The notes beneath the pieces are model-generated. The model saw nothing but the letters and a program-made list of their open reading frames with translations. It had not been told where the DNA came from and did no database searches. From Candidatus Hydrogenedentota bacterium (GTDB taxonomy: Bacteria > Hydrogenedentota > Hydrogenedentia > Hydrogenedentales > CAILVY01), in contig CAILVY010000071.1 of assembly GCA_903837785.1 (NCBI GenBank), positions 1 through 43,068 on the forward strand: a stretch of DNA of 43,068 nt. Direction: 5' to 3'. Within the stretch, counting starts at the first letter, position 1. Each line of letters starts with the position of its first letter. This document shows, piece after piece, positions 1 to 43,068 of the stretch. The position numbers were made by a program, and so were the translations under genes.

Positions 1-2460
1 GAAACTGACGTCCCCGGCCGGAACGTCCCGCCGCAGTTCGAGCCAACTTACCCGGCCGTCGAGAATCGGTCCCGTGCGGACGGCATAGCTGCCCCCATGA
101 AGATCCGAACTGTCCACCAGCCATGGTTTTCCCGCGTTGTCCCCGTTCTCGATGGTATTGTGCGAGAGAAAGAGGCTCCCGCCCGTGTTGCAGATGTCAT
201 CGCCGTTCCCCCACAAGATCGAGTTGGTTATTCTCGCCGCCGTCGAGGAAAGATACGCGCCGTGGCCGAAATTCCCGGCAATCGTGCAGTGCGAAATATC
301 CAGCGTGCCGCCGCTGATATACAGGCCGTCTCCGTGGGGTGCAGCGTTCCCGTAGACCAGCGTGTCCCGAAGCAACACATTTGCGGTGGTGGTGGCGATC
401 CCTCCGCCCAGATTAGAGAAACTCGAATTCAAATTCCCGCGGAACAGACTCCGAACCACGCGAAGCCGGCCGCCGCTCAGGTAGAGTCCGCCCCCGTACG
501 CCGTCGCCGTATTCGACGACACCTCGGCACGGTTCATATACAAGCGCGTTGCTGCACCTTCGCCATATACCCCGCCGCCGTAAGACACCCCTGCTCCGCC
601 GGTAACGCGGAGATCCTGCAGCACCGCCCCGGCTCCGGAGGCCAATGTCACCACCCGGCCCGTGCCGGGGCCGGCCAGCGTCGTAGCACCGGTTGCGTTC
701 ATGCCGGAACCGACCAGCGCCACGCCGTCCGGAACCGTGATGTTCTCCGCATACGCGCCCGCGCCGATACGGACCATCAAGGGCCGGGTTGCCGTCACCG
801 TCAACGCATGCTGGACGCTCGCATACGGATTCCCGCTGCTGCCGTCGCCCGTATCGTCATGCCCCAGGGCGCCGTCTACATGCACTACGGCCGGTGAAAG
901 GGCCGACTGCACGACCGAACCGATCACCCATTCTCCATAGTTGGGCAATCCGTCGGCGTCCACATCCATATCCGCGTCCAGACGATCCAGCGGGTCCAGC
1001 CCGCCGTCCACTTCCCATCCGTCCTCCATGTTGTCGCCGTCCGAGTCGTTGGAGGAGGGGTTTGTGCCAATGGCCAGTTCTTCGCCGTCTTCAATTCCGT
1101 CGTCGTCGCTGTCCGTGTTCGTGGGGTCGGTTACGTAGCCGTCCGCATCTCCGTGCGTCCCGTCGCCGTACATCTCGTCCCCGTCCAGGATATCATCACC
1201 GTCCGAATCGTCGTTGTTCGGATCAGTGCCGGTCCAGTATTCCTGAAGATTGGTCAACCCATCGGCATCTTCGTCGCCGCTGGAAAGATGCGAAAGGTCC
1301 GTAAAGGCCAAGGTTTCCCAGGCATCGCCCAGCCAGTCGCTGTCGGTGTCCGATTGGGCGGAGAAGGCGGAGAAGTCCGCCGTGATTCCGGGAAGAATGT
1401 ACACCGGCGACTGGCCGCCGGGCGTGCCGTCTGCATAGGCCACCACGGTGCGTTCGCGCTTGACGGAGCCGCCCGTATACCGCAAAGTGACATCATAGCT
1501 GCTGGCAAAGACCTTCGGCGCGGCCGGGGTGGTGCTTCGGCGAATGCCATCCAGATACACCTCGGACACGTACTTGCTCTGAATCGGAAGCGTGGGCATG
1601 AGTGCCTGTGCGGCCGTCAGATAGCCTTGCGCCGTGCTGCTCGACCCGTAGCCCATCGAAACGGACATGGCGCGCAGCCATTGGATGTCGGGGACGTCGC
1701 TCTCCAGGGTCCAGGCATCGCCGAAGTCGGTCACGGCCTGCGAGAAGAGGCTGACCGACATGCTGTAGATGCCGTCTTGGAAGCGTTGCGCCGCGGTATC
1801 ATTGTCGAAGTTAAGCCCGGAAACACTCCGAAGAAGTTGAAGGTTGTACCCGGAAACCGCCCGCCAATAATCACCTTCCCCGGTATTCGCGATGAAGTCG
1901 TAATGCGCCGTTTCCGCGTCTGCCAGAAACCCCTGTTTGGCGTACGTGACCATCTTGGCCATGCGCCCGCGGCTGTAGTCCGGATCGACGGCAAGCGCCG
2001 CATCGTACCGCGCAAGCGCATCGACATAATTCTCCTGTTCGTCGCATATCCAACCCAGGCCAAACAGCAACTTGGGGTTGTCTGGCGCGAGCACCAGTCC
2101 TGCTTCGTACTCCGCTGCGGCGCCGGTCAGATTCCGCTGGGCTGCATAACACTTGCCCGCGTTGATGTATGGGGCAACATAGGCCGCATCGAGCGTCTTG
2201 GCCTGTCCAAAATCAGTCTGCGCATCCGTGAAATTGTTCTGATGATACCTCGCCAGTCCGCGGTTGTTGAACGCAATGGCACTGGCCGGATTGGCCGTGA
2301 TATAGGCGCTGTAGTGGGCCTCCGCCAGGGCATACTGGGCCAGGAAAAAGTCATAATTGCCTTCTTCGAGTTCCGTCGCCGTGGCACAGAGGGAGCAGAA
2401 GGTCATTGCCGCCGCGAGCAGTGCCCGGTGCGCCTTTCGCGTCATGATTCCCTTTTTCAT
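1..2460 (-). CDS. Secreted TPR / Ca-repeat / parallel beta-helix protein, C-terminus outside window
   Basis: The frame is open from an ATG at 2460 (AAGGGA 8 nt upstream) to the left edge, giving at least 820 residues. The N-terminus (Met-Lys-Lys-Gly, then an Ala/Leu-rich stretch ending near ATA at 26-28) looks like a signal peptide. Residues about 28-170 are TPR units (for example AFNNRGLARYHQNNFTDA near 62). Residues about 370-520 are Asp-rich thrombospondin-type-3-like calcium repeats (DSDGDDILDGDEM, DSDDDGIEDGEE, DSDGDNMEDGWE). From about 525 a DUF1565-like start (GNPYASVQHAL) leads into a right-handed beta-helix with GGGVYG and GGGLYLSGG turns. It begins 95 nt after the Cys-rich peptide gene on the same strand and is probably co-transcribed with it. 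It may be a surface protein associated with the peptide product, or an unrelated neighbour. Confidence 0.85.
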   Translation of the reverse strand, partial: MKKGIMTRKAHRALLAAAMTFCSLCATATELEEGNYDFFLAQYALAEAHYSAYITANPASAIAFNNRGLARYHQNNFTDAQTDFGQAKTLDAAYVAPYINAGKCYAAQRNLTGAAAEYEAGLVLAPDNPKLLFGLGWICDEQENYVDALARYDAALAVDPDYSRGRMAKMVTYAKQGFLADAETAHYDFIANTGEGDYWRAVSGYNLQLLRSVSGLNFDNDTAAQRFQDGIYSMSVSLFSQAVTDFGDAWTLESDVPDIQWLRAMSVSMGYGSSSTAQGYLTAAQALMPTLPIQSKYVSEVYLDGIRRSTTPAAPKVFASSYDVTLRYTGGSVKRERTVVAYADGTPGGQSPVYILPGITADFSAFSAQSDTDSDWLGDAWETLAFTDLSHLSSGDEDADGLTNLQEYWTGTDPNNDDSDGDDILDGDEMYGDGTHGDADGYVTDPTNTDSDDDGIEDGEELAIGTNPSSNDSDGDNMEDGWEVDGGLDPLDRLDADMDVDADGLPNYGEWVIGSVVQSALSPAVVHVDGALGHDDTGDGSSGNPYASVQHALTVTATRPLMVRIGAGAYAENITVPDGVALVGSGMNATGATTLAGPGTGRVVTLASGAGAVLQDLRVTGGAGVSYGGGVYGEGAATRLYMNRAEVSSNTATAYGGGLYLSGGRLRVVRSLFRGNLNSSFSNLGGGIATTTANVLLRDTLVYGNAAPHGDGLYISGGTLDISHCTIAGNFGHGAYLSSTAARITNSILWGNGDDICNTGGSLFLSHNTIENGDNAGKPWLVDSSDLHGGSYAVRTGPILDGRVSWLELRRDVPAGDVSF

Positions 2461-2515
2461 ACGCTAAGTCCCTTTGTATAAGGCCGCAACTCAAAGTAAT
2501 TGGAGGGATGCTGCC

Positions 2516-2537
2516 GCCAATGCCACATGGCGTTGGC
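2516..2537 (-). other. Intercistronic hairpin between peptide gene and beta-helix gene
   Basis: Two 9-nt arms, GCCAACGCC and GGCATTGGC on the minus strand, pair with one mismatch around a 4-nt loop. No T-tract follows, so it is more likely a processing or partial-termination hairpin than a full terminator. It would let the small peptide gene be expressed more strongly than the large gene behind it. Confidence 0.35.
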
Positions 2538-2555
2538 CGGGCTCCAGGTCTTGTT

Positions 2556-2870
2556 TCAATAGGGATAGTGATAGATCGTGTGGCAGGAATCGCCCACGCA
2601 ACAATTGCCCACGCACGAACAGCCACCCGATTGGCCGCCGACGTGATAGGTCACCGTGTTGCAGACGCAGGTTTCTACGGGCACACACGTGCAGACAACC
2701 TCCGTTCCGCAAGTCGCGGGCGCGCCGGTCGGCGTGGTCAGTTCCTCGTCCAGATCAGGCTTGACGTAGGCACGGAGATTAGTCACGGCATAAATCTTTG
2801 GAGGATCAGCGTTCTCTTCCAATGGCACGCTCAGGATGCTGTCGTTCGGTTTGCTGTCTTGTTCAGACAC
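2556..2870 (-). CDS. Cys-rich peptide, putative RiPP precursor of the radical SAM cluster
   Basis: This gene encodes 104 residues from a GTG start. The GTG lies in another frame inside the last codons of the preceding radical SAM gene (8-nt overlap), with GGAG 9 nt upstream and no in-frame ATG that would serve better. The first ~50 residues are acidic/proline-rich and Cys-free, like a leader. The last ~50 hold ten cysteines at 54, 60, 62, 68, 70, 84, 86, 90, 91 and 96, including three CxC pairs (CTC, CVC, CSC) and a CC pair, separated by Gly/Val/Thr segments, ending HYPY. There is no signal peptide. Position directly behind three radical SAM/SPASM genes and the leader/core split argue for a substrate that receives thioether or other crosslinks; this is inference. 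An alternative is a Cys-rich metal-binding or structural subunit, in the manner of the QHNDH gamma subunit matured by QhpD. Confidence 0.75.
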   Translation of the reverse strand: MSEQDSKPNDSILSVPLEENADPPKIYAVTNLRAYVKPDLDEELTTPTGAPATCGTEVVCTCVPVETCVCNTVTYHVGGQSGGCSCVGNCCVGDSCHTIYHYPY

Positions 2871-4146
2871 AGGCCGGTTCTCCCACGTTGAAATTCGATT
2901 GAATACTCTTTGTCACGGGCCGTTGTTGCGGTGTCGCCATATGGCGGAGCAGCACCTTCAACGCCAGAAGTTTTTCTTCACATTCTTCGCCGGAGTGTCC
3001 GGCCGCGTACGGCAGCCGCTCACGGAGGTTGCAGCCGGCAAAACAAACGGGCATCAGCGGGCATGCTGTACAGCGGTCCAAGACAAGCCCGTCCAATGCT
3101 TGGGTTCGCAGCTTCAAGTTGAAGTGCATCCCATTGTGGTCCGGCCCGAATCCACCCCATACACCTCGCTCCGGGGCGCTCGTATCTTCGGAGGGGCCAT
3201 GGAAGTCATACGACTCGAGTATGGAATGCGGGGGCGACACGTGAATCTTGTCAAAAGGACGCAACGCCGGCGTCAGTCCCAGGGCCTCCCGGGTGACCAG
3301 TCCGTGTTCCACGGGCAGGCCCAGGCGCTCGCCTTCTTTCAGGGCCAGTTCAAATCCTTCGATGAAGTCCTTGACCGAAGGGGCCTGCTCGGCGACTTGC
3401 GGAAGCGTCTCCATGCGAAATAGCCGCACCTCTCCGGCATGCGCTTTATGCAGAAAGCGCACCATTTCCACCATGCGTCCCACACCGGATTGGGTAACAA
3501 CCACATTGACCGTTGTTCTTTTGCCGCGTTCGCACAGCTGTTCAATCAGGTCCAGAGGCGCTGGCACCGGGTCCCTTCCATCGCCACGGGGACGCTGAAT
3601 TCGTTGCAGTTCCGGGAGCCCGTCGAAAGAGACGGTCACGTTGTCAAATCGATCGGCGACCCAGCCGGCCTTGGCTTCGTCCACCTGCCCCGCCGTGCAC
3701 AGTTGCAGGTACGTCCTTCTGCCGTGTCGGCTGGCAGCTTGCTCCGCGATTTCCACGCACTGGCAGAACAGCGTCCAGTGCGCCAGGGGTTCGCTGGGTC
3801 CCTGGAATGTCAGATAGACATCGCGTTGTTTGCGCATCGCATTCTCGGCTACGAAATCCATGACCGCCCGGAAGAATTCCAACTCCAACAGTTCCTTGCG
3901 CCCGTGAGACGGATTCGCAAAGCAATACACGCACCGGTTTGGACAGGCGAAAGACAACGCGGCGCTCACCCGATAGGGCAAGAATGGACCTTCCCCCTGG
4001 GTGTCAAACTCAACCATCTGATCCCGTAGACCCTCGAATTGCGCTGCCGCAGTCTTGTTCGCACGAAACAACAGGTTGGACGAGGGCGCATAGGCCAACC
4101 AGTCGTTGTTGTCGGGAAAGACCATGCACTCAGGCTGCCAACGCAT
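2863..4146 (-). CDS. Radical SAM/SPASM peptide maturase, third of three, atypical
   Basis: 427 residues. The radical SAM cluster motif CX3CX2C is C68, C72, C75 (FACPNRCVYCF). A SPASM-type C-terminal set C359-x2-C362-x5-C368-x3-C372 ... C389 is present, but the first SPASM cysteines (C...Gx4C) seen in its two neighbours are absent. The usual GGEP S-adenosylmethionine-binding motif is replaced by QGPSEP (115-120). The N-terminal ~50 residues (DWLAYAPSSNLLFRANKTAA) match the pattern seen in the other two maturases and resemble a PqqD/RRE-like entry domain. The ATG at 4146 overlaps the previous gene by 17 nt and has AGAGGAAG upstream; Met8 at 4125 is a weaker alternative. It is probably the enzyme acting closest to the peptide encoded behind it, or a partner subunit with reduced cluster content. 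Confidence 0.88.
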   Translation of the reverse strand: MRWQPECMVFPDNNDWLAYAPSSNLLFRANKTAAAQFEGLRDQMVEFDTQGEGPFLPYRVSAALSFACPNRCVYCFANPSHGRKELLELEFFRAVMDFVAENAMRKQRDVYLTFQGPSEPLAHWTLFCQCVEIAEQAASRHGRRTYLQLCTAGQVDEAKAGWVADRFDNVTVSFDGLPELQRIQRPRGDGRDPVPAPLDLIEQLCERGKRTTVNVVVTQSGVGRMVEMVRFLHKAHAGEVRLFRMETLPQVAEQAPSVKDFIEGFELALKEGERLGLPVEHGLVTREALGLTPALRPFDKIHVSPPHSILESYDFHGPSEDTSAPERGVWGGFGPDHNGMHFNLKLRTQALDGLVLDRCTACPLMPVCFAGCNLRERLPYAAGHSGEECEEKLLALKVLLRHMATPQQRPVTKSIQSNFNVGEPACV

Positions 4147-5494
4147 TCGTTTCTTCCTCTTCCAGGCGGATTTGGTCCGCCTCGGCAGACAACCCCATAT
4201 CCTGCAAGATGCGCCACAACGTCAACCGCCGCGTCGCCGCGCACATGGCGCCAGGCGCATCCGTACAATAGGGTGGCGAATGATGTATACGGCATCCCCC
4301 GGCGCAATGCCACTGGCAGAAGCAGCCTTGGCACCTTGGAATGTCATGCACCGCGTATGAACGCATCAGTTCGACCCGCTTCTGATCGATACGCAGTGTC
4401 CGGGTCTCGAAGTCATAGGCACCCAGGGAAAACAGCGGTGCATATTCGGATTCGCGGTGGTCTGCCGCGTAGCATGCCGCCGCCAGGCCATCCGGGGCCA
4501 GCACCAGGTGATCGCAAGCCACAAGACAACTGGAGCAATCCAAACGTTCAGGCCGAACCATGCCGAACTTCAATCCCACCCCATGCTCTCGTGCGACCTT
4601 TCCCGCGGCCACAACAGCATTCACGTACTGCGGAATACCCGGCGTCTTGAGGTCAGACTCCAGACATCGGCCCGTCCTCATCAACGGTTCAAAGTTCATG
4701 TTGCGGGGACGGAATCGCTGGCAGAAGTGTCCGGCGATCTCCGGAAGCAAGTCGACCATCCCGGCGCTGACGGTACACCGGAGCGTATACCCAAGTCCTT
4801 CGGCAGCGAATATGTCTAATGTCCTCGCAACGGCATCATAGGTTCCGCTGCCGGTTGCGGAGGGTCTGTTCAGGTCATGAATGCTGGGTGGGCCGTCCAG
4901 GGACACCACAAGGTAGTTCATGTTCTGAGCCGCCCAGTGTGCCTTCGTCGGTGACATAAAGGCATTCGTGTCCGCCGTGATAATGAATGGACGTGCCAAC
5001 TCATCCGCAAGACGCTTGCCGGTTTCGACGATGTATCGCACCTGATCCCACGCGCAGAAGGGCTCGCCCCCGAAGAGCGAGACGGTCAGGCTGCCATAGT
5101 TGAACTGCCGGACCACCTCGGTCTGATAGCGCAGCCCGGCCTCGCACACTTCGAGCGGCATTACGCCCGTATCCCGGTCTCCGGCGGCGGGCGCACAATA
5201 CAGGCAGCGCATATTGCAGCCATTGGTGGGCAGGAAAGACACCTGCCGTGGTGCAAAGGTGCCTTCCGGAGGCGCGGGCGGTTTTCGAGGAGTTTGTGCC
5301 AACTGCTCCCGCAGCGGTTCGAGTGCCACGGGCAACACGCCCGGCAAAGCGTTCCCAAGGGATTGCTGGAGCATCTCGCCCGCGGTGCGGTTCACCCAGG
5401 CGGCCACATTGCGCAATGGCGCGTAGACAAGGCACTTGTCCCGATAGAACTCGAAGAAGATATCGTGATGTGCCTCGTTTATATCAGGACACAT
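4130..5494 (-). CDS. Radical SAM/SPASM peptide maturase, second of three
   Basis: 454 residues. C93-x3-C97-x2-C100 binds the radical SAM 4Fe-4S cluster, and GGEP at 142-145 is the SAM-binding motif. The SPASM region is rich: C320, C323, C327, C341, then C388-x2-C391-x-C393-x3-C397-x3-C401 and C410/C418, enough for two auxiliary clusters. The N-terminus (CLVYAPLRNVAAWVNRTAGE, 21-40) has the PqqD-like 'YxP...(L/V)N.TA..(I/M)L' pattern, so a fused or degenerate RRE domain is plausible. The ATG at 5494 overlaps the upstream gene by 16 nt, with GAGGG 7 nt before it. SPASM proteins of this layout modify peptide side chains (for example sactionine/ranthionine crosslinks, Tyr or Lys chemistry). The precise reaction cannot be read from the sequence. 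Confidence 0.9.
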   Translation of the reverse strand: MCPDINEAHHDIFFEFYRDKCLVYAPLRNVAAWVNRTAGEMLQQSLGNALPGVLPVALEPLREQLAQTPRKPPAPPEGTFAPRQVSFLPTNGCNMRCLYCAPAAGDRDTGVMPLEVCEAGLRYQTEVVRQFNYGSLTVSLFGGEPFCAWDQVRYIVETGKRLADELARPFIITADTNAFMSPTKAHWAAQNMNYLVVSLDGPPSIHDLNRPSATGSGTYDAVARTLDIFAAEGLGYTLRCTVSAGMVDLLPEIAGHFCQRFRPRNMNFEPLMRTGRCLESDLKTPGIPQYVNAVVAAGKVAREHGVGLKFGMVRPERLDCSSCLVACDHLVLAPDGLAAACYAADHRESEYAPLFSLGAYDFETRTLRIDQKRVELMRSYAVHDIPRCQGCFCQWHCAGGCRIHHSPPYCTDAPGAMCAATRRLTLWRILQDMGLSAEADQIRLEEEETNALAA

Positions 5495-6801
5495 GGGACA
5501 TCCCTCAGCGCGGCCAACAGGAGATACTTGGTGATCTTCCGGTTAATCTCGCAGCGCACGCTGGGGCGCTGGTAGTCGAAGACGGTCTCGGCGTTGATGA
5601 CCTTGACGGGACAGTCCCCCGAGCAATTCCATTTCGCAAAACAATCATCGCAAAGGCGTTTGCTGTCGACGGTGAGACGGCGCAAGGCCGCCAGGCGTTC
5701 CTGATCGATCACAAAACGGCGCGTCGAAGCGTCGAAATGCCCAAAAAAGAACTTCTCGGACAGGGGATTGGAGCACTCGAGCACTTCGTAGCACCCCGTG
5801 ATGTTGCCGTCCGTCGCCACGTTGAAGGAATCCTGAGAACAGCCGCAGAAACTGTTGAAGACGCCGCCAATGCGTGCCGCAGAATAGCGGACCGGCAGCT
5901 TGTGTTGTCTTCCCACATCAATGGCTTCCAGATACCTTTGAACAAAGCGCTCCGGATCCGGCAGTTGTTCCGGCCGATCCAGGCACCGGCCCCGTTCATA
6001 GAGCGGCTCGAAATGCACCAGAACGGGCTTGACCTCCCCGGCAAAGAACCGAACCATTTCGGGCATCATCTCGACGGACTTCGAAGTAACGGAACTGCGT
6101 ATTACAAAGGGCACCTTATGCCGGTGCATGTTCTCGACAAAACGCATCACCTCCCTGAACGAGCCCTTCCCGTTCCTCATCGGACGCTGTTCATCCTGGA
6201 TTTCTTCAGGGCCGTCGAGGGACAGGGTGATGGTCTGGAAATGCTCACCGATGAAATCGGCTTTCGCATCGGACATGACGCCATTGGTCGCGATGCCCAG
6301 GCGAAGCGGGTGGGGATTGTCAGCAGTACGTTCCAGCGCATACTTGGTTGCCGTTTCGATGATTTCCATGCCGCAGGTGGGTTCCCCCCCGCCATGGAAT
6401 CCCAGGTGGGGCGGCTTGTCCCGCAACCGGGCATTCTCGAGGATCCAGTCGATCGCCGCCCGGCAGAATTCCATCGGGATGACGGCGGGCGCCTTCTCGC
6501 CAGCCCGCGCGTAGCAGTATCGGCACGCAAGATTGCAGCGGTTTGTGACGAAAAGCGTGGTCATGGTTGGCAGGAACGGTGCGTCAGCGCAGATGGCCGA
6601 CGGTGGCATGGCATTCAAGAGTTGGTCGAGGTCGCCCAACTGGTCCGCAATCTCAGGAGACAGCGATTCCCGGTTCCCGGTCCGAACGAAGTCTTGGATT
6701 TCTGCCGCGCAGGCCCCATTGACCAAGGTGATCAACCCAACAAGTGGCGCATAGACGATATACCGCTCTTCATGTGGGATGATGAACACATCTCGAATCA
6801 T
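5479..6801 (-). CDS. Radical SAM/SPASM peptide maturase, first of three
   Basis: 440 residues. The radical SAM motif is C89-x3-C93-x2-C96 (NRCNLACRYCYA), with GGGEPT at 137-142. A complete SPASM signature follows: C319/C321 with G332-x4-C337, then C384-x2-C387-x5-C393-x3-C397 and C417. The N-terminus (ERYIVYAPLVGLITLVNGAC) carries the same entry-domain pattern as its two partners. The three proteins are clearly paralogous in plan but diverged in sequence, so they probably perform different steps rather than being recent copies. The start has only a weak AAAGG about 11 nt upstream. 114 nt separate it from the PqqD-like gene, with no supportable gene between. Confidence 0.9.
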   Translation of the reverse strand: MIRDVFIIPHEERYIVYAPLVGLITLVNGACAAEIQDFVRTGNRESLSPEIADQLGDLDQLLNAMPPSAICADAPFLPTMTTLFVTNRCNLACRYCYARAGEKAPAVIPMEFCRAAIDWILENARLRDKPPHLGFHGGGEPTCGMEIIETATKYALERTADNPHPLRLGIATNGVMSDAKADFIGEHFQTITLSLDGPEEIQDEQRPMRNGKGSFREVMRFVENMHRHKVPFVIRSSVTSKSVEMMPEMVRFFAGEVKPVLVHFEPLYERGRCLDRPEQLPDPERFVQRYLEAIDVGRQHKLPVRYSAARIGGVFNSFCGCSQDSFNVATDGNITGCYEVLECSNPLSEKFFFGHFDASTRRFVIDQERLAALRRLTVDSKRLCDDCFAKWNCSGDCPVKVINAETVFDYQRPSVRCEINRKITKYLLLAALRDVPCVLI

Positions 6802-6915
6802 CTATCGCCGGGCCTTTCCTGACGGTCTACCCTTCACGCTCCGCCCAACCTTCGTGTGGCAGGAGTCCAGGCTCCGAAAGTTCCTGGAGATGCTCACCTT
6901 GCGGGACAGGGTAGT

Positions 6916-7452
6916 TCACAAAGGGTTCGACTTGGGAGCTTTCAGCACCTTGAGGGGACGAAGAATCACGCCACGGCCATTCTTGAACTTGGCTCCTGCC
7001 TCACGTTCCACGCACACGTTTCCGCCCATCGTCAACACGCCTTTGCCCACAAGCTGATCGATGAACGGGCCAATTTCGGCTTCTGAAATGCGGAGTTTGG
7101 CTGCGGCCCGCCGGATCACCTCTGCTCTTGCGGTCTGGCCATCACATAGCAGCCAGATTTCTTTCGCGGAAGGGTTCAAACGATATGCCTTAAACGGCTT
7201 CTGAACATCCCCTGCCCAAACCAACAGGTCTCCCGTATCGAGAAGTCCAGCGTCCATGCCCGGGTTTTGATACAGCGCCGAATCCGGCATCGACACCGTA
7301 ACCTGGACGTTTTCCGCACTTGGGGCGGTCTTGATACCCTGCGCCCCGTCCGCATAACAAGCTGCAGCAAAGCCTGCAGACAGCCCCGCACGGCCAACCC
7401 ATGCCAAGAACTCCCGCCTCGGCACTTCCTCAAAGAGAAGATCGCTCGACAT
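6916..7452 (-). CDS. PqqD-like (RRE) protein with Tat-like N-terminus
   Basis: 178 residues from the ATG at 7452, chosen because GGGAGGA lies 10 nt upstream; the open frame extends to 7524. Residues about 88-145 (AYRLNPSAKEIWLLCDGQ ... GPFIDQLVGKGVL) are a PqqD-type winged-helix peptide-recognition fold, which in RiPP systems holds the leader peptide for radical SAM enzymes. Unusually, the N-terminus has PRREFLAW at 11-18 followed by an Ala/Gly-rich stretch ending near 36, which looks like a twin-arginine export signal. The middle section (about 45-85) is of unknown type. It is the first gene of the maturase operon. If exported folded, the recognition domain would act outside the cytoplasm, at odds with the usual cytosolic chemistry; alternatively the RR helix is only a membrane anchor. 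Confidence 0.75.
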   Translation of the reverse strand: MSSDLLFEEVPRREFLAWVGRAGLSAGFAAACYADGAQGIKTAPSAENVQVTVSMPDSALYQNPGMDAGLLDTGDLLVWAGDVQKPFKAYRLNPSAKEIWLLCDGQTARAEVIRRAAAKLRISEAEIGPFIDQLVGKGVLTMGGNVCVEREAGAKFKNGRGVILRPLKVLKAPKSNPL

Positions 7453-7824
7453 GGTTTTCAGGTCCTCCCGGATGCCACAACCCCGTTGCCTCGAGTCTTC
7501 CCGGCATGTGATTGGAGCCTCCACCTACTTCACTCGGCATTTCGCGTTGCTTGGACGACGATGCGGTTCTTGGAAGCAGACCTTCTTCGCGCCGTCGTTC
7601 TGAGACGAGAATTACCTTCTTTACTCGGGATGATAAGGATAACAAGTGTCGTTCAAGCACAGACTCGCCGCAATGAATGCCCCTGTCCGAGCAGTCTACG
7701 GGCAGCGCTTGAAGGAAACAGAATAGATTTGCCGCCGGATCTTCTGGATAGGGAATCAGTTGCAGATGAAGACGCCTCACGGTTACACCCAACTTACACC
7801 ACAAAAGCAGCCTCTATCCCTTCC
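7453..7824 (-). other. Long 5' leader of the radical SAM operon
   Basis: About 370 nt lie between the expected transcription start (~7824) and the chosen ATG at 7452. The minus strand has an open frame here (TTG at 7804 to 7430) that overlaps the PqqD-like gene, but it lacks an ATG start, has no recognisable domain and becomes low-quality sequence toward its end. I therefore do not call it a gene. No known riboswitch motif was recognised. Confidence 0.4.
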
Positions 7825-7830
7825 TTGAAC

Positions 7831-7859
7831 GTTATATCACGATGCGCCGAATCTGTCAA
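7831..7859 (-). promoter_or_regulatory. Near-consensus sigma70-type promoter of the radical SAM operon
   Basis: On the minus strand TTGACA (7859-7854) is followed after exactly 17 nt by TATAAC (7836-7831). Both boxes are near perfect, predicting a start near 7824. It is the best promoter seen in the window and points into the PqqD-like/radical SAM/Cys-rich peptide genes. Confidence 0.75.
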
Positions 7860-7969
7860 TTTTGCAGATTATTCCCACTTTGTATTCCCCGCGACATGTC
7901 CGCGAATCAGCACGGAACGACGACGACAGTGACTGTTCCCCGCGTTTCCCGATATGCGAAGAACGTCTG

Positions 7970-8150
7970 TCAACTTCCGCCCAAGGCTTCTGCCAGCGCT
8001 TCGAGCAGCACATCCCGGGGCATGGCCCGAAGCGCATTGAGCAGGGTTTGCTTGGGGTCCTTCGGGATTGCTGGGGTAACCGTTGGGGTAACGGGATTCT
8101 CGCCCGCTTGCAAGTCATTGATACACAAGTCTTTACAACTCCAATCAGTG
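7970..8150 (-). pseudogene. Possible C-terminal relic of a gene cut off at the tRNA fragment
   Basis: From about 8149 the minus strand reads about 59 residues ending ALAEALGGS, with protein-like stretches VTPTVTPAIPKDPKQ and MPRDVLLEALAEAL. Upstream it runs into antisense tRNA sequence, so no start can belong to it. A 3' end of a gene abutting an attachment-like tRNA fragment would suit a truncated integrase or other element gene, but the identity is not established. Confidence 0.25.
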
Positions 8151-8198
8151 TGACTCATAATCACTTGGTCGCAGGTTCGAGTCCTGCAGGGCCCACCA
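8148..8198 (+). pseudogene. 3' half of a CAU-anticodon tRNA (Met/Ile2-type), attachment-site remnant
   Basis: The sequence contains an anticodon arm with loop CTCATAA, a perfect T-arm GCAGG-TTCGAGT-CCTGC (8171-8187), an acceptor 3' strand AGGGCCC, discriminator A and encoded CCA (8196-8198). No D-arm or matching GGGCCCT 5' strand lies upstream, so only the 3' half is present. Such fragments mark the distal end (attR) of elements that integrate into tRNA 3' ends, which would place the element on its left side, that is, over the radical SAM cluster. No full copy is in the window. Confidence 0.6.
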
Positions 8199-8575
8199 AA
8201 ATATCTCCTCAGCGCTGATCGCATTTCGGCACGGACACCTTCGCCGCAACGCGGCGAGCGCCCCTCCAGACGATCCCCTTCCTGTCCGTTTTGCGGTGCT
8301 TTGGTCATTCCTGGATTTTGCCGGGTGAGGTGAAGAGCCGTCTGTTGTTTTCACGTTTTCAGGTGTATCCAGAGAATACTGCTGTACTGGGCTTTTACTG
8401 CAAAGCGTGTTGTTGTGTTTCGGACCGGGCGCTACGCCTCGGACTCAGTTGTTCGGGAAAAACGCAGCAGAGGGAGAGACTACTTCATGGTCTACGGCTT
8501 CTTGGGCAGCCCCTCAAACGTTGCGGTAGATTGGCCCTCCTGCCCGACTCCTCAGTTGGACGCTTTTGCGCCGGC
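8199..8575. other. Intergenic, no gene supported
   Basis: Open frames on both strands here are short or only antisense readings of the tRNA fragment. No domain, ribosome-binding site or RNA element was recognised apart from the promoter that follows. Confidence 0.4.
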
Positions 8576-8605
8576 TTGCATGCGGGCTCAAAAACTGACT
8601 ATACT
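8576..8605 (+). promoter_or_regulatory. Promoter of the PKD/FGE lipoprotein gene
   Basis: TTGCAT (8576-8581), 18 nt, TATACT (8600-8605). Transcription would start near 8612, leaving a 20-nt leader before the ATG at 8632 that includes GGAG. Confidence 0.5.
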
Positions 8606-8631
8606 GCGAAAAACAAATGGAGAAAAGACTG

Positions 8632-9705
8632 ATGAAGCCGTTCTTAAGCGTTTGCCTTGTGTCGTCCGCCGCGTGCATCGCGCTCTTGCTTTCAGGTTGT
8701 CCGACAACGGCGGCGGGACCGCAGGCAGACTTCACTGCGGATGTTATATCGGGTGCCGCGCCGCTTGGCGTTCAATTCACGGACCTTTCTAACCCCGGCG
8801 TCTCGGCGATTACGCAGTGGGAATGGCTGTTCGGCGACGGTGAAAGCAGCACGCAACAGCACCCCGCGCATACCTATGTGGCGGCTGGAACCTATAACGT
8901 TTCCTTGAAGGTCACCAACGCCGGGGGCAACGACACCGCACTGAAATTGAACTACATCACCGCGGCTTCCGGGGGTGAAGGCGAAGGTGAAGGCGAAACG
9001 GAAACCATCCTGCTTCCCGGCAACGTACCCTTGACGATGACGCGGATTCCCGCGGGGCCGTTTCTGATGGGCAGGTATGCGGGCGAACAGGCGGGTGTTG
9101 CCAATGAGGACCCTCAACACGCGGTAACGGTGCCGGAATTCTGGATCGGCAAGTATGAGGTGACCCAGGCGCAGTGGCAGGCGGTGGCGGGAATCAATCC
9201 GTCCCATTTTGGCGGCGACAACAGGCCCGTGGACAGTGTCACCTGGGATGACATCACGAATACGTTCCTGCCCGCGTTGAATGACGCGACGGGGCGCACC
9301 TTCCGGCTGCCCTCGGAGGCGGAGTGGGAATATGCCTGCCGGGCGGGGACAACGACGCGCTTTTACTGGGGCGACGACCCGAGCTACAGCCTGCTTGATC
9401 AGTACGCCTGGTATTCCGTCAACAGCACGGCGCAGACCCATGACGTGGGCGGCAAGCTGCCGAACGCATGGGGATTGTACGATATGACCGGGAACGTCTG
9501 GGAGTGGGTGCAGGACTGGTATCATCCGGACTACACGGGTGCGCCCGGTGACGGAAGCGCCTGGGGGTTGGGCACGGTTTCAAACCACGTGTTGCGCGGT
9601 GCCTGCTGGAGCAACAGCGACACCCTCTGCCGGTCCGCCAGCCGCACTGACTATTTCCCCGGCAGCTCGAACTATTACTTTGGCTTCCGCCTCGTTCATA
9701 ACTGA
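8632..9705 (+). CDS. Lipoprotein with PKD domain and FGE/SUMF1-like domain
   Basis: 357 residues from the ATG at 8632, which has GGAG 9 nt upstream; an ATG at 8617 is in frame but would lie about 5 nt from the predicted transcript start. A lipobox LLSGC puts the lipidated Cys at 23. Residues about 30-110 are a PKD domain (WLFGDGESSTQQHPAHTY). A short Gly-Glu linker follows, and about 125-357 are a formylglycine-generating-enzyme/sulfatase-modifying-factor domain (FWIGKYEVTQAQW, FRLPSEAEWEYACRAG, YDMTGNVWEW, CRSASR, GFRLV). In secreted bacterial relatives this fold often serves as a binding scaffold rather than making formylglycine. It has the same plan as the larger protein at 14108-17533, sharing ETILLPG at the linker/FGE junction. 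Confidence 0.88.
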   Translation: MKPFLSVCLVSSAACIALLLSGCPTTAAGPQADFTADVISGAAPLGVQFTDLSNPGVSAITQWEWLFGDGESSTQQHPAHTYVAAGTYNVSLKVTNAGGNDTALKLNYITAASGGEGEGEGETETILLPGNVPLTMTRIPAGPFLMGRYAGEQAGVANEDPQHAVTVPEFWIGKYEVTQAQWQAVAGINPSHFGGDNRPVDSVTWDDITNTFLPALNDATGRTFRLPSEAEWEYACRAGTTTRFYWGDDPSYSLLDQYAWYSVNSTAQTHDVGGKLPNAWGLYDMTGNVWEWVQDWYHPDYTGAPGDGSAWGLGTVSNHVLRGACWSNSDTLCRSASRTDYFPGSSNYYFGFRLVHN

Positions 9706-10247
9706 GCCCCGGCTCATGTGATCTTCCGTTTGACCGCGCGGCCCAAGATACCGCAATCGCCCGGCGCCGTCCTGATACAGAACCTGCCGCATCGGTTCCT
9801 TCATATGCCGCCTATCAGGCCTTTGGTGGAGGTCCGAGCACCACGGAAGGGTTTGGCCTGTGCGGAGGTTTCGGGTTGGCGGAGAAGGCCACCAGGATTC
9901 GCGCTATCACCAGGGATCACAGGAGGACGTGCAGAATCTTCATGCCGCCCAGCAGCACTGGCACGCGAATCACGGTATCCGAACCGGCCGAAGTGCACCC
10001 GGTCGCATCGTCGGATTCCAAGTCGATCATCCGCGTGACCGGGAACGGTGAATCCGTCATGCACACCGTGGTATCCGGTGCGGCAACCTCATGACTGATC
10101 ATGAAGAGAAAGGCTTCTTTGGCACTCGCCCTGCGCTCCCGCACCATTGGACGGCCCGCACCGCTTTCCGTCAGAATGTCTTATGGCGACGTATCCGGGC
10201 CGCACGTCCGGCTCGGGACAATCTGAACCTTGACAAGGGGTGAGTTC
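9706..10247. other. Intergenic, no gene supported
   Basis: About 540 nt. A small TGAGCC-CC-GGCTCA inverted repeat sits at 9703-9716 over the stop codon but lacks a T-tract. Short open frames exist on both strands around 9880-10150 (about 75 residues each) without a ribosome-binding site or recognisable domain; they could be decayed coding sequence. The last ~20 nt hold the AAGGGG ribosome-binding site of the next gene. Confidence 0.35.
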
Positions 10248-11924
10248 ATGAAACGGAATTCCCTGTTGCTGCTCGTTGCGATGGCGATCGCGGCCCTGCC
10301 GGGTACCGCAGGACAGGTGAGTCTCGAATCGCTGCTGCGTGAAATGGCCGACCGGGGCCGTGTGGCCACATTGCCCGACCCGGACTATCGCTCCCTGCAG
10401 GCCAGCAGCTACAACCGGGCATCCGTACCGCCCCGCGGCTCCGAGGGCTGGTTTGCCGACAGTGACGGCGTCGGGTTCATCCGCGAGGAAAAGAACGGCG
10501 GCCGCAGGGAGTGGGTCATCATGGAGCATGACGGCCCGGGCTGTCTCAGCAGGTTCTGGACTCCCTACTTTTATTACGATCTCAACGACCATCGCGGCCC
10601 CCGGCTGCGTGTGTACCTCGACGGGGCGGATGACCCTGTCATCAACGCCGGTTTCATCGAACTGCTGACGCGCGGCGAGTACGACGGCGCCCCCTCCAGC
10701 GAAAATGACTTCTCGGTCCCGGGCCCCTTCGCCCGGTACACCGCGCGGGCGGGCGACCTCTATCTGCCCATCCCCTTCGCCAGGAGCTGCAAAATCACAC
10801 TGGACAAGAAGCCCTTCTACAACATTGTCAATTACCGCGCCTATCCCCCCGGCACGTCCGTGGACACCTTCACCCCAAAGGCCTATGCCGACGCGCAGCC
10901 GCTTCTCAAAGAGACAGGCGCCATCCTTGAAACCGCACCGGAACAGGACGGAGGCACGGTCTTGACGATGGATCGGACAATTGCGCCGGGCTCGCGGGAG
11001 ACGCTCGGCCTGCCCGACGGCAGCCACGCCGTACGCCACCTGGAACTGCGCCTGGGTCCCGAATCGTATGTGCAGCGGCTGCGATCCACCGTGCTGCGGA
11101 TGGCCTGCGACGGCGAGGAAACCGTTTGGACGCCCGCGGGGGACTTCTTCTGCAGCGGCGACGGCCTGAACGCGTTTCACACCTGGGAGCGCAGTGTGAG
11201 CGCCGATGGCGCCATGGCCTGCCGCTGGGTCATGCCCTACCGGGACAGCGCCGGAATCACGCTGGAGAATCTCGGGCCCGATCCGGTGCACGCGGCCCTG
11301 CGGGTGCGCGTGATGGAGGAACCCTGGGACGCGGCCCGCTCCATGCACTTCCACGCGCACTGGCGCACCGATGAACCCGTGCCGGGCACCCCCTTTCAGG
11401 ACTGGAACTTCGTGGACATCCGGGGGCGCGGCGTGTATGTGGGAGACGCGTGGACGGTGCTCTGTCCCGACAAAGGCTGGTGGGGCGAGGGGGACGAGAA
11501 GATCTACATAGACCGGGATTACGACAACCGGAAATTCCCCAGCCACTTCGGCACCGGCTCGGAAGATTATTACGGATGGGCCGGCGGCGTCGTTCCCACC
11601 GGGGCCGACGTATTCTCCACCCCGTTCCTGTCCAATGTCCGCATCGGCAATCCGGCCAACCCGCGGGGCTACAATATCTGCACCCGCACCCGCGTGCTCG
11701 ACGCCATTCCCTTCGCCAACCGCCTGCGTTTCGACATGGAGGCGTCCTTCGGCGTGGACATCCGCAACCCGTGGAACTTGCTCCACTACGCGGTGGTCAC
11801 CTACTGGTACGCCCGGCCCGGCGCCGTACACAACCGCCCGCCCCAGCCCGACTGGGCCGCCAAACCGGCCATGACCGTCGAGGAACTGGACGCCCGCGAA
11901 CAGGCACTCCGCCCCGGAAAGTAG
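10248..11924 (+). CDS. Secreted glycoside hydrolase family 172 (DUF2961) protein
   Basis: 558 residues from the ATG at 10248 (AAGGGGTGAG upstream; a TTG 18 nt earlier is less likely). An N-terminal signal peptide MKRNSLLLLVAMAIAALPG is evident. The remainder matches the DUF2961/GH172 family: WVIMEHDGPGCLSRFWTP near the N-terminus, GEGDEKIYID (E414/E417) and FPSHFGTGSEDYYGW (E439). The two carboxylates about 22 residues apart fit the Glu pair used by characterised GH172 enzymes, which act on fructofuranosides or arabinofuranosides; the substrate here is unknown. It is exported, and no transport or regulatory gene is adjacent. It stands alone between a lipoprotein gene and a tRNA gene. A 614-residue antisense open frame is a GC-bias shadow. 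Confidence 0.88.
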   Translation: MKRNSLLLLVAMAIAALPGTAGQVSLESLLREMADRGRVATLPDPDYRSLQASSYNRASVPPRGSEGWFADSDGVGFIREEKNGGRREWVIMEHDGPGCLSRFWTPYFYYDLNDHRGPRLRVYLDGADDPVINAGFIELLTRGEYDGAPSSENDFSVPGPFARYTARAGDLYLPIPFARSCKITLDKKPFYNIVNYRAYPPGTSVDTFTPKAYADAQPLLKETGAILETAPEQDGGTVLTMDRTIAPGSRETLGLPDGSHAVRHLELRLGPESYVQRLRSTVLRMACDGEETVWTPAGDFFCSGDGLNAFHTWERSVSADGAMACRWVMPYRDSAGITLENLGPDPVHAALRVRVMEEPWDAARSMHFHAHWRTDEPVPGTPFQDWNFVDIRGRGVYVGDAWTVLCPDKGWWGEGDEKIYIDRDYDNRKFPSHFGTGSEDYYGWAGGVVPTGADVFSTPFLSNVRIGNPANPRGYNICTRTRVLDAIPFANRLRFDMEASFGVDIRNPWNLLHYAVVTYWYARPGAVHNRPPQPDWAAKPAMTVEELDAREQALRPGK

Positions 11925-12129
11925 GCGCGGCACCCCGCGCCTGTTGGCCGCTGCGATGACATCATCTCAGCATAGGGTTTCCGGGGTTCTCCCGCCGCTA
12001 TTGGGGCTTCTGCACTCCGCGAGCAGAATTCCCCTGAGTTACTTGAACCTCGCCGGCATGGCGCGAGCGAGACGGCCCCCCGCTGGCAATCCGGTTCCCG
12101 CTGCAAATTCGCACTCCGCGCCCGTTCTT

Positions 12130-12138
12130 TGCTAAGAT
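12130..12138 (+). promoter_or_regulatory. Extended -10 element of tRNA-Ser
   Basis: TGCTAAGAT ends 15 nt before the tRNA 5' end. The identical nonamer occurs before rpsF (38808-38816), supporting its use as an extended -10 (TGn + TAAGAT). No good -35 is visible here. Confidence 0.45.
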
Positions 12139-12153
12139 CCCCCGATTCCGCGC

Positions 12154-12244
<91 letters not shown>

Positions 12245-12469
12245 TACTCTGCCCCCTTTGGCGAACCTCCGCCACCCACCCTCGCCCCCAACTCCAGCGC
12301 ACCCGAGAAGTACGAGGCCGCGCCTGCACTCCGGGCCGCCGACCCCGCGAGGCGGCCCCGCGCGCCCTTCCCCGCCCGCCGCTTCGAGAACCCCCTCCGC
12401 GCCTCATCGAGCCGTTGGACCGTCAGAGGACCGCAGAGTCCGCCGCGCGTCCACGCAGGCATGGCCGGA

Positions 12470-12657
12470 TATTCGGTGAACGACCTGCGGCAGGTCGGAC
12501 ACTTCCAGCGCGTCACGCTTGCTAGAGTTGGAGAGACAAGGCACTGCTCGACGCCGTGTGGCTTCCTCAGGCGCGTTCCATCGCGCAGGAAGCGCGGGGG
12601 AGTCGCGCCGCAGTAGGGACACGCAGCGCCGTCCGTCCATCTGTCGCCGTTGGCCAT
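12470..12657 (-). pseudogene. Zinc-ribbon ORF fragment, copy 1
   Basis: Minus-strand reading from the ATG at 12657 gives MANGDRWTDGAACPYCG, a ~35-residue spacer, then RWKCPTCRRSFTEYPAM. This is a two-CxxC zinc ribbon like those at the N-terminus of some transposases and DNA-binding proteins. Beyond about 12470 the frame stays open to 12244 but turns into low-complexity Arg/Gly-rich sequence, so the rest of the gene seems lost. A decayed relative lies at 13765-13893. Confidence 0.4.
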
Positions 12658-12833
12658 GCGCCCATGATTCGCTCTCCGGTGATTTTGCTTCGCGCGTCAA
12701 GGAAAGGACTTTCGCTGCCACATCCGTCATCTTCAGAATCCGAAGCGAGTGCAAACACTAGAGCGAATCGCGCGAACGCCGACAATTCCCCAACACGGAG
12801 GCCGTGCTCTCAGAAACACCGTGCCCCCCCCGG

Positions 12834-13655
12834 CTAGCGAGTGGGGAATCCCTGTAGAAGGCCGAGCTTGTCCAGGTGCTTCATCATCAGCGCTGCCTCT
12901 TCAGGATCCTTTGCGCAGCAACTCTCGTCGTCCGTGAAGATATAGTCATCGAGATGCCAGTTCTCGCCGTCGGCCCGGTCAATCAGTTCCCCACAGAGGA
13001 GTTCTCCATCGCAGAATTGCTGAATGTCACGCGTCTTGGCATTGATGCACGTTGGGTGCGCACCGAACTGCCACGCGATCCAACACAATGCTTTCAATTC
13101 GAGACGAGACGGCGGGTGCGACCAGTTCCAACGGTCGGCGAACACGTAGTCACGACAGATGGTTATGTCGTCAAAGGTGATGACCTCTCCCCGGAGAAAT
13201 GTCAGCATGGTGTCCGAGTTCCGCCCTTTGTCGAGGCGGTTGTCGCTCCCCTTGACCACGTAGAAGCTGAGATTCTCGTGGGAAGCTCTCAGACGCTGAA
13301 GCAACTCAACCGCCGCCCCCAGATTCTTGTAGCAGAAATGCAGAGGGTAGGCGCGCGACCCCGTCCCGTCCAGCCAGCCGCGCTCTACCCCGAACAAATC
13401 ACAGGCGTGGGACAGGAGGCGTTCATCGAGCCTGCCCAAGAGCCTTTCATCGCTTATGAAGTCTGCGGGAGCCGCGTTATACTCGGCGGGAAATACGCGG
13501 CTAATCTGGTGTGCCTGGATGTGCTGCGCCGCGAAGAGCCTGAGAAAGCACTCACAGAGTTCCCGCCCCGGCGCTTGTGCCTTCGAGCGTGCACGCCACT
13601 TCATGAACGCGACAGTGAGGTTGAGGAGGTCTTTGACGGGCTGGTACAAGACCAT
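12834..13655 (-). CDS. Unknown protein with HTH-like N-terminal part
   Basis: 273 residues; ATG at 13655 with GGAG 7 nt upstream. I do not recognise the family. Residues about 45-105 include ISDERLLGRLDERLLSHACD and LFGVERGWLDGTG, resembling the end of a Cro/C1-type helix-turn-helix plus its usual 'FGVs..WL.G' tail. The C-terminal two thirds are soluble alpha/beta with an acidic end (DDYIFTDDESCCAKDPEE). There is no signal peptide or membrane segment. It lies inside the tRNA-bounded island, flanked on both sides by related zinc-ribbon relics on the same strand, so it is likely accessory DNA. It may be a regulator. Confidence 0.6.
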   Translation of the reverse strand: MVLYQPVKDLLNLTVAFMKWRARSKAQAPGRELCECFLRLFAAQHIQAHQISRVFPAEYNAAPADFISDERLLGRLDERLLSHACDLFGVERGWLDGTGSRAYPLHFCYKNLGAAVELLQRLRASHENLSFYVVKGSDNRLDKGRNSDTMLTFLRGEVITFDDITICRDYVFADRWNWSHPPSRLELKALCWIAWQFGAHPTCINAKTRDIQQFCDGELLCGELIDRADGENWHLDDYIFTDDESCCAKDPEEAALMMKHLDKLGLLQGFPTR

Positions 13656-13764
13656 GGCGGCGCTCCATGCAGTCCGAGAGAACCACTCCCTTCGGGTAGC
13701 GGCAGTCTACCAGATAGCCACGGCTGCCACACACCCGGAGCACAACTGAGATATGACCCCGCAG

Positions 13765-13893
13765 GGTTTGCCGGGCAGGACTGACGCCGGGCGGTCAGTG
13801 AACGACCCCCTGCACGACGGGCACTTCCAGCGCGCGGGTCGCGCTGCAGTGAGGACATGCAGCGCCGTCCGTCCGTCTGTCGCCGTTGGCCAT
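13765..13893 (-). pseudogene. Zinc-ribbon ORF fragment, copy 2, internally deleted
   Basis: From an ATG at 13893 the minus strand reads MANGDRRTDGAACPHCSAT, matching copy 1 at 12657. The sequence then jumps, after a deletion of roughly 97 nt relative to copy 1, to a different frame reading RWKCPSCRGSFTDRPA. The frame break makes it a pseudogene. The nucleotide match between the copies extends upstream over the start codon (GGCCATGCGCCCATGATT). Confidence 0.45.
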
Positions 13894-14011
13894 GCGCCCA
13901 TGATTTGCTTGCCCGCGATTTCTACTGGTATGCCGTGGGAAATCCATCACTCTTCCCGCACGAGTGTCCAAAACTTTAAGTCTCTCCCGTTGAAAATGCC
14001 GTTGAATGTAT

Positions 14012-14040
14012 TTGACTTTCCGTCCTTTCCCCAATACGCT
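14012..14040 (+). promoter_or_regulatory. Possible promoter of the PKD/hydrolase/FGE lipoprotein gene
   Basis: TTGACT, 17 nt, TACGCT, ending 67 nt before the start codon. The -35 box is good and the -10 weak. Confidence 0.3.
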
Positions 14041-14107
14041 TGCGAGGGGACAATCCCAGCATTCCTGTGCTTAGAGGATACTTCAAGGCGAATTGGAGGG
14101 AGAGTCT

Positions 14108-17100
14108 ATGGGGTCAATCAAATATGCTCACGGCGCTGCCTTGATTGGGGTATTTGTTGTTGCGCTGGCGATAGGTGGCTGCACTCCCCCATCGACGGGG
14201 CCGCAGGCGAATTTCAGCGCGTCCGTGACATCGGGGGCTGCGCCGTTGACTGTTCAGTTTACGGATCAGTCGGTGCCGGGCACATCGCCGATCACGTCGT
14301 GGTCGTGGCTTTTCGGGGATGGCGCGACCAGCACCCAACAGAATCCGTCGCACACCTATACGGCGGAGGGTACATACAACGTATCGCTCACGGTGGCGAC
14401 GGCCAACGGCGAGGACATGGCGTTGAAACCAAACTTTATCACAATCGAAGGAGAGGGTGAGCAGAACGTTCAGGTGGCATTCTCTGCGGACCACACTAAC
14501 GGCGTTGCGCCGTTGACCGTGCAATTCACCGACCTTTCCGTTTTGACTGACCCAAGTATTACTTCCTGGCAATGGGGGTTCGGGGACGGCGCGTCGGGCA
14601 CAGGTCAGAACCCGGTACACCAATACTTGAACCCGGGCCAATTCACGGTGACGCTGCACGTGGCAGGAATATTGGGCGGAGGTATGGCATCACTCCCAGC
14701 GTTCATCATCGTGGATGCTGGCCAGCAAGTTACCATAGGCGGCGCGGGCGGTGCCGTTACCACTGCAAATGGGGGTGGCATCCAGGTACCCCCTTCCGTT
14801 CTCGCGGAAGATGTGGTATTCCGCGTGGCGGAGACGAGTGATGCAGCGGTTTGGGCCACGCTGGCCAGCGAAGTCCCAATCAACGGCGCGCTGACGGTGG
14901 ACGGCGAGAGTTCAAGTAAGAATGCGGCACAGCCCCCCAAGAGCGCCACGTTCTCCATGCAAGTCCACGTGCCTATCACGGCCCCCTTGCCAGGCGGAAC
15001 GCCGCTCGATGTCTACCGCAAGGGCGATGTTCTCGGCCAATGGGTTATTCTGGACACCCCGGCCCTGGTAGACACGGGCGGGCTGACGGCAACATTCCAA
15101 GCGGACCAGCCGGGCACCTACATAGTGCGTCAAAACGATGGGTATTCGGCGCCTACGATAAATCTCGACGACCTCAATGCTCTTGGCAAGAGCGATTTGG
15201 CTCCGCCCGCGCAGCCGCAACTTCGCAAGATTGCCGGGAGCGGCCCGGTACCAATCGTGCTGATTCATGGTGCAGGTAGCTACAAGAAAGCCACCTATGC
15301 CCGGTGGGACAATTTCGTCGCATGGGCACAGTCGAACTTGGATCTTCAGAACAGATATCAACTGTGGTGGTTCCTGCACGACAGCGATGGCCACCCGGTG
15401 GGGTTCGACATTAACGCCTCCTACAACGGCAAGAAGAGCAATGCCCGCGAACTGGCGGAGGAAATCCAGCGCCAGCGCGCTGCCGGACTCTTCCCAGGAG
15501 CCGATACCAGCCAGTTCATCATTCTGGCGCATAGCCGGGGCGGGCTGGTAGCGAGGGCTTTCATGGAGAAGTCACCGGGCGGGGGCGATCAGGTTCTTAC
15601 GGCCCTTACGTTGGCGTCCCCCCACCACGGTTCGCCCCAAGCTGTCCCCGATTGGACGTATTATACCATCAAAACGAACTACAGTCTGCCGATCTCCGTC
15701 CTTGGAGTGGAGGTACTGAACCCTGGCCAGGACATCATGGCTGCGCTCAGCAGGTTATTTGACTGGCGGCAACCGGGGAATGCGGACCTGGCCTGGGATA
15801 ACTTCGACGGAACCAGCCCCGGCGTTCTTGGAATTCCGTATCACTCATTCCACCTTAGCACCATTTTCGCTGGTGTCCTGCAACTGGATCATGTCTTGAG
15901 CTCAAATGATGCCGGCTGGCCCTACACCTCAGCCGAGGACGGCGACCCTCACCTGCCGTCAGGATATACCCGGACCTCTGGAAACACCCTATGGGACCTC
16001 TCCGAAGGTACATCGGCCTATACGCACAAACTTCTGCTTTACGGCGGATATGCGCCTTCATTCTGGCAGGGGTGGAATCCGATTACCGAGAATGAGGGAT
16101 TGGCCCTTCTCAGCAGAGTAATGCAGAATTACGAAAGCTTGGGCAAGGACGTCTCCAATTTTGCCGCGAACGACGGAATGGTACCGCTTCAAAGCGCGCT
16201 CTTTCTTGAACCCTCCAGCGATGAGCCCCTCTATGCCACGGTGGCCCATTGGTGGGGTGGGATGTCTGTGAAGAGCCCCCTTGAATTCACCGGGGTTGAT
16301 GCCCGTCTTCGTGTGCCGTCCAACCATGTTCGTTACAGGGAGTTCGAGGGTTACACCCATCTCGACATGGTCGCGGGCAGGAGCAACGACAGCACTCTCT
16401 TCGACCTCATCAAACAGGACTTGGATGCGAGCATTGCTTCCCGGCCCACCGCTTCGCTGCATATCGCCAGCATCAGTGGAAGCACAGTGAGTATCAGTGC
16501 TACCGGCAGTCAGGATAATGCGACGGGGCTCTGGCCCGCCTCGGCAACCCTGCAGTATCGTGTCTTGTGGGGGGATGGCGCTACCCGCGACTGGAGCGGC
16601 GCACCAACCGGAAGCCACACCTATGCACAGACGGGCACATACGCGATAGCTCTTCAAGTGCGCGACACAGACGGAATGATGGGCGTGACTAGACAACAGG
16701 TCCTCATTACGGGTGGCGAGGGGGAAGGGGAAGGTGAGGGCGAGGGTGAAGGCGAAGGTGAAGGTGAGGGAAATCACAATCCCGGCGACACGGAGACCAT
16801 CCTTCTCCCTGGTGATGTTTCACTGGAGATGGCCTGGTGCCCGGCAGGAAGGTTCATGATGGGTAGCCCGGACACTGAACAGGACCGAGGTGCGGATGAA
16901 GGCCCGCAGCATCAAGTGACGTTAGCGCACGGGTTCTGGATAGGCAGGAATGAGCTCACAAAGGCGCAATGGAAGGCGGTGATGGCGACTGAGCCATGGG
17001 AAGACTTGTACTGGCTCGGCGACTATACTCGTGATCCAAATAGTCCGGCAGTAAACATTGAGTGGAGCGATGCTCAAGTGTTCATCAACGCACTAAACTT

Positions 17101-17533
17101 GCACTCGGGCTTGGCATTCCGGTTGCCCTCGGAAGCGGAATGGGAATATGCGTATAGAGCTGGTACGACGACAAGGTTCCCTTGGGGCGACGATCCAGAT
17201 TATGTTCTGCTCAACGACTATGCATGGTACTACTCCAACGCTTGGGATGCTCAGGAGTGGTATGCACACCCGGTAGAGCAAAAGCTCTGTAATCCATGGG
17301 CAATATGCGATATGTGCGGAAATGTTAGAGAATGGTGTCAGGATTGGTACGGCCCATACACTTCTGCCGTAGCGATAGACCCACATGGACCGACTAATGG
17401 CTCAAGTCGTGTGGGTCGTGGTGGTGGTTGGCGGGACCAAGGTTGGGCTTGCCGTTCAGCGGAGCGCCACGCGTACGGTTACCTAGTCGATTGGCCTATG
17501 TACTCCCAATGGGGATTCCGCATCGCCAGGTAA
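14108..17533 (+). CDS. Large lipoprotein: two PKD, alpha/beta hydrolase (lipase-like), PKD, Glu-Gly linker, FGE-like domain
   Basis: 1141 residues from the ATG at 14108 with GGAGGGAG upstream. Lipobox AIGGC (Cys25). PKD domains lie at about 31-112 and 120-205 (WLFGDGATSTQQNPSHTY; WGFGDGASGTGQNPVHQY), then a ZU5-like beta region (about 208-340). The alpha/beta hydrolase begins VPIVLIHGAG (about 380), with nucleophile motif AHSRGG (Ser476), likely Asp689 (NDGMVP) and His751 (GYTHLDM), a lipase/PGAP1-like triad. A third PKD spans about 785-868, a Gly-Glu repeat about 870-890, and an FGE/SUMF1-like domain 896-1141 (FRLPSEAEWEYAYRAG, CDMCGNVREW, WGFRIAR). The last ~600 nt are visibly more A/T-rich at third positions than the start, hinting that the FGE part was joined from another source. 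It is exported and membrane-anchored; the substrate is unknown. Confidence 0.88.
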   Translation: MGSIKYAHGAALIGVFVVALAIGGCTPPSTGPQANFSASVTSGAAPLTVQFTDQSVPGTSPITSWSWLFGDGATSTQQNPSHTYTAEGTYNVSLTVATANGEDMALKPNFITIEGEGEQNVQVAFSADHTNGVAPLTVQFTDLSVLTDPSITSWQWGFGDGASGTGQNPVHQYLNPGQFTVTLHVAGILGGGMASLPAFIIVDAGQQVTIGGAGGAVTTANGGGIQVPPSVLAEDVVFRVAETSDAAVWATLASEVPINGALTVDGESSSKNAAQPPKSATFSMQVHVPITAPLPGGTPLDVYRKGDVLGQWVILDTPALVDTGGLTATFQADQPGTYIVRQNDGYSAPTINLDDLNALGKSDLAPPAQPQLRKIAGSGPVPIVLIHGAGSYKKATYARWDNFVAWAQSNLDLQNRYQLWWFLHDSDGHPVGFDINASYNGKKSNARELAEEIQRQRAAGLFPGADTSQFIILAHSRGGLVARAFMEKSPGGGDQVLTALTLASPHHGSPQAVPDWTYYTIKTNYSLPISVLGVEVLNPGQDIMAALSRLFDWRQPGNADLAWDNFDGTSPGVLGIPYHSFHLSTIFAGVLQLDHVLSSNDAGWPYTSAEDGDPHLPSGYTRTSGNTLWDLSEGTSAYTHKLLLYGGYAPSFWQGWNPITENEGLALLSRVMQNYESLGKDVSNFAANDGMVPLQSALFLEPSSDEPLYATVAHWWGGMSVKSPLEFTGVDARLRVPSNHVRYREFEGYTHLDMVAGRSNDSTLFDLIKQDLDASIASRPTASLHIASISGSTVSISATGSQDNATGLWPASATLQYRVLWGDGATRDWSGAPTGSHTYAQTGTYAIALQVRDTDGMMGVTRQQVLITGGEGEGEGEGEGEGEGEGEGNHNPGDTETILLPGDVSLEMAWCPAGRFMMGSPDTEQDRGADEGPQHQVTLAHGFWIGRNELTKAQWKAVMATEPWEDLYWLGDYTRDPNSPAVNIEWSDAQVFINALNLHSGLAFRLPSEAEWEYAYRAGTTTRFPWGDDPDYVLLNDYAWYYSNAWDAQEWYAHPVEQKLCNPWAICDMCGNVREWCQDWYGPYTSAVAIDPHGPTNGSSRVGRGGGWRDQGWACRSAERHAYGYLVDWPMYSQWGFRIAR

Positions 17534-17649
17534 GTGCCGCTTGGTCTTTGAAGAAGTTACTGTTTTAGTATACAGACCATGTGTGAATACAGGACGCCAT
17601 AGCAGTGTATGAGCTACTACCATATAGTTCTTAACGACAACGAGCTTCC

Positions 17650-17679
17650 TTGCGTTTTTCTATATTCACCGGATATACT
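17650..17679 (+). promoter_or_regulatory. Promoter of the WD40 protein gene
   Basis: TTGCGT, 18 nt, TATACT. The predicted start is near 17686, about 90 nt before the ATG. Confidence 0.5.
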
Positions 17680-17775
17680 CACAGCAGTTGTTGGGATAGA
17701 AATCTGTAGCGCAGTGGCGTACATTCTCACGCGCCGAAGCCCCGAAAGGTCGTGCAAAGACGGAAGGAGACTGAT

Positions 17776-19851
17776 ATGTCGCGTTTAAGCGTCACTTTCG
17801 CCGCGGGGCCTTTCCCCGTTCGAATGTCCTGTGTGATCGTCTGCCTTTCGCTCGCATCTATATCCACAGCTAGTGCCTACAGCGATACGGTCTCTCGGGC
17901 ACTTCAGGTCTATGGTTTCGGCAGCGTGTCCTCGGTGGCATGGTCGGCCGATGGTCATCATGTTCTGCTGGGGGCGAACGCCAATGCCTGGCTTTACAGT
18001 GCCCATGCGCATACCCTTGAGCGTGTCATCACCGGGCACTCGAACCTGGTGTCTTCAGTAGCGTTCAGCCCCGACGGGACCAAGCTGCTGACAGGCTCGG
18101 TTGACAAGACGACAATGCTGTGGGACGTGACCACTGGGGCACTGTTGCGAACGTTCACAGGGCATGCGGACGCAGTAAGTTTTGCCGTGTTCAGTCCAGA
18201 TGGAACCCGAGTGCTGACAGGCTCAAGTGATAAGACGGCGAAGCTGTGGGACGCAGCTACGACCAAGGTACTGCAGACATTCACAGGGCATACGGATCGG
18301 GTGACCGAGGTGGCATTCAGCCCGGACGGGGCGAAGGTGCTGACGGGATCCGAAGACGGGACTGCAAGGCTGTGGGACCCGGCCACGGGTACGGTTCTAA
18401 GGACATTCGCGGGGCACGTGGGTGCCGTGAATTCGGTAGCGTTCAGCCCGGATGGGTCAAAGGTGCTGACGGGAGACGGCAACCACGAAACCGACTTGGC
18501 AAAACACACAGCGAAGCTGTGGGACGCGGCCACAGGCAAGTTGCTGCACACATACACCGGACATACGCAGCCCGTGTATTCTGTGGCATTCAGCCCCGAC
18601 GGAACGAGAATTCTGTCCGGCTCCGGCGACTATACGGCGAAGCTGTGGGACGCGGCCACAGGAGCGGAACTGCGGACATTCCTTGGGCACGATAGCTACG
18701 TAACTTCCGTGGTTTTCAGTCCGGACGGTGCAAAGGTGCTGATAGGCTGCTTGGCTGGGGCAAGACTGTGGGATACAGCCACGGGCGCAGAGGTTTTCAC
18801 CTTTCCCGAGTATGGGCATATCATATCTTCGGTTTCCTTCAATCCAAATGGGACAAAAATACTTACAGGATCGCTTGACAAGACGGCGAAGCTTTGGGAC
18901 GTAGTCACGGGCTCGGTACTACGGACTTTCGCGGGGCATGTCAGTGGTGTAAATTCGGTGGCGTTCAGTCCGGACGGATCCAAGGTGCTGACAGGTGCTG
19001 GGGATGAATATGGCGGCAACGACGTTACAGCGAAGCTCTGGGACGCAACCACAGGGGTAGAGATAAGAACATTCACTGGGCATTCGGGCTACGTAACGTC
19101 CGCGGCGTTCGGTCCGGGCGGGACCAATGTGCTGACGGGCTCTCTAGACATGACGGCGAAGCTGTGGGACGCGGCGACCGGCGAGTTGGTGCGGACTTTC
19201 ACCGGACACACGGGCTACGTAACGTCCGTGGCGTTCGGTCCGGGCGGGACCAAGGTGCTGACGGGCTCTTCAGATATGACGGCGAAGCTGTGGGACGTGG
19301 CGACCGGCGAGTTGGTGCGGACTTTCACCGGACATACACAGGCGGTGCTCTCGGTGGCGTTCAGTCCGGACGGGACTAAGGTGCTGACGGGCTCTTCAGA
19401 TATGACGGCGAGACTATGGGATGTCGCCAAGGGCGAAGAGTTGCGGACGTTTTCCGGGCACGCGGACTGGGTGAATTCAGTGACCTTCAGCCCGGATGGG
19501 ACGAAGGTGGCGACGGGGGCCGGTGGTGACACCGGTCTAGACTACACCGCAAAGCTGTGGGATACAACTAGTGACGCACTTCTCCGGACTTTTACGGGGA
19601 ACGCCTCTTACGTCTATTCAATCGCGTTCAGTCCCGACGGGACGAAGCTGTTGACGGGCTCGTGGGAGGGGACAGCGCGGCTATACACCCTAGATGGGCA
19701 ACTCACCCCCCCGCCCGTGCAAGGTGAGAATCGTGGTGGATGCTTTGCCTCGAAGGGTGTGCAAACACGACCCCAGACATGCGATATGTTTCTGAGCACG
19801 ATTTGCATTTTTGCGGCGCTTGGTCTCGGCCGTGTATATCGCCGCCAGTGA
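17776..19851 (+). CDS. Secreted WD40-repeat protein (14 repeats) with C-terminal membrane tail
   Basis: 691 residues from the ATG at 17776 (GGAAGGAG six nt upstream; an in-frame GTG at 17752 is less likely). The N-terminus carries a signal peptide around CVIVCLSLASISTASA. Fourteen WD40 repeats of about 42 residues follow, most ending KLWD and joined by TFTGH, enough for two seven-bladed propellers. After PPPVQGENRGGC there is a C-terminal hydrophobic segment FLSTICIFAALGLG and a basic end VYRRQ, the layout of a C-terminal sorting/anchor signal. Repeats 10 and 11 (from about 19087 and 19213) are nearly identical over a 126-bp period, a recent duplication or conversion. It is likely a cell-surface interaction scaffold; the partner is unknown. 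Confidence 0.9.
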   Translation: MSRLSVTFAAGPFPVRMSCVIVCLSLASISTASAYSDTVSRALQVYGFGSVSSVAWSADGHHVLLGANANAWLYSAHAHTLERVITGHSNLVSSVAFSPDGTKLLTGSVDKTTMLWDVTTGALLRTFTGHADAVSFAVFSPDGTRVLTGSSDKTAKLWDAATTKVLQTFTGHTDRVTEVAFSPDGAKVLTGSEDGTARLWDPATGTVLRTFAGHVGAVNSVAFSPDGSKVLTGDGNHETDLAKHTAKLWDAATGKLLHTYTGHTQPVYSVAFSPDGTRILSGSGDYTAKLWDAATGAELRTFLGHDSYVTSVVFSPDGAKVLIGCLAGARLWDTATGAEVFTFPEYGHIISSVSFNPNGTKILTGSLDKTAKLWDVVTGSVLRTFAGHVSGVNSVAFSPDGSKVLTGAGDEYGGNDVTAKLWDATTGVEIRTFTGHSGYVTSAAFGPGGTNVLTGSLDMTAKLWDAATGELVRTFTGHTGYVTSVAFGPGGTKVLTGSSDMTAKLWDVATGELVRTFTGHTQAVLSVAFSPDGTKVLTGSSDMTARLWDVAKGEELRTFSGHADWVNSVTFSPDGTKVATGAGGDTGLDYTAKLWDTTSDALLRTFTGNASYVYSIAFSPDGTKLLTGSWEGTARLYTLDGQLTPPPVQGENRGGCFASKGVQTRPQTCDMFLSTICIFAALGLGRVYRRQ

Positions 19852-20354
19852 AATGTATGGATGTGAAAGCACAACGTGACATAACCAGCGCCCCAAGTCT
19901 TGTCCTCCGAAGTCCGGGTAGCCAGTGCCATACAACATGGCCACGTTTCAGATGAGAGCCTGGAAAGCGGGCTCGAACTGTCTGCTGCAGCAGCCCACCG
20001 GCCCCAGGTGCAACTCGGTTGAAAGCTTGTCAAGGCTGAGAAGTTCCGCGGGACCCTCGGGTCGAGGCGAAACGCGTTGCCTGCTGGCACGAAGAAGTGC
20101 CGGATAAACGATTCGTTGCGAGGGTCTTAAACAAAGGCACTTCGTTCTCCAAGAATCTCCACCAAGAACTTACCACCTCGCGAAACATCCCAACGAGCGC
20201 TGGCCCGGATTTGCACGTGCCGCCAGCACGGGCGCGCGCCGCGCCATTCGTTTCGTTTGCCCCGTAGGTTGACCGCTCGCACCCGGCGCGGCGCACCCCG
20301 GCGCGGCGGATTCCAGGGCCATCTTGGGAGTTTCAGAATTACAGCAGTAGTTAT
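19852..20354. other. Intergenic at right end of island, no gene supported
   Basis: About 500 nt. Open frames on the minus strand are Arg/Gly/Ser-rich without start signals and partly antisense to the tRNA copy. A GGCGCGGCG motif repeats around 20285-20310. Nothing else was recognised. Confidence 0.4.
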
Positions 20355-20454
<100 letters not shown>

Positions 20455-20698
20455 CCTCCGAAGCCTTGGCGAAGGATGGCCCCTGAAGTCACGCTTCCAA
20501 AAACCCGCGAGCTTCGGATGGCACGCCAGTCTTTCGCCAACTCCTTGCCCGAACAAACACCGTGTCACGTCAATGCGCAGCCGAGAAGCGACGCGTCTAC
20601 CGCAGCGCGCAGCACGAAGGAGGAAGGAGGGCCACCCCTGGACTTACACCTCCCCGCTTTGACATCCTCTGGAGCACCTACGGAGCGGAGGGGAGCTT

Positions 20699-20941
20699 AT
20701 GTACTACGTCTACCTTATCCAAAGTGAATCACGTCCGGCTAAGCGTTACATCGGCTTTTCTGAAGACCTGAAAGCGCGGTTGAAAGCCCACAACGCCGGC
20801 GAATCCACCTATACGGCCAATCATCGCCTGCGGCACCTCGTTAACTACCGCGCCTTCTCCGAGAAACAACGGGCCCTCGACTTCGAACGCTACCTGAAAT
20901 CCGGCTCCGGACGCGCCTTTGCTAATAACCGGCTTTGGTGA
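20699..20941 (+). CDS. GIY-YIG nuclease superfamily protein
   Basis: 80 residues; the ATG at 20699 has GGAGGGGAG upstream. The GIY-YIG signature appears as YYVYLIQS ... RYIGFSEDLKARLKAHN, with the conserved Arg of the catalytic helix and a late Glu in FERYLKSGSG, close to full length for the small UvrC-N-like/YhbQ-type family. These proteins are predicted DNA endonucleases, but most members lack an assigned role. It lies 282 nt after a tRNA-Ser 3' copy and its hairpin, which suggests it is part of a mobile cassette or a passenger at an integration boundary. Confidence 0.88.
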   Translation: MYYVYLIQSESRPAKRYIGFSEDLKARLKAHNAGESTYTANHRLRHLVNYRAFSEKQRALDFERYLKSGSGRAFANNRLW

Positions 20942-21286
20942 TGCCGTCGGTCACCCTCGTCGCAACTTCCCCGCGAGCACTGTATCCGAATCGGGCAACA
21001 TGTCGCTTTTGGATTCCGGGCGTGCCCCCGCGCCTCGGAGCAGCCTGCTCTTCTCTTGTCTTACTATTGAGAAATGTCGTTCCCTGTCTGCAAACGCTGG
21101 GCGATGGCCACAGACGGGCGCCGCACCGCCTGAAGATAGAGGGGGATGGCGGGCCACTGCAGAAGTGCTAGAATAGATTCAATTCGGTGATGCGGCTGAA
21201 GGCTCGGCCGGAGGCTTGGGTCTTCACGCGGGATGTGTTTCCGAACCTGGCAAGCCGCCGGGCCGCTCAGTGAAGGAGAGGAGACC
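20942..21286. other. Intergenic upstream of DUF1801 gene
   Basis: About 345 nt with no supported gene. A TGCTAGAAT at 21166-21174 could be an extended -10 for the genes that follow. The last 15 nt hold the AAGGAGAGGAG ribosome-binding site. Confidence 0.35.
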
Positions 21287-21700
21287 GTGGAATCCAAGGC
21301 GAAGCGCGTGGCCCGGTTCGAGACCCATGACGAGTACCTCGCGGCGCTGAGCGGCGACAAGCGGGACGCCCTCGAGAAGTTGCGTCGGATTATTCGAGCT
21401 GCGGCGCCGCGGGCGGAGGAATGCATCAGCTATCGACTCCCCGCGTTCCGTCTCGACGGCAAGGTGCTGGTGCTCTTCGGCGCCACCGCCAAGCACTGCG
21501 CGTTCTTCCCAGGAAGCGGAACGGCGGTGGAAGCGCACAAGGGTGATCTCGCGGGCTACAGCACGAGCAAGGGCACGATTCGCTTCGATGCCGAGAAGCC
21601 TCTGCCGGCCGGGCTGGTTCGCAAAATCGTGCGGTACCGGATCGCGGAGAATGCGGCGCAACACGAACACGCCGCCGACCGGGCGGCGCGCCGCCGCTGA
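21287..21700 (+). CDS. DUF1801 (YdhG-like) family protein
   Basis: 137 residues from the GTG at 21287, chosen for the strong AAGGAGAGGAG just upstream; the open frame extends back to 21233. Typical family features are an opening 'Y...L......LE.LR..I', the block EECISYRLPAFRLDGKVLV, then CAFFPGS and GTIRF, with a basic tail. DUF1801 proteins are small cytosolic alpha+beta proteins, sometimes described as frataxin-like or iron-chaperone-like, but their function is not settled. It precedes the GNAT gene by 157 nt on the same strand. Confidence 0.85.
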   Translation: MESKAKRVARFETHDEYLAALSGDKRDALEKLRRIIRAAAPRAEECISYRLPAFRLDGKVLVLFGATAKHCAFFPGSGTAVEAHKGDLAGYSTSKGTIRFDAEKPLPAGLVRKIVRYRIAENAAQHEHAADRAARRR

Positions 21701-21736
21701 GGGAGATGGCGCTGAGACATTTCCCTTATTGACGGA

Positions 21737-21770
21737 TGCTTCTTTCTTCTCGCGAGAAAAGAAAGAAGCA
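21737..21770. repeat. Inverted repeat between DUF1801 and GNAT genes
   Basis: TGCTTCTTTCTT and AAGAAAGAAGCA are perfect 12-nt arms around CTCGCGAGAA, which itself contains a palindrome. It could act as a bidirectional transcription stop or be a dispersed palindromic element. Confidence 0.55.
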
Positions 21771-21857
21771 AAGAAAAGCGAGTCCCTGGCCAGGCCAGGG
21801 CAACGCAGCCGCATCAATCATACTCGTGCAAGCTCAAGCGCAGAGGAGAGGAAGGCC

Positions 21858-22349
21858 ATGGAGTATTCAATTCGTCCGATATCCAATGAAGACAGCGAAG
21901 GGATCATGGACATCTTCAATTATTACGTGGAAAACTCGTTTGCGGCGTACCCCGAGAAGAAGCTTCCCTATCAGGCCTTTGACCTGTTTCTGCAGATGTC
22001 CAATGGCTTCCCGACAGGAACCATAAGAGACCAGCATGGCGAGATCGTCGGTTTCGGCATGCTGCGAACGCACAATCCCATGCCGGCGTTCTCGCAAACC
22101 GCCGAAGCGACCTACTTCATACATCCGGAGCATATCGGAAAAGGCCTGGGGAAGAGGTTGCTTGCCACGCTCGAAGAAGGCGCGGCGGAAAGAGGCATCA
22201 CGAACATTCTGGCCAGCATATCGTCACTCAATCCCGGCAGCATTGCCTTCCATCAGAAGAGTGGATTCACGGAATGCGGCCGGTTCAGAGACGTGGGGAA
22301 GAAGAACGGCCAGACCTTCGACACGGTCTGGATGCAGAAGACGCTCTAG
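21858..22349 (+). CDS. GNAT family N-acetyltransferase
   Basis: 163 residues; ATG at 21858 preceded by AGGAGAGGAAGG. Residues 1-40 show IRPISNEDSEGIMDIFNYYV. The acetyl-CoA pyrophosphate loop is HIGKGLGKRLLATL (about 95-108; Q/R-x-x-G-x-G/A type). The later SLNPGSIAFHQKSGFTECG is typical of the phosphinothricin/methionine-sulfone acetyltransferase-like branch. It likely acetylates a small amine or amino acid analogue in the cytoplasm; the exact substrate cannot be read. Confidence 0.9.
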   Translation: MEYSIRPISNEDSEGIMDIFNYYVENSFAAYPEKKLPYQAFDLFLQMSNGFPTGTIRDQHGEIVGFGMLRTHNPMPAFSQTAEATYFIHPEHIGKGLGKRLLATLEEGAAERGITNILASISSLNPGSIAFHQKSGFTECGRFRDVGKKNGQTFDTVWMQKTL

Positions 22350-22386
22350 TGCAGCGGCTCGCCATTCCCGCAGCGCACGTTCACCC

Positions 22387-22465
22387 GTCATTGCTAGCGA
22401 AGCGAGGCAGTCCCCTGGAACGAGTCCTTCCCTTGGGGAATGCGTCGCTTCGCTCGCAATGACGA
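22387..22465. repeat. 79-bp imperfect palindromic repeat element
   Basis: The ends CGTCATTGC(T)AGCGAAGCGA and TCGCTTCGCTCGCAATGACG are inverted copies, with inner GTCCCC/GGGGAA arms. In translation it gives the familiar 'VIASEARQSP ... SLAMT' signature seen as a short dispersed repeat in many bacterial genomes. It lies in the gap between convergent genes and may be a non-autonomous miniature element or REP-type sequence. Confidence 0.75.
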
Positions 22466-22507
22466 GAAGAGGACGAGCATCCAAGCGCGCCGAAGCACTT
22501 CGGCGCC

Positions 22508-24823
22508 CTATTCCTCGAACATGACGGCGGAGAGGGGCGGCAGCGTCACGTGGAGGTGTCCGTCGCTGTCCGCGGCGGCCACGGCGCCGGGCCCGGCCAG
22601 AGGATCCGTGAACAGGGTGATCGGCCTGGCGGAGTCCTCAGTCTTGAGCGTTACCTCCTGCGCGCCAGGCGTGTAATTGACGAGGAATTGCGCGGTCTTT
22701 CCGCCATGGGTCCAACGTGAGGTGAACACGGATCGGAAGTGGATGGCCTGCTTCCTCGGGGTGATCATGGGGATGTCGTGATCGCCGGCCACGGGCAGCG
22801 GCTTGATCATGCGGCCGTAGAGCAAGTAGGGCCTGCCCGCGCCGCGCCGCCAGGCGTTGAGATGGCGCATCAGCGCCACGACGGAATCGTGATCGGGTCC
22901 CGGCGCGTTCCAGGCGCCGCCCCATTCCCAGCAGAGCCTGCCGCCGCCCTTGAGTATGGCGGTCAGGAGGTCGCCCTGCACGAAGGACAGGGCCACGCGC
23001 TGATGCAGGTTCAGGGGGGACTGGGACAGGTCCACGAAGCAGCCCACGGCATTCTGATTGCCCATGAAGTTGTTGAGGTACTCGTGGTTCACATAGGCAT
23101 ACGCGGGCACGGGCGTCCCGGCGTGCAGGTTCAGGTGGAAGCGATTGTCGTTGAAGAGCAGATAGGGAATGAAGGGTTCGGCGGCCGCGGCCTCGCAGCC
23201 GATGAGCACCTTGTGTCCGCTCCGCGCGGTCAGTTCCTGAAGCCTGCGGTAGATGTCCATCATGGCCTGATTCTGCCAGGGCCCGGGCCCCGCGGGATGT
23301 CCGTGGGTCGTGGCGTAGCACCGGTAACAGGAGCCGCCCAGATTCTGATCGAAGTACTGCATGTAATCCACGCGGGAGGGGAGCACCTTGGCGACCTCGC
23401 GGGTCACGACATCCTTCACCCATTCATTGGCGGGACACATGTCGTAGCCGACACGCTGGGCGTTGGGTCCGGCGCAAACGCCATTGTCGGCGGGCTTGCC
23501 GTCCGGCGCCTGGGTGACGATGTCCACGAGATGCTTTTCGGCGAACTCCTCTTCCCGGTTGAAGGCCGGGTCGGTGTTGCTGCGCAGGGTGTAGCCCGTG
23601 CCGCTGGCGTACACGCCCGCCAGATTCCCTTCCGCGTGCAGGGCGTCCACGAAGTGCTGGAAGTCCTCAACTCCTCCGTAGGGCGGCCAGACATAGGGCG
23701 GGGCCCAGGGGGCACTGCCTTCCCAATGCATCAGCAGGGCCAGCACCTTGCTGTCGAATTGTTTGGAGAGGGAATCGAGGACCGGCAACGCCCGGGTGCA
23801 GGGGAAGTACTCGTTGGGCGTCATGTCGCCGAGGTCCTTTGTGCCGCGGACGGGGTAGGTCACCACAATGGGCGACTGCTCAAACCACGCGGGCCGTGCG
23901 GGGTTGTCTTCGAGCTTCGGCGGCCGGGGCATGCCGGAGTGATCGAGCCAGTCGCGATAACGATCCGCGGCATCGTACCACGTGCCTTGGAACACGCCCA
24001 CCGCCATCTCGTAGGGCATGGCAAAGTGTTTGTCCAGCACGGGGCCGGGAAAGAGGCGGTAGTCCAGGAAGATCCCCCCGTCCGGGTGGGCGTGATACTC
24101 GATGCCTTTGGGATAGGATTCGGGATCATGCGCGGCGATGTAGAGGCCCGCCTGTGGCGTGTAGTACGCCATGAACTGCATGGGGCAGGCGGAGGGATAG
24201 AGGCCGAGCCAGCCCATGGCCGGGTGTTCGATGGGCCGCCACGTCCACCAGAAGCTTTCGCGCAGGGCGAGGTCCTCGACTTCCACGCCTTCCATGCCCG
24301 GCCAGAACAGCCGGGCATCGCCGCCCGTGCCCACGAGGTCGTTGGGCGTCACCACCGTGGGGAAGTCGATGTGCTCCAGGGGCAGTCCGGTCAGGTTCTC
24401 CACGGAGAGCGACCAGTAGGTATTCGCGTCATTCCCGGGGCAACGAATCGTCACCCGGACCGAAACGGGTTGATGGTCCAGTTCCTTGTAGTCCAAGTGC
24501 AGGATGGTCTGGTCCGGGGCATCCTGGACGGACTCGGCGGAGAAGGCCCTGGCGCCCAGGGCATTCAGATCGAGGGTGCCGCCGCCGGGCTGCCGGAGAC
24601 GCAGCCCGAACAACGGCCGGGGTTTGGCGCCCTTCTGGATCAATTCCCGTCCGTGCCCCGTCAGAGCGATAAGGTCGCCGTTGCTTCCGTCCAATTCGAG
24701 TCGGTAGAAGGGGTTGGACACGACGATGGGGGAAGGGTGTTGTGCCTGCGCGCGCGGCGTCAGGGCGGCGAGAAGGCACAGGGCCGGTACGGCGACACGG
24801 TTTCGGAAATGCATAGAATCCAT
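22508..24823 (-). CDS. Secreted DUF6259-type glycoside-hydrolase-like protein
   Basis: 771 residues from the ATG at 24823 (Met-Asp-Ser-Met). GGAGAGG lies just upstream, and the ATG at 24814 is an almost equal candidate. A signal peptide is evident (VAVPALCLLAALTPRAQA). An N-terminal beta-sandwich region (about 30-300; NPFYRLELDGSNGDLIAL) is followed by a TIM-barrel-like part (HWEGSAPWAPPYVWPPYGG, GVYASGTGYT, DYMQYFDQNLGG, WEWGGAW) and a C-terminal beta domain. This plan matches proteins annotated DUF6259, thought to be polysaccharide-active by fold. Catalytic residues are not established, although the Asp in QYFDQN and the Glu in GCEAAA are candidates. It is convergent with the GNAT gene. A 729-residue antisense frame is a shadow. 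Confidence 0.82.
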   Translation of the reverse strand: MDSMHFRNRVAVPALCLLAALTPRAQAQHPSPIVVSNPFYRLELDGSNGDLIALTGHGRELIQKGAKPRPLFGLRLRQPGGGTLDLNALGARAFSAESVQDAPDQTILHLDYKELDHQPVSVRVTIRCPGNDANTYWSLSVENLTGLPLEHIDFPTVVTPNDLVGTGGDARLFWPGMEGVEVEDLALRESFWWTWRPIEHPAMGWLGLYPSACPMQFMAYYTPQAGLYIAAHDPESYPKGIEYHAHPDGGIFLDYRLFPGPVLDKHFAMPYEMAVGVFQGTWYDAADRYRDWLDHSGMPRPPKLEDNPARPAWFEQSPIVVTYPVRGTKDLGDMTPNEYFPCTRALPVLDSLSKQFDSKVLALLMHWEGSAPWAPPYVWPPYGGVEDFQHFVDALHAEGNLAGVYASGTGYTLRSNTDPAFNREEEFAEKHLVDIVTQAPDGKPADNGVCAGPNAQRVGYDMCPANEWVKDVVTREVAKVLPSRVDYMQYFDQNLGGSCYRCYATTHGHPAGPGPWQNQAMMDIYRRLQELTARSGHKVLIGCEAAAAEPFIPYLLFNDNRFHLNLHAGTPVPAYAYVNHEYLNNFMGNQNAVGCFVDLSQSPLNLHQRVALSFVQGDLLTAILKGGGRLCWEWGGAWNAPGPDHDSVVALMRHLNAWRRGAGRPYLLYGRMIKPLPVAGDHDIPMITPRKQAIHFRSVFTSRWTHGGKTAQFLVNYTPGAQEVTLKTEDSARPITLFTDPLAGPGAVAAADSDGHLHVTLPPLSAVMFEE

Positions 24824-24960
24824 TCCTCTCCTTTGCGTACGAATGGGCGGCGATTCGCCGAATTCATACCGTATCACGAAAGGAGCCGGAAGCGAAACCT
24901 GGGCCGCCGCCGGGAGTGCGTGCCGTGATGGAAGCGTCCGGCCGCGCGTTCTATCCGCGT

Positions 24961-25683
24961 TCAGCGCCGGGCGCGGTACCAGAAGTCATAGACGGCGGTG
25001 TGTTCGTGGCGGACCAGGTTGAGGTACATGAAGGGATGGCGGACCAGGAACCAGTCGCCGTACTCGTCGAATTTGCGCGCGGAGTAGATCACGCTGGCGC
25101 GCCAGAGGTTCTTGTACTTGAGTCCCAGGCGTTTGCCGTGCTTCTTCAGGCGGCGCCCGAAATCGAGATCTTCGAGGGAGTAGAGCTGCTCGTCGAAACC
25201 GCCAACCGCCTGAAAAGCGGCCGGGGTCGTGTAGAAGAGCACGGCGGACACGCGGTAACCCAGCACGAGCGGGATCAGCGCAAGGCCGCAGAAGAACATG
25301 CCGACGGAGGTGCGATCCATATGGATGCGCGCCACGCCGCCGCCGACATAGCGGCCGGAATCCATCACACGTTTGATTTCGGCGAGCATGTTGGCGGACA
25401 TGATGTTGTCCGCATCGATAAACGCGAGGTACTTCCCTGTGGCCTCGGCCGCGCCGCGATTGCGGATGATGGAAAGGCACTTGACCTCGACCCGAACCAC
25501 CCGCGCGCCGCGCTCGAGGGCAATCTCGGGGGTGTGGTCTCGGCTGACGTTATCGGCAACAATCACCTCGACAGGTTCGCCGAGGATTGCCGCCGCGCGA
25601 TCGATGGCATCGAGGCAGTGGGGGAGATAATCCTCCTCGTTGTATGCGGGAATCACAATGGAAAAGGTTGGCTGCGTCGTCAT
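24961..25683 (-). CDS. Glycosyltransferase family 2
   Basis: 240 residues from the ATG at 25683 with GGAG 7 nt upstream (a Met five codons earlier has no site). The GT-A fold is clear: FSIVIPAYNEEDYLPHCLDA at the N-terminus, VIVADNVSRDHT, RNRGAAEATGKYLAFIDADN giving the metal-binding DAD motif, then FDEQLYSLEDLDFGRRLKK, the ED-type acceptor/catalytic region. A hydrophobic stretch (about 130-155, FFCGLALIPLVLGYRV) may associate with the membrane. It likely transfers a sugar from a nucleotide sugar to a surface glycan. It is separated by 137 nt from the DUF6259 gene on the same strand. Confidence 0.92.
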   Translation of the reverse strand: MTTQPTFSIVIPAYNEEDYLPHCLDAIDRAAAILGEPVEVIVADNVSRDHTPEIALERGARVVRVEVKCLSIIRNRGAAEATGKYLAFIDADNIMSANMLAEIKRVMDSGRYVGGGVARIHMDRTSVGMFFCGLALIPLVLGYRVSAVLFYTTPAAFQAVGGFDEQLYSLEDLDFGRRLKKHGKRLGLKYKNLWRASVIYSARKFDEYGDWFLVRHPFMYLNLVRHEHTAVYDFWYRARR

Positions 25684-25886
25684 GGCACATCTCCTCATGC
25701 CACAGGTGCTGTGGCTCAGTGCACGGACTCAGGAACCGCAGCGCTTGGATACTGCCGGTTCACTTGTTAGGAACGTTCGGGCGCCTTGGGAGATTTCCAT
25801 TCCTCTGGGGCTTTCGGGAAAAGGGTTGCCCGCGCGTTTGCTGGAACCTTGTGGCACGGCATTCCGCTTTGGCTCGGCCCCGGGCA

Positions 25887-28800
25887 TCAACCCGGGCAGA
25901 AGCCGTCTTCTCCCGTGGCGCAGGAGTGATAAGCGCCGACATTGAAGAATTGGATTGCGCGCAGGAGTTCGTTCAGGGTGATGCGCCAATCGTGCGGCGC
26001 ATAATCGCTGTTGTGGGTCCCGCAAGACTGATCGCCCAGTGCTTCGGGGGCGTATCCATCTTCTGAATCCGCCTGGCAGTGAAAGCCGCCGGCATTGAAG
26101 AACTGCACGATGCGCAGGAGTTCGGAGGTGTCTATTGCGGCGTCATTATCCAGATCCGCGCTGTGGAATGCTGCAACCTCGCCCTCTTGCGGCTCGCCCT
26201 CGGATTCGCACGGGGCCGGCCCCGGCGCGTAGCCGTCCTCTGTTCCCGGATCGGCGTAGTAGCATTTTGCGTTGAAGAAGAGAACCAATCGGAGGAGTTC
26301 AGAGAGGCCGATCTGCCAGTCACATGGATTGTAGTCGCCGGCATGGGGGCGGCAGGACGTATCGCCCAATCCAGGCGCGTACTCGTCCTCGGTTCCCGCT
26401 TCGCAGTGGAATGATCCCCAGTTGAACAGTTGGATGGCACGAAGCAGCTCGTCCAGACTGATGCGCCAATCTCCGTCCGAATCCGCCGTATGCGGGACGA
26501 TCTGCTCTCCCTCCTGTGATTCACCTTCGCCCTCACCCTCACCCTCGCCCTCACCCTCACCCTCACCCTCGCCTTCACCCTCGCCTTCACCTTCACCCTC
26601 ACCTTCGCCTTCGCCTTCGCCCTCACCCTCGCCTTCACCCTCGCCTTCACCTTCACCTTCGCCTTCGCCTTCACCCTCGCCTTCGCCTTCACCCTCGCCT
26701 TCGCCTGCGCCCTCACCTTCTCCTTCCACATAGTAGATTCGGAGGAACTGCGATCCTGCCAAATTCCCGTTGCCAGCCAAATCATGGGCGACATCTGCGA
26801 GAATGTCCGCCGTTACAGTACCCGGCGCTTCAGGGATCAAGTTGAATGTATACACGTCGCCGTTGCCGATGACGTCCATAACCGACGCGTTCGACGTGAG
26901 GATGTCCATTGCGTCAAAACCAGTAACGGCCTCGCTGAAGGTGGCCATTACGAGGATAGGCGAGACATTTGTGAGATCTGGCGAGGATGAGGTCAGAATG
27001 ACCGAGGGCGGCAGGCTGTCATATGTGCGGGTCAAGAGCTCGCTTGCGCCATTTGGATTCCCTGCCAGATCAGTTGTGACTCCGGAATCGATGCGCACGC
27101 TGAGGATGCCCTGCCCTTCCGGAATCACCTCGAATGAGTACGTTGCGCCCTGCCCGAATACATTTGACGCCACGCCATCACTGACGATGATATCCGCCGC
27201 GGTCAATCCCGTCACGTCCTCGCTGAACGTGGCCGTTACGGGGATCGGCGACATGCCGGTTGGCTCGGGCGCGCCGGAGAACAGGCTTACGGCCGGAGGC
27301 GTCGCGTCAAAGGTCCGCGTCAGCGGCGCACTGGCCGTATTCGTAGCCCACTCCTCATCGATGGCCACCCCATCCGGGATCAGCACGACGACCGACCCGT
27401 CCCCGTCCGGGATCACGCCAAATGTGTATGCGGCGCCGGCGCCGGCGAAGCCCGTGACGCTCCCGTTCAGCACGATCAGGTCCTCGGCCAGGAATCCTTC
27501 CATCGGTTCGGCAAAGGTTGCCGTCATGAGAATTGGAGACTGGTTCGTCGGTTCGGACGCCGGGCTGCTCAGGGCCGCCCAAGGCCGTTCGCTGTCATAA
27601 TGGATGGAGAGTGCGAGAGAAGCGTCATTTCCATTTCCCGCCCCGTCAGTCACCACATCCGGAGGGATATGGACGGAGATTAGGCCATTCCAGAGGGGGA
27701 CCACGTCGAGCGTGTACGTCGTGCCGGAACCACTCAGGCCGGTTATCATCCCATTGCTGACCGCGACCGTGGCGGCGGTGAGTTCGGAAACGGTTTCACT
27801 GAACGTGACCTGCACCGGGATGAGCGGGGCATCGGTTGGATCCGGGGCGGTCGTGGAAAGGGAAACCGTGGGGGAAATCGTGTCGAAATTCAAGTTCAGG
27901 GGCGTGCCTGGCATGCAGGGATTCCCCGCGAAATCCAGTGCGGCGCCCGCCTCTACGCTGACGATGATCTCGCCCTGCCCCGAAGGAATCACTTCGAAGA
28001 AGAAGTCACGCCCGAAGCCGGTGATATTGGCTGCGGCGCCGTTGCTGACAACAATGCCGAAGGGCATGACTTCGGCCACGGACTCCGAGAAGCTCAGGGT
28101 GACGGGAACGGGAGCGAGATTCGTGCTGTGCTCCACGGGAGACCACAAGAACGCCTCCGGCGGGCTCGTGTCGTACGTCCGGGTCAACGGCGGGCTGGGC
28201 GTGTTGGTCATCAACTCGGGACACGTCGCCACGCCCTCGGGCACAAAGACCGTCACGAGCCCGTCTGACAGGGGTGTCAGATCAAACGTGTAGATCATCC
28301 CGGAACCGGCGAATCCCGAGAGTACTCCGTTCTCGACGATGACGTCGTCCGCGTCGAATCCCGTCACTGGATCATCGAAGGTTGCCGTTATGGGGATCGG
28401 TGTCTGATTAGTGATATCCGGCGCGCTCGTGGAGAGCACGACGGAAGGGCGCACACTGTCGTAATGGAGGCTCAAGGGCGCACTGGCGGGATTCACATTG
28501 CCTGCGGCGTCGAAGACCGCACCGGCAGCCACGAACGCGCCGACGACGCCGTTGTTCAACGGCGTCAGCTCAAACGCGTATTCCGTTCCTGCGCCTGTGA
28601 AATGGCCGATGCCCGCATTGGACACGACTATGTCCGAAGCCGTCAGTTCCGTGGTCCATTCGTTGATGGTTGCGGTCACCGGGATGGGCGAAGCATTTGT
28701 GGGCTCGCTCGCCGTCGTCGACAGCGTGATTAGCGGCGGCAGTGAATCATGTGTGACCGCCAGGGGAAGGCTGGGCAAATTGGCGTTGCCCGCGCCGTCC

Positions 28801-31800
28801 ACGGCGACCGCTGCCGCGATGGCAACAGTCACCACCCCTTGAGACAGGGGTGTTGCACTGAACGTATAGGTTGCGCCTGAACCTGCAAGTTCAAACAGCG
28901 CCGCGTTTCCCAGTGTGATGGAGGATGCGGAGAATCCGGAGACGGGTTCGCTGAACGACGTGACGAAGGGAATGGGAGAGGCATTCGTCGGATCGGTGCC
29001 AGGAGAACTCAGCAGGACCGCCGGGGCCACGCTGTCAAACGTGCGCTGGAATTGCGCGGCTTCCGCGCTGCTGTTGCCGGCGGCATCCCATGCGGCGCCC
29101 GCGGGCATGTTCACTGTGAGGACCCCTTGCGCATCCGGGATGAGGCTGAAGGCATATGCGTCTCCGGAACCGGAGAAATCCGCGACGTGCCCGTTGCACA
29201 CGAGGATGCTCGCAGCTTCAAAGCCGGAAACGGGTTTGCTGAACGTCACCGTCACCGGAATGGGGGAATGATTGGCGGGGTCCGGGGCGGCTGAACTGAT
29301 GAGGACGGTCGGGGCTACGCTGTCAAAAGCCCGGGTGAGGGATGGCGAGGCGGAATTGGGATTCCCGGCCGCGTCTGACAACACGCCGGCTGCGATGGTC
29401 ACGTTGACGGGGCCCTGCCCGGAGGGAACCACGTCGAAATCGAACGCAGACCCGGAGCCGGAGAGATTGGCCGGCGTGCCATTGCTCACGCTTATACATG
29501 CTTCCGTGAAGCCTGTTACAGGCTCCGTGAACACGGCGTGGACCGGGAGCGGCGATTCATTCGTCGGGTCCGCGGCGCTCGAATTCAACGTCACGCCGGG
29601 CGGAACGCTGTCGAATACCCGGGTGAATTGGGCGGCGGCGGTGTTTGTCATCAGTTCCGGGTCCGTGCCGACGCCCTCCGGCACGTCCACTGTGACCAGA
29701 CCTTGTCCCGAGGGAACCAGGTCGAATTGATAGATAGCGCCGCTTCCGGAGAACGCTGCGATGGTTGCATTAGCCGTCAGCACCGAGGCATCGCTGAATC
29801 CGGTCACCGGCTCGTCGAAAACGACTGTTATTGGAATGGGCGAAGCATTGACCGGATCCGGCGCCGGCGAACTGATGACGACGGCGGGGTGTTCGCTGTC
29901 ATAATGGCGGAGCAGCGGAGCGCTGGCCGTATTCGGGTTTCCCGCCTCGTCAGTCACAGCGCCCGCTGTGATCATCGCCGTGGTCACTCCCGGGGAAGAG
30001 GGGACAAGCTCGAAGCGGTACTCCGCGCCTGAACCCGAAAGATTGGCGGCCACGCCATTGACTGCCAGAACGCTGGCGATGGCCAGTTCCGTTACCGGCT
30101 CGCTGAACGTGGCGGTGATCGGAATGGGTGATGTCTCGGTTGGCTCGGAAGCTTCGGTTTCCAATAGGGCCGTGGGAGGCGTCGCGTCAAAAGTCCGGAC
30201 AAACGGCGCTGCGGCGGCATTGTCATTGCCGGCCAGGTCCTTCACCGCGCCGGCGGGAAGCGACACCGCAACAAGTCCATCGGCGCCGGGCTCGAGCGAA
30301 CAGAGGTATGCAGCGCCCGTTCCGCTGACGCCGGCAACAGCAGCATTCAACACCGCGAGGCTTGCGGACGTAAATCCAATCACAGGCTCGGTGAATGTCA
30401 CGCGGACCGGAATTGGCGCGGCGTTTGTCAGGTCGGGGGATGGCGAAGACACGACGGCGGCCGGAGGCGTGCTGTCGTAGGTCACAATCAAGGGCGCGGA
30501 GGCCAGGTTCGTCACGTGCTCCAAATCGATCGCCACCCCCTCCGGCACGAATGCTGTCACGAGGCCGTCGCTCAATGGCCTCAAACTGAGCGTATAGACA
30601 GTGCCAGCGCCGGAGAAGTCCGAAACGGCGCCATTGCTGACCAGGACGTCCGAGACCTGGAAACCCGTCACAGGTTCTTCAAATGTCACGGTGACCGGAA
30701 TCAGGGGTTGATTCGTTGGATTCAGCGCGGTGGTGCTCAACGTGACACTCGGCTGCTCATGGTCGAAGTAGCGGCCGATTTGCGGCGCTGCGATGTTCGC
30801 GTTCCCCGCCGCGTCCATGGCCACGCCCGCCGGAATGTCTGCCGCGACAAATCCATCGTCCAGCGGCACCAGTTCGAACGAATAATGGTTCCTTGTGCCG
30901 GAAAACCGGCTGACACTGGCGTTCGTAAGCTGGACATCGTTCACAGTGAATCCCAATACGGGTTCACTGAATGCGGCGTCCACCGGGATTAGCGGCGTCA
31001 GTGTCGGGTCGGGGGCACTGGAACTCATGTGGACCGCCGGCGGAATGTTGTCGAAGGTTCTTGAGAAGGGGCTGGCCTCCGCAGAAGGGTTTCCCGCAAG
31101 ATCGGCGGCCGCCCCCGCCGGGAGCAGCACGCTCACCAGTCCCTGACCGTTCGGGAGAAGGTTGAATTCATAGGCGGCATCCGAACCCGTGAAGCCGGCC
31201 ACGGCTCCGTTCGTCACAGACAGGTCCGCGGGAGAGAAGCCGGTCACCGGCTCCGTGAAGGAGACGACCACCGGTATCGGGGCGGCGTTCACCGGATCCG
31301 AAGCGGACGATGTGAGCGAAACGCCCGGAGCGACGCTGTCAAAGAGGCGGCTGAATTGTGGCGCGGCAAGGCTGGGATTGCCGGCGAGATCGTGCGCTGC
31401 ACTGGCCGCGACCTCGGCCGTTACGAGCCCTTGCTCCACGGGATAGAGCGCGAAGCTGTACCGACCGTCCGATCCGGTCAGGCCCATCACGGCGCCGTTG
31501 CCGGCCGCAATATCGCTCGAAGATACTCCCGTCACGGATTCGCTGAACGTCATCGTAACGAGTATCGGCGACCCGTTCGCCGGATTGGGCGCAGTGGAAG
31601 CCAGAAGGACGGTGGGCGGGACACTGTCGTAAGCCCGCGCCAATGTCGTGCTCGGCGCACTCGCATTTCCGGCCGCGTCCGCAACGGCGCCCGCCGGCAG
31701 GGCCACAGTCACTGTGCCTTGATCATTTGGGGTCACATTGAACGTGTAAGCACCCCCTGAGCCGGCGACATCGCTTGCCGTTCCGTTGCTCACGGCGATA

Positions 31801-34800
31801 CTGTTCGCCGCAAGTCCGACGACGGATTCGCTGAAATTCGCGGCGAATGCGATGGGAGAAGTGTTTGTCGGATTGGGCGCCGTCGTGGTCAATGAAACCG
31901 TGGGGGCGATTGTGTCGTAGATGCGGGACAACGCGGGCGCCGCGGTGCTCGGATTCCCCGCGGCGTCCAGCGCGGCCGCGGCGGCGATGCTTGCGGTGAC
32001 CTGCCCCTGGCCGAGAGGCGACAATTCAAACGTGTAACTTGCACCGGAACCTGCAAAGTGATTTATCGCCGCGTTAACCGCGTTGATGCCGGCGATTCCG
32101 AAGCCGGTCACGGATTCGCTGAATGTTACACGGACGGGTATTGGGGAAGTTCTGGTCGGGTCCGGCGCCGAGCAACTCATGCTTACGGAAGGCGGGATGC
32201 TGTCGTAGGTTCGGGTGAGCAGATTCCCGGCGGTGTTCAGATTCCCGGCGGCATCCTCCGCCGCGGAGGCGGGGACAGTGGCCGTTACAGGGCCTTGTGC
32301 CGAGGGTATCAGGTCGAACGTATAGACGGCCCCGGACCCGGCGAAGTGGTTCACCGCCGCGCCGGTGGCGAGCACGTCCTCTGCGGCAAACCGGACGACA
32401 GGTTCGGAGAAGGTGATTGTAATGGCCATCGGCGACGCATGCGTCGGATTGGGAACTGTGGAGGTCAGCGTCACGGAGGGCGCTTGGGAGTCGTAGGTGC
32501 GCAACACAGGAACCGCCGCCGTGCTGGGGTTGCCTGCCGCGTCCGAAGCCGCGCCCGCGGCGATTCCGGCGGAGACGCTGCCCTGGCCCGTCGGCGCCAG
32601 GTTGAACGTATAGGCCGCGCCCGCGCCGGCGAAGCTGTTGAGGCTGGCGTTGTTCAAGAGAATATCCGAAGCGGTGAACCCAGACACCGCTTCGCTGAAC
32701 GTCACCGCGACGGGAATGGGGGATGCGTTCGTCGGGTCGGAGGCGGGTGAACTCATGGCCACGGCCGGCGGCTGGCTGTCAAAGTGCACATGCCACGCGC
32801 CGGCGGCCGTGTTTTCGTTGCCCGCGGCGTCGGCGGCTCTTCCCGCGCCGACGGATACCTCGACGAGGCCTTGGCCGGCCGGCGTGATATCAAACATGAA
32901 GGCGGAAGAGGAGGCCGTCCAGTTTGATATGCTCCCGTTGGACACGTTGACCTCCGCCGGAATGAATCCCGTCACTGCCTCGCTGAAGAGCACGCTCACG
33001 GGCAGGGACGCGCGATTCGTCGGGTCCGATACGCTTGAAGTTATCGTAAGGGACGGGGCCGTAGTGTCGTAAACGCGGCGGAATTGGGCTGCTTCCGTGT
33101 TGAGGTTGCCCGCGGCATCCTGGGCCGTGTTTACGGGGATATCCGCGGTTACAGGGCCGTCGCCTGCCGGAATGAGATTAAACGTGTAAACCGCCCCCGC
33201 GCCCGCGAAATTGCCCACCGCGGCATTGCCGGTCACGATGTCGCTGGAAACGAATCCGGTGACGGGCTCATTGAAGGCCGCCGTGACCAGGACAGGCGAA
33301 GCGTTCGTCGAATCCGGCGCCGTCGAACTCATCGTCACGGAAGGCCGGCTGTTCTCGTAGCCTCGGCTGAACGTGGACGCGGCGGTGTTTGCGTTGCCGG
33401 CGGCGTCGGATACCGCGCCTGCGTTGATGTCCGCTTGAACGCTCCCCTGATCCGCCGGGATAAGATCAAAGCTGTAACTGCTTCCGGCGCCCGTGAGATG
33501 GCTTACGGAGGCATTGCGGGTCACGATATCGCTCACTTCAAGACCTGTAATCGCCTCGCTGAAGTCCACGATAACCGGAATGGGGGACCAGTTCGTGGGA
33601 TCATGCGCCGTGGACGACATGGCTACGCTCGGCGCCACAGGGTCGAAGGTTCTGCTGAGTGTCACGGCGGACGCGTTGCGGTTTCCTGCCGCGTCGGAGA
33701 CGGTTCCCGCAGCGATGCTTGCCGTGGCGAGGCCCGGTCCCGCGGGTGTGAGTTCAAAGAAGTAGTCCGTCCCCGTGCCGCCGAAATTCGCCACACTTCC
33801 ATTGACGGCAGTGACGCCGCCGACCTCAAGGCCCGTGACGGCCTCGTTGAACGCCACCGCAATCCGTATTGGCGATATGTTAGTGGGTTCGGAGACCGCG
33901 GATGCTATGGCCGCGGTGGGCGCGATGGTGTCGTAGAGCCGCAACAACTGAGGAGAAGCGATATTGGCGTTGCCCGCCGCGTCCGAGGCCGCCTGTCCAT
34001 TTATCGTAACCGAAATAATCCCTTGCGCGGCGGGAACGATGTTGAATGAGTAGGTTGTCCCTGAGCCTGAGAAGTTGACGATACTCCCGTTGGCTACGGC
34101 GACGTCATCCGCGGTGAATCCGGCGACGGATTCGCTGAACAGGGCCGTGACTGGCAAGGGCGAAAGATTCGTGGGATTCGGCGCAGCGGAGGTCACTGCA
34201 ACCGTGGGCGCAACATTGTCAAATGTCCGGCTCAACGGCGCGGGGGCGGTGTTGCCGTTGCCGGCGAGATCATGCGCCACGCCGGCCCCGAGAGTCACGG
34301 AGACTGTGCCCGGCCCCGAGGGCACAATGTCGCAGGAGTAGCTCGACGCAGTGCCAGAGAAATCGGCCACGCTGCCGTTGTTCACCACAATGCCCGCCGA
34401 AGAAAACCCGGTGACCGGTTTGCTGAAGGTCACGGTCAGCGGAATGGGAGAAGCATTCGTGGGATTGGCGGCAGACGAGATCATGGACACGCTGGGCGCA
34501 ATGGAGTCATAGGTCCGGTTCAGCGACGCGCTTTCCTCATTCAGGTTGCCCGCCGCGTCAGCCACCACGCCTGCTGAGACATGCGCGGAGACCGCGCCTT
34601 GTCCTGAGGGAATCAGGTCGAAGCTGTAGTGTGCGCCAGAGCCCGTCAGATTGGCGACGCTTGCATTGCCGCAGGCGATGTCCTCCGCTGCCACTCCGCT
34701 GACGGCCTCACTGAAAATCAGCGTGACGGGGATGGGTGCGGCATTCGTCGGATTGGGCGCCGAGGAGGTTAACGCCGCGGTGGGCGCGGCCGAGTCGTAG

Positions 34801-37800
34801 GTGCGGCTGAATGGCGCGGGCGCCGTGCTCGGATTGCCGGCCGCATCCACCCCGGCGCCCGCGGCAAGGCGCGCGGTCACCGGGCCTTGGCCGGCCGGAA
34901 GCAGGTTCATCGTATAGAGGGCGCCCGAACCCGCAAAACCGCTCAGCGTTCCATTGCTCACACTGATGCCGTTCGCCGCAAATCCGCTCACGGGCTCGCT
35001 GAACGTCATCGTCACCGCAATCGGCGCTGCGTTCGTGGGATTGGACGAGGGCGAGGTCATGAACACGGAAGGCGAACTGTGGTCATACGTGCAGGCGATT
35101 GGGGCCGATGCGCCGTTGGGATTACCCGCTGCGTCGGCGGCAACATTCGCGGCAATGCTTGCGCTGACGGCGCCCTCCGCGATCGGAGACAGATTGAACA
35201 CGTAGGCCGCCCCGCTTCCTGAGAAACCGCTGATGCTGCCGTTCGAGACAACGATGCCCCCCGCCGTGAATCCGGTTACCGCTTCGCTGAACGTCACGGT
35301 TACGGGGATGGGCATCATGTTTGTGGGGCTGAGCACGGAAGCCGCCATGCTGACGGAAGGGACAACGCTGTCGAAGACGCGGTTCAGCACGGACGAGGCC
35401 ACATTCCCGTTTCCGGCATTGTCCGCGGCAGCGCCGGCAGAAACGGAAACGCCGAACGATCCCTGGCCTGCCGGGAGGACATTGAAAGTGTAGTCTGCGT
35501 CCGTTCCGGCAAAGTCGATGATGCTTCCATTAGTTACGGCAATTCCGGCGGGGCCAAATCCAGTCACGGGTTCACTGAATCTCACAACGACTGCCATGGG
35601 GCTTACACGGGTGGGATTGGAGGCGCTTGATGACAGCACAGGCTCAGGGTGGACTCCGGTCCCGCTGCCGGGGTCCGTGGCACTGTTTGAGGAGGCGATT
35701 GGATTCCCGGCCACATCGGCCACGTTGGCGGCCGTTACAGTGATATCCCCGCCGTCATGCATCTCGCCGCCAAGCCAGGTCAGGAGATGTGTTTGCGCAT
35801 CCGCGGGAGTTACGGAATCCGGGTGTTCCGCCAGGCTTCCCCGGCCCGTCCCCGAGAGGAAGTAGTTGTTGGGATCCTCCACTCCCGCACCCATTGCCTC
35901 GTCGAACGTCACCCGCACTTCGAGGGCGTTCTCAACGACGGCCGAGTGCATGGCCGGCGCTCTGCCGATCGCGCCGCCTACGCAAGCGCCGCTGTCAGGT
36001 ATCCCGAGCGGATTCCCCGCGGCGTCTGACACGCCAGAGACAGTAACCACGATGTCGCCGCCATGCTGCATCTCTCCCGACATCCAGGAGAGCCGATACA
36101 CATTCCCGCCCAGCCAGGCTACGCCGCCGGGATGTGCTGCAAGCGTGCCCTGGCCGGACCCGGACACGCTGTAATGGACCGCTTCGGTGGTTCCTGCATC
36201 CATGGCTTCGCTGAAAGCCACGTCGATGCTCCGGTCTGTTTGGACGGCCACGGAAATCACGATGGGAAGTTCGCTATTGCCTGTTTCATCGGCGCCGATA
36301 TCGGTGCTCGAGAGATCACCCTGTGGACGTGGTTCATTGTCCACATCCAAGGCGGGCGTGAGCCTGCCCGAGGCGTTCAACGCCGGCGAATCCGAACGGA
36401 GGTGTCCGGTGCCGTCCAGCAGGGGATTGGCCTTGATGGCGGAGTTGAGCGCGGTCCCTCCGGGCAGCCATGCGGTGGTGGGGTGCTGAGACGACCAGAC
36501 GATGTTTCTTCCGCCCGCATCCGAAAGATTCAGGGAGGGCTGCGTTGAAGGCGATGCCGCATACCCGCTGCCGGCGCCGGAGGCATCCAGGATGCAGGCA
36601 TCGACGCTAATCTGGTTTTCAGAACCGCTCTGGAATCTGATCAGCGTGCCTGACGCGGCGGTCAAGTTCCCGGCCAACGTGCAATGCGAGAGCGTCGCCT
36701 GCCCCAACAGCTCGAGCCATGCCGAAGCGGTCGACGTGCCGGCCCAAATGGAGTTCTCCGCCTGGAAGTTCAGTTTCCGGGACTCTCCGCTCTGGCTCTT
36801 TGCGCGATAGATGCCGGCGCCGTTGCGCCATTGGCAACGGACCATCCGCACCGCCGTGTCCTCCGCCAAGCCCCCGCAATCGAAGGAGTCCAGGAAGGTC
36901 GCGAGGCTACCCGGAGTTGCCTTGAGGTCCTGCAGAAGCACGCTGCCGCTGCGAACGTATGCGAGATAAGCGGTGCCCGCATCAAACATGGGCGTGAGAT
37001 CGGTCTTGACGCCGGCGCCGAGGGGGTTTCCACTGTCGTCGCTGCCGGTGATCTCCACCGCAGACTGCGTCGTGCCAAAGTCGAAGGCCACCGTCCCGCA
37101 CTTCCCGGTGAAGACCGGCCGATAGAACTTGAAAGTTGTCCGCCCGAGAATTCCCGCCAGCAGGCCGGCATTGTTCGACTTGAACGAACAGTCCCTGAAC
37201 GTGAGGCTGGAGCCGCTGGCGCGGGATTGTTCGCACACGATGGCCTTGGCATCGGCCGTGCCCGCCGGCTCGAACGTGCATCGGCTGGCCGTCAGGTTCA
37301 CCGGATCGTAAACCAGGCGGGTGGCATTGCCGGCTGCCTGCGAGAAATCGCAGTCATCCAGGATCACCGGAATGTACGTCTTCACCGGGTTATGGCTGCC
37401 TGCGTAGAACAGGCCGTTCGTGTTGCCGGCGCCGCCGCGAAAAACCACACTGCTCAGGCGATGCGCGGCCGTGTTTGAATTCTGCAATTGAAGATACGAG
37501 CCCGTCAGGCCCTTGAAGCCGCTCGTGGGCCGCGTCAGCACGACATGCTCCAGCACGACATTTGCCGCGGAGGTGACCGAACCCGTGGACAGCAGCGGCG
37601 CGGTGGTCCAACGGTTCTCGAGGATGATGGGCGAAGCCGCGGAATTGCCGACGATGGTAACCGTACCTGCCGGAACGTCGCAGCGCAAGACCTCGCCGGC
37701 GCTTGACGTTTTCGCGATCGTGATGGGTCCGTCGTTGCCCGCGGCTTGGGCTATGGTTAACGACTCGGTGATCGTCGTCGGATTTCCGTCGGCCGTGTAG

Positions 37801-37976
37801 GCAGCATCCAACAGAAGCAGCGTGTCTTCACCCGGGTTCGCATTCGCCGCGGCGATGCCGGCTTCAAGCGTGAGGTAGTCGCCGGTTCCGCCCACGGCAT
37901 ACGTGGCTGCATCCATGCGTGCCGCCAACGTCAGGGCGGCTAATACGCCCGCCAACACACGATTCGGACACCGCAT
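25887..37976 (-). CDS. Giant secreted protein: beta-helix, 31 tandem Ig-like repeats, Glu-Gly linker, dockerin-like C-terminus
   Basis: 4029 residues from the ATG at 37976, chosen because AAGGA lies 9 nt upstream and a signal peptide (NRVLAGVLAALTLAARMDA) starts there; the frame stays open to 38078. Domains in order are a right-handed beta-helix (about 25-565, ending DIGADE), two ~105-residue Ig-like modules with LSWMSGEM/LTWLGGEM (about 565-778), and 31 tandem repeats of about 96 residues. The repeat consensus is DPTN-SPIPVTVTFSEPVTGF ... FSGSGA-YTF-L-P-GQG ... DAAGN-NTA ... RTYDS-PP, like the bacterial Ig-like Big_12 family (about 779-3747). A ~70-residue Glu-Gly tract follows, then four modules with ELLR-x-(I/L/V)-(Q/L)-x-F-N. 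It is likely a very long surface adhesin or stalk. No secretion-system gene is adjacent. Confidence 0.92.
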   Translation of the reverse strand: MRCPNRVLAGVLAALTLAARMDAATYAVGGTGDYLTLEAGIAAANANPGEDTLLLLDAAYTADGNPTTITESLTIAQAAGNDGPITIAKTSSAGEVLRCDVPAGTVTIVGNSAASPIILENRWTTAPLLSTGSVTSAANVVLEHVVLTRPTSGFKGLTGSYLQLQNSNTAAHRLSSVVFRGGAGNTNGLFYAGSHNPVKTYIPVILDDCDFSQAAGNATRLVYDPVNLTASRCTFEPAGTADAKAIVCEQSRASGSSLTFRDCSFKSNNAGLLAGILGRTTFKFYRPVFTGKCGTVAFDFGTTQSAVEITGSDDSGNPLGAGVKTDLTPMFDAGTAYLAYVRSGSVLLQDLKATPGSLATFLDSFDCGGLAEDTAVRMVRCQWRNGAGIYRAKSQSGESRKLNFQAENSIWAGTSTASAWLELLGQATLSHCTLAGNLTAASGTLIRFQSGSENQISVDACILDASGAGSGYAASPSTQPSLNLSDAGGRNIVWSSQHPTTAWLPGGTALNSAIKANPLLDGTGHLRSDSPALNASGRLTPALDVDNEPRPQGDLSSTDIGADETGNSELPIVISVAVQTDRSIDVAFSEAMDAGTTEAVHYSVSGSGQGTLAAHPGGVAWLGGNVYRLSWMSGEMQHGGDIVVTVSGVSDAAGNPLGIPDSGACVGGAIGRAPAMHSAVVENALEVRVTFDEAMGAGVEDPNNYFLSGTGRGSLAEHPDSVTPADAQTHLLTWLGGEMHDGGDITVTAANVADVAGNPIASSNSATDPGSGTGVHPEPVLSSSASNPTRVSPMAVVVRFSEPVTGFGPAGIAVTNGSIIDFAGTDADYTFNVLPAGQGSFGVSVSAGAAADNAGNGNVASSVLNRVFDSVVPSVSMAASVLSPTNMMPIPVTVTFSEAVTGFTAGGIVVSNGSISGFSGSGAAYVFNLSPIAEGAVSASIAANVAADAAGNPNGASAPIACTYDHSSPSVFMTSPSSNPTNAAPIAVTMTFSEPVSGFAANGISVSNGTLSGFAGSGALYTMNLLPAGQGPVTARLAAGAGVDAAGNPSTAPAPFSRTYDSAAPTAALTSSAPNPTNAAPIPVTLIFSEAVSGVAAEDIACGNASVANLTGSGAHYSFDLIPSGQGAVSAHVSAGVVADAAGNLNEESASLNRTYDSIAPSVSMISSAANPTNASPIPLTVTFSKPVTGFSSAGIVVNNGSVADFSGTASSYSCDIVPSGPGTVSVTLGAGVAHDLAGNGNTAPAPLSRTFDNVAPTVAVTSAAPNPTNLSPLPVTALFSESVAGFTADDVAVANGSIVNFSGSGTTYSFNIVPAAQGIISVTINGQAASDAAGNANIASPQLLRLYDTIAPTAAIASAVSEPTNISPIRIAVAFNEAVTGLEVGGVTAVNGSVANFGGTGTDYFFELTPAGPGLATASIAAGTVSDAAGNRNASAVTLSRTFDPVAPSVAMSSTAHDPTNWSPIPVIVDFSEAITGLEVSDIVTRNASVSHLTGAGSSYSFDLIPADQGSVQADINAGAVSDAAGNANTAASTFSRGYENSRPSVTMSSTAPDSTNASPVLVTAAFNEPVTGFVSSDIVTGNAAVGNFAGAGAVYTFNLIPAGDGPVTADIPVNTAQDAAGNLNTEAAQFRRVYDTTAPSLTITSSVSDPTNRASLPVSVLFSEAVTGFIPAEVNVSNGSISNWTASSSAFMFDITPAGQGLVEVSVGAGRAADAAGNENTAAGAWHVHFDSQPPAVAMSSPASDPTNASPIPVAVTFSEAVSGFTASDILLNNASLNSFAGAGAAYTFNLAPTGQGSVSAGIAAGAASDAAGNPSTAAVPVLRTYDSQAPSVTLTSTVPNPTHASPMAITITFSEPVVRFAAEDVLATGAAVNHFAGSGAVYTFDLIPSAQGPVTATVPASAAEDAAGNLNTAGNLLTRTYDSIPPSVSMSCSAPDPTRTSPIPVRVTFSESVTGFGIAGINAVNAAINHFAGSGASYTFELSPLGQGQVTASIAAAAALDAAGNPSTAAPALSRIYDTIAPTVSLTTTAPNPTNTSPIAFAANFSESVVGLAANSIAVSNGTASDVAGSGGAYTFNVTPNDQGTVTVALPAGAVADAAGNASAPSTTLARAYDSVPPTVLLASTAPNPANGSPILVTMTFSESVTGVSSSDIAAGNGAVMGLTGSDGRYSFALYPVEQGLVTAEVAASAAHDLAGNPSLAAPQFSRLFDSVAPGVSLTSSASDPVNAAPIPVVVSFTEPVTGFSPADLSVTNGAVAGFTGSDAAYEFNLLPNGQGLVSVLLPAGAAADLAGNPSAEASPFSRTFDNIPPAVHMSSSAPDPTLTPLIPVDAAFSEPVLGFTVNDVQLTNASVSRFSGTRNHYSFELVPLDDGFVAADIPAGVAMDAAGNANIAAPQIGRYFDHEQPSVTLSTTALNPTNQPLIPVTVTFEEPVTGFQVSDVLVSNGAVSDFSGAGTVYTLSLRPLSDGLVTAFVPEGVAIDLEHVTNLASAPLIVTYDSTPPAAVVSSPSPDLTNAAPIPVRVTFTEPVIGFTSASLAVLNAAVAGVSGTGAAYLCSLEPGADGLVAVSLPAGAVKDLAGNDNAAAAPFVRTFDATPPTALLETEASEPTETSPIPITATFSEPVTELAIASVLAVNGVAANLSGSGAEYRFELVPSSPGVTTAMITAGAVTDEAGNPNTASAPLLRHYDSEHPAVVISSPAPDPVNASPIPITVVFDEPVTGFSDASVLTANATIAAFSGSGAIYQFDLVPSGQGLVTVDVPEGVGTDPELMTNTAAAQFTRVFDSVPPGVTLNSSAADPTNESPLPVHAVFTEPVTGFTEACISVSNGTPANLSGSGSAFDFDVVPSGQGPVNVTIAAGVLSDAAGNPNSASPSLTRAFDSVAPTVLISSAAPDPANHSPIPVTVTFSKPVSGFEAASILVCNGHVADFSGSGDAYAFSLIPDAQGVLTVNMPAGAAWDAAGNSSAEAAQFQRTFDSVAPAVLLSSPGTDPTNASPIPFVTSFSEPVSGFSASSITLGNAALFELAGSGATYTFSATPLSQGVVTVAIAAAVAVDGAGNANLPSLPLAVTHDSLPPLITLSTTASEPTNASPIPVTATINEWTTELTASDIVVSNAGIGHFTGAGTEYAFELTPLNNGVVGAFVAAGAVFDAAGNVNPASAPLSLHYDSVRPSVVLSTSAPDITNQTPIPITATFDDPVTGFDADDVIVENGVLSGFAGSGMIYTFDLTPLSDGLVTVFVPEGVATCPELMTNTPSPPLTRTYDTSPPEAFLWSPVEHSTNLAPVPVTLSFSESVAEVMPFGIVVSNGAAANITGFGRDFFFEVIPSGQGEIIVSVEAGAALDFAGNPCMPGTPLNLNFDTISPTVSLSTTAPDPTDAPLIPVQVTFSETVSELTAATVAVSNGMITGLSGSGTTYTLDVVPLWNGLISVHIPPDVVTDGAGNGNDASLALSIHYDSERPWAALSSPASEPTNQSPILMTATFAEPMEGFLAEDLIVLNGSVTGFAGAGAAYTFGVIPDGDGSVVVLIPDGVAIDEEWATNTASAPLTRTFDATPPAVSLFSGAPEPTGMSPIPVTATFSEDVTGLTAADIIVSDGVASNVFGQGATYSFEVIPEGQGILSVRIDSGVTTDLAGNPNGASELLTRTYDSLPPSVILTSSSPDLTNVSPILVMATFSEAVTGFDAMDILTSNASVMDVIGNGDVYTFNLIPEAPGTVTADILADVAHDLAGNGNLAGSQFLRIYYVEGEGEGAGEGEGEGEGEGEGEGEGEGEGEGEGEGEGEGEGEGEGEGEGEGEGEGEGEGEGEGEGEGEGESQEGEQIVPHTADSDGDWRISLDELLRAIQLFNWGSFHCEAGTEDEYAPGLGDTSCRPHAGDYNPCDWQIGLSELLRLVLFFNAKCYYADPGTEDGYAPGPAPCESEGEPQEGEVAAFHSADLDNDAAIDTSELLRIVQFFNAGGFHCQADSEDGYAPEALGDQSCGTHNSDYAPHDWRITLNELLRAIQFFNVGAYHSCATGEDGFCPG
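26517..26726 (-). repeat. Hexanucleotide tandem repeat encoding the Glu-Gly linker
   Basis: About 35 units of a GARGGY-type hexamer (seen on the plus strand as CCCTCA/CCCTCG/CCTTCA/CCTTCG) encode alternating Glu-Gly with one Ala. Shorter versions occur in the genes at 8632 (about 8976-8997) and 14108 (about 16716-16768). Unit gain or loss would keep the frame. Confidence 0.9.
26735..35640 (-). repeat. Array of 31 Ig-like coding repeats, ~288 bp period
   Basis: Counting the recurring N-PTN-SPIPV start and the DAAGN-N ... YDS end gives 31 units. Four of them (units 18, 21, 26 and 29) have the DAAGN segment replaced by a LEHVTN/PELMTN/EEWATN version. Units are well diverged at DNA level, so this is an old array held by selection rather than a fresh expansion. 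Confidence 0.85.
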
Positions 37977-38212
37977 TTCGGATTGTCCTTCCCAGGCTGG
38001 ACAGGCCTCTCCCGTACGATGAATCGCGGACGGATTGCCAGTCCCGATCTCAGGCAGCTGTCCAGCGGCCCGACACACCTCATTCCCTACGCGCTGACAC
38101 CTCTTCTATGCCGCTAACAAGGAGAACCACCCGACCACTTTCGGTATTCCGCGGCACCCGTTCGACCCTCGAAGAACGTGCGGCTCGTTCGGGGGCGAAA
38201 AGAGGATAGAAA
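37977..38212. other. Divergent intergenic region
   Basis: This lies between the giant minus-strand gene and the plus-strand Hpt gene. It holds the AAGGA ribosome-binding site of the giant gene. No convincing promoter for that gene was recognised; nothing else was seen. Confidence 0.4.
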
Positions 38213-38241
38213 TGGACACGGATTCGCGCGGCATGTAGAAT
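38213..38241 (+). promoter_or_regulatory. Promoter upstream of the Hpt gene
   Basis: TGGACA, exactly 17 nt, TAGAAT: five of six consensus bases in each box. The predicted start is near 38248, about 115 nt before the ATG. Confidence 0.55.
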
Positions 38242-38364
38242 GCCGGCCGGTCCGCAAGCGGGGCCGGCGCAACGGCGTCCATATCCGGATGACGCCGGAC
38301 GCCGGGCTTCTGATTCGGGCGTCGTGTTCCAGACGGGGAAGCATCAGCGGCGGAGACATGCACT

Positions 38365-38721
38365 ATGTCCGAGACAGAGACACCGGCGCCGGTCGATCTG
38401 AGCCGAATTCAGGCCGCGGCGGGGGGCGATCGCGGCTTTGAGCGCGAATTGTTCGAAATCTACCTTTGCGATACGGAAGAACGCTTGCTCAATCTCGAGC
38501 TCCTGCTGCGGCAGGAAGACGCGGCCGCGTTCCGGCGCGAAGTGCATACCGTGAAAGGCGCCAGTGCGAGCGTCGGGGCCGCACAGATGGCCCGATTGGC
38601 CCGGACGCTGGAGGAAACCGCCCCGAATTCGGAGGCCGGCCAGGCCCTGATGCGGGACCTCCATGCCGAATTCGCCCGTCTGCGTGTCTTTCTTGCGAAC
38701 TATCTCGCGGCGCTGGGCTAG
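38365..38721 (+). CDS. Hpt (histidine phosphotransfer) domain protein
   Basis: 118 residues; ATG at 38365 with GGAG 9 nt upstream. It is a single Hpt four-helix domain: FERELFEIYLCDTEERLLNL, then the phosphorylation motif EVHTVKGASASVGA with His61 and the following Lys64-Gly65. It would shuttle phosphoryl groups between a hybrid histidine kinase and a response regulator in the cytoplasm. Neither partner is in the window, so it is an orphan. It lies just before, but with its own promoter apart from, the rpsF operon. Confidence 0.92.
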   Translation: MSETETPAPVDLSRIQAAAGGDRGFERELFEIYLCDTEERLLNLELLLRQEDAAAFRREVHTVKGASASVGAAQMARLARTLEETAPNSEAGQALMRDLHAEFARLRVFLANYLAALG

Positions 38722-38786
38722 CGGGGCTGTCCGCCGGCGCATTTCCGGGCCGGGGCGGCGGCGTCGAAGCCGCGCCCGTGCAAAAC

Positions 38787-38816
38787 TTGAGGCCCGAATC
38801 CGTTATTTGCTAAGAT
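38787..38816 (+). promoter_or_regulatory. Promoter of the rpsF operon
   Basis: TTGAGG (38787-38792), 18 nt, TAAGAT (38811-38816), with TGC directly before the -10 making an extended -10 identical to that of tRNA-Ser. The predicted start is near 38823. Confidence 0.55.
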
Positions 38817-38829
38817 AGTGTGCTCGCTT

Positions 38830-38852
38830 GGTTTCCCCAGGGTGGGGAAGCC
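38830..38852 (+). promoter_or_regulatory. rpsF leader hairpin, possible S6:S18 autoregulatory site
   Basis: GGTTTCCCC and GGGGAAGCC pair over nine positions (one G-T) around loop AGGGT, 11 nt before the AAAGGAGG ribosome-binding site. Many bacteria have an rpsF leader structure bound by the S6:S18 complex. I did not see the full conserved motif, so the role is inferred from position. Confidence 0.4.
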
Positions 38853-38878
38853 CTACCCATACAAAGGAGGTGAATCTC

Positions 38879-39340
38879 TTGAGGACTTACGAAGCGCTGT
38901 ACATCGTATCGCCGGAAATCGACGACGATGGCATCCAGACGGTAGTCAAAGACGTGGAATCGCTGGTCACCAAGCATGGCGGGACTATCGTGCGCTCGGA
39001 GACATGGGGCCGCCGGAAACTGGCCTATGAAGTGAAGAAGCACACCGAGGGCAGCTATGTGCTGCTGCGGTTCACGGCCAATCCGGATTTCATTGCCCGG
39101 CTTGAATCCCACTTCAAGCTTGTCGAGGCAATCATCCGTTACCTAGTGGTCCATTTTGACGAGCACACCCTCCAGCTCGAGGCTGAACAGCAACGCCGCC
39201 GCGAGGAAGAAATTCGCGCGGGTGCCGCCGGGCGCCGTCGGGACGATGACGACGACGACGATGACGAACCGATCCCGGTCGCAGCCGGACGCCGTTCGCG
39301 ACGCGACATGGATGATGACGAGGACGAGGACAACGAGTAA
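38879..39340 (+). CDS. rpsF: 30S ribosomal protein S6
   Basis: 153 residues from a TTG start at 38879, chosen because AAAGGAGG ends 8 nt upstream and the S6 fold begins right there (MRTYEALYIVSPEI); the open frame extends to 38828 only by chance. Residues 1-95 are S6 (GGTIVRSETWGRRKLAYEVK, GSYVLLRFTA). The tail beyond about 105 is an unusual charged extension with a run of eight Asp and a DDDEDED end separated by Arg-rich bits. It binds 16S rRNA with S18, whose gene is two genes downstream. First gene of the rpsF-ssb-rpsR-DUF2232-rplI-dnaB operon. Confidence 0.96.
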   Translation: MRTYEALYIVSPEIDDDGIQTVVKDVESLVTKHGGTIVRSETWGRRKLAYEVKKHTEGSYVLLRFTANPDFIARLESHFKLVEAIIRYLVVHFDEHTLQLEAEQQRRREEEIRAGAAGRRRDDDDDDDDEPIPVAAGRRSRRDMDDDEDEDNE

Positions 39341-39358
39341 CGGAAAGGGGGAAGACGC

Positions 39359-39811
39359 ATGAGCGACCTCCGGGTACCCGATCTGAACCGAGTGTTGATA
39401 GCTGGACGCCTGACCCGCGATCCCGAGCTCAAGTATACGGGCACGGGCCGCGCGTATTGCCGTTTCAGCATCGCCAACACCCGCTATTTCAAGTCCAAGG
39501 ATGGCGAGCGCCGCGAAGAAACCACCTTCGTGAACGCGTCGGTCTGGGACAAGCAGGCGGAGTGGGTTGGCGAGCGCCTGCGCAAGGGCCGCCCCGTTTT
39601 GGTGGAAGGCGGATTGCGCAGCTACGACATCGAGGACAAGAACAGCGGCCAGAAAGTGAGCCGGCTCGAACTGAACGCGCAACGCGTCACGCCCCTCGAC
39701 TGGGATGAAGGTCCCGGCGGCGGGCAGCGTTCCGCGTCTGGTGAAGCGCGCACCGCGCACGAACCGCGTCCCATTGAAGAACCGCTTCCCGAGGATGACA
39801 TCCCGTTCTGA
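39359..39811 (+). CDS. ssb: Single-stranded DNA-binding protein
   Basis: 150 residues; ATG at 39359 preceded by AAAGGGGGAAG. An OB fold spans about 8-110 (LNRVLIAGRLTRDPELKY, CRFSIANTRYF, TFVNASVWDKQAEWV, GRPVLVEGGLRSYDIED). A flexible Gly/Glu-rich linker leads to the acidic C-terminal tip EDDIPF that recruits replication and repair partners. Placed between rpsF and rpsR, as in many bacteria, 18 nt after rpsF. Confidence 0.96.
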   Translation: MSDLRVPDLNRVLIAGRLTRDPELKYTGTGRAYCRFSIANTRYFKSKDGERREETTFVNASVWDKQAEWVGERLRKGRPVLVEGGLRSYDIEDKNSGQKVSRLELNAQRVTPLDWDEGPGGGQRSASGEARTAHEPRPIEEPLPEDDIPF

Positions 39812-39839
39812 TCCCCACTGAAAAAGGAAGCAAAGTTCC

Positions 39840-40121
39840 ATGGCAAAGATTTCGGCGAAAGCCAAAGCGAAAGTCCGCTTAAAGCGGTCCAAGCGGCGGA
39901 AGAAGAGAAAAAGCACACGCGCGAAAGTCTGCCGCTTGACGGTGGACCGCGTCGTATTCATTGATTACAAAGACGTGGCCATGCTCAAGCATTACGTTAC
40001 CGAGCGTGGCAAGATCATCCCCCGGCGTATCACTGGGGCAAGCGCACGGCATCAGCGGATGCTGACCACGGCCATCAAGCTGGCCCGTCAGATCGCCCTG
40101 CTGCCGTACGCGGCGGACTAA
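39840..40121 (+). CDS. rpsR: 30S ribosomal protein S18
   Basis: 93 residues; ATG at 39840 with AAAAAGGA upstream. The very basic N-terminus ([19 protein letters not shown]) precedes the S18 core [20 protein letters not shown] and [22 protein letters not shown]. It pairs with S6 on the platform of the 30S subunit. The N-terminal lysine/arginine stretch is somewhat longer than usual and has a single Cys, so no zinc site. Confidence 0.96.
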
Positions 40122-41093
40122 GTGGTCCACCCGGGCCGCTGTCTGGCCATGTTGGTTTACGCCTGCATTTTCACGGGTTGGTTCGTCCTGGCCAGCGTTC
40201 TTGCTGCTTTAGAGTTGCACCCGCTGGCCATGGCGCTCTACCCCGTGCCCGTGGCGCTCTATTGGGCGGCCGGCATGCGGGGGCGCAGTCTCGGCCTCGT
40301 TGCGGGGGCGGGTGCCGCCGCGGGATTGGCCACCCTGTCGCCGGTGGCGGTGGCGGTGTATGTCATTGCGGCCGATGTTGGCGTGTTGATTGGCGTGGCC
40401 TGCGCGCGGCAGTGGCGCTTTGGCCGGACGGTCGCCGGAGTCACGGCGATCGTCTTCGTCCTGGTTGCCGCGGGGATGCTGGCCGATTGGCAGGAATCGA
40501 GGAAAGCGGCGTCGATCTTTCTCAGTGCCCGCATCGCGGACATCGAGCAGATGGCGCCGGACGAAACCGCCGCCGCGGACGCGGCCAAGGCCGACATGCT
40601 GCGGTGGTTCGACGCGAATTGGCCGTATTTGAGCCTGGGCATGGTTTTCGGCAGCGTGCTGGTTTTGGCCACCGCGCTCGTGGGCTGGGTGTCGGCGCGG
40701 ATGCGCCGCATCGGGGCCCCGGCGCCCCGGGGCCTTTTCCGCGAAATGCGCGTGCCCGAGACGCTGGTTTGGCTGGCAATCGCGCTGGCGCTGATGTGGT
40801 TCGCCGATCAGCGCTGGCCGAACGATGTGTTGCGGCTGATCACGTGGAACAGCGCGGTCAGCCTGGCATTTGTATATTGGATGAACGGGTTCTCGATTCT
40901 CGTGTTCGCGCTGAGCGCGTTCCGGGTCAATCCGTTCCTGTTTTACGCGGTACTGTTCGGGATGTTTATCCTGAACGTGCAGCCGGTGCTTTGCGCCGTG
41001 GGCCTCTTCGACACGTGGTGGGATTTCCGCCAGCGATTCGCCCGCGCCGCCGAAGCCCGGTTCAGCAGGCCACCCGAGGACAAAGAAACCTGA
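40122..41093 (+). CDS. DUF2232 (YybS-like) membrane protein
   Basis: 323 residues if the GTG directly after the rpsR stop is used. No good ribosome-binding site is visible, and the ATG at 40149 is an alternative. About eight hydrophobic segments are seen (for example CIFTGWFVLASVLAALEL, VAVYVIAADVGVLIGVACA, SLGMVFGSVLVLATALVGWV, LVWLAIALALMWF). Its slot between rpsR and rplI and its topology fit the DUF2232/YybS family of unknown function. Sequence evidence beyond position and topology is modest. Confidence 0.75.
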   Translation: MVHPGRCLAMLVYACIFTGWFVLASVLAALELHPLAMALYPVPVALYWAAGMRGRSLGLVAGAGAAAGLATLSPVAVAVYVIAADVGVLIGVACARQWRFGRTVAGVTAIVFVLVAAGMLADWQESRKAASIFLSARIADIEQMAPDETAAADAAKADMLRWFDANWPYLSLGMVFGSVLVLATALVGWVSARMRRIGAPAPRGLFREMRVPETLVWLAIALALMWFADQRWPNDVLRLITWNSAVSLAFVYWMNGFSILVFALSAFRVNPFLFYAVLFGMFILNVQPVLCAVGLFDTWWDFRQRFARAAEARFSRPPEDKET

Positions 41094-41108
41094 AGGAGCA
41101 AGGTCACC

Positions 41109-41582
41109 ATGAAAGTGATACTGTGCGAAGACATTGAAAACCTCGGCGCGATGGGCGCCACAGTCAAGGTCGCGGACGGCTACGCCCGGAACTTCCTGAT
41201 TCCGCGCAAGCTTGCCGTGGGCGCGGATTCCGCCTCGGCCAAGCAGATCGAGCACGAGATGGCCATCATCCGCCGTCGCGAAGAGAAGCGCCGCGTCGAA
41301 CTCTCGAAGTTCGCCAAGCAGTTGGACGGCGTCACGGTTGATCTCAAGATGCGGGCTGGCGAGGAAGACAAGCTGTTCGGCTCCGTCACAAATGTGATGA
41401 TCGCCGAGAAGTTGAACGAGATGGGCCATGCGATCGACCGCAAGGCGATCCACCTCGAAGAACCCATCAAGTCGCTCGGGATCTTCACCGTGCCGATCAA
41501 GCTCGGCAGCGGCATCGAAGCGCACGTGAAGGTTTGGGTCAGCAATCTCGTCGAAGAAACGGCCACTGAAGAAAGCGCGTAA
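41109..41582 (+). CDS. rplI: 50S ribosomal protein L9
   Basis: 157 residues; ATG at 41109 with GAAGGAG upstream. The N-terminal L9 domain shows MKVILCEDIENLGAMGATVK and DGYARNFLIPRKLA. A long connecting helix follows, then the C-terminal domain (KLFGSVTNVMIAEKL, IKSLGIFTVPIKLG). It ends one nucleotide before dnaB, indicating translational coupling. Confidence 0.97.
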   Translation: MKVILCEDIENLGAMGATVKVADGYARNFLIPRKLAVGADSASAKQIEHEMAIIRRREEKRRVELSKFAKQLDGVTVDLKMRAGEEDKLFGSVTNVMIAEKLNEMGHAIDRKAIHLEEPIKSLGIFTVPIKLGSGIEAHVKVWVSNLVEETATEESA

Positions 41583-41583
41583 C

Positions 41584-43035
41584 GTGTCTGATCGGCATGA
41601 GCCCCGCGCCCCGGGCGGGGGAGCGCCGGTATTTGACCGGACCCCGCCGCAAAGCATCGAGGCGGAACGCTCCGTCCTCGGGGCCATGCTGCTCAGTCCC
41701 GACGCCGTCGGCGCCGGCATCGAGATCCTGCGTACCCAGTCCGCCGATACGTTCTACGTCGAGGCGCACCAGCACGTCTACGATGCCATTCTGCAGCTCT
41801 TCCAGCGCAATGTTCCGGTCGACACCACCACAGTCATTGAGCAACTCAACCGCGCCGGCACCCTCGAGGCCGCCGGCGGCGGGGCGTATATTGCCGATCT
41901 CACCGGCGCCGTGCCCACCTCGGCCAACGTCGAGTATTACGCCAAGCTCGTGCTGGAAGCAGCCCTGCTCCGCCGGGTCATCTCCACGTGCACGCGCATC
42001 GCGGGCGACGCCTACCGGCCCCAGGTCGACGTCGACACGCTCCTGGATCGCGCGGAAGGCGACATCTTCAGCATCGCCGAACGGCGGCAGCTCAACCCCA
42101 TTTACCGGGTCGGCGATCTGCTCGAGGACGGCATCAAGCGCATCGAGGCGCAAATCAAGTCGTCCACGGGCATCACGGGCGTGGCCAGCGGCTTCGCCAA
42201 GCTGGATGAGATGCTCTCGGGTTTCCAGCCGTCGGACATGATTGTTCTGGCCGCTCGGCCGTCCGTCGGAAAGACGGCTTTCGCCCTGAACGTCGCCTCG
42301 CACGCCGCCACGCACCTCGGCAGGAATGCTCTGGTTTTCAGCCTCGAAATGGCGAAGGAGCAGCTCGTTCAACGGTTGCTGTGCATGGTCGGCCATGTCG
42401 ATTCCGCGCGCCTGCGTTCGGGCTACCTCGCCCACAATGAGTTTCCGAAGCTCCAGAACGCCGCGGGCCTGCTCAGCCGCGCCAGCCTCTACATTGACGA
42501 GACACCCAACGTCAGCGTGCTTGAACTGCGCTCGAAGGCGCGGCGGCACAAGGCCCAGCACGGCTGCGACATCATCATCATTGACTATCTCCAGTTGATG
42601 TCCGGCGCCACCCGCTCGGAGAACCGGCAGGTCGAAATCTCCGAAATCTCCCGATCCATCAAGGGCATCGCGCGCGAACTGCGCGTCCCCGTGATCGCCC
42701 TCTCCCAGCTCAGCCGCGAGGCCGAGAAGGACGACACCGGCATGCCCAAGCTTTCCCATCTTCGCGAATCGGGCGCCATCGAGCAGGACGCCGACGTCGT
42801 GCTCATGCTCTCCCGGCCGCCCGCCCGCGACGAGGGCCAGGACAACGTCATCCGCCTCCACGTCGCCAAACAACGCAACGGCCCCACGGGCATGATAGAA
42901 CTCATCTTCGACAAGAGCATCCAGCGCTTCGCCAGCATTGCCGAAGGCATGTCCGGAAAAGAGCCCCCGTCCGGCCGCGCCCAGGATGTCGACTACATTC
43001 CCGAAGGCTACGACGACGACGACGCGCCCTTCTGA
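41584..43035 (+). CDS. dnaB: Replicative DNA helicase
   Basis: 483 residues from a GTG at 41584, one nt after the rplI stop. The DnaB N-terminal domain covers about 20-125 (PQSIEAERSVLGAMLLS). The RecA-type helicase domain has Walker A ARPSVGKTAF (about 224-233, Lys230), FSLEMAKEQLVQR, Walker B IIIIDYLQLM (about 330) and SQLSREAEKDD, SGAIEQDADVV, with the nucleotide-sensing AKQRNGPTG. The acidic end PEGYDDDDAPF is complete before the window ends. No intein is present. It unwinds DNA at the replication fork. Confidence 0.97.
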   Translation: MSDRHEPRAPGGGAPVFDRTPPQSIEAERSVLGAMLLSPDAVGAGIEILRTQSADTFYVEAHQHVYDAILQLFQRNVPVDTTTVIEQLNRAGTLEAAGGGAYIADLTGAVPTSANVEYYAKLVLEAALLRRVISTCTRIAGDAYRPQVDVDTLLDRAEGDIFSIAERRQLNPIYRVGDLLEDGIKRIEAQIKSSTGITGVASGFAKLDEMLSGFQPSDMIVLAARPSVGKTAFALNVASHAATHLGRNALVFSLEMAKEQLVQRLLCMVGHVDSARLRSGYLAHNEFPKLQNAAGLLSRASLYIDETPNVSVLELRSKARRHKAQHGCDIIIIDYLQLMSGATRSENRQVEISEISRSIKGIARELRVPVIALSQLSREAEKDDTGMPKLSHLRESGAIEQDADVVLMLSRPPARDEGQDNVIRLHVAKQRNGPTGMIELIFDKSIQRFASIAEGMSGKEPPSGRAQDVDYIPEGYDDDDAPF

Positions 43036-43068
43036 ACGCGGTACACTCCGCAATTCCTCCGCAGGTCC

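What the first reader, a model, noticed from the sequence alone, without database searches (positions are those of the whole stretch)
2556..7859. Candidate undescribed RiPP system: three radical SAM/SPASM enzymes, a PqqD-like protein and a ten-Cys peptide
Seen: one strong promoter, then a PqqD-like gene, three overlapping radical SAM/SPASM genes with full CX3CX2C motifs, and a 104-residue peptide with a Cys-free first half and ten cysteines in the second. Known: RRE plus radical SAM/SPASM plus a small Cys-rich peptide is the logic of sactipeptide, ranthipeptide and related systems. Inference: three diverged maturases acting on one peptide imply several kinds of modification, and I do not recognise this combination as a named class. 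No protease/exporter is visible in the window, so the product may be a structural or cofactor-like peptide rather than an antibiotic.
Basis: partly seen in the sequence, partly recalled or inferred. Interest (0 to 1): 0.88.

Follow-up and report, generated by a model that had tools for sequence, protein, structure and literature searches.

The report
Cysteine-peptide operon with Tat-tagged chaperone
This bacterial operon encodes a small cysteine-rich peptide, three radical SAM enzymes predicted to build new bonds into it, and a peptide-recognition protein that starts with a Tat-like twin-arginine segment and would likely carry the finished peptide out of the cell, and in distant relatives the same cysteine motif lies near the end of propeller proteins that are predicted to be exported.

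Summary
The same order recurs in an acidobacterial MAG; two further loci have RRE, one rSAM, peptide and TPR protein. The peptide family (20 sequences) shares a PxIYxV leader motif (18 of 20) and a CxCxxV core. An rSAM2-profile search gave 12 new genomes: in 11 a nearby ORF carries CxCxxV, and in 10 of them it is a twin-arginine WD40 protein. In 8 of 12 such ORFs PxIYxV sits exactly 15 residues before the twin arginines. rSAM2-clade enzymes go with a C-terminal Y[WH]xP in 5 of 5 loci, against 0 of 10 without them. I infer that rSAM1 acts on CxCxxV, that rSAM2 acts on the aromatic end, and that the Tat signal, in cis on propeller fusions, lies in trans on the RRE here, so the matured peptide would leave as a hitchhiker. 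Chemistry, export and function are untested. The searches made found no family model or paper that describes it.

The parts
7831..7859 (-). promoter-like site TTGACA-17-TATAAC
   Evidence: unique in the 43-kb contig; not listed by the generic scan
6916..7452 (-). RRE / PqqD-like protein, 178 aa, with N-terminal twin-arginine segment
   Evidence: Pfam PF05402 over cut-off; the first 11 Foldseek hits of the model are RiPP-biosynthesis proteins, among them TbiB1 with its leader, TruD and PqqD, but none has E <= 0.001; five homologues aligned
7336..7419 (-). Tat-like signal RREFLA + hydrophobic stretch (residues 12-39)
   Evidence: RR, F invariant in 5 of 5 homologues; TIGR01409 cut-off passed in 1 of 5 (the G019 protein), not in the window protein
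7033..7191 (-). PqqD-fold domain
   Evidence: (pLDDT about 89-96 in residues 91-140)
5479..6801 (-). rSAM1, SPASM-type maturase (CNLACRYC)
   Evidence: 45% identical to rSAM1 of L062
4130..5494 (-). rSAM2 (CNMRCLYC)
   Evidence: 51% identical to rSAM2 of L062; clade support 99/100 with the second rSAM of L076, L089, L090, L091
2863..4146 (-). rSAM3, diverged (CPNRCVYC), first auxiliary-cluster cysteines missing
   Evidence: 33% identical to rSAM3 of L062
2556..2870 (-). precursor peptide, 104 aa, ten Cys
   Evidence: 20-member family; the only ORF of the window with two CxCxx[VI]
2784..2801 (-). leader motif PKIYAV (PxIYxV)
   Evidence: 18 of 20 peptides, 8 of 12 CxCxxV ORFs of the new loci
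2757..2768 (-). leader motif YVKP (YxxP-type, a likely RRE contact)
   Evidence: [YFL]xKP in 19 of 20 peptides; YxxP-type recognition sequences described in passages of PMC12710340
2583..2711 (-). cysteine core with CTCVPV and CVCNTV
   Evidence: C60, C62, V63, P64, C68, C70, V73 invariant in 20 of 20
2562..2573 (-). C-terminal YHYP, exactly 5 residues from the end
1..2460 (-). TPR + TSP3 + right-handed beta-helix protein with signal-peptide-like start, cut by the contig end
   Evidence: Pfam TPR_2 and Beta_helix over cut-off, TSP3_bac just under; homologue directly downstream of the peptide in 4 of 4 peptide loci

Best explanation
The operon likely makes a ribosomal peptide that three radical SAM enzymes are predicted to modify in the cytoplasm, after which the peptide would be exported through the Tat translocase by riding on the recognition protein that holds its leader. 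Shown: gene order, the shared PxIYxV leader and CxCxxV core, the twin-arginine segment on the RRE protein, the synteny, and the association of rSAM2 with a C-terminal Y[WH]xP. Inferred steps: (1) the PqqD-like RRE and the PqqD-like N-termini of the enzymes bind the leader (PxIYAV...YVKPDL). (2) rSAM1, the type present where there is only one enzyme, works on the CxCxxV core, most likely making Cys thioether links. (3) rSAM2 works on the C-terminal aromatic Y[WH]xP. (4) rSAM3 adds or assists a further step. (5) In propeller proteins leader, Tat signal, WD40 domain and core lie in one chain, so leader removal and export would be one event; here the Tat signal was split off onto the RRE, so the matured peptide hitchhikes. 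(6) Outside it would join the secreted TPR/beta-helix protein of the same operon, as an envelope structural or redox element rather than a diffusible antibiotic.
For: Synteny of RRE, rSAM1, rSAM2, rSAM3, peptide and TPR with 45, 51, 33 and 54% identity for the three enzymes and the peptide in L062. One-enzyme loci G001 and L063 with RRE, peptide and TPR. Twin arginines in 5 of 5 RRE homologues, TatC in the genome. Of 12 new genomes found through rSAM2 alone, 11 have an ORF with CxCxxV within 2.3 kb (10 with two or more motifs), against 0 such two-motif ORFs in 35 control loci of 110,742 bases. 10 of the 12 have it on a twin-arginine protein, and all 11 such ORFs pass the Pfam WD40 cut-off. PxIYxV exactly 15 residues before RR in 8 of 12 ORFs (shuffle expectation 0.07). 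Y[WH][YHF]P at position -5 in 5 of 5 loci with rSAM2 and 0 of 10 without (Fisher 3.3e-4). Natural Tat hitchhiking exists (PMC4273604, abstract).
Against: No chemistry, export or binding was measured. TIGR01409 (Tat signal) passes its cut-off in only 1 of 5 RRE proteins and 2 of 11 fusion ORFs, and the window RRE gave no hit. A signal on the RRE could simply be a membrane anchor. The intact three-enzyme form is known from two genomes; G019 holds only remnants without a peptide. L089 (G106) has an rSAM2-clade enzyme with no core ORF in about 48.7 kb of its 50.5-kb contig. The Y[WH]xP pattern was written after seeing the sequences, the rows are related, and the extra rSAM ORFs of L076, L090, L091 and L094 were not put in the tree. 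4 of 12 CxCxxV ORFs and 2 of 20 peptides lack PxIYxV. The last search, in the order of G099, met only 6 genomes and no new rSAM2 locus.
Confidence: 0.6

Rival explanations
1. A ranthipeptide- or SCIFF-like RiPP whose product stays in the cell or leaves by an unlinked route; the twin-arginine segment only anchors the RRE at the membrane.
For: The best NCBIfam hits of rSAM1 are PapB (131.6 bits) and the SCIFF maturase (117.7). The peptide has two CX3[DE] sites, at C62 and C90. Tat models mostly fail on the RRE.
Against: All scores are far below the curated cut-offs (340, 425). PxIYxV keeps a fixed 15-residue spacing to the twin arginines in 8 fusion ORFs, and the core is joined to twin-arginine WD40 proteins in 10 of 12 genomes, which points to export.
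Confidence: 0.25
2. The peptide is a metal-binding protein and its cysteines stay free; the radical enzymes act on another target, such as the TPR protein.
For: CxC-rich tails resemble metallothionein-type ligands (recalled). The TPR protein is adjacent in 4 of 4 peptide loci.
Against: The radical SAM genes track CxCxxV, not TPR: in fusion loci the neighbour is a WD40 protein with the same core.
Confidence: 0.1
3. A chance cluster of generic radical SAM genes beside an unrelated small ORF.
For: The genome has 45 Radical_SAM matches.
Against: Synteny in a different phylum, a 20-member peptide family, and 0 of 35 control loci with the motif.
Confidence: 0.02

Closest known systems
Ranthipeptides (PapA/PapB; SCIFF and its maturase)
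   Same: SPASM-type radical SAM enzyme, RRE-guided leader, Cys-rich core; closest models by score and closest solved structure 5WGG (CteB by recall)
   Different: Scores far under the cut-offs; repeated CxCxxV instead of a CX3D ladder; up to three enzymes; twin-arginine RRE or fusion; TPR or WD40 partner
Quinohemoprotein amine dehydrogenase gamma subunit (QhpC with QhpD)
   Same: Radical SAM cross-linked small subunit with leader, made in the cytoplasm and used in the periplasm (passages of PMC7876137); by recall it packs on a beta-propeller subunit
   Different: QhpC leaves by an ABC exporter after QhpE cleavage (same passages); TIGR03906 not met (94 of 453 bits); I saw no qhp-type gene within the operon
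Multi-radical-SAM RiPPs (ruminococcin C, thuricin CD, His-Xaa-Ser system)
   Same: More than one radical SAM enzyme per cluster (abstracts; His-Xaa-Ser by recall)
   Different: Those enzymes make sactionine bridges in antibiotics or act on other motifs; HxsB model not met
Precursors with Sec signals paired with DUF2063-type RREs
   Same: A signal peptide on a RiPP precursor (passage of PMC12710340)
   Different: Sec, not Tat; the signal is on the precursor, not on the RRE
Tat hitchhiker complexes (HybOC, PaoABC)
   Same: A partner without a signal rides on a Tat-tagged one (PMC4273604, abstract and opening paragraphs)
   Different: Those are cofactor enzymes; a RiPP recognition domain as carrier is proposed here

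Membership tests
RiPP (general) | precursor gene with conserved leader and variable core beside modifying enzyme and RRE | tested here: met
RiPP (general) | post-translational modification of the core | not testable with these tools
   needs mass spectrometry
Ranthipeptide (PapB type) | maturase over the PapB equivalog cut-off (340 bits) | tested here: not met
   131.6, 85.2 and 39.9 bits for rSAM1-3
Ranthipeptide (PapB type) | repeated CX3D/E acceptor motif (PapA has six; abstract of PMC9413430) | tested here: not met
   two CX3[DE] in the window peptide
SCIFF system | maturase over TIGR03974 (425 bits) and a matched precursor family | tested here: not met
   117.7, 84.6 and 45.3 bits; no NCBIfam hit for the peptide
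QHNDH (QhpC/QhpD) | QhpD model TIGR03906 (453 bits) | tested here: not met
   94, 55.8 and 34.1 bits
PQQ biosynthesis | PqqD equivalog TIGR03859 (46 bits) | tested here: not met
   18.3-18.7 bits; the broader Pfam PqqD fold is met
His-Xaa-Ser system | HxsB model TIGR03978 (370 bits) | tested here: not met
   76.4, 60.1 and 31.2 bits
SPASM-domain radical SAM enzymes | TIGR04085 over 27 bits | tested here: inconclusive
   rSAM1 32.9 (met), rSAM2 21.9 and rSAM3 16.0 (not met), scanned as C-terminal pieces
Tat substrates | twin-arginine signal on the RRE | tested here: inconclusive
   RR.F in 5 of 5; TIGR01409 over cut-off in 1 of 5, not in the window protein
Tat substrates | Tat-dependent export | not testable with these tools
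   TatC is present in the genome

The most novel reading that the evidence does not exclude
A new class of radical-SAM-matured, Tat-exported cores: the CxCxxV/Y[WH]xP element is a peptide-derived cofactor or cross-linked relay that is built in the cytoplasm and shipped either as the tail of a WD40 propeller (Tat signal in cis) or as a free peptide carried by a Tat-tagged RiPP recognition protein (in trans), with rSAM2 converting the terminal aromatic group, much as small cofactor subunits sit on propellers in quinoprotein dehydrogenases.
Probability: 0.3. Interest if true: 0.93.

Novelty: new variant of a known kind. Interest (0 to 1): 0.82.

Why it matters
RiPP products are usually thought of as leaving through dedicated ABC exporters after a protease has cut the leader. 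A recognition element that carries its own Tat signal, or a leader fused to a Tat signal, would tie maturation to the export of folded cargo and remove the need for a protease. The split and fused forms let one ask, by simple gene removal, which enzyme makes which bond: rSAM1 alone against rSAM1 plus rSAM2 predicts whether the C-terminal Y[WH]xP is changed. The system also gives a likely function to WD40 and TPR proteins of poorly known phyla.

Tried and rejected
Window peptide alone against 60 relatives: apart from G001 (E 0.0026) the listed places are weak, several with stops, and were not followed. RRE alignment over 68 genomes: 3 strong matches; 6 weak ones (5e-6 to 0.009) were not followed. 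Peptide profile over 68, 396 and 387 genomes: no genome beyond the window's, G001 and the two seeds, so the stand-alone peptide is rare. L064 (Actinomyces MAG): a chance match across stops, inside another reading frame. Plasmids: no match. G048, G052 and G010 (L050-L052): a radical SAM gene beside a twin-arginine Cys-rich protein, without CxCxxV; kept as noticed, not as members. Rfam on 7300-8300: one sub-threshold tRNA match. Prospective rSAM2 search in the order of G099: 6 genomes, no new rSAM2 locus. The rest of the G106 contig, except its last 1.8 kb: no core. Not done: PHROGs and PADLOC scans, a second structure prediction.
Full report
OBSERVATION. The window is a whole contig (C71) of a 7.29-Mb draft genome. 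The same-genus relative's RRE protein is named in NCBI as from a Candidatus Hydrogenedentes bacterium, so the window very likely belongs to that group. All genes of the finding are on the minus strand. Order: promoter-like TTGACA-17-TATAAC at 7859..7831, PqqD-like protein 7452..6916, rSAM1 6801..5479, rSAM2 5494..4130, rSAM3 4146..2863, peptide 2870..2556, and a TPR/TSP3/beta-helix protein from 2460 to beyond the contig end. The three enzymes are paralogues; rSAM2 and rSAM3 are 27 and 25% identical to rSAM1. All keep CX3CX2C. rSAM1 has a SPASM domain over cut-off, rSAM2 one below it, and rSAM3 has lost the first auxiliary-cluster cysteines.

THE RRE CARRIES A TWIN-ARGININE SEGMENT. The PqqD-like protein begins with RREFLA and a hydrophobic stretch. 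Homologues from G001, G019, L062 and L063 have NRRNFLA, SRRQFLA, SRRDFVA and SRRKFIK at the same place. The curated Tat model passes only in G019 (19.7 of 16.7 bits), scores 14.2 and 13.5 in L062 and L063, and does not hit the window or G001 protein. The genome has TatC. An AlphaFold model from the five sequences (mean pLDDT 68, about 89-96 in residues 91-140) has as its first 11 Foldseek hits RiPP-biosynthesis proteins with leader-binding domains (TbtB, MibB, lasso TbiB1 with leader, TruD, PqqD and others). The best E-value is 0.0086, and none is under 0.001.

THE PEPTIDE FAMILY. A search from the window and G001 peptides gave 19 proteins (E from 2.6e-56 to 7.8e-11); with L063 there are 20. 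Invariant are K37, E42, C60, C62, V63, P64, C68, C70, V73 and P103. PxIYxV is present in 18 of 20 (0.44 expected from shuffles), [YFL]xKP in 19 of 20, and Y[WH][YHF]P exactly five residues from the end in 16 of 20. No NCBIfam model matched the window, G001, L063 or L062-type peptide, and no Pfam model the window peptide.

SYNTENY. L062 (acidobacterial MAG) repeats RRE, rSAM1 (45%), rSAM2 (51%), rSAM3 (33%), peptide (54%) and a TPR/TSP3 protein. G001 and L063 (a MAG named Victivallis) have RRE, one rSAM, peptide and TPR protein. G019 keeps an intact RRE but only pieces of the three enzymes, and no peptide was found in its genome. The N-terminal part of the TPR protein aligns in 4 of 4 peptide loci. 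An SDR-like gene lies just upstream of the RRE in G019 and L062. The stand-alone peptide is rare: 2 of 68 genomes of the window's phylum, and only the seeds among 396 and 387 genomes of the phyla of L062 and L063.

THE CORE ALSO OCCURS AS A PROTEIN TAIL. An rSAM2 profile (no peptide information) was run on the same 387 and 396 genomes. It gave 3 genomes besides the seed at E <= 1e-50 and 9 besides the seed at E <= 1e-45. In 11 of these 12 an ORF with CxCxxV lies within 2.3 kb of the enzyme, overlapping or within 10 bases in 8 of the 10 fusion genomes; 10 of 12 have two or more motifs; G106 has none. By the two-motif count the window has one such ORF, its peptide, and 35 control loci (18 fetched by other radical SAM hits, 17 by weak peptide hits; 110,742 bases) have none. 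In 10 of the 12 genomes (11 ORFs) the ORF is one chain of leader, twin arginines, WD40 repeats and core; all 11 ORFs pass the Pfam WD40 cut-off, and the Tat model passes in 2 of 11. In L074 the core is followed by a Peptidase_S74 domain. G131 has a stand-alone CxCxxV peptide next to its rSAM. PxIYxV is found in 8 of the 12 ORFs, each time exactly 15 residues before the twin arginines (0.07 expected). The window leader carries the same motif, but there YVKPDLDEEL follows instead of a Tat signal, and the twin arginines are on the separate RRE.

ONE ENZYME, ONE MOTIF. In a tree of 26 radical SAM rows, window and L062 rSAM2 group with the second enzymes of L076, L089, L090 and L091 (99/100). The five of these six loci that have a core end in Y[WH][YHF]P at position -5; the ten loci without an rSAM2-clade row do not (Fisher 3.3e-4). 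Dropped from the count: L089, which has no core ORF. Cautions: the pattern was defined after seeing the sequences, the loci are related, and additional rSAM ORFs in L076, L090, L091 and L094 were not placed. The solo enzymes of G001 and L063 are most like rSAM1, so rSAM1 is taken as the core CxCxxV enzyme.

MECHANISM. Shown: the anatomy and associations above. Inferred: leader binding by the RRE and by the enzymes' N-termini; rSAM1 on CxCxxV; rSAM2 on the aromatic end; an unknown role of rSAM3; Tat hitchhiking of the matured peptide on the RRE; joining with the TPR/beta-helix protein outside. Hitchhiker export is established for HybOC and PaoABC (PMC4273604, abstract and opening paragraphs). 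YxxP-type recognition sequences are described for PqqD-type RREs (PMC12710340, passages). QhpC is the nearest precedent for a radical-SAM cross-linked subunit that ends in the periplasm, but it leaves by an ABC exporter (PMC7876137, passages).

NOVELTY. Membership in ranthipeptides, SCIFF, QHNDH, PQQ and His-Xaa-Ser systems was tested and not met (among the families shown, no equivalog cut-off was reached, the lists for rSAM1 and rSAM2 being capped at 25 of 73 and 56). Ten literature searches gave no description of a Tat-tagged RRE, of CxCxxV cores or of WD40 precursors; I judged from listings and abstracts, with passages or outline of four papers, and most subscription papers are not in the library. 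I file it as a new variant of the radical SAM RiPP kind.

Noticed in passing
L051:6954-9652, L052:4556-7209, L050:7990-10700: In three Hydrogenedentota-order genomes (G048, G052, G010) a distant radical SAM gene sits beside a twin-arginine protein with repeated SDxSGxCxxDxC units (53 and 49 Cys in L051 and L052); it may be a second radical-SAM/Tat system.
   Followed up: partly
L090:7216-12156, L091:11021-16298, L076:3608-8274: WD40-core loci with an rSAM2-clade enzyme also carry two much larger radical SAM ORFs (about 660-920 aa) and small proteins with an RR motif that no Pfam model matched.
   Followed up: partly
L074:10489-12201; L095:11356-13146; L096:10218-13298: In these fusions the core is not at the very end: a C-terminal stretch follows, a Peptidase_S74 chaperone domain by Pfam in L074 and similar by eye in L095 and L096, so the tail might be released by self-cleavage.
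   Followed up: partly
G019 C81, L046:9570-11970: Decayed version of the operon: intact Tat-like/PqqD gene followed by pieces of all three radical SAM genes and no peptide; decay or an assembly artefact.
   Followed up: partly
window 8127-8195 (+): Degenerate tRNA-like match, 26.3 bits against a gathering score of 29, not called by ARAGORN.
   Followed up: no
window 7453-7830: About 380 bases lie between the promoter-like site and the first gene, with no Rfam match in 7300-8300 other than the tRNA-like one; a long 5' leader or a mis-placed promoter.
   Followed up: partly
window 8617-9705 (+) and 10230-11924 (+): Neighbouring plus-strand genes: PKD + FGE-sulfatase-like protein, and a DUF2961 protein.
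   Followed up: no
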